DNA of 64,000 bases from Wolfiporia cocos (lineage: Eukaryota > Basidiomycota > Agaricomycetes > Polyporales > Phaeolaceae). The position numbers and the translations under genes are program-made. This document shows positions 1 to 64,000 of the stretch, in pieces. Every line of letters begins with the position of its first letter. The stretch's first letter is position 1. The stretch covers positions 4,712,001-4,776,000 of the forward strand of contig JACCLO010000001.1 in assembly GCA_029448655.1 (NCBI GenBank). The letters are read 5' to 3'. The notes beneath the pieces were generated by a model, which saw only the letters and a list, made by a program, of their open reading frames with translations, was not told where the DNA came from and searched no databases.

Positions 1-2
1 TC

Positions 3-3000
3 TACAATAGTGTAAGGGATGCCCTGAATGCTAATGACAATGTTCCAGACCTCAGCCAACAGGGACAGCGGATCATTCTGCCCTCCTCCCATCTGGGAAG
101 TGCACGGCATATGTATCAGCTGCTTCAGGACTCCCTGGCCATTTGTCAATATTGCTGCAAACCTGACATATTCCTCACAATGACGGCCAACCCTACGTGG
201 CCTGAAATACAGGAGGCATTGCTGGAGCTGGATGCTGATGAAGATAATCCTGGGTGGCCACGGAAGAAGCAAACGGCAGCAGACTGCCCTGATATTGTGG
301 CCCATGTGTTCCATCTGAAGCTCCAGGCCTTGATCAAGCTGATCAAGGATGGCTTCTTTGGCGAGCTGGCTGGGGATGTCTACACCATTGAATTTCAGAA
401 GTGAGGGCTGCCTCATGTCCACCTTCTGATTTTTTTCAAAGATCTCTACAAGATCTGAGATGGTGGCCAAGTGGACAACATTGTGTCTGCACAGCTTCCC
501 TGTCAGGAGACCCAGCCAAAGCTCTATGACACGGTCACAAAATGCATGCTCCATGGGCCAAGTGGAGATGATAATCCTCATGCTCCATGCATGGTGGACA
601 GGGCCTGCTCCAAGTGTTATCCAAAGCAATTTTGCGAGGACACCCAGTTTGGAGAGGATGGGTATCCCACCTACACACACCCTGACAATGGCCATTTGCA
701 CGTCAACTCCAGGGGTCACTGCTTTGATAATCGTCATGTTGTTCCCTACAACCCTCACCTCACTGCCATGTTGGACTGCCATATCAATGTGGAGATCTGC
801 ACTTCCATCAGGGCAGTGAAGTACATACATAAGTATATCTACAAGGGGCACAACCATGCCACCTTGGAGGTTGGACAGGTCGACGAGGTAAAACAATACA
901 TTGACGGACGCTACATTGGACCTGTGGAGGCATTTTGGCACATTGCAGAATTTACCATGCATGAGGAAAAGCCTTCTGTATATCGACTGACCATACATCT
1001 CAAGGACGAGCAGATGATGTTCTTTGCCAAGGGAGACAACCCCCATGAAGTTGCTGACCGTCCATCCTCAACAAAGACCCAGCTCACAGAATGGTTCATG
1101 GCAAACCGACATCTTCCAGGGGCAACACAGCATCTGTACCAAGATTTCCCACAGTACTTTGTGTGGGATGCAAGGTCCCGCACCTGGAAGGTCAGGCAAC
1201 GGGACTTTTCAATAGGCAGGATGGCCTTTGTGCACCCTTCAGCCAGTGAAAAGTTCTACCTACGGCTCCTGCTCATGGTGGTGAAGGGTGCCACCTGCTG
1301 GGATGACCTCTACAAGGTCAATGGGGTTGCATACCCAACCTTCAAGGCCACATGCTCTCCCTGTGGACTTCTAGAGGATGATGGGGAGTGGGCACTGTGC
1401 TTGGAGAATGCAGTAGACATGCAGTCAGGATCACAGCTATGCAATCTGTTTGCCATACTCCTCACCCATTGTCATCCTGTGGAGCCTGCCGACCTCTGGA
1501 CCCGGTTCAGTAATCACATTTGTGACGACCTACGACCCCAAGTTGTTGCTTATGGGCATGAGGATCCCACAAATGAACAGGTCTGGGACCTGGGACTGTT
1601 CCTTCTCAATCATATACTGCTCAAGTATGGAAGGCGGCTAACAGACTTTCCACCTATGCCCCTCCCTCAGGCACAATGGGAGCCTCCACATGTAAATCTT
1701 ATCCTTCAAGAGGAACTTGCCTATGATGATGCAGAGCTTGCTGTTGGGGTGGAGGTGGACAGGGAGCGCTTCAATCCAGAGCAGGCAAATGCCTATGATG
1801 TGGTCCTACAATCCGTCCTACAGCAAGAGGGGAGAATATTCTTCCTCCACAGTGCAGGTGGTGGTGGCAAGACATTCACATGTAATGCCATTGCTTCTGC
1901 AGTTCGTATGCATAGAAAGGTGGAACTCTGTGTTGCATCCTCTGGGATTGCATCGTTGCTCCTCATTGGTGGACACACAGCTCATTCTCGCTTCAAAATA
2001 CCCATAGCAGTTCATGAGACTTCGACCTGCCATATCCCCAAGAACAGCAATCTGGCTGATCTCATACGGGAATCAGGGATTGTCATATGGGACGAGGCAC
2101 CCATGCAGCATTGCCATGCCATAGAGGCAGTGGACCGGACCCTCCATGATATCCTGGACAAGGACGTACCATTTGGTGGAATTACCATGCTTTTTGGAGG
2201 CGACTTCCGACAGACACTACCTATGGTTCCCAGAGGCACAAGGGAGCAGATTGTGTCTGCTTCCCTGCGGAGGTCATATCTGTGGAGGCACATTCAGGTC
2301 CTTCATCTTACACAGAACATGCGGCTTGACTGCACACCTGCAAATGATGCTTTTGCACAGTGGTTGCTGAATGTTGGAGCAGGAGACCCTAGGTCTTCCC
2401 AGAACAATGTTTCTCTTCCAGAGAGCATGAGGCTGGCTGACAATACAGTTCAAGGATTGGTGGACACTGTTTATCCTGGCCTTGCTGAAGGAAACAAGTC
2501 CGATCAATACTTCCTCGAACGGACAATTCTGTGTGCCAAGAATGATGCAGTGGCAGAACTCAATGCCTTCATACTGGACAGGTTCCCAGGAGAGGAGGTT
2601 GTGTTGACAGGGTCTGACAAGGTTGTAGGCATAGAGGACGAGCACTATCCTGTTGAATACCTCAACTCGATCACGGTCTCCAGCCTACCCTTGGCTCATT
2701 TATCTCTCAAGCCAGGTTGTCCCCTCATGCTTCTCTGGGACATCGACCCAGCCAATGGCCTCTATAATGGAACACGGATGATTCTGATGTCAATATGACC
2801 CCATGTGCTTCAGTGCCAGATATTAGGAGGAAGCCATGCTGGAAAGGTGGTCTACATCCCCCGTATCACTCTGGAGCCATCTGCCCAAGATCTCCCCATT
2901 TCCATTTCCCATCGGCAATTTCCTGTCCATCTTGCATTTGCCATGACCATCAACAAGTCCCAGGGCCAGTCGGTCATGCATGTGGGATTGGATCAATGTG

Positions 3001-3272
3001 TTGCTGTGTTCTCTCATGGCCAGCTCTATGTTGCTCTATCACGGTGCACAGCAGCAGAGTGTATCAAAGTCATGTTCCCACCAGATTCACAGAGTACCAG
3101 CACAGCGAACATTGTCTACCACAAGGTGCTTTCAGGCCTGTTGAACAATTGGTATGCACGCTTGCAGCATTTGAGATGCCTTCAATGGTCTGACTTATTT
3201 CTTAGAGGATGCTTTGGGGTGTGTGGATCAATGGAGGGATGGTTACCATACTGGCTGCAATGGTATGCATGA
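3..3272 (+). pseudogene. Helitron Rep/Pif1 helicase, broken by three TGA codons
   Basis: One reading frame stays open across 3.2 kb except for TGA at 402-404, 456-458 and 2796-2798. The N-terminal part carries the Helitron Rep domain: a FLTMTANPTWPEI block (about 170-213), an HVH metal-binding motif (414-422) just after the first stop, and the two-tyrosine block around KYIHKYIYKG (Tyr codons 822-824 and 834-836). The C-terminal part is a Pif1-type SF1 helicase with Walker A GGGGKT (about 1855-1875), Walker B VIWDEAPM, FGGDFRQTLP, and motif VI INKSQGQS plus LYVALSRC after the third stop. The family role is nicking, rolling-circle replication and unwinding of the transposon. The first stop replaces the Arg of the usual KRGLPHAH motif, consistent with CGA to TGA. 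The copy is probably non-functional. Its start lies outside the window. Confidence 0.9.
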
Positions 3273-3795
3273 TCTATCACATTCAATCCATCACTGACTT
3301 TTGAATACAGGATTTGTGTGCTGTGGAGAAGGAAGATCTGTGGTCAAATGAGGCCATGGCTATTGAGTTCAGCAAAATTGGTATGTGTTTGATCTCATAG
3401 GTGCACACATAGCTGACTTGAGATGATAGGACTTGGGATTGGGTTGACAAGAAAGTATGATTGGACTTAGAATGTCTCTGTCCGGTATGCTCTTCATTTA
3501 TTCTGTTTGTTATATGCTTATGTGTTTGACTTAGGATTCCTCAAGAACTGTGAAAAATTAGTGTAGAGGATGTGTTTGTAATTGATTGATGTTTGCTATT
3601 GAATGTTATCAAAAATGCCTTACTTTGTGCATGAATGGTGTGACTTTAGGGCAGGCTTGAGAGAACTTGAAATGTGCTTCCCTTGACTTTAGGGCAGGTT
3701 TAAGAGGACTTGAATGAGCTTCCTCCATTGATCTCATATAAGTACATGGATTGAGATATCATGATATCTAAGTGACTAAGTACTGAAACTGTGTG

Positions 3796-3825
3796 CCGTG
3801 GTGAAGCCACGGGTAATTAACCTAG
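3796..3825 (+). terminator. Helitron 3' end hairpin and CTAG terminus
   Basis: Stem CCGTGG (3796-3801) pairs with CCACGG (3807-3812) around a 5-nt loop. Nine bases later comes CTAG (3822-3825), followed by T. This is the canonical Helitron termination structure. An independent variant of the same structure occurs at 4056-4084. Confidence 0.85.
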
Positions 3826-4084
3826 TCTACTAATAATGGGAGCTCACATGGGAGTGGTCGTGTGGAGTGCACCTGGTGTCCATGTTTGCCGTGTGGCATC
3901 CGGAGGGTGCCCATCAAGCACTCACCGGCACCTGCAAGGCACGTGTGCCGATTGCAAGATTTTACAAGCGAAGCGACGATGAGACCGAGCGTTAGCAAGG
4001 TGGAGGAAGTGGCTGAGTGGGCAGAGACTAAAATATATTTCTAAGACATAATGTTTGTGGCGAAGCCACAGGTAATTAAGCTAG
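3826..4084 (+). mobile_element. Mini-Helitron of 259 bp, directly abutting the large Helitron
   Basis: It begins with TC (TCTACTAATAAT) immediately after the CTAG of the upstream element. It ends with hairpin TGTGGC/GCCACA (4056-4061, 4065-4070), ten spacer bases GGTAATTAAG and CTAG (4081-4084), again followed by T. The spacer is almost the same as in the upstream element (GGTAATTAAC in its last bases), so both ends belong to one family. No coding capacity is visible. It reads as a non-autonomous copy joined head to tail. Confidence 0.65.
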
Positions 4085-5264
4085 TCTATTTTGAACGGGA
4101 CAGAGTGGCTATGATAAGCTTCCTATATAGGGCAGACAAGCATGTGATGCTACACATCACATTGCGTCAATTCTCGTCGAGATAACCTCATACCTGCTCG
4201 GAAGAATCTCAAGCTCAAGGTAAAAAATTAGATGTACTCAAAGCAGCAGTCTATCACTACAATTTGAAGCCAGAACCAGAGCGTGTAGCCGGTGAATCTG
4301 TGCATTCCACTTCTTGCCACCCTTCTGATTCTGAGAGTGATTGCAGTAACAATCTTCATACCCAGAGTATGGATAGTGATTTGGACTAGTTTGATAGCTT
4401 ATACAGACAGATCTTGGTATTCTAGCAAGTAAATTGTAATGTAATCACAGTATGTCTGCTGCTGTGCACCAGAAGTAACTATCTATGATGCTATGGGTAC
4501 ACCGATACCAGTGGTGGTGGTGGTGTAATCGCGATCTGGGTGCTAAGATTGCTTATCTAGGCAAGTGATTCAATGTCCGATGACATTTGGATCAGCACCC
4601 GTGGACAAGACTCTTGGCAGGGTTGCCGGTCCCCACTCTATATGTTCCACATTCCTGTTGTGGGCTAAGTCAGGTGATGTTCCCAATATGGGAACAACTT
4701 AGCCGAACAATGAGGAAGTGAACACCATAGAGCGGCTGGCCAAATATGTTGGCACTCAACTAGCCGAGCTGACAAATCAATTAGGTTCCCATTTTTGTTT
4801 GAGCAGGTGCACAGGCTATTACTGCTATTGGAATGCATAATGGCTGAGTCAGAGTGTCACATTGGCTTGCCTGCTGCCTCATCCGAAACTGCAGGTGCTA
4901 CTACGTCTCCATGCTCTGAGCACAGTACCATTGAACCGTGCTATAGTGGCGAGGCTGCAGCATGCACCACAACTAGAAATAGGTTCACTATGGCTGTATT
5001 GTACTGTACTACACCCAAATCTCTGTAATTTGAAATAGATAATTTGTATGTTTGTTGAGTTTTGATTGCACAAGTTCTTGGTTTCTCTCAGTAGTCCAGT
5101 GGGGCATTATGTATGGGACAGCACATCAAGCTCAAGAATAAGTCTACACTACATCACTACACCAGCCATTAAAGTGTGTCCTGTTCTGGATAAAGCAGCA
5201 GGAAAGCTGATGTGACACTCCGACTCAGCTGTTACACATTCCAATAGCAGTAATTACCTGCGTG
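4085..5264. other. Intergenic, one weak candidate exon
   Basis: No recognisable gene. A coding-like stretch on + from about 4192 to a TAG at 4387-4389 encodes a Ser/Asp-rich tail (motif SDSESDCSNN) and might be a last exon. The segment begins with TCTATTTT directly after a Helitron end, so a further Helitron 5' end is possible but has no matching 3' end here. Confidence 0.3.
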
Positions 5265-5460
5265 TGACAAGACCACCCTTGGCCCTCAGAGCCAACTGGG
5301 GTGAGGCAGGTGGAAGAATGCCAAGTTCAGTCTAGGGACTGGCCTCAATGTTCATCCCCCTATATATTAGAATTATATGTCTATGCTATGTATGCTAGCT
5401 ACCCATGATGGTAACTAGCTTGTATTATTTTCAGATAATATCACCATTTTGCCCGTGACA
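5265..5460 (+). mobile_element. Solo LTR, family C (TGACAAG...GTGACA)
   Basis: It starts TGACAAGACCACC and ends TTTGCCCGTGACA. The same ends bound a copy with perfect target-site duplications at 54802-55038, which defines the family. No matching 5-bp duplication is visible here (GCGTG versus TCACC). Length is 196 bp. Confidence 0.55.
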
Positions 5461-7290
5461 TCACCCCCATCTCTAGCTGTGTCGTCCTGACACTAACTTA
5501 CATACTTTTTTCCTGATTTTCTGTAAGTTGTGTGTAGGCAGGGTCTGCTGCCACTGTGAGCATGAAGTCGTGATCTGTAAATAGGTGGCGGGAAACTACC
5601 ACCAGCCCGTAGAAGATATGTTGTAGTGGGAAACTACCACTGTGAAAAGTATTAGGACAGGGGAAATTACCCTGTCCAGGTGTGGTTGTATATTGTAAAA
5701 TGCCTGCCCTTTGGCCCCTCATAGGATTGGGTGCACAGATGACCAGTGGGGTCCCTGCGAGGGTTTGTGCTGTTGTGCATGACTTCTGTGTTTGCCACTG
5801 TAGGTCATCAAGGTTTTCTTCACCGCCTGTAGAGTACCTGTAATATATGATTTTTGTATTATGCACCCCCATCTCTAGCAACATGTCTGTGTGGCAAGAG
5901 GTGGGTCGACAGGGGCAGTAGGGTGGAAAAAGTCGTTGTTGTCAGCATGCCTCATTGGTGGGTCTACACACAAGCTCCTTGTTTGCTATGCATCATTGTT
6001 CATCCTCGGTACGACCTCCTTAGTCGGTCCCCTTCCTCGTTGTTGTACCTCAGGCTTCCCTCCTTGGTCTTCCCTCAGTTGTTGTTGTACTACACCCTTG
6101 TCTCTTGGGCTTTGCTTGTCTTAGGTCATCAGTACCTTTCTCCATACCCTACCCCCAGCCTGTTACGTTGTCCTCAATGGACCATGATACTTGTGGCATG
6201 GCATTATGACTGGGGTGGTGGGTGGGCCTAAGAAAATCTGTGTTTTGTCTTGATTTCTGTAGGTTTGTTGTCTGCCTGCCCAGGTGGGTGGTGAACATAG
6301 TTGTTAGCCAGGGTTTTCTGCTGGTGAATGAGTGTGAGTGGTGGGGTAGTGTACCCCCATCCAGCATGTGTCTGGCAGTGGTAGATACCCCTGTCCAGCA
6401 TCGTCTTTGCCATCACCACATTGTTGTAATGGGCCAGGCTTGTCTTCATGAGTGGCATTCCCCTTTGTGCTGGGGTGTTAGTGTGTGTGCATGTGTGGTT
6501 TGCATACTGCACTGTAAGTGGCCTTGTACACAGCCAGCATGGTGTTTGTGAGACGGTTCGTGGGTGCACATAAATGTATGGCCCAAGGCCTCTTGCATAG
6601 GCACAGTGGGTGCACTGCCCTGTCTCATGTGTATGCCTTTTGGCATTGTGAGTCCATGCGTAGTGGCGTGGCATTCCATACTGGTGGCAGTGTAGTGTTC
6701 TGGGCTGGTGGCAGTGTGTCGTCTTGCTTATGTTGTAGTGCAACACATGCCGTCAACACTTTGCAGCAAAGGCAGGCAGTGTGTGTGTGCATGTGGGGCC
6801 TATGAGGGCGGGCTGCATTGGTGTGCTCCCTCTTCTGACTAAGCAGGGAGCAGGGTGCCTTGGTGACGAAGGTGGGGCACCAGTGCTGATGTGCTGGGAG
6901 GGCGCATCAGCATAGCATGTGTTGGTCACAGCACGACCAGCATGTTGTGATGCAAATCACGTCCAACTGGTGCATCTGTGGCATATAGTGGGTTTTTATC
7001 AGTGTGATTCTGTTTTATGTAAATGGGTACTGCCCAGGGCTGTGCATTGGGCATGCTGTTGTGTTTCTGTAAGTGGGAGTCTTCTGCTGTTGCTCATCCA
7101 ATGAGCCACCTTGTGTGTCAAGGGAAACACTGTTGTGTTGTAGGTGGGAGTCTACCGCCATAGGTTGCAGCAATGAGGGTGCCATGTCAGTGTCATATCC
7201 CTGTTGTGCAAGAAGGTAACATGGGAGCTTATCTCTGCAGTAGCCTTTGGTTTAGACCAGCAGCCTGGATGGTGGTGGATACTGAACTTA
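5461..7290. other. G/T-rich region without a recognisable gene
   Basis: The + strand is rich in TGTG/GTG words and carries small inverted repeats (for example GGGAAACTACCAC-type repeats at 5590-5640 and a CAGGG...CCCTG hairpin near 5655). Open frames up to about 170 codons exist on both strands but overlap one another and show no motif. I read them as chance frames. Confidence 0.4.
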
Positions 7291-7412
7291 TGACAAGACC
7301 ACCCTTGGCCCTCAGAGCTAACTGGGGTGAGGTGGGCGGAAGAACACCAAGTTCAGTCTAGGGACTGACCTCAATGTTCATCCCCCTATTGTATGTCTAT
7401 GCTATGTACGCT
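7291..7412 (+). mobile_element. Family C LTR, 3'-truncated
   Basis: It matches the first 120 bp or so of the family C LTR at 5265 (TGACAAGACCACCC... through CTATGTACGCTAC), then diverges. The unique sequence that follows to 8132 holds no recognisable gene. Confidence 0.5.
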
Positions 7413-8132
7413 ACAGGAGCAGTATCAAGTATGGGCATTACATGCCAGTGTGAACAGCATACTTTGTGGATGTGCAACCAGAAGACACTGTGAGTCAATG
7501 AACATAAACCAAGTCGAGGTGTACACTCTGCTCACACTGTCTTATATCTGCACAACTTGAGCAACAGCCAAATCTCTGAAGGAGTAGGTTGCGGCCTTTG
7601 TTGAGTTCTGAGTCAGAAAATTGCCGGGGCATTCAGTCGAATTTCTGTGTGTGTGCCATATGGTAACACTGCCAAGATATGAATAAACTATTCAGAACAG
7701 CAAACATGAAGTTTCTAGTGGCACACATGCTAGCTGAGATCAAGACTGGCGGAGTATGTGAGTATTCGGGTGAATGAAGGTTTGCGGATCCGATCAACAT
7801 ACAGTTTAAGGTTTGTGGCTTACCAGCTGTCACATGCCCCAAATCTCATGAATATGGGGATGTGGCATGAATGTATTCATGCCTTGTTAGAGTGAAGGAA
7901 AAGTCCACTCCATTGTGACTGTATTCAATGATGAATAAGGCTGCCAGTGACTACACGTTTCGCCGATGCGGCTATTCTGTTCATATTCTAATGCCGAGAC
8001 AACGTATCCATGTGCACTGGTTGAGTACCTAGTATGTCTACCTTGTTGGAGCATATACTTCGACATTGTCTGGAATATATGGATGCGCAGGCAGATTATC
8101 AAATTCTGAGCTAATTGAGAATGTCTGATCCC

Positions 8133-8538
8133 TGTCACAAATCTATTATTTCCCTTGTATTTACATCCACGCACCTCCATGATCGTCTGCCCATAGATTA
8201 GATAAGGGTTCCCGCATCATGTACAATACGGTCAGGTGGTATGTTACATTAGTGTTAGTGTTATTGGTCATGGTAGTCACCTGCACATGGACTTGCACTT
8301 TGGGGTAGACATGCTCGCTCTTCCATATACATACTTATAGTGTAGGCTGAGGTCTTACAACCTCAGTCTTGTTCTTCTCGACATTGGGGTGGTCCCCCCC
8401 TCTCTCTACTGCATGACTTCCAGTCAACACTCTATCCTTTAGACTTGCTGGTCTGGGTGCTGTGCAGCATATCATGCCTTGTCAGTGGTGTATTAGGGTC
8501 CCTGGCTCTGCCGGTCACACAGTACGTAGACTGTGTCA
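8133..8538 (+). mobile_element. Solo LTR, family A, TSD ATCCC
   Basis: TGTCACAAATC...GACTGTGTCA, 406 bp, flanked by ATCCC at 8128-8132 and 8539-8543. Begins TG and ends CA. Internal CTGAGGTCTTACAACCTCAG hairpin and a TATAGTG box are shared with the copy at 26650-27755. It interrupts sequence leading into the coding-like remnant that follows. Confidence 0.85.
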
Positions 8539-8543
8539 ATCCC

Positions 8544-9158
8544 ATCACCTTGATCTTGATTTACTTGGGCCTCAGGAAATTAAGTCTGGCTCAGGCATAC
8601 AAGTCCAGACTCAGACAATTAAGAGTGATCAGAACATATTCAGGAATTGTAGCTTTGCTGATGGTTATCATCCTGATTTCTATGTTAATCTGTCTGACGA
8701 CAAAAATGCTATGTGCCACTATTATGGGGGTGTTCCCCGGATCCTCCAGGTATCACAGCAGTAATACATTGAGACCAGTGTGGTCTGTGCATGGGAGCAT
8801 CAAATGGCCTTCATGTTGTATGTCTCAATTGATTATCAGTTCAATTTCATAATTGCTGAACCATTCACCATACTGTTCAAGTGCATCAGCAGAAGCCATT
8901 GCCAAGGTCTACAATATCTCTATAGATTTAGAAGGCCCAGCAGCTAATGAGACTCTGCATTCTGAGGAAGTCTGGAATGCTTTCTACCTGCATTCTCTCC
9001 TTAAGTACAAGGATAGACGAGGTCAGGTTCTAGTTCTACCCCATCATGGATCGAACCGAAACCGCCTCTCAAGTGCCATGGCAGAGCACAACTTGTTCAT
9101 GGCTGGCACAGGTGAGACAGGTAGAGTACTCACTCAAATCGATATGTTTTGCAACTGA
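8544..9158 (+). pseudogene. Remnant resembling a cysteine-cluster protein associated with KDZ transposons
   Basis: Frames on + give a segment with YYGGVPRILQ followed by an in-frame TAA (8762-8764) and YIETSVV, then in another frame EEVWNAFYLHSLL and VLVLPHHG with AEHNLFMAGTG. In my recollection this order resembles basidiomycete proteins annotated as cysteine clusters associated with Kyakuja-Dileera-Zisupton transposases. A possible intron (from about 9111 with GTGAGAC to an AG near 9169) leads to a Cys/His segment (KHCPCF). Frame changes and the stop indicate decay. The 5' side was cut by the family A LTR. The identification rests on motif order only and is uncertain. Confidence 0.4.
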
Positions 9159-9617
9159 ACATTTGCAGATGCCGGGAAGCATTGCCCTTGCTTCTTGGTA
9201 GCAGGGCTTGCATAGTCCAAAGGTACACTCAAGATTTATATTTGAAGGCTTAGCTTTGGTTTGGCAAGTTATGCCTGGGCAAGGCTTGGACTGTCAGACC
9301 TCCTGGGATTCAGGAGGTATCTCCGTGCACCAACAAAAGTACGAGCACGAGTGGTGGGTTGGCAGGGAATTGTTGAGGCACTAGCCAGTCTGTCAGTAAT
9401 GTATATTTTGCATGCTGTAAATGAACAACGACCTATCACAGGACGCATTGTGGACCCAATGCAACATGCTCATGAGTGGTGTATTAGCCACTCCCCAAAA
9501 AGGGCTACAATAACAGCTTGTCTGTTATCAAGGGTCTGGCTATATCTGCAGTTCATATTCCCACGCTCGGCGGCTATTAGACACTCTATGGTGTAGGCCA
9601 TATATGCCAGTGCCATG

Positions 9618-10194
9618 TGACACAGACCATACCTTGGCTGTGGGACCGGCCCTGCTGGGGACCCTATGATGCCAGCGAGCTACAACCGCTAGCCAGCAGT
9701 GACCCAGGACCTAATGGCAGAGGTTGACAAGGCCTCCCCAGGATGAGGGTGACATAGCATGGCAGTGTGACACACAGACTAGTGAGGCAAGACTCAAGCA
9801 GTGAGGTTGGGGGCTGCACAGTCAGAGGGTAGGAAAGGGACCTAAGTCCATTGTTGAGAATCTCAAGGATGGGGAGTAAGCCCCATCCTGGCATACATTA
9901 AATACATGAGCAATGTATCTACTAGCATAGCCCTAAAGTACTGATCTGTGCGCAGTAACTAAGAGCCATGTGACTAGGGGCGCTATGTACCTTACATGTG
10001 ACCGTAGTGTGGATACTTGAGGTGCGCGCTACCTTACAGCGCTAATCTAATAGGGTAGATGGTCCAATAAGATAACAGGGGTGCGACTAGAGGTAACGAT
10101 AAGTGAAGACTTAGCCTCACAGCCTAGAGGCGCTTCTGCAATATCACAAGGGATGTCGAGAACCCCCCCCCCCCCCACGGGGCATTCTGTGACA
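9618..10194 (-). mobile_element. Probable solo LTR, TGTCACAG type, minus orientation
   Basis: Read on the minus strand it starts TGTCACAGAATGCCCC and ends GGTCTGTGTCA, the same terminal words as the other LTRs here. Flanking 5-mers (CCATG and CCACA) do not match, so the insertion is old, recombined or misbounded. It includes a long C homopolymer near 10163-10176. The 444 bp between 9174 and 9617 hold no recognisable gene. Confidence 0.5.
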
Positions 10195-10421
10195 CCACAT
10201 ACAGGAGACATATCCTAGTTATTGCTCCGTAATGTCTATGATATGTAGCACACACTAGATCTGTGACATGACCCACTGTCTCATAGTAATAACCATAATA
10301 TTCAGGTGTGACATGCCCTTTACACATACATGGGGCCAAAATGCATTGAATCTCGCATTGCAGGCATTTTTAAGATGGTCTAAAGGGTTGACATCAGCCA
10401 TGAACGAGAACTCAGATAAGC

Positions 10422-11872
10422 TGTAAGGACTGCAGATTGATATCAGATTGATATTCAGACATTTTTCACAAGAATTCTCCTTATTTCCTACTATTTCCTA
10501 CTATTTTCCCGGTATTTCTACCTATTATTCTCAACTTTCTATACCAATAACTAGCTTATCCTGGTTCATAACTATACAAGCCGATTGATGGCCACGTTAT
10601 CTCCCGTAATGACAGTTATCTTATCTACAAGTAGTTACCATCAAAGTCACATGTCTGGTACTAGCCAATCGGACATTTCGTCTGTAGCATGTCAGCCTAA
10701 CAATGTCTGTTAGTGTTGCCACGGTTCCGCTTGGCTCGGCTCAGCTTGGCTCCTGACGGTTTTGGACTTTGAACGGCTCGGCTTCCTGCGGCTTGGCTTA
10801 GACTGCACGTGGCTCAGCTTGGCTTGAGGCAGCTTCGGCTCAAGCTGTGGCTCACAGCGTCTAGTAGCTAGCTGAGTGACACATAGGAATGGTGTATTGA
10901 ATAGCGTATCCATGTGTACAAATATAGCTTTTTTGATATCTAAGTACAAATATCTACAGTTTTAGACAAATCTGAGTGCATGTATTGGCCGAAACAGCGA
11001 TCATTCTCGAAAATGATAGTGCGTCCTCTGCAATCTGCATTCGCTGCTCATTCTCCATCGCATTCAGTTGCAATAATTCAGGAGTTTGTAAGTAATGTGT
11101 AGAATATGATATACAATGATTGCATATGGTGCTGTATGTGTGCTCTGGTCTTAGTATGTACAGCAACCTCTACCGGAGGTTAGTGGCTCCCATCTTCAAA
11201 TGAGTATGCTGCGGGATCTTCGAGCCTAGTCAATATATAAACGTCATAATCAATAGTGTAGCGGTACATCAGCTGACTTCCCCTCTCATATTTTAATGAG
11301 TGTATGGCATCACCGTCACAGATTGCAGGCAATTGCGAGCGCACACCCGATTTGGACCCGAGCGCTTGAGCCATGGCTTAGCCTGAAGCCAAGCCAAGCC
11401 AAGCTACTGGTAGCCGAGCCATCGCTGTCAGCTCTGTGAGCTGCAAATATGGCTTGGCTCAGCTTCAGTAAGTACAGCTTGGCTTGAGCTGTGGCTCAAG
11501 CCCGAGCCGCGGCAACACTAATGTCAGTGGACCGGGCACTGGTCATGCCCTTGGTTACTAATGACAATGCACACTTACCGCTATTCACGTGGCCTATGCC
11601 GCCTTTCCATATCCCGGTATTGATCGGTATATCCATTTAATGTGTATTACTCATTACTTAAGTCTCTGGGGACTTGTACATATGCATTCGGATAATGTAT
11701 TACCTAATACATAGTGTTAGGGGTCTTATTTATCATGTATATATATTGGACTTGCTGAGCACATTGCCTCAGTTCTATTCATTGCATTCATACTACAGGT
11801 TAACAACCTAGTCGTATCCTGCTTAACACTCTACAACCCCTTCAACTTACACTCGAAACCTCAAGACTAACA
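10422..11872 (+). mobile_element. Possible LTR interrupted by a hAT-like MITE
   Basis: TGTAAGGACTG... to ...AAGACTAACA. It has a TATATATT box about 31 bp before AGTTCTATTC, the same promoter spacing and nearly the same start word as the tandem-array LTR. Sequence after the start (CATTTTTC, TATTTTCC runs) resembles the LTR at 60744-61626. No TSD was found, so borders are uncertain. The MITE at 10711-11520 sits inside it. Confidence 0.35.
10711..11520. mobile_element. hAT-like MITE 1, repeat word AGCTTGGCTC
   Basis: Terminal inverted repeats TAGTGTTGCCACGG and CCGCGGCAACACTA bound 810 bp without coding capacity. Flanks ATGTCTGT (10703-10710) and ATGTCAGT (11521-11528) match at 7 of 8 bases, the hAT target-site length. 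Inside both ends lie 100-150 bp of degenerate repeats of GGCTTGGCTC/GAGCCAAGCC. The middle (about 10870-11370) is unique and AT-richer. Confidence 0.75.
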
Positions 11873-11989
11873 AGTAAGTGTTATCTTGTGTTAACATTAC
11901 TGTAGCAAGTTTCCACTATGTCAGGGTAAACGATATAGTTCCAAGCCACTTCTGAGTGTCCCTCTGAAGGCTATGAAGTCCCTTAACCG

Positions 11990-12280
11990 ACAGAGTCTGA
12001 AGCTTAAGACCAGCCCATCCTGTGGGCACTCCACTGGATGAGTGCTCTGGAGGCCTCCCGGTGCTCTGACTCTTACTTCAGATCCTTACACAGGTCTTAA
12101 AATGAGCATCTTAACTCATGCTCTTAAGAGTCTTAAGAGGGGGCTTGAGAGTCTTAAGAGTCTGAAGGCTGAGGCACCACTTAAGACTCTGAAGACCGTG
12201 TCTTAAGTCCCACTCTTAAGACTCTAAAGATACCTCTTGAGACTCTTAAGTTACTTACGAGGTCTTAAGACCCTTCCAGC
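11990..12280. repeat. CTTAAG-rich degenerate repeat
   Basis: Dense array of the palindromic word CTTAAG within GTCTTAAGACTC-like units, in both orientations. It resembles the subterminal repeats of the hAT-like MITEs in composition style, but I could not find flanking inverted repeats. No gene. Confidence 0.5.
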
Positions 12281-12716
12281 TCAGACATGTGACTTCCGCC
12301 AGATTCTGCCGGATTCTGCCGGACCCCAAAGGCCCGTTGATCTCAGGAAACCATGTCTGACAGTCACATGACCCCCTCCCCACATTTACAGTGTGGTCCA
12401 TAGTGTTCCCCTTAGTACAGGTCATGTGTTTGTAGATTATGTTAGCATACCACATGTTACTTGGTATTGTGCTTGGGCCCTGTTTAGGGCAGTACTGTAC
12501 ATGGTATTGTACTGTGTGTATATAGTCTATGCATCTGAGGTCTTACAACCTTAGACTTGTTTAAGTATTACTGGGGCATGTCCCACTCTTTGAACATCTA
12601 TACTCACTTGTCTGTGTGTCTGTGCTTAGCCCTGAGTGTCTTCAATGCCTTAGACCAGCTAGTCATGGTGCAGCCTGGAAGCTCAGTCTTTGGCCTCTAG
12701 AGCAGCAGCCCTTCCC
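12281..12716. other. LTR-like promoter region, borders not found
   Basis: TATATAG near 12519 is followed by TCTGAGGTCTTACAACCTTAG, which closely matches the R-region hairpin of family A LTRs. This is probably an old LTR fragment. No gene. Confidence 0.35.
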
Positions 12717-12722
12717 TGTTAC

Positions 12723-13526
12723 TGTCACAAGCTGATTTTCTCCAACTAGCTAATGACTAGTGACGGACTCCAAACCCTTATCTTATCTAAGCGCATGCCT
12801 AAGCAGTCATGTGCAAGGACCCCAATCACCCTATCACATGCTGTCAGACCCCCGGACACTCTGTGCCATGTACTTACATCCATTATAGGGTTACCTACAT
12901 TATAACGAACTATCAGCTTACATAATAACTATACAGCAGCCAAACATGTACAAACAGTAGAATAGCATATATACTGGCCGACGAGCAGGGTAGCTGACAC
13001 AAACTTGCCTGGCATCACTAGCCAATGATCTCATGCCGAACGTTGTCTCTTGATGACAATACTGAGGTATGCCCAAGCCCCAGACTAGCACGTGCAATGT
13101 CCAAGTAAGGCCCACTAGGGGCAACATCGAGAGATTAATCAGTCTGAGGTGTAAGCCTCACCATGGTACATTATATACATGGCAGCACAGCAGTCATGTA
13201 TCTACCAACCCTAAAGAGCATGGTCTGTGCACACAGTGCTTACAGTAGGGTCATGTGCCCATGGGGCACATATATCGTAAGGGAGCACGTTTCCTAGAGG
13301 TTGCGTGCCTTATAGCTATCTCTATCTATCAGATGTCTACCTAAGAGCGGCTATCTAATCTATAGAGACCATGTGACTGTAATATCCCCTAGTCGCAGAA
13401 TAATCTGTGACAGTAGCACCCCAGACTTGTCTTGGCCTTATATGCCTTGAGTAGCCTCAGATCAGGAATACGGCTTTGTGTGAGTTCTATTCCCCTGAGT
13501 AGTTGCTTGAGATTGTGCTTGTGTTG
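12723..13526 (+). repeat. Gypsy 5' LTR, interrupted
   Basis: Matches the 3' LTR (23036-23416) over its whole length once the insertion 12995-13417 is removed. TATATA is at 12968-12973. The start word AGACTTGTCTT (13423-13433) has been pushed away from it by the inserted LTR. The last two bases have drifted from CA to TG. Confidence 0.85.
12995..13412 (-). mobile_element. Solo LTR, family D, in the gypsy 5' LTR, TSD GTAGC
   Basis: On the minus strand it reads TGTCACAGATTATTCTGCG...TTTGTGTCA, 418 bp. GTAGC flanks both sides (12990-12994, 13413-13417), and the intact 3' LTR of the host element shows the empty site. It carries the CTCAGACTG-type R-region word also seen at 23840 and 57585. Confidence 0.9.
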
Positions 13527-13527
13527 T

Positions 13528-13538
13528 AAGATGAGTCT
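13528..13538 (+). other. Self-priming primer-binding site of the gypsy element
   Basis: AAGATGAGTCT starts one base after the 5' LTR. It is exactly complementary to AGACTCATCTT at 23313-23323 in the 3' LTR, which sits 32 bp after a TATATA box (23281-23286), that is, at the expected RNA 5' end. This is the arrangement known from Tf1/sushi elements. The 5' LTR copy of the start word (AGACTTGTCTT) differs only by CpG-type changes. Confidence 0.75.
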
Positions 13539-15119
13539 CCCCCCCATACAGTGGTCTTACCCTGTACAACCCCAGCACATTAGGGGTAAAGTGCATCATC
13601 TCTTTTGTCCTTGTTTGACTTTGGTCATCTGGACATGTGATTTGATTATCGTGCCTGCCACAGTCCAGGGCTAAGGACTATTGGGCTCTGGGGAACTTGC
13701 ATCAAACAGCGAGTAGGGGCCCACTCCTACTGTTGCGTTGAAGCTACTGGGTCACCGTCATGCAACGTGGTGTAAAGGCTTTGGGTTACAATCCCACCAC
13801 GGTAACTGTGCACCCAACATGTAATAGTCAAAGGTGTTAAGGGGCCCCATGGCAGTTTACCAGTGCACTGGGAAATTATATATGGCCATTACTGGCCCAA
13901 CTATATGTGCATTACCACACCCCTATTACCTACACAACCCGGCGCCTTACCAGCAGCCGAAGAGGCTAGACAACACCTACATACTGTACACCACTTGGCT
14001 ATATGGTAGAACATTTTACATGCCCCATCACATAGGCAGATAGTTCCCGTGCCCCTGGTATCCCAAATTAGCTTTGGGGCTGGACGAGGTTTCTGAGGCT
14101 GAGTTTACTTGCCAGCTTTGGGCAGAAAACCCCTTAGCGTTTCTTGGCACACCTCCAAAAAGAGGTGGACTCAGTTTGTAGTGGACAAGAAGTTTTTAGC
14201 TACCACCCTGATAGTCTCTAGCAGGTCCCACAGTGGGCAGGTAGTGCTTCCAGTTGCAACTACACTTTTATAACATATACATTCACTACATCAATGGCCC
14301 ATAACTTAGCCTACATCCACAACCCAATTGGCATCCCCGCACCCCTGGCAGCCAAAGAACACATACATGACCCTATGGATATGGATGCCCTCGCAGACGG
14401 CTTCAGTTGCTTCTCAGTCTGCTCCACCACCCAGGAGCCATTGGTACACACCCTGATAGTTGCTGCCCCCGTAGCCGAATTCATGACCCCAGTCAAAAAC
14501 CCACGATCAGTACATTCATGCAACCCCCCGGTAGAACCAGACCCAGCCAACATCCAGGTGGTGTTCCACATGGCCCGCAACCAAAGCAACACAGTTTGGG
14601 GCAGGAGCCAACTCAGTCACATTGACTCCCATCTTGTGGTCCAGTGAGCATTCCTGCCCAACCCCACATCAAATGGTTTCAGGCTGGCATGCCAGTAAGT
14701 AGCAGCCACAATGGTTCAGACCAGTGTATGGTCCAGGGAAATGGCAGGATGATACCTCTGCAAGGCTCAAAGGATGCAGGTGGACACTCTCCAAGCTGGA
14801 GACGCAGCCTCCCTCCATAGCCAACGCCCTGCCCTGGTAAGGTCCCACGTAAAGCCAGGAAAGTCAGTTCCACCCCATCAAGAATTGGGTACGATTGGTG
14901 CACATGCACTCCCCAAAACTCAGTACACGGTCCCCATCCACTCCTGACTCCCCTGCAATCATGACAGACCAACCCATTCCTGTCCAGCTACACACCCCCA
15001 GTTCTCATGCCCCTGGCCCAAACATTTGTGGCAGTAGCATAAGCACCACAGGTAGCACCACAGAATGCACCTGTGAACACCTGGGGAGCTGTGCCTCACC
15101 AGGGAACTCGTGCATCTAT
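13539..15119 (+). other. Gypsy leader and possible gag N-terminal region
   Basis: An open frame at 14294-14647 and overlapping frames lie here, but no motif is recognisable. Gag-like sequence becomes convincing only from about 15120. The leader may be untranslated, or the gag N-terminus may be scrambled by indels. Confidence 0.4.
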
Positions 15120-16190
15120 GTGGCGGCCTGAAAAACCAGCTACTTTGCAATGGGATGCATACTTGATACTCCCAGAGGCACACCCTGACCCCCAATACAA
15201 GTCAAAGGTCAGGGAACCAGAGGCATTCACTGGTGAAGGGTTCATGGCATGGTACATGTGGCTGAAACTGTACATCGACAATAACGCCCTGCTCCTGTAC
15301 ACTGACTCCAAGAAAGTCGGAGTGGCAATTTCGTTGATCCGCAGTCCCAAGGTCAATGCATGGGTAATGGCATTCATGAGGGAAGGGAACACTACCTTGG
15401 TGGGCAATGGTGACTCAGCTGGCCCCAGTTTGTCTGGGAATTGCATCAAAAGTTTGATGACTCAGACCTGGAGAAAAAGGCAGCGGTAGCAGCAGAAAAG
15501 CTTATAATGCAGGCTGGAAAAGTGGAGGAGTACTTCCAGGAGCTGGAACGCCTCCTTGCTGACACAAAGTATGATTGAGAAAACCAGGTGGTCCATCACT
15601 GGATCACCGTGGCAATCCCCAAGGAGATCTACTTGTTGGTCCATCAGGCATTTGTTGCTGCCACGGTTAACGACAAAATGCAGCGTGGGTATAACGTTCA
15701 AATTCCAGAAGACTACGAGTCCTGGAAACAGGTGATCCTGTGCACAGACAATGCAATGTGTTGGCTCCTGGATGAGGAGAAACTGTGAAGCCACAGGAAG
15801 GAAAAGGTCATGGACAAGGGCAAGGAGCGCACCCGGACAGAGCGCCCTAAAACGGAGCCTATGGAGGAACAGCGGGCCAACCTACTCAAGAGGAAATGCC
15901 ACAGCTGCAGCAAAATGCAAGCTGAGGCCCCCAGCAAAGGTTGCACGAAGTCCCTGTGGCACCAACCAAACTGGCGGCCGCAACAAGTGAACAATGCCCC
16001 TGCCACCAGTGGAACACAGCAAAACTGGCAGGTCACAGATGGGAATGATGCTCCAAAGGTAGGTCCTAAGCGAGATCCCCCAGGAGGACTTTGTCCGAAT
16101 GGTGGCCACCTGGGCCAAGGAGAACTCCAAGGCCACGAAGGAAGCCGGGTTCACCCTTGCACAGGTAAGTCATCCCCATTTGAACAATAA
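15120..16190 (+). pseudogene. gag of the Ty3/gypsy element
   Basis: Capsid-like (Retrotrans_gag type) sequence starts in frame 1: REPEAFTGEG, FMAWYMWLKLYIDNN, VNAWVMAFMREG. Near 15415-15420 it shifts to the next frame and continues as FVWELHQKFDD, VEEYFQELERLL, a TGA at 15576-15578, HHWITVAIPKEIY, and a second TGA at 15786-15788. A basic linker follows. A CHSC...C segment near 15898-15945 could be a degraded zinc knuckle, though its His and last Cys spacing is not canonical. Gag forms the particle that packages the RNA. The copy is inactive. Confidence 0.8.
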
Positions 16191-16579
16191 ATTTTTGGTT
16201 CTTGATGTAGAAGAAGTAAATATTCTCAAACCTGCCATGGAGAATGACAAACCGGTGAATGGACTATATGGGCTAGAGACCAGGGCCCTGATATTATCTA
16301 CTATCTCAGCACATCCTGTAGCATCAGACATAGATGATGATGACGGAGCTTCAACATGCTCCAATGATTTGTTTGTAACAGCCTTGGAGGGGCCTCATAC
16401 CGGAGCTTGGCAGGAGGCAAATACCATACTTAATTCCTCCAATGTCAATGTAACATATGTGTCAATGGATGTAGACCTGGTAGTGACATCAGATGTGGAA
16501 ATGGCAGACGCATCTGATGCCACTAAGAAAAAAGCAGAAAAGAAAGTGTGGTGTAGACGGACCAAGAAAAAGGTCGTCA

Positions 16580-16998
16580 TGCTTGACATCTATCTAGATC
16601 ATTCACAGGCCATACCACCAGAGCAAAAAAGCGAAGGTGCCATGGGCTACGATCTTTATTCTGCTGAGGAGGTACTAGTGCCTCATGGAAAGCACATCAC
16701 CGTGGACACAAGCATCATGATCAGGATGCCACCCGGTGTATACAGGTGCATTGCTCCACAATCCGGACTAGCCCTGAAGGGAGTCAATGTGGAAGGCGGT
16801 GTAGTAGACAAAGACTACACCGGCTGACTAAAAGTCATACTGAATAATCAAACCGGAGCAGATTTTCAGGTCAAGTATGGAGACAGAATCACCCAGTTCA
16901 TACTCGAATGCAATATGACACCAGACACCAGGATCGTCAAGTCAATCCACAAAACCCAGCAAGGGATACAGGGATTCAGCTTGACTGGTGAAAACCTC
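16580..16998 (+). pseudogene. dUTPase domain within pol, upstream of protease
   Basis: The five trimeric dUTPase motifs occur in order: GYDLYSA (about 16645), PQSGLALKG (about 16756), VVDKDYTG (16803-16824), YGDRITQ (about 16876) and QGIQGFSLTG (about 16963). The TGA at 16825 falls directly after motif 3. Known dUTPases hydrolyse dUTP to dUMP and limit uracil in newly made cDNA. Retroelement-borne dUTPases occur in some retroviruses and some fungal gypsy elements. The domain precedes the aspartic protease, whose catalytic triplet is degraded (next entry). Confidence 0.85.
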
Positions 16999-17082
16999 AG
17001 AGGAAGTGTGGTGGTAATCCAGATGGGAAAACAGGGATGGCAGATCGAACTACCAATCACCCTCCATCACCCTGATGGATGA

Positions 17083-17420
17083 AGCCTCGTCAAAAAGGCT
17101 CTTATCAATTCCGGCTCCACTAGATCTGTAATTAATAAGTCCTACATTGAGGAACACAAACTCGAGCAGATCCCACTCAACCGACCCATCAAGCTGTTCA
17201 ACACCGATGGATCAGCCAACGCCATGGGGCTCATGATGCACTATGTCGAGCTCCAAATGCAGATTGACACACACTTGGAGACCTGAAAGTCCCACATCAC
17301 AGAACTTAGCTCCGCATCTATTTTCCTTGGCTTTAACTGGCTTGAAGACCACAATCCTTCCATTGACTGGAAGAAGTGTAAGATCACCTTCATATGTGAC
17401 TGTGAGCATGAGCAGATCGA
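17083..17420 (+). pseudogene. Retropepsin-like protease domain with lost catalytic Asp
   Basis: LINSGSTRSVINKSYI (about 17101-17148) aligns with the usual LIDSGATxSFI of gypsy proteases, but the catalytic Asp codon reads AAT (Asn), a G to A change. A later FLGFNWLEDHNPSIDW block (about 17323-17370) is the typical protease-RT linker. TGA at 17284 interrupts it. Confidence 0.75.
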
Positions 17421-19491
17421 AGATGGTGATCATATCTATTACATTTTCGCTGATGCATGGATCCAGAATAGGGAAGAATGTAGAGCGGACATTGCCAAGT
17501 GAGTCCATGCCATGAAGGCCACCGAGATTGCCATTGCAACTGGCAAACCCACAGAAGCCAAGACATTCGAGGAAGTCATACCTGAGTACTTGCACAAATT
17601 CAAAGACATGTTCGAGGAAAAGGAATTCAACACACTCCCAGAATGACAACCGTGGAACCATGCCATCGAACTTCTACTGAACTCCGAACCATATGCGGAC
17701 AAAATCTATGCCCTTTTTCCACAAGAACAAGAAGCACTGGATGACTTCTTAGAAGAACAACTGCGCATGGGCCGCATTCGCCCATTGAAGTCACCATGGG
17801 GGGCTCCCTTCTTCTTCGTCAAAAAGAAGGACAGGAAACTATGCCCTATCCAGGACTATCGAAAGTTGAACCAAATGACCAAGAAGAATAAGTACCCACT
17901 CCCACTCATCACAGAGCTGCTGAACAAGCTGAAACGAGCTAAGTACTTCTCTAAACTTGATATCAGATGGGGATACACGAATGTCCGCATCAAAGAAGGT
18001 GATGAAGAAAAAGCTGCCTTCATCACCAACCGAGGCCTATATGAGCCATTGGTGATGTTATTCAGAATGTGCAATGCACCAGGCATGTTCCAGACTTTGA
18101 TGAACGACATATTCCGAGACCTAGTCCTTACAGGAAAGGTCATTGTATATTTAGATGACATACTTATTTTCACGGAGAACCAAAAAGAACACAGGGAAAT
18201 CCTGAGATGAGTACTTCAGGCTCTCTGTCAAAATAAGTTGACATGTGAACCAGAGAAATGTGGGTTCGAGAAACATGAAGTAGAATACCTCGGACATATA
18301 ATCTCTCACGGAGAAATCCGTATGGATCCCATGAAGGTAGCTGCAGTCGCCGAATGGCCAGCACCTCAGAATAAGAAAGAAGTGCAGTCCTTTATCGGAT
18401 TTGCTTACTTCTACCGGAGATTTATAAAGTTTTCTATGGTAGCACACCCACTGATCAATCTAACCAAGGATGGAGAATGGCAGTGGGGCACAGTGGAACA
18501 GGAATGCTTCGACAAACTAAAAAAGACCTTTGTAGAAGCACCTGTACTAGGAATCCTGAATGATGACGACCCCTTCCACATTGAGGCAGACTCATCGGAC
18601 TTTGCAACCAGAGCCTGCCTCATGCAGAAGCAGGACGGCATCTGGAAACCTATCGTGTACCAATCAAAGACGTTGCTACCAGCTGAAAGAAACTACGAGA
18701 TCTACGATTGTTCTTAGCTATAATGCGTGCTCTAAACGAGTGGTGGCATTTTGTAATGGGTGCCAAACACCCTGTAGAAGTGCTAACGGACCACAAGAAC
18801 CTAGAATACTTCAAGACTCCACAAAAGATTAATCCGTGACAAGCCCAGTGGATGACAGAACTTGCCGAGTATGACTTACAACTCATGCACATCCCCAGCA
18901 AAACCAATGGAAGAGCGGACGGACTATCCCAATGAGGTGACCGCAACAACAACAAAGACCACCTCAAAGGACAGGTCATCCTGAAGGAACATCTCTTTGT
19001 CAAAGACAGCGAAGAAAGGCTATGATCCTCTTACTATACCCTCCCTCATGGAATCACCCACGAGGAGGTAAAGGAAAGGGTCAAAGCAGAAGCTGCTCTA
19101 TATGACGAGGAGGTAGTAGAAGGAACAATGGAAATAGCCAAGGATGGCCTATGCTACAGGAGGGGGAAGTTGATCGTTCCAAGAGACAAGGAATTAATCG
19201 GAAAAATCATTTCTTCCTTCCACAACACAATCTCGGCAGGACACCCTGGCACCGAAAACACGTACACAGCCATTCACCACTCGTATTGGTGGCCCAAGAT
19301 GTGAAACAACATCCGCCAATATGTCAAAGCCTGTATCAAGTGCCAACAAGCCAAGCCAGATCACTCAAAGAGAGCCGCACCATTAAACCCAAATCCAACA
19401 CCCGTGCACAATTGGGAGAATATTTCCGTAGACATGATCACAGGACTCCCTACATCCAAGGGTCGTGACACCATCATTGTAGTTGTAGATA

Positions 19492-20483
19492 TAGTGTTGC
19501 GAGGTCCAGTCCCAAGGACTGCTAAAGACCAAGGACAGGACCAGGACCGGACTGATTAGGACCGATTCAGCGGTCCGGTCCAGTCCCGGTCCTAACACGG
19601 TCCTGGTCCTGGTCCTAACGAATTGTCAATTTATACAGGACCGATTGGGACCGGTCTGGACCAGCCCCGGACCGGCCCCAAAAGTTAGCATAGAATAGTG
19701 CTTCAACTCCAAGATTGTAAACCATGATGCACTAACTTTAACATAAAATCAAGTACCTAAGACTCCAGTGAGTGATCCAAGATGATCTGCATCATGTATG
19801 TACCACTGGCTAAGCATCACAAAACCTGACAATAGTAGTTTTCACCAGTAAAGCTTCTAATATTATGAAGCACTGCTATTGTCTTGGGCAGTGCTTAACA
19901 CATGCAGTCTGCCCTCATGTTATCACTAATTTTGTTGACTTGCACCCAGTTGTATATTATCCTGCCCAGTAGCTTTGACACTTGCACATTGAAATAGATA
20001 TATATGCAGTTCAATCTCATGCAGTCACTGGCTTCCAACCACTTAGTGGTCACTATTACTCCTCATTGTGTCATACAAGAATGAAACAATAAAATGTCAT
20101 CAGGTTTAACCTGAGATGTGCAGTCACCACAGTGGCATATATAAATATATACCAGCTTCAGTGTACCAACCATACTGGAAAAACTCAAAAATCGGTGCAT
20201 CATAGTCAATTTGCAAGCTGTACTAAGTATGTTTTGATACATGTTGAGCAATAAGTGCCCTTTCATCGCATTCTCTTACAAATAAAATCTAGTCAAGTGA
20301 ATGACCATTCAATCGGTCCTGGACCGGTTCAGACCGGTCCTGGGACCGGTATAGGACCACGGTCCTGCTTGGGACCGGTCTCAGTCCGGTCTCTCATTGC
20401 CCGCACTGGTCCGGTCCTGGTCCTGGTCCTTGGTCCTGCCCAAAACATGCAAAGACCGGACCGGACCGGACCTCGCAACACTA
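19492..20483. mobile_element. hAT-like MITE 2 in integrase, repeat word GGACCGGTCC
   Basis: Ends TAGTGTTGCGAGGTCC and GGACCTCGCAACACTA. Flanks TGTAGATA (19484-19491) and TGAAGATA (20484-20491) match at 7 of 8 bases. Removing the element restores the integrase reading frame between VVVD and KSKDYIVV. About 150-190 bp at each end are repeats of GGTCCGGTCC/GGACCAGGACC. The middle 600 bp shows no gene. Confidence 0.85.
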
Positions 20484-20602
20484 TGAAGATATGAAATCCA
20501 AGGACTATATAGTGGTACCAACCACAACCAAGCTAACAGCTGAAGGTTGGGCCAACATATTTGTAGATAAAGTATACACACAGCACGGACTACCAAAGAA
20601 AG

Positions 20603-21057
20603 TGACACAGTACAGCCTGACGTATGTGGGGACCATGCCAGCAGGGGGTCCTAACACCCAGGGAGGCTCTCAGACTAGCTGGTAGGCAAAGAGAGAGAGG
20701 CGGAGCAAGTCACAGATGGGCACACCAGGCAGCCAGACAGTAAAGGGAGCTATCATCAGCCCCAGATGTCGAGAATGCTAAACATGAGGATGAGTCCTCA
20801 TGTCAGCGCATAAGTACATGGGGATGCACCAGTATCTACAAGCCTGCCCTAAGGCACATGGATCTGTGCACATATGTAAGCATAAATGACAGGCACCAGT
20901 AATGGCACCGAGTCATGTGCATAAGGGGTGGCACCAGTAATGGTGCCCATGCATAGGGGGTGTGATGCTAACTAGGGATAAGCTATCTACATACTGTACA
21001 ATAGCATAAATAATCTTGTAAGTAAGTAGCAGTGACACCCCAGGTAAATCTGTGACA
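20603..21057 (-). mobile_element. Solo LTR in integrase, TSD GAAAG/GAAGG
   Basis: Minus-strand reading starts TGTCACAGATTTACCTGGGG and ends CTGTGTCA, 455 bp. Its first 20 bases closely match the tandem-array LTR start. Flanks GAAAG (20598-20602) and GAAGG (21058-21062) differ by one transition. Excision rejoins the integrase frame (HGLPKK to VFSDRG). Confidence 0.85.
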
Positions 21058-21924
21058 GAAGGTATTTAGCGACAGAGGACCTGATTTTGTATCGGACTTC
21101 ATAAAAGACGTTTACCATAGATTAGGCATTGAAGGAAACCCTAGTACTGCATTCCACCCACAAAGAGACGGGCAAACAGAACGTATGAACCAGGAACTAG
21201 AGGTGTACCTACAATTATTTATTAACAACACACATACCAACTGGCTGGACTTACTTCCACTAGCTAGCTTCGCCTACAAATGTCACATACATAGTAGCAT
21301 AGGCTACAGCCCCTTTTACCTTACTCACGGATACCACCCATTTACAGGAGTGGAGGCACCAGAGTTGGAAGGGGGGGTGGAAACCACCAAGGATTGGGTC
21401 GAGCACATGCACATGATATCCCAGACCGCTTCCAAGAACCTTGAGCGAGCTAAACTTCGTATGAAAGAATACTATGACTGGAAACGGACCAACCCTCACA
21501 CATACAATGAGGGAGACATGGTTTGGGTCGATGGGTGAAACATTAACATGGGAAACCCTACGAAGAAACTAGACTCAAAGCGGTATGGACCATACAAGAT
21601 CGCAGAGAAAGTCAGGCACGGCACATATGAGCTAGACTTACCCACAGACATGCGTGGCATATACCCAGTATTCAACGAAGTCTTACTACTGCCCTACATA
21701 ATGCCTGCCTTCCCCAATCAGGACCACAATGAAAGGACGGAAAGCAATGATGCTTGCAGGCCTCTCAGGATCCTCAAATCCAGAGAAGACTGAGGGCGAG
21801 TCAAGCTAGAAGTCGAGTGGTCTGATGGGACCAAGACATGGGAACAAAAATGCAGAATGACACCATGGCAAGAGATAGTCACAAAGTACTTCGAGGACTG
21901 TCAGGATTCCAAGAACCAGTTGTA

Positions 21925-22569
21925 ATATATTCAAAACCAATTCACATCTCAAAGACAATCCAGCTTCATCTAAACCCTCTAATAAAATCCATAAAGCAAT
22001 AACACCAATAAATCCCATTATCACAGAAGCCCCAAGAAGACGAACCTATAAATTCCACACCACTATCACAACACACCAGAAGCCCTAGGAAACATTCTAA
22101 TAACCCCAGTACCACAAGGCTACAATGAGGCGACACTTAAATACAAGGTTTAACAAACTCCTGATCTACCAGAGACAAATTTGGTCAAAAGCCACACAGA
22201 GATTAAGTTCACTTCTTTCATTAATTCATACTTCACAGAAGCATCCCTAAGAATATCAGAACCACCTATACATTCAAGGAAGTATTCATACAAACTCTAA
22301 CTCAATCACAATTCAGGGATCAGTAGATACACATGATTACCACACATCACAGATCCCCAGCCATATCACACATGTCGCAACTCATAGAAACCCTTGACAG
22401 AGGTCTAACGAAGTCTATTAGCTCTAGTCCACTACCCAGACACCGCTAAACCATTACAGGTAGGCAAGACACATAGGTACACACACAAAATCATGTATAT
22501 ATAGTAAGAACCCATCAAGTCTGATCCTCAGCTTGGTTTTAATCAAGTATATCCTCCTCAGTTCCTCTT
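21925..22569 (+). other. Spacer between pol and the extra ORF, duplicated at 55131
   Basis: A/C-rich, no gene. It is homologous along its length to 55131-55870 (shared words include ACCTATACATTCAAGGAAG and CAGACACCGCTAAACCATTA). This suggests a second gypsy copy left a fragment there. Confidence 0.6.
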
Positions 22570-23073
22570 GTGTCTGGGCATCAGTCTGACAAGGACAGAC
22601 CCACCACACCTGGCCACCAGTGGAAAGACCATAGCACTGAGTGGGATCCTGAGTGGGAAGATCTCAAGAGGAAAAGTCAAGCCATGAAGCTCAACCAGAA
22701 CCCAGATGAATTCATAGTTCACAACAACATAGACATTACGCTGCTGAAGGAAGCAAAGATACCCTTCTACATCTACCCAAAGCAGCTCGTCACCAAGAAC
22801 TTCTGGTTCTGTAACCCACAAACCCATGCAATCGAATATGGAATACATGTTGGACAATGCATAGAATCCACCATACCCAGAAACCCGGGATGGATCTACC
22901 CAATACACTATACCATACAGATGGCAAATGCACACAAATGCCAGAAACACAAGCATGACCATCCCTGTCACGTTGATCAACAATGGTACAAAGTGATTGT
23001 TGGGTGTGGGGACACACAGCTAGAAGAGGGGGTACTGTCACAAGCCAATTTTCTCCAACTAGCTAACAACTAG
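22570..23073 (+). CDS. Extra ORF between pol and 3' LTR of the gypsy element, function unknown
   Basis: This 167-codon frame lies where env or accessory ORFs sit in some LTR elements. Its last codons run into the 3' LTR, which starts at 23036. The product is hydrophilic with His/Lys-rich stretches (HKCQKHKHDHPCHVDQ), WDPEWEDLKRK near the N-terminus and many aromatic residues (PFYIYPKQL). I see no signal peptide or membrane segment, so it does not look like an envelope protein. It has no internal stop, unlike gag and pol, although the element carries 14 TGA codons elsewhere. The annotated start is simply the first available ATG or near-cognate codon and may be too far upstream. I do not recognise the family. 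Confidence 0.45.
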   Translation: MSGHQSDKDRPTTPGHQWKDHSTEWDPEWEDLKRKSQAMKLNQNPDEFIVHNNIDITLLKEAKIPFYIYPKQLVTKNFWFCNPQTHAIEYGIHVGQCIESTIPRNPGWIYPIHYTIQMANAHKCQKHKHDHPCHVDQQWYKVIVGCGDTQLEEGVLSQANFLQLANN

Positions 23074-23416
23074 TGACGGACTCCAAACCCTTATCTTATC
23101 TAAGCACACACCTAAGCAGTCACGTGCAAGGACCCCAATCACTCTATCACATGTTGTCAGACCCCTGGACACTCTGTGCCATGTACTTACACCCATTATA
23201 GGGTTACCTACATTATAACAAACTATCAGCTTACATAATAACTATACAGCAGCCAAACATGTACAAACAGTAGAATAGCATATATACTGGCCGATGAGCA
23301 GGGTAGCACCCCAGACTCATCTTGGCTTTATATGCCTTGAGTAGCCTCAGATCAGGAATACAGCTTTGTGTGAGTTCTATTCCCCTGAGTAGTTGCTTGA
23401 GATCGTGCTTGTGTCA
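23036..23416 (+). repeat. Gypsy 3' LTR
   Basis: TGTCACAAGCC...CTTGTGTCA, 381 bp, preceded by polypurine tract AGAAGAGGGGG (23022-23032). TATATA at 23281-23286 and start word at 23313. Followed by the TSD GTTAC (23417-23421). Confidence 0.9.
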
Positions 23417-23602
23417 GTTACAGGTTGTATACCTGTTTGTATATTCAAGTCACAAATACAAATTGTTCTTCCACATGTAGTCCCACAGGCAAGTGCAAGG
23501 CAAATATTATCTGAGCAAGCCTTTGGGCCCTAAGTCAAAGACTCTAGGGGATTGTTGAATATTCAATACACATTAGAGAATATTATTGGTTCAAGAGCAA
23601 GT

Positions 23603-23951
23603 TGTCACAGTTAATTCTGCGACATGAGGTATAGCGTGCAGCAATCACATGACCTGTAGTATACAACATAGGAACCTAGGTAACCACTGGGTACTCAAGG
23701 GTATATAGTATTGTAGCATATTATGTAAGTGTTCCATAAGACTATTCTGGGTGGTAGTTGTAGGTGCTGCTTTAGGATAGTCTTTTAGTTAGTGGTGCGC
23801 AGTGTTGTATGTACTTAAGGCTCACAAGTCTGAGGTGTACTCCTCAGACTTATCAATGTACCATTGGGGTGTGTCCCTCTCTTATCCTTAACCCCTGCTG
23901 CTGTGAATCACTGTCGCTAGTCTGAGGTGGTGACCAGGCCATTGTCTGACA
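23603..23951 (+). mobile_element. Solo LTR, family D, no matching TSD
   Basis: TGTCACAGTTAATTCTGCGACATG... with TATATAGT and the R-region word TCTGAGGTGTACTCCTCAGA (about 23829), ending near CATTGTCTGACA. The left flank CAAGT is family B LTR sequence; the expected right half of that LTR is missing, so a deletion or recombination followed the insertion. Confidence 0.55.
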
Positions 23952-25165
23952 AATAAATCGTTTCGCATGGGTATAGCATCAGAATAAAATACTACAATGC
24001 TAGGGGAATCTATATGTACCCTAATCATCAAAATTCACCAAGTGGATCTCCCGGGATAGCCTCTGGGAGTTTGGAGTACCTATCTGGGAAGCTCAGCCAC
24101 AGTGCCAATCAAGTCACATGACAACGCTAATCCCTGTCACCTCCCCATTCCGTGATCTCTCTAACCCCCAAACACGGGCAGCGCGCCCCAGAAAATTGAT
24201 ATTAGATCCGAGATACTTCAATGTATATCCGAAAATCTATACAAGACCAGGTGCAACCCTGGTCCCTCTCTAAAAATGTTTTACGGTATTTTACGCCCTG
24301 TTTCATCTCTTATACTTTCTCCCACTACGATCGTGTTTCAGAAAATTGCCTATCCACTCTGGATAAGCCATACGATACTGTTTCATCGCTCTACATGACT
24401 CAAAACTTGCTCAGGAAAAATACTAGGGTACCTATCCACAAATACTGTAGTCCCCTATTTTTCCTGTATATATACTGGCCCCCTGGAATGCCTACCAGAC
24501 AGGCAGTGCACGAGGCGCAAGTTCTACAAGACTAAAGTCAACTTTCTCCTGAAGTAATCTGGTCACTCCTTCCAAATTTTCTGCTGCACTCTATAGCCAT
24601 CCTCCTTGTCTCCCCACTTGTGGAACTACCCAAATTGACCCCACAAACAACTCGAATAGCCCAGTGCAATTCTAGCATCCGGTGAAACTGAGCAATTTTA
24701 TTTTGACCAACACTGTGACGCAACCCTTCAGTATGAGATGCCGACCTCAGGCAGGGTTCCTGGGTCACAAGTCTCCTAGAATATAGGACTTGCCTAAGTC
24801 TGAGAAGTCAGTGTGCACTTCGAGGACTTTGCTGGTTCAGGACTCAGGAGAACCATGGACAACATTGGCTGTAGGCCATCTTTGACCTCTGAGTCATTAC
24901 TGATAACAACTACAGTACCTTGGGCACACTGAGCTGCATTTTCTGCATGGCCTTGAGCTGCAGATGCCTTGGAATGACTTGGATTGTGACCACAGACCAT
25001 GGAGGATGAGCACAAGAAGAGGAGCTTGGCCAGAGTTTCCTCCTATTCATCACTTGATTTACTTGTCTCACTAAACATTGATGAACAGCATGTAGGTAGT
25101 ACATTATTCTGCTAAAATCTGTGCATTTAGTGCACGATAGTGCCACTTGCCCATCAACTGGGCTG
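23952..25165. other. Intergenic with remnants
   Basis: No intact gene. On minus, about 24538-24768 encodes a coding-like segment (GQNKIAQFHRMLELHWAIRVV) that I cannot assign. About 24767-24845 is a short family B LTR fragment (ACTTGCCTAAGTCTGAGAAG). The following entry suggests this area once held a Tc1/mariner-type element. Confidence 0.35.
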
Positions 25166-25204
25166 CTGTACAAAAGTAGCAGTGACTAAGTGCTGTACAC
25201 CATA
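25166..25204. repeat. Isolated inverted-repeat end of a Tc1/mariner-type element
   Basis: TACAAAAGTAGCAGTGACTA... followed by CACCATA matches the right inverted repeat of the element at 59057-60083. No left end was found upstream. Confidence 0.45.
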
Positions 25205-25417
25205 GAAAGGCATGTGCCTTGAGAAGACAAGCTAAACAATTTCCGAATGATCAGCTGAAGTACAAATTAGTGACTTTTGAGGTTTTGTACAACCGTCAGC
25301 CATATCATACTAGATAGAGGCAAGTAGGTGCTCACACTAGATAAGAAACATTCTTAACCTAGCAAAAGAGGAATTGAATGAGTGAGTTTCATTTATTGCA
25401 GCATCTAATCCCCCAAT

Positions 25418-26124
25418 TGTTACGGGTCGAATACCCGTTCGTATATTCGAGTCGCGAATATAGATCGTTCTTCTGCACGTATGCACGTCGCCGTATGCAA
25501 GGCAAATACGTGTTAGATGCCTTCGGGTCCTAAGTGAAGTTCTTAGGAGATCGGTTAATATCCAATACGCGTTAGAGGATATAATCTGTTCAAGTGCGAG
25601 TCGAATAGAATATAAGACTCGCCTAAGTCCGAGAAGTCAGTGTGCACTTCGAGGACTTAGTCGTTCGATTGCTCGAGTGAGAAATACTGAGCGTAGTTTC
25701 CTACGTTTGAGAACGAGTATAAGACTTCTTGTTTATACAACAAGGTCGAGCTGAAGAGCCTCGACGGTAAGTACATGAGTTTTTATACTACGCTAGGTTT
25801 CAGGGGTCAAGTCTGTCCCAGATGCCACAGATACTATCTACGCTATAGTCCCAAACGTCTGATAAGTATGGAGTGATATATCTGAGACGATAGATAGGAA
25901 TGATGGCGGTTGACCGCCATCTGTCAGCTAATAAACGATGAACATGAAACGGTGGCAGGGTTGGATCTGCCAAAGATGAAACGAGCCCTATAGACTAGTA
26001 CAACTGGGGATACGCCCAGTAAGATCACGAGTAGCCAGGGGGCTGGTTGCGCAACAAGTCCCTGTATCGTATTCGCCCGGTGGTGAGTTCTGTCGATATT
26101 CGAAAAATCAAAATAACCGTAACA
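25418..26124 (+). mobile_element. Solo LTR, family B, TSD CCAAT, least decayed copy
   Basis: TGTTACGGGTCG...ATAACCGTAACA, 707 bp. The ends form an 8-bp inverted repeat (TGTTACGG/CCGTAACA). CCAAT lies at 25413-25417 and 26125-26129. This copy keeps most CpGs (for example ATTCGAGTCGCGAATAT) that are TG or CA in the other copies, so it is the best guide to the ancestral sequence. Confidence 0.93.
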
Positions 26125-26649
26125 CCAATTTGGAACCATGGTCCACAAATTGGAGAATTAATCAAATCATTTGCACATTTGCATGAGAAAATCCACAACA
26201 AACAAGGATGCATGCTGGATTATATAGAAACTCGGTCAGCTGCTGTTGAATGACTTTTGGGATGTATCAAGCTCTTCTGTGAACGTATTGTGGGTATGGT
26301 GGTGCACATCACTTCTTGATGAGTGCCCAAGCCATCTCACATCACCACTAAGGCTCATTGATATTTCAGTCAATTGGCATCATTTGTAGTGCAAACACAT
26401 CAGAAATAGCTATGAGTTCACTAGGCTGGAACAAAATGTTGTTTCAATGATCATATCTACAACTTAAGACCAGTTTTCAGCCAACATACAGACTTATTGC
26501 ATGTGCTACATGTGTAGACTCAGATGTACTGTTGATTATATCAATGTCAGAAAATGCTGCCCCAGATTGTACTATAAATTGCCAGTCGAGAGCTTGGGGT
26601 GGAGTGATGATAGGCATGTAGAGAAAAGGCTGTCACAGAACTCATGAGC
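26125..26649 (+). other. Host remnant between LTRs, one short coding-like piece
   Basis: After the TSD the + strand encodes WNHGPQIGELIKSFAHLHEK and a further 22 residues before a TGA at 26251-26253. It looks like a truncated exon, family unknown. Nothing recognisable follows to 26649. Confidence 0.3.
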
Positions 26650-27755
26650 TGTCACAAATCATTATTTCCTTAAGTATTTTACGTCTGTGTGCCTCCACGA
26701 ACATCTATCATAGATTAGATAAGGGTTCACTACAATTACACAACAGTCAGGTGGTATGTTACATTAAGTTAGTGTTATGTGTCATGGTGGTTACCTTACC
26801 TGCACACAGACTCATGCTTTAGGGTAGACACACTCACTACTGTTACAGGTCAAATACCTGTTCATATATTCGAGTCGTGAATATAATCCGTTCTTCTGCA
26901 TGTAGCCTAGTCAGGCGAGTGCAAGGCAAATTTAATAAGCCTTCGGGCCCTAAGTCTGTGGCTCTTAGGGATCGGTTAATACCCAATACGTGTTGAGGAT
27001 ATAATCTGTTCTGAGCAAGTCTTCGTAGAATATAAGACTTGCCTAAGTCCGAGAAGTCAGTGTGCACTTCAAGGACTTAGTCGTTTCAAGAGCTCAGTGA
27101 AATACTGCGCATAGTTTCCTACATTTGAGAACGAGTATAAGACTTCTTGTTTATACAACAAGGTTGAGCTGAAGAGCTTCGATGGTAAGTTTTTATGCTA
27201 CGTTAGGTTTTTCGGGGTCGAGCCAGTCCCAGATTTCACCGATACTATCTACGCTATAGTACAGAACATTTGATAGGTATGTAGCAATGTATCTGAAATG
27301 ATAGATAGGAATGATGATGGCAGTTGAATGCCATCTATCAGCTACTTAATGATATTTGTGAAACAGGGCAGAGTTGGATCTGCCAGAGTCAAAACACACC
27401 CTATACACTAGTACAACTGGGGATACACCCAGTAGAGTCATGAGTAGCCAGGGGGGTTGGTTGCACAACAAGTCCCTGTATTGTATTCACCCAATGGTGA
27501 GTTCTGCCAGCATCCAGAAAAATCAAAAACAACTACTTCATGTACATACATATAGTGTAGGCTGAGGTCTTACGACCTCAGTCTTGTTATTCTCGATGTT
27601 GGGTGGTCCCCCCCTCTCTTGTATCTGTGTGCCCTTTAGTCGACACTCTTTTCTTTAGGCTTGCTAGTCTGGGTGCTAGGCTGCACCACCACGCCCTTTG
27701 GGCAGTGTATTAGGGTCCCCGGCTATGCTGGTTGCACAGTATGTAGACTGTGTCA
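26650..27755 (+). mobile_element. Solo LTR, family A, TSD TGAGC, split by a family B LTR
   Basis: TGTCACAAATC...GACTGTGTCA with TGAGC on both sides (26645-26649, 27756-27760). After removing 26841-27536 the remainder is 410 bp, matching the 406-bp copy at 8133-8538. Confidence 0.92.
26841..27531 (+). mobile_element. Solo LTR, family B, nested in family A, TSD ACTAC
   Basis: TGTTACAGGTC...AATCAAAAACA, 691 bp. ACTAC at 26836-26840 and 27532-27536. Compared with the 25418 copy the 3' end lacks the ACCGTA before the final CA. Confidence 0.92.
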
Positions 27756-27768
27756 TGAGCACCAGAAT

Positions 27769-28352
27769 TGTTATGGTTATTTTGTTTTTGAACACTCACA
27801 GAACTCCCCATTAGGTAAATATGATACAGGGACTTGTTGCACAACCAACTACCTGGCCACTTGTGACTCTACTAGGTGCATCCTCAGTTGTACTAGCATA
27901 CAGGGCTCATTTCAGGATTGGCGGATCCAACTGTGATTGATTAACAGGTGGCATTCAACTGCCATAGTCATTGCTATCTATCATTTTGGTTATATCACTA
28001 CATACCTATCATATGTCTCAGGCTAGGGAATAGATAGTATTGGTGACATCTGGGATGCATAGGACTCCAGAAACATAGCATAGTATATAAACTCCTGTAA
28101 CTAGTTGTCAAGGCTCTTCAGCTGGACCTTGTTGTACAAACAAGAAGTCTTATACTCATTCTCAAATGTAGGAAACTACACTCAGTATATTCCAAGCCCT
28201 GAATGACTAAGTCCTCAAAGTACACATTGACTTCTCAGACTTAAGCAAGTCACCCTTTTGACTTGCGTGATATTGAACAACCCCCTAGAGTCTTTAGACT
28301 TAGGGCAGAAGGCTTAAAACTCGAATATCGCAAATGGGTATGACTCATAACA
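27769..28352 (-). mobile_element. Solo LTR, family B, minus orientation, TSD AGAAT
   Basis: Plus-strand ends TGTTATGGTTATTTTG and GACTCATAACA, which are the reverse complement of family B ends. 584 bp; AGAAT flanks (27764-27768, 28353-28357). It lies 13 bp after the family A LTR. Internal deletions shorten it by about 120 bp. Confidence 0.9.
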
Positions 28353-28355
28353 AGA

Positions 28356-28781
28356 ATGTGCTTGGCTGAGCAAAGGAACTGGATTGCTCGTTGCAAACGC
28401 ATGAAGAGTAAGTACATGACTCGGCAACTCGACCACTACCCACGGGCGCCTAACATGATCGCCGGCGCTCGTCTAGACGTCGCGTGCGCCGACTTCAACA
28501 AGGCACTTGTGCCACATGACGTATTCTATGACTTCTACACTGCAGTGTAGCAATTACAGTCCAGCGGCTAGGTGCGTCAAGATTTTGGTCCTCGTCACGC
28601 TAGCCGTAAGTGCTGTGGCTCGACCCGAGATGAAATTTGCTAACTTCAGCAACTCAGCAGATGGTATGCTTCATTCAACTCGATCTGTCTCCTTAGTTAA
28701 AAGCTACTAACTCAAGTAAAGTGTGCGCAGTAACAGCAACTTGCTGATGAGCTTAAGAAGATCTGGATTACTCTTCAACTT
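28356..28781 (+). pseudogene. Unidentified gene fragment X, left copy
   Basis: Coding-like + strand (RNWIARCKRMKSKYMTRQ, ADFNKALVPHDVFYDFYTA, then after a stop or intron NYSPAARCVKILVLVTLAVS). A diverged copy of its 3' half lies inverted at 50955-51210. I do not recognise the family. The sequence keeps many CpGs, unlike the neighbouring old LTRs. Confidence 0.4.
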
Positions 28782-29022
28782 TCAGACCCTAGAGTTTCAG
28801 TGCCACAGATGCATCTTTAGAGACACTGCAGATGCATCTGGGGCACTCTAAGTCATCGAATTTAGGCGCCCGTTAGTAATAAAGCATCACAAGCCAGGAG
28901 TCGAACCAGGAACCGCGCGACCTCAGCGGAACAGCGACTGAGACCACTCAGCTAAAGCGGTTGGTGGGAGGGAGATGTTGTGCAAATATATAGTCAGTAG
29001 TTAATATAATAACGGTTGTAAT

Positions 29023-30115
29023 TGTCACAGATTTATCTGGGGCTTACAGCATTTTTCCTACGATTATAGCAATTTACCTGGGATTTATACGTCTAACTAC
29101 AAGTTATCTACGGGTTAACTCCCATTGCCACCACGACAAGCTCCTAACTGGGCTTATCCACCACATGACTAGCTTACGTAACGCTACGGTACAACCACGT
29201 CCAATAGCAACACTACAGCATACGTCATAGGTCTTGCCCGTCAGAGCAAGACCAGCCACGTCATAGATCTTAGATCATAATGATAGGCCGAGCGCGGCAC
29301 GCTCGCATAATAATGTCCACACGTACAAACAGTGCCTCGCGGCCTTGTACTATTGGGTCGGCCTTCCCGGCTTCCCATCGCCATAAGATCCTTGATCACA
29401 ATGGCACCTCAGGCGCGCCACGCCTTCGTATAATAATGGCAACACGGCCAAATAGCACTATATTAGCACCAAGGCAATATCGCTATAGGCTCGGCCTTCT
29501 CGGCCATCCCACGGACTCGGCGTCCTCCAAGCCCCGGGCTTCTGCCATCACGGTGTTGCCCAAACACCGGTCCTCGCCTCACGGCTAAGACCTCCATATG
29601 TTCCGGTAACCATCCGGTCCGGACATATCACATGCTACGGTGCCTGCTGGCCCAATAGCATTACGACCTCGGCGTTCCGCCTTGGTCAGCACACGATGAC
29701 CGGCCAATCGCCATTATACCTCACGGTATCCGGCATCCGGCATCCCTTATACCCGGGCTGCGCCCGTCTTCACATGTCCATCTAACGATGAGACCACACG
29801 CTCTCTCTTTACCATTGGCTCGGCCATTACCGGCGGGTCACGGCCTTTGTAGAGTAGTCGTACCACTTGGTCGCCCTTATGGCAACCAAGCCCACACTCC
29901 TTATCGGGCATGCACTATACAGTAGCACATGACCCGTTATATTTGTGTATATAAGTAGGGCCTTGACGGCCTATAACCTTAGTTCTATTCTTCTCGGCGT
30001 ACGCCGTAGAAGAACCTCCTACCTCCTATTGCGTCTGATAACCTCTTCCTCACCTAAGTCGCCTAGTTCATCGCAGGATACTGGCTTGGTGAGTCCCACA
30101 GAGCCATCTGTGTCA
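29023..30115 (+). repeat. Array LTR 1
   Basis: TGTCACAGATTTATCTGGGG...CATCTGTGTCA, 1093 bp. TATATAAG at 29948-29955 and RNA start word AGTTCTATTCTT at 29981-29992 (33 bp apart). It differs from LTRs 2 and 3 at 29235 (T instead of C), where T completes the hairpin GTCTTGC/GCAAGAC. Confidence 0.92.
29981..30014 (+). promoter_or_regulatory. RNA 5' end of the array element with R/U5 hairpin
   Basis: The inferred start AGTTCTATTCTT is 33 bp after TATATAAG. It overlaps a perfect hairpin: TTCTTC (29988-29993) and GGCGT (29996-30000) pair with ACGCC (30001-30005) and GAAGAA (30009-30014). In Tf1-type elements the RNA 5' end must leave its own fold to pair with the PBS, so this hairpin may compete with or assist priming. 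Confidence 0.7.
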
Positions 30116-30116
30116 T

Positions 30117-30128
30117 AAGAATAGAACT
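30117..30128 (+). other. Self-priming PBS (repeated at 35078-35089 and 40039-40050)
   Basis: AAGAATAGAACT starts one base after the LTR and is the exact reverse complement of the RNA start word at 29981-29992. Twelve of twelve bases match. No tRNA 3'-end complement is needed. Confidence 0.85.
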
Positions 30129-32050
30129 ACCTACCCCCCTGCGCCTCCTTAACTGGTGGCGCCTGGGTTTTTCCTCCAACAGGTGTCTGAGATAGCGCAG
30201 GAGCCGCTGCTCTCCTGCAAAGGGGATGCATGCTCCGTGGTTGCGGTTATGGGATACATCGGCGGCGGGCTTAGCAGCCTGCTGCCACCCAGTGGGGCGC
30301 TGCTTGCCTAATCAGCAGCATGCGTCCTGCGAACCCGGACTCCAGGGTTAAGGAGAGGCGGCCGCTTCCTGACAAGGTTGCGGCTGTCAGCGGTTGAGAC
30401 CCGCCTATTGGGAAAAGGGGACCGTCTGCCTGTGTGCGCGCAGCCCCCTGTCTTGGCAATCCCTGTTCAGGGACCCAACACTACCAGTAGGATCCCCATA
30501 GGGATATGCGCTTCGGCGTATTCCCTTAGTAGGGTGTGGGAATCTTCCAAAGCCGCCCCCCAGGCGTAAGGGGCCCGCTTGGGATCTCCTTCGGGGAATC
30601 CAAGTGGTGAGGTGGTGCGGCTCGCAAGGCCAAACCAGCCGAGGTCACTCGCGGTAGCCAATAGCGTAAGTCCTACGGGCAGCTCGGTGTGCGAGCCTGG
30701 GTTCAACGGATTTGGGGCCCCACCGGAAGCATGCGGCGTTGCCCACCATCTTTGATGTGTGGAGCGCTCGTGAATGCGCGATCTTAGATCGACGGATGGT
30801 TTTTTAGCCCTGATGTGACACCCAGGTGGCTACAGATGGCAAGCCTTACCACTAAAGCGTGGACCGGTCGCGGTGTAATACTGCGACCACTTTCCAGCTC
30901 ATCTCCGCGAGGAAATGGGCTGTGTATCCTATTCCCAACCATGTGACCCAGCCTGTCAAGCGCTGGCAGTCACCGACTCTCTTGCTAGAAGGAAGTCGCG
31001 CGCTTCGAGGAAGACACCTGTCGGCTAAATTCCGCGCGGCGTCCTGACAAGGGCGCCCCTAACCATGCCCCCGTTCTTCTTGTGTTAGACATGACCACTC
31101 AGCATTGATCGCTGATGACGAGCTCTCTTTCAGGTACCCTGGTATCCCAGTTCATAAGTAGATAAATATGTAGTTTTAGTGGCGGCTCCTAGTAGCTTAC
31201 TTACTTTGTAAAGTAGCTTAGAAACCGTCCAATAGCATTTGTATTCGCCTCTGGAAATCCTGCGTCACCTGCTGGTTCCCAGGTTATTTAGCCTGGTTAA
31301 GGTCGCCTATGTACACAAAAGGCAACCTTTACGTCTTACGGGTACACTTAGTCAATCGAAGAACGACACTAGTACCTGTTCCCTTAGACGTAGGATCGCG
31401 TACGCTTGGCAAATATATGCTTACAACTATCATTACTATGGGAATGCCTAAAGTACCAAGTCGATTAGGATTCACATAATCCGTCGGCGCCCGTTTGACT
31501 TCGGTCTTCGCTCCTGAAAAGGGGATTCGGGTTATTGAGCATCTGTCATTTGGTCACATGTCATAAGAACCTTTGAACGGGGGCACCCCTTTCGGTAATG
31601 GAATTCCTGACAAGGAAATTACCATCCGTTTGGGAAGAGACGTCTGACAAGCGTCTATAAATAATTGGGCACAGCGCTGTTTCCACCAGCCACCCACGTA
31701 CAAACAGATCGCAACAAGATTACTTCATTGAATCTTGCAATCTGGGTTAGAGGAAAGGAAAACAAGGGACACACGCTATTGATACGCGTTCCCTTGAAGT
31801 GTAGCGGAAGCCGAAAGGCTTCTAGAATCACACTTCATTCGGCATTCTCGCACAATCGCCGAATTCACAACCGGTTCCAAACCGGTCCCACCCTGTATTG
31901 AAATCGACAATTTCGCACGCCAATCGCAAAATTCGTCACGAGGCTAGCTACCTCACTTTTGATTTCACTTCGATTCAACCTTTCTCTGTGGGGAGAATAA
32001 CCGAATTCGAAAAATACACCTTAGCAACTCAATGCGATCGTCCGCAAAAG

Positions 32051-32101
32051 ATCTCGAAGAAGCACTCGAAAACTTCCAGAGATAACAAGGGAGTCCCCCT
32101 T
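32051..32101 (+). ncRNA. Two-hairpin RNA module, copy A
   Basis: Outer stem ATCTC/GAGAT, inner stem GAAG/CTTC, loop ending CACTCGAAAA, then AACA and a second hairpin AAGGG-agtcc-CCCTT. Copies B and C have the same plan with different stem bases. Confidence 0.7.
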
Positions 32102-33360
32102 ATTAGGACAATCAAGCCGATTTGGCAATCGGTTATCATTTAATTGCTTGGTTTACGGAAACCTGCGTCGTCGAGACACGCAATAAATAATTCCGGATCT
32201 GTATCCTTACGTCAAGAAAGGATTACATCTCGTCACTACATCGAATATGGGCCTGGAAAACCCTTCGATTCCGACAAACTAGGGCCTGGAAACCTTAGTA
32301 TAAAAACCTGGTCGCATATGCGAGCGACTACTGGATACAGCCGTATATGGATATACGTCAAGAATACCTTCGGCCCACATCCACCCACCCTTATCTGGGT
32401 ATAGAGGCGGTTTAACCTCTTTAAAAACCAAAACCATCTGGATAGGTTCGATCGGGAGATCAAACGTGAAAGAGGGGGTGGAAACCCTAATTTCGCACCT
32501 AGGACCTTAAAAAGTCCACTATCCCACGCTTATAAATGTACCTTACGGTCATTAAAGCAACAAACGACATGCACTAAGAGGCCTGATTACCCTCATTCAT
32601 GCTCGTACTGTCCTATTCGTATATGGACGACAACCCTGTAATAGGAATATAGTAGCTATCTATCCAATAGCGAAATATATCCTTCCCCAACGATCATCCC
32701 AGTTCCCACGCTTACAATGTCATACTCAATCGAAGAACGACTTTAACGACATACAAGCACATTGGAAACTACCATCATCGCCACCACGTGACTTCAGCCC
32801 TTACGGGATATACCTATATGAGACAACTCCTGACAAGGATGTATGTTCTCACGGTTACCCAATAAGGCCTCACTACGGCAACGACATTACAGTCTAGGGA
32901 ATACAATCATAAGCATTGACCATAATGCACAATGATTAGTACCTATACTATGGGGTTTTACACGAGAAGCCTACTCGTTAATAAATAGTGCATACAACCA
33001 CGAAGGCACAGCTTCATTCCGGAACTTACGACTCCGAAGAGATCGCTACCTAGAAGCAATCTAACTAGGGGACACAACCCCTGTAACAAATGGGCATTGA
33101 TAAATGTCTCACGCTTAGTACTTGCGATACTAGGGAGGCGACGCCTCATAAACGTTCACAAGGCGACGTCCTTTAATAACCGTTCAACCGCATAAGTCGT
33201 ACAAAGTAGGATTACCCCTGTACAAGCACAAAGCCTAAGACACCCGCCACGCGAATGAAGGAACTTGCAATCCCATTCACCGCTAGGCAATAGACGTCGA
33301 AAAAGCACCGCTATGTTACACTCAATGGGTACTACGCATAAGCAACATATCCGCCCAAGG

Positions 33361-33409
33361 GCTCGAAGAGACACTAGAAAATCTCCAGAGCTAACAGTGA
33401 AGCCCTCAC
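33361..33409 (+). ncRNA. Two-hairpin RNA module, copy B
   Basis: Outer stem GCTC/GAGC, inner stem GAGA/TCTC, loop CACTAGAAAA, linker TAACA, second hairpin GTGA-agccc-TCAC. Confidence 0.7.
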
Positions 33410-33592
33410 TCTAAGGAATATCGCACAATGCTATCCGAAAACTGTACAACGACACAATGCACCCTCTAATACGCCTGGCAAGCTATTGGAGTACAGACTA
33501 CAAGTAGACTCAAAGGCACTATATGTAGACCATTTCCATATCGCCTTCTACTACGAGTAACGTCATAAGCAAAAGCAATAATCCGACAAAGG

Positions 33593-33642
33593 TCGCGAAA
33601 AGGCACTAGAACACCTTCAGCGATAACAGGAAAGCCCATCCT
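33593..33642 (+). ncRNA. Two-hairpin RNA module, copy C
   Basis: Outer stem TCGC/GCGA, inner stem AAGG/CCTT, loop CACTAGAACA, linker TAACA, second hairpin AGGA-aagccca-TCCT. All three copies are preceded by a TCCG...AAG word. Confidence 0.7.
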
Positions 33643-33701
33643 ATCAGGATCCGCGTGCACAATGACAATACACTCTAGTAACACGACTACATCTCCCTAA
33701 C

Positions 33702-33914
33702 AACGGCATTTGACCTTTCGGTCATCACGCGTTGATAATCGCTAGTAACGGCATTTAGCACTTCGCTATCACGCGTTACAAATCACTTTAAGGAATAAAA
33801 TCGCCTTCCACGCTCAGGTTCCACCACAAGTCCTGAAACTCCCATTTATCCCTGTTCAATTGACAAATTGAAGCAGCACCATAACGGCATTTGACACTTC
33901 GTCATCACGCGTTA
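33702..33914 (+). repeat. Three AACG...CGTT hairpins near the 3' end of each unit
   Basis: At 33702-33732, 33746-33778 and 33882-33914. Outer stem AACG/CGTT is constant, as are the inner flanks GCATT and TCACG. The inner stem varies in a compensatory way: TGACC/GGTCA, TAGC/GCTA, TGAC/GTCA, around a short CTTTC/ACTTC loop. Confidence 0.7.
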
Positions 33915-33983
33915 TACCGCTCTTGGGACGTACATAATGAGGAATAGTTTCATCAGGGACGACGAAACCTAAAGCGGGGGTAA

Positions 33984-35076
33984 TGTCACAGATTTATCTG
34001 GGGCTTACAGCATTTTTCCTACGATTATAGCAATTTACCTGGGATTTATACGTCTAACTACAAGTTATCTACGGGTTAACTCCCATTGCCACCACGACAA
34101 GCTCCTAACTGGGCTTATCCACCACATGACTAGCTTACGTAACGCTACGGTACAACCACGTCCAATAGCAACACTACAGCATACGTCATAGGTCTCGCCC
34201 GTCAGAGCAAGACCAGCCACGTCATAGATCTTAGATCATAATGATAGGCCGAGCGCGGCACGCTCGCATAATAATGTCCACACGTACAAACAGTGCCTCG
34301 CGGCCTTGTACTATTGGGTCGGCCTTCCCGGCTTCCCATCGCCATAAGATCCTTGATCACAATGGCACCTCAGGCGCGCCACGCCTTCGTATAATAATGG
34401 CAACACGGCCAAATAGCACTATATTAGCACCAAGGCAATATCGCTATAGGCTCGGCCTTCTCGGCCATCCCACGGACTCGGCGTCCTCCAAGCCCCGGGC
34501 TTCTGCCATCACGGTGTTGCCCAAACACCGGTCCTCGCCTCACGGCTAAGACCTCCATATGTTCCGGTAACCATCCGGTCCGGACATATCACATGCTACG
34601 GTGCCTGCTGGCCCAATAGCATTACGACCTCGGCGTTCCGCCTTGGTCAGCACACGATGACCGGCCAATCGCCATTATACCTCACGGTATCCGGCATCCG
34701 GCATCCCTTATACCCGGGCTGCGCCCGTCTTCACATGTCCATCTAACGATGAGACCACACGCTCTCTCTTTACCATTGGCTCGGCCATTACCGGCGGGTC
34801 ACGGCCTTTGTAGAGTAGTCGTACCACTTGGTCGCCCTTATGGCAACCAAGCCCACACTCCTTATCGGGCATGCACTATACAGTAGCACATGACCCGTTA
34901 TATTTGTGTATATAAGTAGGGCCTTGACGGCCTATAACCTTAGTTCTATTCTTCTCGGCGTACGCCGTAGAAGAACCTCCTACCTCCTATTGCGTCTGAT
35001 AACCTCTTCCTCACCTAAGTCGCCTAGTTCATCGCAGGATACTGGCTTGGTGAGTCCCACAGAGCCATCTGTGTCA
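33984..35076 (+). repeat. Array LTR 2
   Basis: Offset of exactly 4961 bp from LTR 1. Preceded by AAAGCGGGGG (33971-33980). TATATAAG at 34909-34916. It would act as both the 3' LTR of unit 1 and the 5' LTR of unit 2. Confidence 0.92.
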
Positions 35077-38000
35077 TAAGAATAGAACTACCTACCCCCC
35101 TGCGCCTCCTTAACTGGTGGCGCCTGGGTTTTTCCTCCAACAGGTGTCTGAGATAGCGCAGGAGCCGCTGCTCTCCTGCAAAGGGGATGCATGCTCCGTG
35201 GTTGCGGTTATGGGATACATCGGCGGCGGGCTTAGCAGCCTGCTGCCACCCAGTGGGGCGCTGCTTGCCTAATCAGCAGCATGCGTCCTGCGAACCCGGA
35301 CTCCAGGGTTAAGGAGAGGCGGCCGCTTCCTGACAAGGTTGCGGCTGTCAGCGGTTGAGACCCGCCTATTGGGAAAAGGGGACCGTCTGCCTGTGTGCGC
35401 GCAGCCCCCTGTCTTGGCAATCCCTGTTCAGGGACCCAACACTACCAGTAGGATCCCCATAGGGATATGCGCTTCGGCGTATTCCCTTAGTAGGGTGTGG
35501 GAATCTTCCAAAGCCGCCCCCCAGGCGTAAGGGGCCCGCTTGGGATCTCCTTCGGGGAATCCAAGTGGTGAGGTGGTGCGGCTCGCAAGGCCAAACCAGC
35601 CGAGGTCACTCGCGGTAGCCAATAGCGTAAGTCCTACGGGCAGCTCGGTGTGCGAGCCTGGGTTCAACGGATTTGGGGCCCCACCGGAAGCATGCGGCGT
35701 TGCCCACCATCTTTGATGTGTGGAGCGCTCGTGAATGCGCGATCTTAGATCGACGGATGGTTTTTTAGCCCTGATGTGACACCCAGGTGGCTACAGATGG
35801 CAAGCCTTACCACTAAAGCGTGGACCGGTCGCGGTGTAATACTGCGACCACTTTCCAGCTCATCTCCGCGAGGAAATGGGCTGTGTATCCTATTCCCAAC
35901 CATGTGACCCAGCCTGTCAAGCGCTGGCAGTCACCGACTCTCTTGCTAGAAGGAAGTCGCGCGCTTCGAGGAAGACACCTGTCGGCTAAATTCCGCGCGG
36001 CGTCCTGACAAGGGCGCCCCTAACCATGCCCCCGTTCTTCTTGTGTTAGACATGACCACTCAGCATTGATCGCTGATGACGAGCTCTCTTTCAGGTACCC
36101 TGGTATCCCAGTTCATAAGTAGATAAATATGTAGTTTTAGTGGCGGCTCCTAGTAGCTTACTTACTTTGTAAAGTAGCTTAGAAACCGTCCAATAGCATT
36201 TGTATTCGCCTCTGGAAATCCTGCGTCACCTGCTGGTTCCCAGGTTATTTAGCCTGGTTAAGGTCGCCTATGTACACAAAAGGCAACCTTTACGTCTTAC
36301 GGGTACACTTAGTCAATCGAAGAACGACACTAGTACCTGTTCCCTTAGACGTAGGATCGCGTACGCTTGGCAAATATATGCTTACAACTATCATTACTAT
36401 GGGAATGCCTAAAGTACCAAGTCGATTAGGATTCACATAATCCGTCGGCGCCCGTTTGACTTCGGTCTTCGCTCCTGAAAAGGGGATTCGGGTTATTGAG
36501 CATCTGTCATTTGGTCACATGTCATAAGAACCTTTGAACGGGGGCACCCCTTTCGGTAATGGAATTCCTGACAAGGAAATTACCATCCGTTTGGGAAGAG
36601 ACGTCTGACAAGCGTCTATAAATAATTGGGCACAGCGCTGTTTCCACCAGCCACCCACGTACAAACAGATCGCAACAAGATTACTTCATTGAATCTTGCA
36701 ATCTGGGTTAGAGGAAAGGAAAACAAGGGACACACGCTATTGATACGCGTTCCCTTGAAGTGTAGCGGAAGCCGAAAGGCTTCTAGAATCACACTTCATT
36801 CGGCATTCTCGCACAATCGCCGAATTCACAACCGGTTCCAAACCGGTCCCACCCTGTATTGAAATCGACAATTTCGCACGCCAATCGCAAAATTCGTCAC
36901 GAGGCTAGCTACCTCACTTTTGATTTCACTTCGATTCAACCTTTCTCTGTGGGGAGAATAACCGAATTCGAAAAATACACCTTAGCAACTCAATGCGATC
37001 GTCCGCAAAAGATCTCGAAGAAGCACTCGAAAACTTCCAGAGATAACAAGGGAGTCCCCCTTATTAGGACAATCAAGCCGATTTGGCAATCGGTTATCAT
37101 TTAATTGCTTGGTTTACGGAAACCTGCGTCGTCGAGACACGCAATAAATAATTCCGGATCTGTATCCTTACGTCAAGAAAGGATTACATCTCGTCACTAC
37201 ATCGAATATGGGCCTGGAAAACCCTTCGATTCCGACAAACTAGGGCCTGGAAACCTTAGTATAAAAACCTGGTCGCATATGCGAGCGACTACTGGATACA
37301 GCCGTATATGGATATACGTCAAGAATACCTTCGGCCCACATCCACCCACCCTTATCTGGGTATAGAGGCGGTTTAACCTCTTTAAAAACCAAAACCATCT
37401 GGATAGGTTCGATCGGGAGATCAAACGTGAAAGAGGGGGTGGAAACCCTAATTTCGCACCTAGGACCTTAAAAAGTCCACTATCCCACGCTTATAAATGT
37501 ACCTTACGGTCATTAAAGCAACAAACGACATGCACTAAGAGGCCTGATTACCCTCATTCATGCTCGTACTGTCCTATTCGTATATGGACGACAACCCTGT
37601 AATAGGAATATAGTAGCTATCTATCCAATAGCGAAATATATCCTTCCCCAACGATCATCCCAGTTCCCACGCTTACAATGTCATACTCAATCGAAGAACG
37701 ACTTTAACGACATACAAGCACATTGGAAACTACCATCATCGCCACCACGTGACTTCAGCCCTTACGGGATATACCTATATGAGACAACTCCTGACAAGGA
37801 TGTATGTTCTCACGGTTACCCAATAAGGCCTCACTACGGCAACGACATTACAGTCTAGGGAATACAATCATAAGCATTGACCATAATGCACAATGATTAG
37901 TACCTATACTATGGGGTTTTACACGAGAAGCCTACTCGTTAATAAATAGTGCATACAACCACGAAGGCACAGCTTCATTCCGGAACTTACGACTCCGAAG

Positions 38001-38944
38001 AGATCGCTACCTAGAAGCAATCTAACTAGGGGACACAACCCCTGTAACAAATGGGCATTGATAAATGTCTCACGCTTAGTACTTGCGATACTAGGGAGGC
38101 GACGCCTCATAAACGTTCACAAGGCGACGTCCTTTAATAACCGTTCAACCGCATAAGTCGTACAAAGTAGGATTACCCCTGTACAAGCACAAAGCCTAAG
38201 ACACCCGCCACGCGAATGAAGGAACTTGCAATCCCATTCACCGCTAGGCAATAGACGTCGAAAAAGCACCGCTATGTTACACTCAATGGGTACTACGCAT
38301 AAGCAACATATCCGCCCAAGGGCTCGAAGAGACACTAGAAAATCTCCAGAGCTAACAGTGAAGCCCTCACTCTAAGGAATATCGCACAATGCTATCCGAA
38401 AACTGTACAACGACACAATGCACCCTCTAATACGCCTGGCAAGCTATTGGAGTACAGACTACAAGTAGACTCAAAGGCACTATATGTAGACCATTTCCAT
38501 ATCGCCTTCTACTACGAGTAACGTCATAAGCAAAAGCAATAATCCGACAAAGGTCGCGAAAAGGCACTAGAACACCTTCAGCGATAACAGGAAAGCCCAT
38601 CCTATCAGGATCCGCGTGCACAATGACAATACACTCTAGTAACACGACTACATCTCCCTAACAACGGCATTTGACCTTTCGGTCATCACGCGTTGATAAT
38701 CGCTAGTAACGGCATTTAGCACTTCGCTATCACGCGTTACAAATCACTTTAAGGAATAAAATCGCCTTCCACGCTCAGGTTCCACCACAAGTCCTGAAAC
38801 TCCCATTTATCCCTGTTCAATTGACAAATTGAAGCAGCACCATAACGGCATTTGACACTTCGTCATCACGCGTTATACCGCTCTTGGGACGTACATAATG
38901 AGGAATAGTTTCATCAGGGACGACGAAACCTAAAGCGGGGGTAA
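35077..38944 (+). ncRNA. Non-coding internal region, unit 2
   Basis: The frames and sequence blocks I compared with 30116-33983 are identical, including all hairpin families and the PBS. Confidence 0.65.
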
Positions 38945-40037
38945 TGTCACAGATTTATCTGGGGCTTACAGCATTTTTCCTACGATTATAGCAATTTACC
39001 TGGGATTTATACGTCTAACTACAAGTTATCTACGGGTTAACTCCCATTGCCACCACGACAAGCTCCTAACTGGGCTTATCCACCACATGACTAGCTTACG
39101 TAACGCTACGGTACAACCACGTCCAATAGCAACACTACAGCATACGTCATAGGTCTCGCCCGTCAGAGCAAGACCAGCCACGTCATAGATCTTAGATCAT
39201 AATGATAGGCCGAGCGCGGCACGCTCGCATAATAATGTCCACACGTACAAACAGTGCCTCGCGGCCTTGTACTATTGGGTCGGCCTTCCCGGCTTCCCAT
39301 CGCCATAAGATCCTTGATCACAATGGCACCTCAGGCGCGCCACGCCTTCGTATAATAATGGCAACACGGCCAAATAGCACTATATTAGCACCAAGGCAAT
39401 ATCGCTATAGGCTCGGCCTTCTCGGCCATCCCACGGACTCGGCGTCCTCCAAGCCCCGGGCTTCTGCCATCACGGTGTTGCCCAAACACCGGTCCTCGCC
39501 TCACGGCTAAGACCTCCATATGTTCCGGTAACCATCCGGTCCGGACATATCACATGCTACGGTGCCTGCTGGCCCAATAGCATTACGACCTCGGCGTTCC
39601 GCCTTGGTCAGCACACGATGACCGGCCAATCGCCATTATACCTCACGGTATCCGGCATCCGGCATCCCTTATACCCGGGCTGCGCCCGTCTTCACATGTC
39701 CATCTAACGATGAGACCACACGCTCTCTCTTTACCATTGGCTCGGCCATTACCGGCGGGTCACGGCCTTTGTAGAGTAGTCGTACCACTTGGTCGCCCTT
39801 ATGGCAACCAAGCCCACACTCCTTATCGGGCATGCACTATACAGTAGCACATGACCCGTTATATTTGTGTATATAAGTAGGGCCTTGACGGCCTATAACC
39901 TTAGTTCTATTCTTCTCGGCGTACGCCGTAGAAGAACCTCCTACCTCCTATTGCGTCTGATAACCTCTTCCTCACCTAAGTCGCCTAGTTCATCGCAGGA
40001 TACTGGCTTGGTGAGTCCCACAGAGCCATCTGTGTCA
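38945..40037 (+). repeat. Array LTR 3
   Basis: Offset of exactly 4961 bp from LTR 2 and identical where compared. TATATAAG at 39870-39877. Confidence 0.92.
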
Positions 40038-43000
40038 TAAGAATAGAACTACCTACCCCCCTGCGCCTCCTTAACTGGTGGCGCCTGGGTTTTTCCTCCA
40101 ACAGGTGTCTGAGATAGCGCAGGAGCCGCTGCTCTCCTGCAAAGGGGATGCATGCTCCGTGGTTGCGGTTATGGGATACATCGGCGGCGGGCTTAGCAGC
40201 CTGCTGCCACCCAGTGGGGCGCTGCTTGCCTAATCAGCAGCATGCGTCCTGCGAACCCGGACTCCAGGGTTAAGGAGAGGCGGCCGCTTCCTGACAAGGT
40301 TGCGGCTGTCAGCGGTTGAGACCCGCCTATTGGGAAAAGGGGACCGTCTGCCTGTGTGCGCGCAGCCCCCTGTCTTGGCAATCCCTGTTCAGGGACCCAA
40401 CACTACCAGTAGGATCCCCATAGGGATATGCGCTTCGGCGTATTCCCTTAGTAGGGTGTGGGAATCTTCCAAAGCCGCCCCCCAGGCGTAAGGGGCCCGC
40501 TTGGGATCTCCTTCGGGGAATCCAAGTGGTGAGGTGGTGCGGCTCGCAAGGCCAAACCAGCCGAGGTCACTCGCGGTAGCCAATAGCGTAAGTCCTACGG
40601 GCAGCTCGGTGTGCGAGCCTGGGTTCAACGGATTTGGGGCCCCACCGGAAGCATGCGGCGTTGCCCACCATCTTTGATGTGTGGAGCGCTCGTGAATGCG
40701 CGATCTTAGATCGACGGATGGTTTTTTAGCCCTGATGTGACACCCAGGTGGCTACAGATGGCAAGCCTTACCACTAAAGCGTGGACCGGTCGCGGTGTAA
40801 TACTGCGACCACTTTCCAGCTCATCTCCGCGAGGAAATGGGCTGTGTATCCTATTCCCAACCATGTGACCCAGCCTGTCAAGCGCTGGCAGTCACCGACT
40901 CTCTTGCTAGAAGGAAGTCGCGCGCTTCGAGGAAGACACCTGTCGGCTAAATTCCGCGCGGCGTCCTGACAAGGGCGCCCCTAACCATGCCCCCGTTCTT
41001 CTTGTGTTAGACATGACCACTCAGCATTGATCGCTGATGACGAGCTCTCTTTCAGGTACCCTGGTATCCCAGTTCATAAGTAGATAAATATGTAGTTTTA
41101 GTGGCGGCTCCTAGTAGCTTACTTACTTTGTAAAGTAGCTTAGAAACCGTCCAATAGCATTTGTATTCGCCTCTGGAAATCCTGCGTCACCTGCTGGTTC
41201 CCAGGTTATTTAGCCTGGTTAAGGTCGCCTATGTACACAAAAGGCAACCTTTACGTCTTACGGGTACACTTAGTCAATCGAAGAACGACACTAGTACCTG
41301 TTCCCTTAGACGTAGGATCGCGTACGCTTGGCAAATATATGCTTACAACTATCATTACTATGGGAATGCCTAAAGTACCAAGTCGATTAGGATTCACATA
41401 ATCCGTCGGCGCCCGTTTGACTTCGGTCTTCGCTCCTGAAAAGGGGATTCGGGTTATTGAGCATCTGTCATTTGGTCACATGTCATAAGAACCTTTGAAC
41501 GGGGGCACCCCTTTCGGTAATGGAATTCCTGACAAGGAAATTACCATCCGTTTGGGAAGAGACGTCTGACAAGCGTCTATAAATAATTGGGCACAGCGCT
41601 GTTTCCACCAGCCACCCACGTACAAACAGATCGCAACAAGATTACTTCATTGAATCTTGCAATCTGGGTTAGAGGAAAGGAAAACAAGGGACACACGCTA
41701 TTGATACGCGTTCCCTTGAAGTGTAGCGGAAGCCGAAAGGCTTCTAGAATCACACTTCATTCGGCATTCTCGCACAATCGCCGAATTCACAACCGGTTCC
41801 AAACCGGTCCCACCCTGTATTGAAATCGACAATTTCGCACGCCAATCGCAAAATTCGTCACGAGGCTAGCTACCTCACTTTTGATTTCACTTCGATTCAA
41901 CCTTTCTCTGTGGGGAGAATAACCGAATTCGAAAAATACACCTTAGCAACTCAATGCGATCGTCCGCAAAAGATCTCGAAGAAGCACTCGAAAACTTCCA
42001 GAGATAACAAGGGAGTCCCCCTTATTAGGACAATCAAGCCGATTTGGCAATCGGTTATCATTTAATTGCTTGGTTTACGGAAACCTGCGTCGTCGAGACA
42101 CGCTAATAAATAATTCCGGATCTGTATCCTTACGTCAAGAAAGGATTACATCTCGTCACTACATCGAATATGGGCCTGGAAAACCCTTCGATTCCGACAA
42201 ACTAGGGCCTGGAAACCTTAGTATAAAAATCCTGGTCGCATATGCGAGCGACTACTGGATACAGCCGTATATGGATATACGTCAAGAATACCTTCGGCCC
42301 ACATCCACCCACCCTTATCTGGGTATAGAGGCGGTTTAACCTCTTTAAAAACCAAAACCATCTGGATAGGTTCGATCGGGAGATCAAACGTGAAAGAGGG
42401 GGTGGAAACCCTAATTTCGCACCTAGGACCTTAAAAAGTCCACTATCCCACGCTTATAAATGTACCTTACGGTCATTAAAGCAACAAACGACATGCACTA
42501 AGAGGCCTGATTACCCTCATTCATGCTCGTACTGTCCTATTCGTATATGGACGACAACCCTGTAATAGGAATATAGTAGCTATCTATCCAATAGCGAAAT
42601 ATATCCTTCCCCAACGATCATCCCAGTTCCCACGCTTACAATGTCATACTCAATCGAAGAACGACTTTAACGACATACAAGCACATTGGAAACTACCGTC
42701 ATCGCCACCACGGGACTTCAGCCCTTACGGGATATACCTATACGAGACAACTCCTGACAAGGATGTATGTTCTCACGGTTACCCAATAAGGCCTCACTAC
42801 GGCAACGACACTACACTATTAGGGAATACAATCATAAGCATATAAACATAATGCACAATGATTAGTACCTATACTATGGGGTTTTACACGAGAAGCCTAC
42901 TCGTTAATAAATAAAGTGCATACAACCACGAAGGCACAGCTTCATTCCGGAACTTACGACTCCGAAGAGATCGCTACTTAGAAGCAATCTAACTAGGGGA

Positions 43001-43917
43001 CACAACCCCTGTAACAAATGGGCATTGACAAATGTCTCACGCTTAGTACTTGCGATACTAGGGAGGCGACGCCTCTTAAACGTTCATAAGGCGACGCCCT
43101 TTAACAACCGTTCAACCGCATAAGTCGTACAAAGTAGGATTACCCCTGTACAAGCACAAAGCCTAAGACACCCGCCACGCGAATGAAGGAACTTGCAATC
43201 CCATTCACCGCTAGGCAATAGACGTCGAAAAAGCACCGCTATGTTACACTCAATGGGTACTACGCATAAGCAACATATCCGCCCAAGGGCTCGAAGAGAC
43301 ACTAGAAAATCTCCAGAGCTAACAGTGAAGCCCTCACTCTAAGGAATATCGCACAATGCTATCCGAAAAACTGTACAACGACACAATGCACCCTCTAATA
43401 CGCTTGGCAAGCTATTGGAGTACAGATTACAAGTAGACTTCAAAGGCACTATATGAGGAACATTTCCATATCGCCTTCTACTACGAGTAACGTCATAAGC
43501 AAAAGCAACAATCCGACAAAGGTCGCGAAAAGGCACTAGAACACCTTCAGCGATAACAGGAGAGTCCCATCCTCTTAGGATCCGCAGTGCACAATGACAA
43601 GCACACTCTATTAACACGACTACATCTCCCTAACAACGGCATTTGACCTTTCGGTCATCACGCGTTGATAATCGCTAGTAACGGCATTTAGCACTTCGCT
43701 ATCACGCGTTACAAATCACTATAAGGAATAAAATCGCCTTCCACGCTCAGGTTCCACCACAAGTCCTGAAACTCCCATTTATCCCTGTTCAATTGACAAA
43801 TTGAAGCAGCACCATAACGGCATTTGACACTTCGTCATCACGCGTTATACCGCTCTTGGGACGTACACTAATGAGGAATAGTTTCATCAGGGACGATGAA
43901 ACCTAAAGCGGGGGTAA
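40038..43917 (+). ncRNA. Non-coding internal region, unit 3, mosaic
   Basis: Identical to units 1 and 2 up to about 42100. The first difference I see is CACGCTAATAAAT for CACGCAATAAAT near 42102. From there to the end it carries scattered substitutions and small indels (net +12 bp). The hairpin families are still present in the diverged part. Confidence 0.65.
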
Positions 43918-45011
43918 TGTCACAGATTTATCTGGGGCTTACAGCATTTTTCCTACGATTATAGCAATTTACCTGGGATTTATACGTCTAACTACAAGTT
44001 ATCTACGGGTTAACTCCCATTGCCACCACGACAAGCTCTTAACTGGGCTTATCACCACATGACCAGCATACATAACGCTACGGCACCTTCCGGTCCAATA
44101 GCATAGTTACAGCATACGTCATAAGGTCTCGCCCGTCAGAGCAAGACCAGCCACGTCATAGATCGTAGATCATAATGATAGGCCGAGCGCGGCACGCTCG
44201 CATAATAATGTCCACATGTACAAACAGTGCCTCGCGGCCTTGTACTATTGGGTCGGCCTTCCCGGCTTCCCACCGCCATAAGATCCTTGATCACAATGGC
44301 ACCTCAGGCGCGCCACGCCTTCGCATAATAATGGCAACACGGCCAAATAGCACTATATTAGCATCAAGGCAATATCGCTATAGGCTCGGCCTTCTCGGCC
44401 ATCTCACGGACTCGGCGTTCCTCCAAGTCCCGGGCTTCTGCCATCACGGCGCTGCCCAAACACCGGTCCTCGCCTCACGGCTAAGACCAATACATGTTCC
44501 GGTAACCATCCGGTCCGGACATATCACATGCTACGGTGCCTGCTGGCCCAATAGCATTACGACCTCGGCGTTCCGCCTTGGTCAGCACACGATGACCGGC
44601 CAATCGCCATTATACCTCACGGTATCCGGCATCCGGCATCCCTTATACCCGGGCTGCGCCCGTCTTCACATGTCCATCTAACGATGAGACCACACGCTCT
44701 CTCTTTACCATTGGCTCGGCCATTACCGGCGGGTCACGGCCTTTGTAGAGTAGTCGTACCACTTGGTCGCCCTTATGGCAACCAAGCCCACACTCCTTAT
44801 CGGGCATGCACTATACAGTAGCACATGACCCGTTATATTTGTGTATATAAGTAGGGCCTTGACGGCCTATAACCTTAGTTCTATTCTTCTCGGCGTACGC
44901 CGTAGAAGAACCTCCTACCTCCTATTGCGTCTGATAACCTCTTCCTCACCTAAGTCGCCTAGTTCATCGCAGGATACTGGCTTGGTGAGTCCCACAGAGC
45001 CATCTGTGTCA
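43918..45011 (+). repeat. Array LTR 4, diverged
   Basis: Same ends and promoter (TATATAAG at 44844-44851) but many differences from LTR 1, clustered in 44030-44460 (for example ACGGCACCTTCCGG where LTR 1 has ACGGTACAACCACG). Followed by TSD GTAAT. Confidence 0.9.
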
Positions 45012-45462
45012 GTAATAAAATTTAACATTCTGCTCATATGTCAGTAAGCTCATTAAATTGACCTCAGAATGCATCTCTTTATTGATGTATCCCACAACCC
45101 ATATGTATCTGCAATGAGGTAAGGATGCTGTCATAAATTACCTTCAGGGCAATATGGAACATTCCACTAAGGTGTGACTTGACAATCAACAGCTACGGCG
45201 ATGAAAGTACATTAAATGGATCATATTAACGAGTATGTGACTTGGATACAAAGACCATTTGGCAAAGTGGTACAGGTTGCGACTTCGCTGGTCCCAGGTC
45301 AAGTGTTCGAACCCCACACAGGTATTTCTTGCGCAGATGCATCTTATTTCATTCAGATGCATCTATGCAGCACGCTTGGGCGTTAATGTTGCTTAGAGTG
45401 CCCCAGATGCATCTGCGGTGTCTCTAAAGATGCATCTCCGGCACTGAAGTCCCTCTCAGACC

Positions 45463-45669
45463 GGCGTAATACTGAGGATTATCTGCGATTAAAATCATGT
45501 GCACTATGATCATCAGCGATTTTTTCTTTTTTGGCGCTGTAATTTAAACCGCTCGCACCAACCGCGTACACTTTAAAACCCATTTTTTATGGCGTAGGTG
45601 ATTATTCCAATTTCGTAGATTTAAACCGGTGATGACCTGTTATGGAACGCAACGGGAATTTTCTGATTT
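45463..45669 (+). repeat. Inverted repeat arm, left
   Basis: GGCGTAATACTGAGG... to ...CAACGGGAATTTTCTGATT is a diverged inverted copy of 50745-50954. The homology continues on the outer side of both arms (gene fragment X), so this is an inverted segmental duplication rather than simple transposon ends. The stretch 45670-46161 shows no recognisable gene. Confidence 0.55.
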
Positions 45670-46161
45670 GAAATTTGCCGAGTGAGGATGTGGCTGATGT
45701 CACGCTTCGACTGCAATCTGCCTCTGTATATCGACACAATGCATATTTCCCCTCTGAAAAGTATATGTTAGGTCTCAGGTATAGTAAGAAGACTCATTGT
45801 GATCTTGGAAGGATTTTATCAAAGTGAAGACCGAGCCGAAACCCCTCTGATTGTCTTTTTTTGACGTTGTTCATTTTCTTTCTCCTCATTCACTAGAGTT
45901 TTTAAGAATCTGACTTGACACGATTGTGCGGATTGTAGTACAATCATAGTTTACAACTTTATATAATTTTTGGAATAGAATGAGTGGAGCTAGAGGCGAA
46001 ATTGCATTGCTGTTGCGATTGCATGTGGGCCATGGCCAGTAATAGTACAGCTATTTACAGTGCGCGGACGACGTCGGTAGATGAGCACTCCAAGTATTAT
46101 GAGGAGGAATGCCCAATATCATGTAGGTCCACTCCTGCTCTTCATAGCGTTGGGGAGCAGA

Positions 46162-48373
46162 TTACATGGCTACATTTAATCCCAGCTGAGAGATCATATC
46201 CGCTATCTGCTTTGACCGAGGACGGATCTCGCAACGGAATGGCTCAGGATGGCTATGATCTTGCTCAACAGTCATATATACGCGGTCGGTGGAGCTCTCA
46301 CCTAACGGCCCCGGGTTTGAAATCGGCAGGTGGTGTGATCTCCTCGCCGGTAGTTCCGCGCGCTTTACGGATATCAAAGGCTGCAATAATATTAGCGGCT
46401 ACGAGCCACACGCTCGAGTCTCCAAACAATCGACCAGGGCAGATCCTGCAGAAGAAACATTAGAACGTGCAGCGATTCCTGTGTAAATCATACCTTCTAC
46501 CGAAACCGAACGTCAACCAGCGGGGGTTGGCAAGCTGAGCTGTATGCTCGTCCGTTTTCTGATACCGATCAGGTGCAAAAAGCTCAGGCTCAGGAAATAG
46601 CGCTGGGTCTCGGCAGATCGACCTACACCAGCTTGCATCGAGCTCTTTGATGACAAGCGCGCTATAGTACTCACCACACATTAGGAAATATCATAGTGCC
46701 TCTGGGGATTCGGTAGCCTCGATATTCATCATCCTCCGTCAATTGATGCGGTAAGCCTGTCCAACCGGTAGGTTAGGTGGGTCAGTAGACGTCGGAAGGT
46801 GCGTACTTAATGGAAATGGGGGCCTCCAGCTGGAATGTTGTAAGACTCTAAGTATCAGAGACACGGTGCAGATGCTGACCGATATACTTCTTGGATGACA
46901 CACTCCAGATATGGCAGAGTCCCTCTGTCCTCGAGACCAGGAAGCCGAGCTGCACCAATCACACGATCGATTTCTTCTTGTGCCTTGCACAACACTTCCG
47001 GATGTAGGACCATAGCGAGTACAAAGTGTTGCAAAACTGTGGAAGTCTGCAGTGTGCACCTGTAAGTCACGTACTACGAGATACCAGTACATGTGTTGAC
47101 ACACGGTATCTGTCACAGCTTATCCATTTTCGATTAATTGAAAATTAAGAATCACAGAAGAAAAGCAACTCATACTTCCATAGACAGTGGCAGCTGCACC
47201 TTTGATCTGTTGCACCATCTCTGTCGTCAAGGAGGACTCCTTGCTGCCTGCCTCAAGCAAGGAGGCCAGAAAAGAGGGCTTCGCTGCTCCTGTGTCCTGT
47301 CGTGAAAGAAAGGAGAACATATACCTCGACCCCGGGGTAATAGACAAACCATAGCATGCCGCACACTTTGATACGGGACTTCATGCATCTTGTGCACCAA
47401 GGACCGCACCTTCAGGGCTTTCCGCTTGAAGCCAGCGCCTGGCATCCAGATCGGGAGATGTTTCACTGTACCATCCAAGCATAATCGAACGATTCACTTT
47501 AGTACGCCAATGACCACATTGCTTACAGAAAGGAAAGAAATCCACCATCATCGCAGCACCGCCGCTAGCCTCAACAGTACCTTCCATAGCATCTTCCGCC
47601 ATGCGTATAAACTCATCGTCAGACGATGTTGCCGTGTGCCCATACGCAATTTCGATAACCAGTGCAGCTGCATATCTGTCAATTGTAGCCTCAGTTGTTG
47701 ACGGTAACGGTAAATTACACTAAATGAATACCCCTTAATATGTTCCAGGAATGCTTCGGGCGTCTCAAGCAGCCTGGATAATAAATTATAGACCTCCCTT
47801 TGTTGGAGATGGCGGTAGCCATCCAGGGCGTTCTTGGCCAGGAAACCATCTTGAAACCATCTCCTGTGCATACGCCATGTATCGCCGTACGGCAATACTG
47901 CAAGATCACGATCCCATCCCAATCTAGGAGCACGTGCACCGAGCTTAGTGTGATTTCAACCAGATTACGAGCGAGAAACTGCGTACAACTCATTCATCAA
48001 GATAGACCGTGGTCTGTCAGAGTATATTGAATTTCTCTTGTCTAAAAGGTCATGCACAGCCTGAGCCGAATTGAGGACGAGGGTCGGCTTCCGAAAAATG
48101 CGTAAATAAATCAGATCACCTGCTCAACATCATCCAGTAGTCTCAACGCAGCTTGAGGAGCAGCGTACCATATTGGCCCCTCCACTCATGAAATGTCTTG
48201 CACTGGTGTTTCATGGGAAGCTGATGCACACTTCCAAGGATCGGGATTGCGCGGGGGCCAGGCGGAAGGGGGAGACCACGACCGATGACGAGTCGTCGGA
48301 GATACAGTTGCCCATAATACAGTAGCAGGAACGTTGCAGCGAGGGCAGCTGAGTGAAATAACGTTACACCCAT
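46162..48373 (-). CDS. Cytochrome P450 monooxygenase, intact-looking, about 12 introns
   Basis: Exons inferred on minus: 48373-48169, 48119-47987, 47923-47732, 47675-47527, 47465-47350, 47296-47176, 47118-47105, 47046-46880, 46829-46807, 46756-46675, 46622-46494, 46445 onward. Each junction has GT/AG, and phases agree through the heme exon. The N-terminus has a membrane anchor and the proline hinge [14 protein letters not shown]-helix core TVTDTT spans a 14-nt exon. K-helix is EVYR, the FAPDRY motif follows, and the heme loop is FGFGRRICPGR with the ligand Cys. P450s of this kind oxidise small hydrophobic substrates at the ER; the substrate is not predictable. After the heme exon the tail ([12 protein letters not shown]) is in another frame near 46300, needing either a weak GTTAGG donor or a one-base frameshift. 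Two paralogs follow at 53-54 kb and 63-64 kb. Confidence 0.85.
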
Positions 48374-49012
48374 GGCTTGAGGATATTGATGTAAAGTGCA
48401 GAGCTACAGAGACTGTTGAAATTTACGGGTAGGCGCCCGCTCGTGAGGCTCCGCGCTCCCTTTCGAGCTCCAGGGACTTCGTCTGGAAAGTTACAAACAC
48501 ACAGCGTAGGTACGTACAATCCGTCCTTTTATGCTAACGGTGATTCGTCTGTCCGTATCGCCCCGACTATCCGCCTCCGACTCCCGACATCTCCCGTCCT
48601 CCGCTTTGGCGCGCTATTGATCCCGGTCGCGACTGCGACCGTACCACGCGTCGACTTCCAACAGAGACAGCCCACGTCAGTGGCGGTATTGCAGGATGAA
48701 TCCGCACTCAGCCTACGCGGATGCACACGGCATACCAGTGATGTAAAGACATTGACCGGGTCAATATGGTGCTGCGTGGGATGATTGAGTACATACAGCC
48801 GTTCTAGCCCTCCAGGCGATGCGGAGTTCAAAATTATTTGCCCGTCAACTCATCGGCTACCTACGTTTGATCATGTTCTACTTCTGGTTATTGCTTCCTG
48901 GTCGAAAATAGGAGGCCTCAAGTTCGTGATGCTAATAACGCGGTAGCGAGTCGGTCAACCATTGCCGCGCCGAGAGTCACCATACTAGGTTTTTATTGAG
49001 GCTCACTTTGGC
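48374..49012. other. Upstream region of the P450, no gene seen
   Basis: Frames of 100-122 codons exist on both strands but overlap each other and carry no motif. The region presumably holds the P450 promoter. Confidence 0.4.
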
Positions 49013-49860
49013 TCAATTGTATTCATTGTACATCGAAAGGAGGAGCCGCATTCCCCAGTTTGAGTGACTGATACAGCGCTGAGCAATGTGTTTGGTCGTG
49101 TAGATAGAGAATCTCACCCAGGCTCCTAGAACCAGCCGTCTACGCATTCCAGTGATCATGCTTTTTTGTGAGAACTTCGGATGTAGAAACATTGCAGGGA
49201 CGAGACGCGTAATCACGGCCGATGTCTGACCGACAGTGAACTCACCGACAATACTGTTTCATTTGTAGCTGCACCAGAACATCCTGTTCAGTGGCAGATA
49301 CCTAAAAACAGCTTCATGTGACCATACCTCCATACAAATGATCCCTGCTGTATCCGCAGGTATGAGGAGCGATACAGTTTTGCGTTCCATTGACTGACGA
49401 TATCTGACAGCGACAGCTTGTTCTGCCGATCCAGTTCTCTCTTTGTGATGCTGGCGCTCACGGTATCCACAGATGGTGACTGAAGCCATTGGGTTTCCCT
49501 TCAAACCGGATCGGAGAATATCGACCCATAGCTGGTTGAATTCCCATGAACAAGATCCACCGCTACACCAAACAATCAGGACACCAGCAGGTGTATGAGA
49601 GAAGCATCTCCTAGCATTGCTCTGCGCCGCTTGATGCGGCGAGAGGCGCGTCCGATGCAAGAGGGACGAGTAGACTGAACAACTGGGGAGAATTCGGAGG
49701 AGTGACTGAGGATGCTTTCTGTCCAGAGGACCCAAGGTGCCGCCACTTGATCTTCTAGCCTTCCAGAAGGCTGCATCGTAGAGGGAAGGTGTGTTGTCCA
49801 TGCAATATTGACGAAGCACTAAGATCCTGTTGGGCCGCTACGATACTATGTAGCAACAAT
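49013..49860 (-). CDS. Unrecognised multi-exon gene
   Basis: Minus-strand segments look coded: SVDTVSASITKRELDRQN and LSLSDIVSQWNAKLYRSS (about 49470-49345), and EFTVGQTSAVITRLVPAMF with ITGMRRRLVLGAWVRF (about 49245-49100). They are in different frames separated by plausible short introns (GT near 49245, AG pairs nearby). The 5' exon could be read in two frames (starts near 49803 or 49776). It follows the TEN1-like gene by a few hundred bp on the same strand. I do not recognise the family and give no function. Confidence 0.4.
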
Positions 49861-50021
49861 GAAGATTAAAGATTGATTTCCGGTCGTGATAGTTGGTTTA
49901 GCGGGATGATCTGTACTATCAGGACACATGCCAGTTTTCTATGTTTACCAGGTGCAGATGCTATATCAAAGCAATGTTGCGAAGGTAATTGCTGAAAATA
50001 GGAGTGCAGTAACGATACTCT

Positions 50022-50549
50022 TCAATCTCCGTAAGTACGTCGGAGAAATCTACCTTGCTCGTTAGTAGAGTATGCCCACAATTGCAGGTCCAGGTCGGGA
50101 GATTCTATCATCAGAATTGCACGTAGTACCAGATAGGGGTCAACGTGCGTCGTACGGGTATGTAACGGAAGAGTAGGGAGAGGCATTGCGATCTAGAGGA
50201 GAGATTCATCAGGCGAAATTCCGGTTCTATATACAGTAACCTGACCTGCGTTTCCTCCAGATATCCCAGAACTACGAGTGTGGCATTATTTTCCCGAAGG
50301 TACGGCATTGACTTGTCCGGGTTGAGGCAAAGCGAGATGTCGACAAACAGAGCATTGTTTCCATCGGAGAGCAAAAATAGCGCTTCATCAGAGCTGCGTG
50401 AAAGCAACCTGACTGTATGCATGAGAATGGGGCACAAAGGTATGCAACATTAAGGACAACCTCCCAGCAACGCGCAATTTGCGAGAGATTAATCCAGGTG
50501 AGATAGATCCGAGGGAAACAGGAACGGCAGCCAGAGATTGCTGAGGCAT
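50022..50549 (-). CDS. TEN1: TEN1-like subunit of the CST telomere complex
   Basis: Three exons on minus: 50549-50461, 50408-50246 and 50192-50022, joined by 52- and 53-nt GT/AG introns with consistent phase, giving 140 residues. Order of features: a VSLGSISPGL lead, KLRVAGR, then LLSDGNNALFVDISLCL, NNATLVVLGYLEET and VDPYLVLRAIL. This is the arrangement of a small single OB-fold protein of the Ten1 family, slightly longer than the roughly 120-residue animal protein. Ten1 with Stn1 binds telomeric single-stranded DNA and helps fill in the C-strand. The assignment rests on motif order and length. No stop or frameshift is seen, so it is probably a live host gene. Confidence 0.6.
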
Positions 50550-50744
50550 GTGTTTGTGACTATCCAGACTGGAATATGGGCACTAAGCGATCATGATTAT
50601 CACTTGGCGTCCTGCCGTCGTTAAAGGCATACTCAAGTGAGCGACTGGTACTTGCGACTGGTACTTACGTGGCCCAGTGAGGCGTGTGAAATATCGATCG
50701 CGATCTCGGATCTTTCAGTGCTGCTGTGGCGACTCACAGATACT

Positions 50745-50954
50745 AATCAGAAAATTACCGTTGCGTTCCATAACCGGTTGTCGCCGGTTTAAATCTATGA
50801 AACTGGCATCCTCACACAGGCCTATACAGAAGCGATTAGTTCATGCGCACTGTTGGCGCGAGCGGTTTTTATCACAGTGCCTAACAAGAAATCAATTAAA
50901 ATCATAGTGCGCATGATTATAATCGCAAGTAACCGTCAGTATTACACTGGTCTG
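50745..50954 (-). repeat. Inverted repeat arm, right, with the empty insertion site
   Basis: Reverse complement of 45463-45669 with many substitutions. At its outer end GGTCTGA (50949-50955) is the uninterrupted counterpart of the TCAGACC duplicated around the 28789-45455 insertion. Confidence 0.55.
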
Positions 50955-51210
50955 AAAGTCGAAAAGTAAATCCAGATCTTCTTATGCCCATCAACTTGCT
51001 GACTTGAGTTCGTAGCTTTTAGCTAAGGAGATATCTGGCGAGTTAAAGGAAGCTTACCATCTCTCTTCTAGGCTGCTAAAGTTAACAAATCCCAGGGTCG
51101 AACCACAGCACTCATTGCTAGCGTGACGAGGGCCAAAATTTCGACACACCTGATCGCTAGGCTTAAGGGCTGCGCATTAGTGTAAAAGGCATACAATACA
51201 TCATGTAGCA
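50955..51210 (-). pseudogene. Unidentified gene fragment X, right copy, inverted
   Basis: Read on minus it parallels 28500-28781: CTTGTGCTACATGATGTATT, then CTCGTCACGCTAGC, CTCCTTAGCTAAAAGCTAC and AAGAAGATCTGGATTTAC. Differences are scattered and include indels. Function unknown. Confidence 0.4.
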
Positions 51211-51384
51211 CAAGCGCCCAGCGTCACTCCAAAGCCCGACTCGGCGCGATACTGATATAGTCAACAGTACATCTACACATGTAGTCTATTGTGTATATGT
51301 AACGAATCTGTATCTTGGCTGACAACTGGTCCTAAGCTTATAGATATGATGCTCTTCTACGGCTATAGACAGCTGCGTCGCACT

Positions 51385-51996
51385 TAGTGATGTGCCGGCC
51401 CGGCCCGGCCTGAAAGCCCCCGGCTTTGGCCCGGCTTTGGACGACGAAGCCGGGCCCCCACTGACGGCCCAGGGCTTGGCCCGGCCCGGCCTGGGGCTTG
51501 CCCGGGGCCTGGCACTGTGGAGATAATTATTACTGTAGCCTCATAAGTTTATGATATACTTTTCCCAACTATTCACTGACAAAACAGAGCTTTGATATCT
51601 TCAATAATTAGTGAAATATAGTGCGAAATCAACCTTTCATCGGCACGGCGTTCTGTGGCACGCCTACCAAATGGGGTATCGTATAGGCGCCCACAGGTGT
51701 GCGACAGGCTTCAACACCAGAATCCAACTCATGAGACTATCCCATAGCTTAAATTGAATAATATGGAGGTATTACATTGGAACCCAGCATACTGCTATCG
51801 TATATGGTGCTATATTATAATTACTAGACATTTTGTCCATCAGGCCGGGGGCCCACGGCTTGGCCCGGCTCGGCCTGAGTCACAAGCCGGGCCCTGGGCC
51901 GTCTCAAGCCGTGGTGTAAAGCCCGGCTTGGCCCGGCCTAAGTAGGGCTTGGCCCGGCCCGGCTCATGGCCCAAAGCCGGGCCTGGCACATCACTA
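51385..51996. mobile_element. hAT-like MITE 3, repeat word CCGGCCCGG
   Basis: Ends TAGTGATGTGCCGGCCCGG and GGGCCTGGCACATCACTA, 612 bp. About 110-150 bp at each end are repeats of GGCCCGGC/GCCGGGCC around a unique AT-rich centre with no gene. Flanking 8-mers GTCGCACT and TGTATGGC do not match, so the insertion cannot be confirmed by TSD. Confidence 0.65.
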
Positions 51997-52920
51997 TGTA
52001 TGGCCACACATTGCCGTGTGCGGCTCATGACCTTCTCGCTACAGTATTGGAGTTCAATAATACAGGGTAGATGTGCTAAAGTGTTTGCTTGTGGAGTGCA
52101 GTGCCTCCCTTGTATTTTGACCATGTTATACCGATATTTTTCCCACTGCCACAATCACTGATAGCGCTTATAATAAGTGGCTCGTTGGATTATTATAACA
52201 TGATTATTTTCTCGAGCCTGGATAAAAAGCGAGATTCACACGGCTTTTACTTCATACACCAGATTATAATCACCTCTTACGATTCACCCAACACTAAAAG
52301 CCTCTGTAACTATGGGTGACACTTTTAATCTCAAAGCAAATTTCCTGATGTACTACTAGAAATAACATCGATCCGGCTAAATAGACGGCCTTGGAACCAC
52401 GTCTGAGATATCTACTGCTTGATGTCCCACTTTGTATCCAGAGCCATTATGGCATGGGTGAAATCAGCATCGCGTTTGGGCCTGTGAACGATGAACGATG
52501 AGGCCCTGAGGGACAAAAGCGTGAAGTACAGTAAAAAGATTCGAGCGACTATATACTATTTCGCCCTTGTACCAGACTCCCGACGCGTGCGACACTCAGG
52601 CGCGTGCAAGCTCATCCACGGCAACTCAGCTGGCTCCATATTTTCAAAGAGAAATAAGTCCTATCACATGATGGATTGTTGACTCCGAGCGTGCACTCGA
52701 TATCGACAGTAATCGCGGCAAGAATCAGCAGAACATAGTGAGCATCTGATACAAAGATCCAGGAAGATCATATAGCCTTATTGGCCTCTTCCAAGAGGGA
52801 GATTAATGCAGCCTTCTGCTGTGATCGTGGTCGGATTTCGCAACGAGATGGTGCGAACGCGCTGTTTACAATTGAATTGTCAATGCAGCCGCCAGAAACG
52901 AGAGACTAGCGTACCTAACA
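51997..52920. other. No gene recognised
   Basis: Short open frames only, none with a motif. The left part resembles ordinary AT-balanced intergenic sequence. Confidence 0.4.
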
Positions 52921-54500
52921 ATTCCAGATAGAGGTTTAGATGGTGGGGATATCTCTCCCCCATCTGAGTCACGCGCCTTGCGAATATCGCACGCCGATAT
53001 CAAACTCGCTACCGCAAGCCACACACTCCAGTCACCGAATTTGCGACCAGAACAGATTCTTCAGGCATTCAGGTCGGTAAACAGTGAATATTTACATGGC
53101 TTTGAGATAACATACCGGCGACCAAACCCAAACAAACGAGCGAGGATCCACGACTTGAGCTTCTTGATCGGTCTTTGTTGACACAAGATATCTCTCTGGT
53201 CGAAAGACTTCCGGATCGGGGAATAATTCCGGGTCACGAGTAATGGACCTGATAGTATGCCGCATAAGCTAAGCCATAATTCAAATGCAGGGTTCCAGAA
53301 CGGACCAGATGTTCACAAATACCATCGACCCTTTATGTGTAACCCACGGTATTCATCGTCTTCCATCAATCGATGTGGCATCCCTGCCATGAAAGTAAGC
53401 ACGCCCTAGGTCCTCGCAGTCATGTATAATAATAAAGTACCGAGTGCCACAACAGGGCTCCAGCTATCAGTGAGTTATATTAAATCAGTAGAATCTGTTG
53501 ATAAAGAGTCGTGACGCGAATGCTGCGAGTACGCACCGATACACCTCTTTCAAAGTAGCTTCAAGATGAGGCAACGATTCTCTATCTTCAGATGTAGGGA
53601 ATCTCGAAAAGCCAACAACGCGATCGACTTCTGCCTGGGCCTTTTCCATGACATCTGGGAATAATAGCATGGCGACAATGAAACTGATGATCGTGGCCGT
53701 CGTCTGTAACGACGACGTGAAGCTTACTCCCTTAGAAATAGCCTGATTACTAACGACGACGTGAAGCTTACTCCCTTAGAAATAGCCTGATTACTAACCG
53801 TCTCAGTCGCAGCTATGAATGAAGTTCACTTTGAGTCATTCGTAAAACCAACACAAGTAATAACACACCTCCATGTACAGTTGCTGCAGCACCCATTATA
53901 TCCCGTTCATCGAATGGCTCTTCTGTTGCATCGCTCTGTTGCATGAGCGATGTCAAACATGATCTTTTCACATTCCCCAATTCCTGGAGACTTTATGAGT
54001 GTTGAAGTTGAAACAAAGAGCGGTTAGATAGACAGGCTACTAATGTGCGCTGAACCCTCCTGAATGGAATCTCATGCATATCCTTCACATACCCTTCACA
54101 TAGGAATGCACTTTCATGGCATTGCGTTTGAATCCCATTCCCGGCACCCATAGGGGAATATAACTCACTAGAATCGACTTAGTACATATCGCATTGGCGA
54201 TGTACGATAACTCGACAACTTACATATTGGGAAAAAGTCGACTAGGGTCCAGCTGGTCCTCCTGCTTCGGTGGTCCCTCATGACGCTTTTTCCGTCAAAT
54301 CAATGAGTTCATCATCCAACGGTGTGAAGGTGCGACCGTAAATGATGTCCAGTACCGATGTACTGATGAACCTGACGGAGACACATTACATGAGGTTTGA
54401 TCTGAGATTATCCTCGAACTTGTGTTCTACCTGCAGACATGAGACATAAATGCATTGTTGTCTCGTAGCACGCTGAGCAGCAGATCATTGACATCCCTCT
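52921..54500 (-). pseudogene. Cytochrome P450 paralog 2, 5'-truncated and broken
   Basis: From 54500 downward: RDVNDLLLSVLRDNNAF, then SVLDIIYGRTFTPLDDELIDL, an in-frame TGA after LTEKAS near 54285, and a frameshift between TTEAGGPAG and LVDFFP. Further down come MGAAATVHG, a 14-nt exon at 53812-53799 coding for TATET, TATIISFIVAMLLFPDV, KEVYR, FGFGRR and ICSGRKFGD near 53040. The N-terminal third is missing exactly where an LTR-like sequence starts (54501). The paralogs at 46-48 and 63-64 kb share its exon layout. Confidence 0.8.
53707..53794 (-). repeat. 44-bp tandem duplication at an intron 3' end in P450 paralog 2
   Basis: TAACGACGACGTGAAGCTTA... repeats perfectly at 53707-53750 and 53751-53794. 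It lengthens the intron between the 14-nt exon and the next exon by 44 bp. Confidence 0.85.
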
Positions 54501-55130
54501 TGTCACAGATTTCTAGTGACTAAGCTTTTGTTTTAAATCCTGTATGCTACCCCCCTATATTATGCCCTACAGGCCGAATACCGCCTTATAATATGGTATG
54601 CCTATCCAAACGTCTACTTCAAGGGTCCATGACTGGGCCCAACCAGCAGCGTTAACCCCTGGGCCCATGACTGGGCCCTTGGACTTATGATCTGGACCGG
54701 CGCCCTTACAGGTGCCGCATCACATGACCTCGTGTGCATAATGACCGGTTGTCTCATACCTCAGAACCAATATTCTTGTTATAGGGTTTAGGACCCTTAC
54801 CTGACAAGACCACCCTGGGCCCTCAAAGCTAACTGGGGTGAGGTGGGCGGAAGGACACCAAGTTCAGAATGAGGTCTAAACCTGTGCTCTACCCCCTATA
54901 TATACAAGCGTAGCATTTACACATATATATCCTAGCCGCGGGTAATGGCGCTGTGTAGTGACCATAGGTGATCATAGAGAGGGTGCTTTAGAAGCACTTA
55001 GCATGAGTTTATACATAAGTCACATTTTGCCCATGACATTACCATGGCTCCTGCATGTGACCATGCCCTGCCTCTACTCACTCATGTCACAGACTCAATT
55101 TTGATGCTATTCCCGATCATGTGGTGAGAG
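54501..55130 (+). mobile_element. LTR-like insertion truncating P450 paralog 2
   Basis: Starts TGTCACAGATTTCTAGTG directly after P450 sequence (flank CCTCT) and has the CATGACTGGGCCC repeat twice (54627 and 54664). The 3' border was not found. A family C LTR (54802-55038) is nested inside. Confidence 0.45.
54802..55038 (+). mobile_element. Solo LTR, family C, TSD TTACC
   Basis: TGACAAGACCACCC...TTTGCCCATGACA, 237 bp, with TTACC at 54797-54801 and 55039-55043. This is the copy that fixes the borders of family C. Confidence 0.88.
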
Positions 55131-55870
55131 TGTCAGGATTTAAGAACCAATTATAACACACATTCCAAACAGTTCCCAAAAACCAGTCATAATAAATCCC
55201 AAACCAATCCACATCTCAAATGGTTCAATCCAATAACAACCCAGTCCTATCTGAACCCTCTAACAAAATCCATAAAGAAATAACACCGTAAATCACAGCA
55301 GCATTAAAGATAAAACCAATAAATCCCATTACCACAGAAGACTCAGAAGACACTCCAATAGACTCCACAAAAAAACCCAAGAAATAACCCCAGAAATACA
55401 AGGCTACCATAAGGCGACATTCAGACATAAGGTTTAACAAGCTCTTGATCTACCAGGGATATATTTGGTCAAAAGTCACACAGAAACTAAATTCGCTTCT
55501 TTCATTAGTTTATACTTCACAGAAGCATTCCTGGGAATATCAGAACCACCTATACATTCAAGGAAGCATTCATACAACTTTAACTCAATCACAATTCAGG
55601 AATCAGTAGATACACATGGTTACCACACATTGCAGATCCCCAGCCATATCACACATGTTACAACCCACAGAAACCCCTAACAAGGGTCTAACGAAGTCTA
55701 TTAACCCTAGTTCACTACCCAGACACCGCTAAACCATTACAGGTATGTGAGACACATAGGTACACACACAGATTCATGTATACATAGTAAAAACCCACCA
55801 AGTCTGATCCTCAGCTTGGTTTTAATCAAGTAACATCCTACTCAGTCATCTAGTGTCTGGGCTCGGTCTG
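55131..55870 (+). mobile_element. Fragment of a second gypsy copy (post-pol spacer only)
   Basis: Homologous to 21898-22575 of the gypsy element: same A/C-rich spacer, ending at the TCTAGTGTCTGGGC that leads into the extra ORF in the complete copy. No pol, ORF or LTR sequence accompanies it. Confidence 0.6.
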
Positions 55871-55886
55871 ACAGAGAGCAGCGGTT

Positions 55887-56231
55887 TGTCAGATAAGATA
55901 TGTAGGTAGTCATGTGCTGGGTCACGGTAGTTACATTTAGCGTTATGTAATTACATCATCACTAGGCTGTACACTGAGCTGCACACAGACCAGCTATAGG
56001 GCAGTAGTAGCAGAGCATCTCACTTGACAACATGTATATTACCATAGTGCAACTGGGGCTTACTCCCCAGTCTTGTTATTCTCATTGTTGGGGTTTGTCC
56101 CCCTTTCTGCTTTACTTCCTGCATCTGCGTGTGCCACCTCTAGTTGACACTACAGCCTGGGCTGAACAGCCTTGTAGGCCGATCTTAGGGGTTCCCGGCT
56201 ATGCCAGTTGCACAGTACGTAGACTGTGATA
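55887..56231 (+). mobile_element. Family A-related LTR, no TSD
   Basis: Its 3' part (CCCCAGTCTTGTTATTCTC, then TTCCCGGCTATGCCAGTTGC, CAGTACGTAGACTGTGATA) closely matches family A. The 5' end TGTCAGATAAGATATG is a guess. Flanks do not match. Confidence 0.45.
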
Positions 56232-56249
56232 ACTCACTAGCTAGACTGA

Positions 56250-56827
56250 GGGCTTGCCTCTGGCCATCAACATGGCTAAGCACTTGGGTCTGAAGACATC
56301 CCTGCTAGGTGGTCAATACAAAGTTGTTTGTGACGCCTCTGCTGTATAGAGCAATATTCTTCAACAACCTTCCCCTCATTGAATGAGCTATGAAACCACT
56401 TTCTGTGAAGATGCCATCGATCTCTGTATGGCATTAATGCTAGGTTCGAGTGCCATCCCATCCTGTAGAGATCTCAATGCATAATTATAAGCACCCTGAG
56501 CTCATACTATTCACATATTATATATTAACATGAAATCCGGTCTGTGGGAGTACTTAGAACTCCTCTTCTCCAGCATGTCATGAGATGCCTGGATGGGGCT
56601 CAAGACAACTGCCGATTTTCTAAACAACCATAGATAAAGCACATCACCTGAGAAAAAACATGTTGAGTTATGAGATCTTGAAGATATCTGGAAAAGGGGC
56701 CTACCATATTGCTTAGCCCAATGACAATACATTTTGTGCTGATGTTCCATAGGAACCTGGTGCACATCTCCAGGTAACTTTGGTCCCAGAGGAAGTGATG
56801 TGGAGATGAAAGACACCGTACAGTCAA
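56250..56827 (-). pseudogene. Cytochrome P450 N-terminal fragment (paralog 4)
   Basis: Minus-strand pieces: LPLGPKLPGDVHQVPMEHQ near 56790, GDVLYLWLFRKSAVVLSPIQ near 56650, SSKYSHRPDFML, and LALMPYRDRWHLHRKWF near 56430 followed by QQRRHKQLCIDHL. They correspond to exons 1-3 of the P450 at 46-48 kb. The rest is missing, and its 3' end overlaps in content with the start of paralog 2, so the two are separate copies. CpG-poor, as expected for an old pseudogene. Confidence 0.7.
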
Positions 56828-57314
56828 TTATTCGCTTTTCTTATTATTATGGTATATTTTACTTGTACTATACTGTCATACTTCCACCAACTCTACCAGT
56901 GCATGAGCTATGTCCCACAGATATGTTTGACTAATGCAACATAGAGCTGTTGACAATCTAGACCAATGTTCCCATGCTCGAGGGTGGCAAGATGTGTACA
57001 TAAATAGGTCAGCCAATCACATTCAAGCCATTGCATGTTGTGTTTGACATGTCTTAGGGTATAGCAGATATGTCTGTGCCAATGATGTGGCCCCCAGCTC
57101 ATTTATACTATTATGGCAAATCCTTTACTTAATTACGTACTTTCTCCACTCCCTTTCATCATAGTTTCTGTCCTGTCACTTTTCAATCGGCTCTCAAATT
57201 CTGGCACCATGTAACATATAAACTGGGTCTTTGACACACTGTAATCAATCTCTCTTCCCACACTTTTCATACTAGCTTGACTCTGAGAACTGGCAAGGCA
57301 ATGCTATTGAGAAG
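56828..57314. other. No gene recognised
   Basis: Only short frames without motifs. Confidence 0.4.
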
Positions 57315-57815
57315 TGTCACATTTTCGACATGTGCGCTTTCCACGCCACAACTCATTGCCCCCTGCTCATCTCAAACCCACGTATTCATGTTCAGAGGTC
57401 ACCTGATATATTAGATAGTCACGTGTAGATAGATAAGATGGCCTGCAGGTCAGCTGACATGTATCATGTGATGAGGTAGTGCTGTTGTAGAGTGTGTGGT
57501 GCACAGACCCCATGGCTTTAGGGTAGACAGTACATAGTATGATGCCCCACATGTATATATACCGATAGCAGTCTGAGGTGTACTCCTCAGACTGATCAAA
57601 CTGATCATTGGGCTTAGTCCCTCTTACCTGATAACTCCACTGTGTGCATCTCGACTACCTCAACTGGGACCTTGACAGCTAGACTCTACCTTTGGAGCCT
57701 TCGCCTTGCCCTAGCGGTAGCAAGAGTGTTGGGACATAGAGTGTTAGATGTTGGACGGTAGCCTTGGGGGTTGAGGCGTGGTGGTTGCAGACTACAGGGT
57801 CACATGTTTGTGACA
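57315..57815 (+). mobile_element. Solo LTR, family D, TSD AGAAG
   Basis: TGTCACATTTTCGACATG...CATGTTTGTGACA, 501 bp, AGAAG at 57310-57314 and 57816-57820. TATATATA near 57553 precedes TCTGAGGTGTACTCCTCAGA, the family D R-region hairpin. Confidence 0.9.
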
Positions 57816-58321
57816 AGAAGCAAGACATTTAGCATGAGTAGAAGGTCACTCATAAGCACAATTAGTTTATTAGGTTATTAGTTTTACTTTGTCTATCTAC
57901 ATATATTCACTGTGCAATTGTTTGTGACCATTGTATTTTGTGCTGGGTTTGTTCGCATTTCCACATGCACCCTCTCTGGTCTCTTGTGCTGTTAGTCGGC
58001 AACCTGCTTTTCTCTGCATCTCTTCTGCAGCAACAGGGCCTTCTGGCCACTGAGAGAATGTATGAAAGCAAAGATGCAGGTGAGAATCATCCCCAGACCA
58101 AGTGCAAGCTGATTAGTATATAACATCATCACATCAAGGACCATGTAATTGGTCATTTTGCATGTGAGAGCTGAAGCTGCAATATGACCTGTTTATATAC
58201 AGCAGGAACTTACTACATTCACCATCCTGTGTGGGGCACCATGCGATGGAATAGTAGTGCCTTCTATCTGCTTCTTGACTTCCAGTACTGATTCCAGGTG
58301 CAGAGATGATCAGGAGGTATG
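57816..58321. other. No gene recognised
   Basis: A 61-codon + frame at 57938-58123 is the longest; it has no motif. Confidence 0.35.
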
Positions 58322-59021
58322 TGTTATGGGTCATATACCCATCCGTATATTTGAGGCATGAATATAAATTGTTCTTCTGCACATAGTCCCACAGATGGGT
58401 GCAAGGCAAATATATCTTTAATAAGCCTTCTTGTTCTAAGTCAAAGACTTAGAGGTCATTCAATATCCAATACACATTAGAGGATGTAATCTGTTCTGGT
58501 GCAAGTCTTGTAGAATATAAGACTTGCCTAAGTCTGAGAAGTTGGTGCACACTTTGAAGACTTAGTCGGTTTGGGAGCTCGGAGCATAGTTTCCTACGTT
58601 TGAGAACGAGTATAAGACTTCTTCTTTATACAACAAGGTTGAGCTGAAGAGCCTTGATGGTAAGTATTTTGGCTTATATACTATGCTAAGTTCCAGGGGT
58701 CAAGTCCATCCCAGATGTCACTGATACTATCTACACTATAGTATGAAATGTTTGATAAGTATGTAGTGATACATCCGAAACAATAGATAGCAATGATATG
58801 GTGGTTGGACACCATCTGTCACTCACAGAATGATAAATATGAAACAATGACAGAGTTGGATCTGTCAGAGTCAGAACACACCCTGTACACTAGTACAACT
58901 GGGGTTAGGCCCGGTACGATCATGAATAGCCAGGGGGTTGGTTGTGCTACAAGTCCCTGTATTGTATTCACCCAATGGTGAGTTCTGCCAGCGTAAATGA
59001 AAAATTGCAATAACCGTAACA
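58322..59021 (+). mobile_element. Solo LTR, family B, TSD GTATG
   Basis: TGTTATGGGTC...ATAACCGTAACA, 700 bp, GTATG at 58317-58321 and 59022-59026. Strong CpG decay relative to the 25418 copy. Confidence 0.92.
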
Positions 59022-59056
59022 GTATGTCAGGACAAGCGCATTCTATCATATGACTA

Positions 59057-60083
59057 TGGTGCCTGCACCCTAGTCACTGCTACTTTTGTACAGTGGCTAA
59101 ATCCTTGGGTCAACTTCATGTTAACCCTAAAGCAAGGTTTATATAGGTGCCAGTACATTCTGTGCCCTGATACAGAACACTTTGGGTATGGTACAGCCTG
59201 GAGATGCAAAATTTAAATGCTCATAGTGATGTAGACACAGGGCAGGTACAATATTAATGTATCTCTACCAGTTTACTACATTCTATGCTTGAATAAGGCA
59301 CAGAAAGCATCCAAAGCCAATGCTGCTCAGTGCTGGGAAGTGGCAATTGTGTGCATCGCAGCAAAGGATTTGTACTGAACAAGAAGGCTATTCAACTGAC
59401 AAATCTTCTGCTCAATCACCCTGATTATATCAATCCCATAGGAATACAGCAAATTCTCATTGAGCCAAATATTTGGGCTGATGAGCTGCATATGCAGTGT
59501 CATGGGGGATGTGACCCAGATGCAATTGGTTGCTGCACCATTTGAATGCATACTTAAAATTATCCAGATTCAAAGAACAGGAAACTCCTGTTCAGGAGGT
59601 CATTGAGGATGCAGGCCACATGTATATTTTGTCCAAATATCGCTGAGCTGAACAGTTTCATCACATTTTTCTAGAGTGCTGTCATAAAGTGCTGTCATAA
59701 ATCCCCTTGAATTCACTGTGATAATATACTTCCAACATTACAAGCCAAATGCATTAGCATTGATGAGGATGTGCATTCAAAGATGTGAGCTTGTAGTTCT
59801 TGTCAGTACAAGTCTCAGCCCCTGTCAGCTTGACTATATACCATATTTGGAGTAGTCAGATGAGTATAATTATCATTACTTTCCATATATGGTATCACTT
59901 TCCCACCACTGGCCAAATCCGGACATAGAAATTTCTCTATTTTGATTTTAAGACAAATCCACCTCACCATTTTGTTCCTACCTTCAATTAGAGCATTTTG
60001 GCTAGACTGATTATTGCTAGGCACCAGTTTGAGCAAGCAGTAAGACTTGTACAAAAGTAGCAGTGACTAGGGTGCCGGCACCA
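59057..60083. mobile_element. Tc1/mariner-type DNA transposon, decayed
   Basis: Inverted ends TGGTGCCTGCACCCTAGTCA... and its complement at 60040-60083 (about 37 bp, one mismatch seen), each flanked by TA (59055-59056, 60084-60085). 1027 bp, with a transposase-like remnant inside. The size and TA target fit the Tc1/mariner superfamily. Confidence 0.6.
59330..59660 (+). pseudogene. DDE-type transposase remnant
   Basis: On + the C-terminal part of a transposase is recognisable: ILIEPNIWADELHMQCHGGCD and GCC, then in another frame FKEQETPVQEVIEDAGHMYI and SKYR, with a TGA where HCELN would follow. In related fungal transposases this region runs from ...PDFxxQKSxLEE to the PKFHCELNxIE motif that holds the last catalytic Glu. 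Frameshifts and the stop make it inactive. Confidence 0.45.
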
Positions 60084-60743
60084 TAGCCCTAGGGGATGTT
60101 TTAATAGCTGTTATCCCTGAGCCCTAGGGTCCAAGTATGCCCCATGAGGGGCTTCAGTCACAGAGATTGATTTGCAAACTGCCTTTTGTTAGCACTGCAC
60201 AGTTCCTGATGTGCATATCAATCTGATGTATGTAGATTAATCTACCACTGTAATGAAATAAACTGTCAACTGCAGGGATTGAACCCTGAGTCTCAGAGGC
60301 TGGAAACATGACACATAGACAAGCCTATCATACACTACTGAGCAATGCATCAAGTTGTGTATATCCTAGTAGATGTACCAACAATGAGAAATTTTTGATC
60401 AACTTAAGCCTGAGGTTAAGTAATTGACTGTCTTCAAAAGATAAAGCACTAGCTACAGTGATATTACACTACAGTCATAATTCCACATTCCACATGGAGT
60501 TATTGAGTATAAAAGTTGAAAATTAATTAAAATATTCTGTTGGGATGGAGTCTTGTGGGGCAGAAAATATTTGATATATATTCTGTTATCTTAACTTATA
60601 ACCAGCCTTCATAGTGTAGTGGGTGTCTATTGCTCATCTTGTTGTGACTAGCAGTTTGATTCTGGCTCATGTAGTTTTTGGAAATTTAAGCCAGCTTGAT
60701 CTGCTCAATGCAGATTGATCTGATTTCTCCTGTGCTAGCGGAG
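60084..60743. other. Two tRNA-like segments, otherwise no gene
   Basis: Minus at about 60255-60345 has a T-arm CAGGGTTCAATCCCTG and an upstream box A-like TAGTGTATGATAGG. Plus at about 60612-60680 has TAGTGTAGTGGG and GTTTGATTCTGG. Neither folds into a full tRNA by eye; they are probably SINE heads or tRNA relics. Confidence 0.3.
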
Positions 60744-61626
60744 TGATACAGACATGCTGTGGGACTCGCCGCCTAATCCATAAGGTGAGGGAATCAGGCA
60801 GAGAACAGCAAGCCAGGGTGTGCAGAAGAAGGGTGAAGTTCTTCTAGGGCGTGCAGCGCCTAGAAGAATAGAACTAACGTCTAAAGGCATTAAGCCCTAT
60901 CTTATATACATCTTATCTTGATTACGTAAGTAAGGGAATAGTCTTATCCTAATGTAATAGTCCGTGCATGCATGGGGCAATGGTGCCAGTATGGCGCCAT
61001 CCTTACATCATAATGACATCATACGATGTCATGGCATAATTGTCTACATAGACTGTGCTAGCCTGTAATGGCTGAGCCAGTAAGAGACAAGGGATGGATC
61101 GGGGATCCGCATACTTGGTTACTGGGCCGGAGGCCTGGTACATAATGACGTCACATTGGAAATGATGATGTCATGGATCGTGCTAGACTTGGAGGTCTAG
61201 AGTAGCGACGTCATGGTTACTTCAGGGTGACGTGCTATAGATGGGACTGGGCTGTAGGCCTGGTCCGATGGTGTCATACTTCGTAGTGATGACACGTAGG
61301 TTACATCATCGTGATGTCGTAGTCTAGGTTGGACCTAAGGCCAGACCATATGTGATATCATGATGATATCATAGGCTAGACAAGACCATAGGTCTAGTCT
61401 TATGACGTAGGTTACTTGTGTAATAGACCTGTCATGCTTGATGATTAGCATGTAGATGCCGTGTCATGGTTGCTTAGTAGCACATAAGCGCCATCGTCTT
61501 AGGTAATAACCGTTAGGTTATACCAGCATGTCGGCTTGTACTGAGAAGTACAGGATAACTCATAGGTTGTTGTAATAATACCAGATAAATGGCAGAAAAT
61601 AGCGGAAAAATGTCAGATCTGTGACA
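60744..61626 (-). mobile_element. Solo LTR related to the tandem-array LTR, TSD CGGAG
   Basis: On minus: TGTCACAGATCTGACATTTT...GCATGTCTGTATCA, 883 bp; CGGAG at 60739-60743 and 61627-61631. It has the same RNA start word AGTTCTATTCTT (plus-strand 60864-60875) 33 bp after TATATAAG and the same GAGTCCCACAG near its end as the array LTR, with a different middle. It is a diverged relative of the array family. Confidence 0.88.
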
Positions 61627-61721
61627 CGGAGCACATCAGCAACTGCAAAGCACTAACAAAAGGCAGTTGGTAAATCAATTTAAGTGACTGAAACTCTACA
61701 CCCTGCTCCCACTTCAAGCTG

Positions 61722-61900
61722 TGACAAGGCCACTAAAACCTTAGAGCAAACTGAGGGGAGCGAAGTGGATGAATGCCAAGTTTAGACTGGGGTTACCAGC
61801 TGAATGAGGCCTGCTATTATACTGCTAGGCTGTTTGTACATGTTTGTACTATAATGACCATACATGGTAACTAAGGAGTCTGGTGCATGACTAGGGTAGG
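61722..61900 (+). mobile_element. Family C LTR-like fragment
   Basis: TGACAAGGCCACTAAAACC... follows the family C pattern (TAGAGCAAACTGAGGGGAG, AATGCCAAGTTTAGACTGGG) at lower similarity. The 3' end is not clear. Confidence 0.4.
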
Positions 61901-62721
61901 GGTCTAAGCCAGACTCTGAAACATAGAGGCATAGTAAGATATGAAATACGTAGTGGTCATCGTGGCCATGTGGGAACATGGTCATGGGTCATGATCCGGG
62001 TCCTTCCAGTGTATGATCCGGGCCTGGTTGGGTACAGGGAGTCTTGGGACTGGATCGGGCTCATTGCCATTAGGGGACAAGTTGCCCCTGGATCATGTTC
62101 TGTTGACAGGACTAGTTGAAGGAAGCATGGATTGTGACAGTTCGCATGTAAGATCCAACGTATGCGATTGGTAATCGATTATCACCTAATGAACGCATCT
62201 CATGATCATCTTGATCAGTCGTGCACATGGTCGATTAATTGATTGCGTGACACTGACTGCATTGTGGCGTTGTACATTTATGTCATCTACTGTGATGTAG
62301 CAAGCTTCGTGTGCATGCATCTCCCTGATGACGACAAATCCGCGCACAGCGAGCGATACCAACACCTAGGTAGAAACCTGCTGAAATATTGGTTGTTAAT
62401 CTCACTCACTTCAGGCGCATCAGTGGGAGGATGATTATTTTCTTAATGTTGGTGAGGCGAATCTGGATTGCTGACATAGTATCACGTAATGTTAATTCAG
62501 AGACTGTAAATGGCTGTGTACTGTAGACGTCATATCTACCAATATCGAACAATCTCTACTGGTATAGGGAATGTCATACGTGTGAAAAACGCGGTATTGC
62601 AACCCAATACGAGGATTTCTCCAGCAGCCTATTCATCTCGCCTCGTTGCTTTGCAAATATGTGTAATTCGGTGTCAGAATGTCAAATGTAACAGATGCAT
62701 AACTGACTCGACTCAGGAAGA
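61901..62721. other. No gene recognised
   Basis: Open frames up to about 105 codons on + (62510-62827) overlap the 3' end of the P450 on the other strand and have no motif. Confidence 0.35.
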
Positions 62722-64000
62722 TTATGCACTTCTGTCACCCCTTAGCCGAGATATAACGCTCGCTTTTTGCTGCGTTCGTGGGCGTACACAACATTGGAAC
62801 GGAGCAAAGTTGCTTAATATGATGTGAACACGCCGTACGGGAAAATATGGACAGCCCTCACCTTACAGTACCGGATTGAGGTATAGAGGTGGGCGTGATT
62901 TCCTGACCGAATGAGTCGCGAGCTTTGCGAATATCAAACGCCCAGACCAGGGAGGCCGCGGCGAGCCATACACTCAAGTCACCAAACTTGCGGCCCGGAC
63001 AGATCCTTCACACCCCACTCGGTTTAGTAACCTTGCGACAATCGTAAAGGACACCAAACCTGCGACCAAATCCGAACACAATCGAGCGGGGATCTCCAAT
63101 TTCAGCATTATTCCGCATCTCCGAGCAAAGGTATCTCTCTGGTCGGAAAACTTCTGGATCAGGGAAAAGTTTTGAATCACGAGTCATGGTCCTATAAAGG
63201 CGAGAGTGAGTCTAGCTAGTCTCTCACAGAATTCACTACGTGCCAAATATTTGTGAAAATTATTGCTCCTTTAGGAATGTGGTATCCACGATACTCGTCT
63301 TCTTCCGTCGACTGATGCGGAAGCCCTGGTAGGATGTCAGAGGTGTTTCACTCGCCGTGAACTATTCACTATCACGTACCAAGCGGGGTAGGCGGGTTGA
63401 AACTACGGATATGAGCATCAAGACTGAGCTGCGTTAGGATATGAAGGAGGTGCGAGTGCTTACCGGTATACTTCTTGTATGATAGCCTCAAGGTAAGGAA
63501 GGGAATTTCTGTCCTCAAGCTCAGGCAATCTCGCAGATCCGACAGTTCGATCCATCTCTGCTTGAGCTTTCTCTAGGACATCCGGGTTCAGCACCATTGC
63601 CAAAATGAACGTCACAATTGCTGATGATGTCTGTATTGCCTAGCTCAATGGCTATGCACTGAGGTACTGTACAAACATACCGTCTCCGTTGCCGCTTAAA
63701 ATCGGTCATTCAATGTCACCAATTTTCAGAACATATGATCGACATACTTGCATATACAGTTGCAGCAGCACCCATCATATTCTCCTTCATATCTTGAGAT
63801 AAAGTCTCTTCATTGCCGACCCCTTCGAGCAAGGATAACAAAAAAGACGGCTTCGCCGTCCCCATGGCCTATCAGCCCCATAAATCATATTCACAATTGA
63901 TAATCAGAGCTTAGTTACCATGGCACGTTGTACAAACCCGAAAGGGATCTCATGCACATCTCTCACCAATGAGCGCACTTCATTCGCTTTACGCTTAAAC
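62722..64000 (-). CDS. Cytochrome P450 paralog 3, 5' end outside the window
   Basis: From the right edge downward: FKRKANEVRSLVRDVHEIPF, AKPSFLLSLLEG, MMGAAATVYA, a 14-nt exon (63694-63681) coding for TATET, SSAIVTFILAMVLNPDV, QEVYR, EDEYRGYHIPKG, FGFGRR split by an intron before ICPGRKFGD (about 63005), and a tail with PFQCCVRPR and a TAA at 62724-62722. I saw no stop or frameshift in the exons read. The I-helix, ExxR and heme Cys are all present, so it may be functional. Same exon plan as the P450 at 46-48 kb. Confidence 0.8.

What the first reader, a model, noticed from the sequence alone, without database searches (positions are those of the whole stretch)
32051..33642. Three copies of a two-hairpin RNA module with nine compensating stems
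Copies at 32051-32101, 33361-33409 and 33593-33642 share loops (CACTAGAAAA-like, agCCC) and linkers (TAACA), while every stem differs yet pairs perfectly: ATCTC/GAGAT, GCTC/GAGC, TCGC/GCGA outside; GAAG/CTTC, GAGA/TCTC, AAGG/CCTT inside; AAGGG/CCCTT, GTGA/TCAC, AGGA/TCCT in the second hairpin. Covariation with constant loops is the standard sign of a selected RNA structure. I know of no described family matching it.
Basis: seen in the sequence. Interest (0 to 1): 0.88.

Follow-up and report, generated by a model that had tools for sequence, protein, structure and literature searches.

The report
Folded non-coding RNA in fungal retrotransposon
A fungal jumping element with no recognisable protein gene carries a long RNA whose folded shape, including a three-way-junction module present three times, has been kept while the paired letters changed, so the RNA's shape itself appears to be what evolution preserves.

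Summary
All 38 base pairs of the nine named stems are Watson-Crick. The modules sit inside a 15,989-bp tandem LTR retrotransposon (29023-45011) with no retrotransposon ORF. Each module is really a three-way junction: the two hairpins plus an enclosing stem. Among eight versions, 97.9% of cells pair and 13 of 18 pairs changed on both sides, while unpaired letters are held more tightly. A model built from modules 2 and 3 finds module 1 unseen at 72-78 bits.

The module is part of something larger. When the structure is predicted from one copy and scored on a diverged subfamily, 54 of 61 doubly changed pairs across the 3.9-kb internal region still pair; controls give far fewer. The element is young, has 204 primer-site matches, is self-primed, and shares LTR ends and polypurine junction with a dUTPase-bearing Gypsy that could move it. 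It fits a LARD (large retrotransposon derivative).

Best mechanism: the transcript is selected to fold and display repeated protein-binding sites, most likely for packaging by a partner's Gag. The fold is shown by covariation; the binding role is inferred. There is no G-U over A-C bias, so strand-specific RNA selection is not independently proven.

The parts
29018..29022 (.). Target site duplication GTAAT, 5' copy
   Evidence: GTAAT on both sides of the array; 5-bp duplications also in 10 of 10 other copies checked
29023..30115 (+). LTR 1 (TGTCACAGA...TCTGTGTCA)
29948..29955 (+). TATA-like box TATATAAG in LTR 1
   Evidence: sequence; promoter role inferred
29980..29992 (+). Presumed RNA start / self-primer TAGTTCTATTCTT
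   Evidence: exact 13-nt reverse complement of the primer site; covaries with it in subfamily B; start not measured
30117..30129 (+). Primer-binding site AAGAATAGAACTA (self-priming)
30116..33983 (+). Internal region of unit 1: non-coding, structured RNA
   Evidence: 54 compensated pairs vs local null mean 11.7, max 22; on the + strand no ATG frame of 35 aa or more is shared by more than 14 of 22 copies
32040..32109 (+). Module 1, three-way junction (P0 32040-32043/32106-32109; hairpin 1 32051-32083; hairpin 2 32087-32101)
33349..33418 (+). Module 2, three-way junction
33581..33650 (+). Module 3, three-way junction
37001..37070 (+). Module 1 in unit 2
38310..38379 (+). Module 2 in unit 2
38542..38611 (+). 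Module 3 in unit 2
41962..42031 (+). Module 1 in unit 3
43277..43346 (+). Module 2 in unit 3
43511..43581 (+). Module 3 in unit 3 (variant second hairpin)
30357..30388 (+). Hairpin with UGACAA loop, first of five in the unit (CTGACAAG at 30369, 31044, 31607, 31644, 32830)
   Evidence: the second has another loop in the four non-A copies shown (L039, L042, L060, L061)
33702..33914 (+). Three ACGGCATTT...ATCACGCGT hairpins (33702, 33747, 33883) with changing inner stem
33976..33983 (+). Polypurine tract GGGGGTAA before LTR 2
33984..35076 (+). LTR 2
38945..40037 (+). LTR 3
43918..45011 (+). LTR 4 (97.4-97.5% identical to LTRs 1-3)
45012..45016 (.). Target site duplication GTAAT, 3' copy

Best explanation
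The modules are parts of the RNA of a non-autonomous, self-primed LTR retrotransposon of LARD type. Shown by sequence: LTRs with 5-bp target duplications, a primer site that pairs with the presumed RNA start and covaries with it, a polypurine tract, no retrotransposon ORF, young copies. Shown by covariation: the 3.9-kb internal RNA keeps many helices while their letters change, and one three-way-junction module is present three times with unpaired letters held more tightly than paired ones. Inferred: the constant loops and joints are recognised by a trans-acting protein, and several copies per RNA raise binding. The most likely protein is the Gag of a dUTPase-bearing Tf1/sushi-like Gypsy in the same genome, which would package and reverse-transcribe this RNA. 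I put the folded, selected RNA at about 0.9 and the Gag-packaging role at about 0.4.
For: Element anatomy: LTRs, GTAAT duplication here and 5-bp duplications in 10 of 10 other copies checked. Self-priming pair of 13 nt, changed together in subfamily B. 204 primer-site matches at up to 3 mismatches, 0 in the reversed-pattern control; the first 30 listed, all exact, were fetched and 30 of 30 are this family. LTR pairs identical over 1,076 nt in 11 of 17 copies, so subfamily differences arose in replicating lineages rather than by decay. Fold: structure predicted from one copy only, scored on another (window vs L042): 54 compensated against null mean 6.7, max 17, or 11.7, max 22 with a local null; 54 of 61 doubly changed pairs stay paired, at most 5 of 31 when slid. 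36 of 150 helices compensated, 2 half or more broken. Four of four quarters exceed the null maximum; 0 of 10 control comparisons (5 other repeat pairs, both directions) do, though the controls are short. Module: 13 of 18 pairs changed on both sides, 97.9% paired; unseen module 1 found by R2; invariant columns 21 of 34 unpaired vs 9 of 36 paired, Fisher p 0.0034. Partner: L059 has RT, RNase H, integrase zinc-binding, protease and dUTPase domains, the same LTR ends, the same GGGGGTAATGTCACA junction (1,037 in the genome, control 0) and its own self-primer.
Against: No G-U preference over A-C among one-sided changes (shared states, all helices: G-U 16 vs A-C 18, 18 vs 16, 19 vs 25 on three reference copies), as strand-specific RNA selection would predict; a mutation bias towards A-C may mask it. 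Local folding energy is only mildly low (mean z -0.65 to -1.23 in the internal bins on the + strand; flank -0.76, LTR -1.78). Compensation is weaker against L061 (24 of 34 doubly changed pairs; local null max 18). Neither module model nor five motif strings occur in the candidate partner L059; only the 7-letter loop words occur there, ACTAGAA twice and ACTCGAA once. No capsid/Gag domain was named by Pfam in L059. All copies come from one genome. No transcript or protein-binding data.
Confidence: 0.72

Rival explanations
1. Hairpin copying: template switching during reverse transcription or replication copies one stem arm onto the other, so stems stay perfect without selection for an RNA fold.
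For: Proposed for rRNA genes and microRNAs (PMC8794818, abstract and passages seen; the authors call the evidence for maintaining short stems circumstantial). Strand-neutral Watson-Crick pairing, with no wobble preference. Module 2 of L061 has the inner hairpin stem of module 3, which looks like module-to-module conversion.
Against: It does not explain why unpaired letters are held across three diverged modules (21 of 34 unpaired vs 9 of 36 paired columns invariant). Short 4-bp stems changed in all four pairs leave little homology to anchor a switch (inference). The enclosing stem around the junction also has compensated pairs (2 of its 4). Five other repeat pairs of the window show no excess over the null maximum, but they are short.
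Confidence: 0.12
2. The folded RNA is a host-interaction device rather than a packaging device: it binds or titrates host RNA-binding or silencing proteins, or governs export and stability of an untranslated RNA.
For: Repeated near-identical loops suggest multivalent binding. The module models and five motif strings are not found in the one candidate autonomous partner looked at.
Against: The element must still be packaged and reverse-transcribed to spread, and nothing here points to a host partner.
Confidence: 0.25
3. The structure is a physical one: the RNA only has to be compact, and the modules are incidental.
For: Compensation spreads over the whole internal region and is also seen in U3.
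Against: Energies are not much below shuffled sequence, and unpaired letters are held more tightly than stem letters in the modules.
Confidence: 0.13
4. Chance or alignment artefact: repeated low-complexity hairpins that pair by coincidence.
For: Single stems are short; one of five measures does not exceed shuffles.
Against: 0 of 500 shuffles on the other four measures, slide controls, out-of-sample model hit, replication in other subfamilies.
Confidence: 0.01

Closest known systems
LARD (large retrotransposon derivatives; first described in Triticeae, original paper recalled, not seen; described in PMC7215508, passages seen)
   Different: Fungal host; self-primed; LTR about 1.1 kb, not the roughly 4.4 kb recalled for the barley elements; here the structure rests on compensated changes and on repeated modules
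LARD elements of the fungus Laccaria bicolor (PMC3411680, abstract start and passages seen)
   Same: Fungal LARDs, one with recent intact copies
   Different: The phrase 'secondary structure' does not occur in its main text; identity with this element could not be tested
Self-primed Ty3/Gypsy elements of the Tf1/sushi kind (recalled name; here L059)
   Same: TGTCACA...TGTGTCA ends, GGGGGTAA before the LTR, self-primer in the LTR
   Different: L059 codes for a polyprotein and has a 373-bp LTR; the module is not found in it
Cassandra / TRIM tandem arrays (PMC7215508, passages)
   Same: Non-coding LTR elements in arrays that share LTRs between units
   Different: TRIMs are small and Cassandra carries 5S sequence; this element has a 3.9-kb internal region
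Ornate bacterial RNAs GOLLD, ROOL, OLE (PMC12286853, start of abstract seen)
   Same: Long, elaborately folded non-coding RNAs
   Different: Bacterial, no retrotransposon; no Rfam match here
Retrozymes (PMC4918200, listing and start of abstract)
   Same: Non-autonomous LTR elements that carry an RNA structure
   Different: No hammerhead or other Rfam ribozyme found here

Membership tests
LARD | LTRs and target site duplication | tested here: met
LARD | Long internal domain without retrotransposon proteins | tested here: met
   No window ORF of 200 aa in 29023-45011; on the + strand no ATG frame of 35 aa or more shared by more than 14 of 22 copies, on the - strand one 63-aa frame in 19 of 22; longest stop-to-stop frame of the unit 120 codons
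LARD | Primer-binding site and polypurine tract kept | tested here: met
LARD | Conserved RNA secondary structure | tested here: met
   by compensated pairs; strand not shown
LARD | Moved by an autonomous partner | tested here: inconclusive
   L059 shares ends, junction and priming mode; movement itself not testable here
LARD | Common descent with the plant LARDs | not tested
   no collection of other eukaryote genomes on hand
Tf1/sushi-like self-primed Gypsy | RNA 5' end complementary to the site after the LTR | tested here: met
   13 of 13 nt, covarying in B; the RNA 5' end itself is presumed
Tf1/sushi-like self-primed Gypsy | Gag-Pol coding region | tested here: not met
   so it works like one but is not an autonomous member
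Any Rfam family | Match to a covariance model | tested here: not met
   0 in 64 kb at gathering; 0 at E up to 1 in 29000-35100
Retrozyme | Hammerhead ribozyme | tested here: not met
TRIM | Very short element with little internal domain | tested here: not met
   internal region 30116-33983, 3,868 bp

The most novel reading that the evidence does not exclude
The RNA is the element's only product and its phenotype: a roughly 5-kb ornate RNA, built from at least three families of repeated hairpin modules with mostly constant loops, which parasitises a Gypsy particle by presenting many binding sites. It would be a eukaryotic, transposon-borne counterpart of the ornate bacterial RNAs.
Probability: 0.3. 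Interest if true: 0.88.

Novelty: new variant of a known kind. Interest (0 to 1): 0.7.

Why it matters
Why non-coding retrotransposons keep kilobases of internal sequence is an old question. Here an answer becomes testable: the sequence is held for its RNA fold, and the repeated three-way junction gives a small, defined RNA to probe and to use as bait for its partner. It also adds a large structured RNA with no Rfam match.

Tried and rejected
Protein-coding reading: no ORF of 200 aa or more in the element; on the + strand no ATG frame of 35 aa or more is shared by more than 14 of 22 copies, while the - strand, taken as a control, has one 63-aa frame in 19 of 22, which I did not follow up. Known RNA: none in Rfam. 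tRNA: none. Virus origin: one pattern scan of IMG/VR for the module, 0 hits. Sites shared with L059: two module models and five motif strings (CTGACAAG, TGACAA, CCAATAGC, ACGGCATTT, ATCACGCGT) absent; 7-letter loop words present two times and one time. Strand test by G-U versus A-C: no bias, inconclusive. More module versions by excluded stems: one hit, C35:42854, with stem CGGA/TCCG that pairs 4 of 4; the reversed-pattern control gave 2, so only its module context makes it convincing; a second pattern gave 0, control 0. Local energy z-scores: unremarkable. R-U5 alone: 3-4 compensated pairs vs null maxima 5-6, not significant.

Literature: the listings (titles and abstract starts; most lists capped) show no paper on compensated RNA structure in a fungal LARD; the library lacks most subscription journals.

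Rows dropped: of 20 copies fetched, L045 (truncated) was left out of the internal alignment; L044 is truncated and kept. The third window unit was dropped as a near-duplicate, leaving 22 rows. LTR pairs were compared in 17 of the 20 copies. Target duplications were read in 10 of the 20.

One search used the same pair cut-off (0.5), not a looser one.

Full report
WHAT WAS CHECKED. The three copies, their loops, linkers and nine stems are present as described, and 38 of 38 pairs as written are Watson-Crick. Folding each copy alone gives hairpin 1 in all three; hairpin 2 as drawn appears only in copy 1, an alternative pairing winning in copies 2 and 3. The alignment of versions and RNAalifold restore it.

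WHERE IT LIES. The window is part of a 64.4-Mb genome with hydrophobin matches (2 over the cut-off, none in 14 control genomes), so a fungus; the species was not determined. Bases 29023-45011 are LTR-internal-LTR-internal-LTR-internal-LTR with a period of 4,961 bp, flanked by GTAAT on both sides. Of 20 copies fetched elsewhere, 10 were checked for target duplications and 10 of 10 have 5 bp. For L041 I shifted the printed border by one base to read TCACT.

HOW IT REPLICATES. A TATA-like box (29948) is followed by TAGTTCTATTCTT (29980-29992), the exact reverse complement of AAGAATAGAACTA just behind the LTR (30117-30129). In subfamily B both sides changed together (TTCTATTAT with ATAATAGAA). This is self-priming, described in general in PMC2864245 (passage); the likeness to Tf1 is recalled. 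The primer-site pattern has 204 matches at up to 3 mismatches, control 0; only the first places were listed, and 30 of 30 fetched were this family. In 11 of 17 copies both LTRs are identical over 1,076 nt, the rest 99.1-99.9%. So copies that differ by about 3-14% from the window copy inserted recently: their differences arose in replicating lineages.

NO RETROTRANSPOSON PROTEIN. No ORF of 200 aa in the element. On the + strand no ATG frame of 35 aa or more is shared, with the same ends, by more than 14 of 22 copies; on the - strand one 63-aa frame is shared by 19 of 22.

A CANDIDATE PARTNER. One Gypsy copy was fetched (L059). Its 2,285-aa open frame has dUTPase, RT, RNase H, integrase zinc-binding, protease and Tf2-1-like SH3 domains; the integrase core match is below its cut-off and no Gag domain is named. 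Its LTR is 373 bp, starts TGTCACA and ends TGTGTCA, is preceded by GGGGGTAA and followed by a primer site complementary to the LTR. The junction GGGGGTAATGTCACA occurs 1,037 times in the genome, control 0. The module is not in L059. It is one copy of one family; a closer partner may exist.

THE MODULE. Aligning eight versions shows a three-way junction: P0 (4 pairs) encloses hairpin 1 (P1 of 5 pairs, a small internal loop, P2 of 4 pairs, a 10-nt loop) and hairpin 2 (P3 of 5 pairs, loop AGCCC or AGTCC). 97.9% of 144 cells pair; 13 of 18 pairs have changes on both sides; 0 of 500 shuffles reach either value; the number of further pair types does not exceed shuffles (18 vs 18.2); slid versions pair 34.0-46.5%. 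RNAalifold finds the same 18 pairs. In subfamily B, module 1 has GAAG/CTTC replaced by AGGA/TCCT, TCTC/GAGA by CTTC/GAAG and AAGGG/CCCTT by AGATG/CATCT with nearly the same loops. Module 2 has two alleles of P3, AGTGA/TCACT and AGAAG/CTTCT, and in L061 a P2 like that of module 3. A search with excluded stems found one more version, CGGA/TCCG. A model from modules 2 and 3 alone finds module 1 in the window (78.3 bits), in L061 (75.3) and in L042 (71.9); the next hit is 13.9. Invariant columns: 21 of 34 unpaired, 9 of 36 paired (Fisher p 0.0034); the eight versions are related, so the p value is only a guide.

THE WHOLE ELEMENT. Pairs were predicted from one copy only and scored on another. Window against L042 (86% identical): 54 compensated, 35 half-changed, 65 broken, against a null of 6.7 compensated (max 17) and 143.7 broken (min 128); with a null shuffled inside 120-nt bins, 11.7 (max 22). 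Of 61 doubly changed pairs 54 still pair; slid by 1-3 columns, at most 5 of 31. Window against L061: 24 against a null maximum of 10, or 18 locally; 24 of 34 doubly changed pairs stay paired, slid at most 7 of 22. By helix, 36 of 150 have a compensated pair, 11 have two or more, and 2 are half or more broken; no null was run for helix counts. Four of four quarters exceed the null maximum, the second only just (7 against 6). U3 does so in 4 of 4 comparisons (11-13 against maxima 6-9); R-U5 with the start of the internal region does not (3-4 against 5-6). Five other repeat pairs of the window, tested both ways, exceed it in 0 of 10, though one comes close (8 against 9; 10 against 11); they have 31-169 pairs each, so less power.

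OTHER REPEATED PARTS. Ten-letter words recur in the unit 60 times against 13.4 (max 28) in shuffles; two other 5-kb stretches do not exceed theirs. Besides the junction there are five hairpins with a UGACAA loop, not all constant across subfamilies, and three of the form ACGGCATTT...ATCACGCGT with a changing inner stem. The stretch about 32580-33240 is the most constant part among 22 copies (60-nt bins 0.87-1.0).

RESULTS AGAINST OR UNDECIDED. If the + strand RNA alone were selected, one-sided changes to G-U should outlast those to A-C. They do not: shared cases G-U 16 vs A-C 18, 18 vs 16, 19 vs 25 in all helices, and 9 vs 5, 5 vs 5, 6 vs 4 in helices with compensation. Rare changes in paired sites lean to A-C (G>A plus T>C 59, C>T plus A>G 33) and shared ones do not (41, 45; Fisher p 0.034), which hints at selection but is weak. 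Energies are only mildly low. Template switching can make compensated stems in one step (PMC8794818, passages) and may help here, but it does not hold loop letters fixed.

MECHANISM. Shown: anatomy, youth, absence of retrotransposon proteins, conserved complementarity, tightly held module loops. Inferred: the transcript is selected as a folded RNA; its repeated loops are protein-binding sites; the most likely binder is a Gypsy Gag that packages it. I hold the last step at about 0.4.

NOVELTY. [quoted passage not shown] So this is a new variant of a known kind. What is new here is the covariation evidence, the repeated module, and the covarying self-primer. None of the titles and abstract starts listed describes it.

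Noticed in passing
window 459-2798 (+): 779-aa open frame that reads like a Helitron helicase (from reading, no family scan).
   Followed up: no
window 16063-16827 (+): 254-aa open frame that looks like the dUTPase part of a decayed Gypsy, similar in kind to L059 (from reading, no family scan).
   Followed up: no
window 32580-33240: Most constant stretch of the element in 22 copies (60-nt bins 0.87-1.0 near-invariant); too little variation to test its fold.
   Followed up: partly
several contigs numbered C21 to C55 of G000: Many carry two or three primer sites about 4,960 bp apart, often at similar contig positions; long arrays or repeated assembly pieces. Contig lengths were not looked up.
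   Followed up: no
window 43918-45011: LTR 4 is 97.4-97.5% identical to LTRs 1-3, which are 99.9-100% alike, so the array was not made by simple duplication of one element.
   Followed up: partly
element + strand: Rare substitutions in paired sites are strand-asymmetric (T>C 31, A>G 11), in line with an A- and C-rich + strand.
   Followed up: partly
L061 module 2: Inner hairpin stem equals that of module 3, suggesting conversion between modules.
   Followed up: partly
- strand of the internal region: A 63-aa ATG frame is shared by 19 of 22 copies on the minus strand.
   Followed up: no
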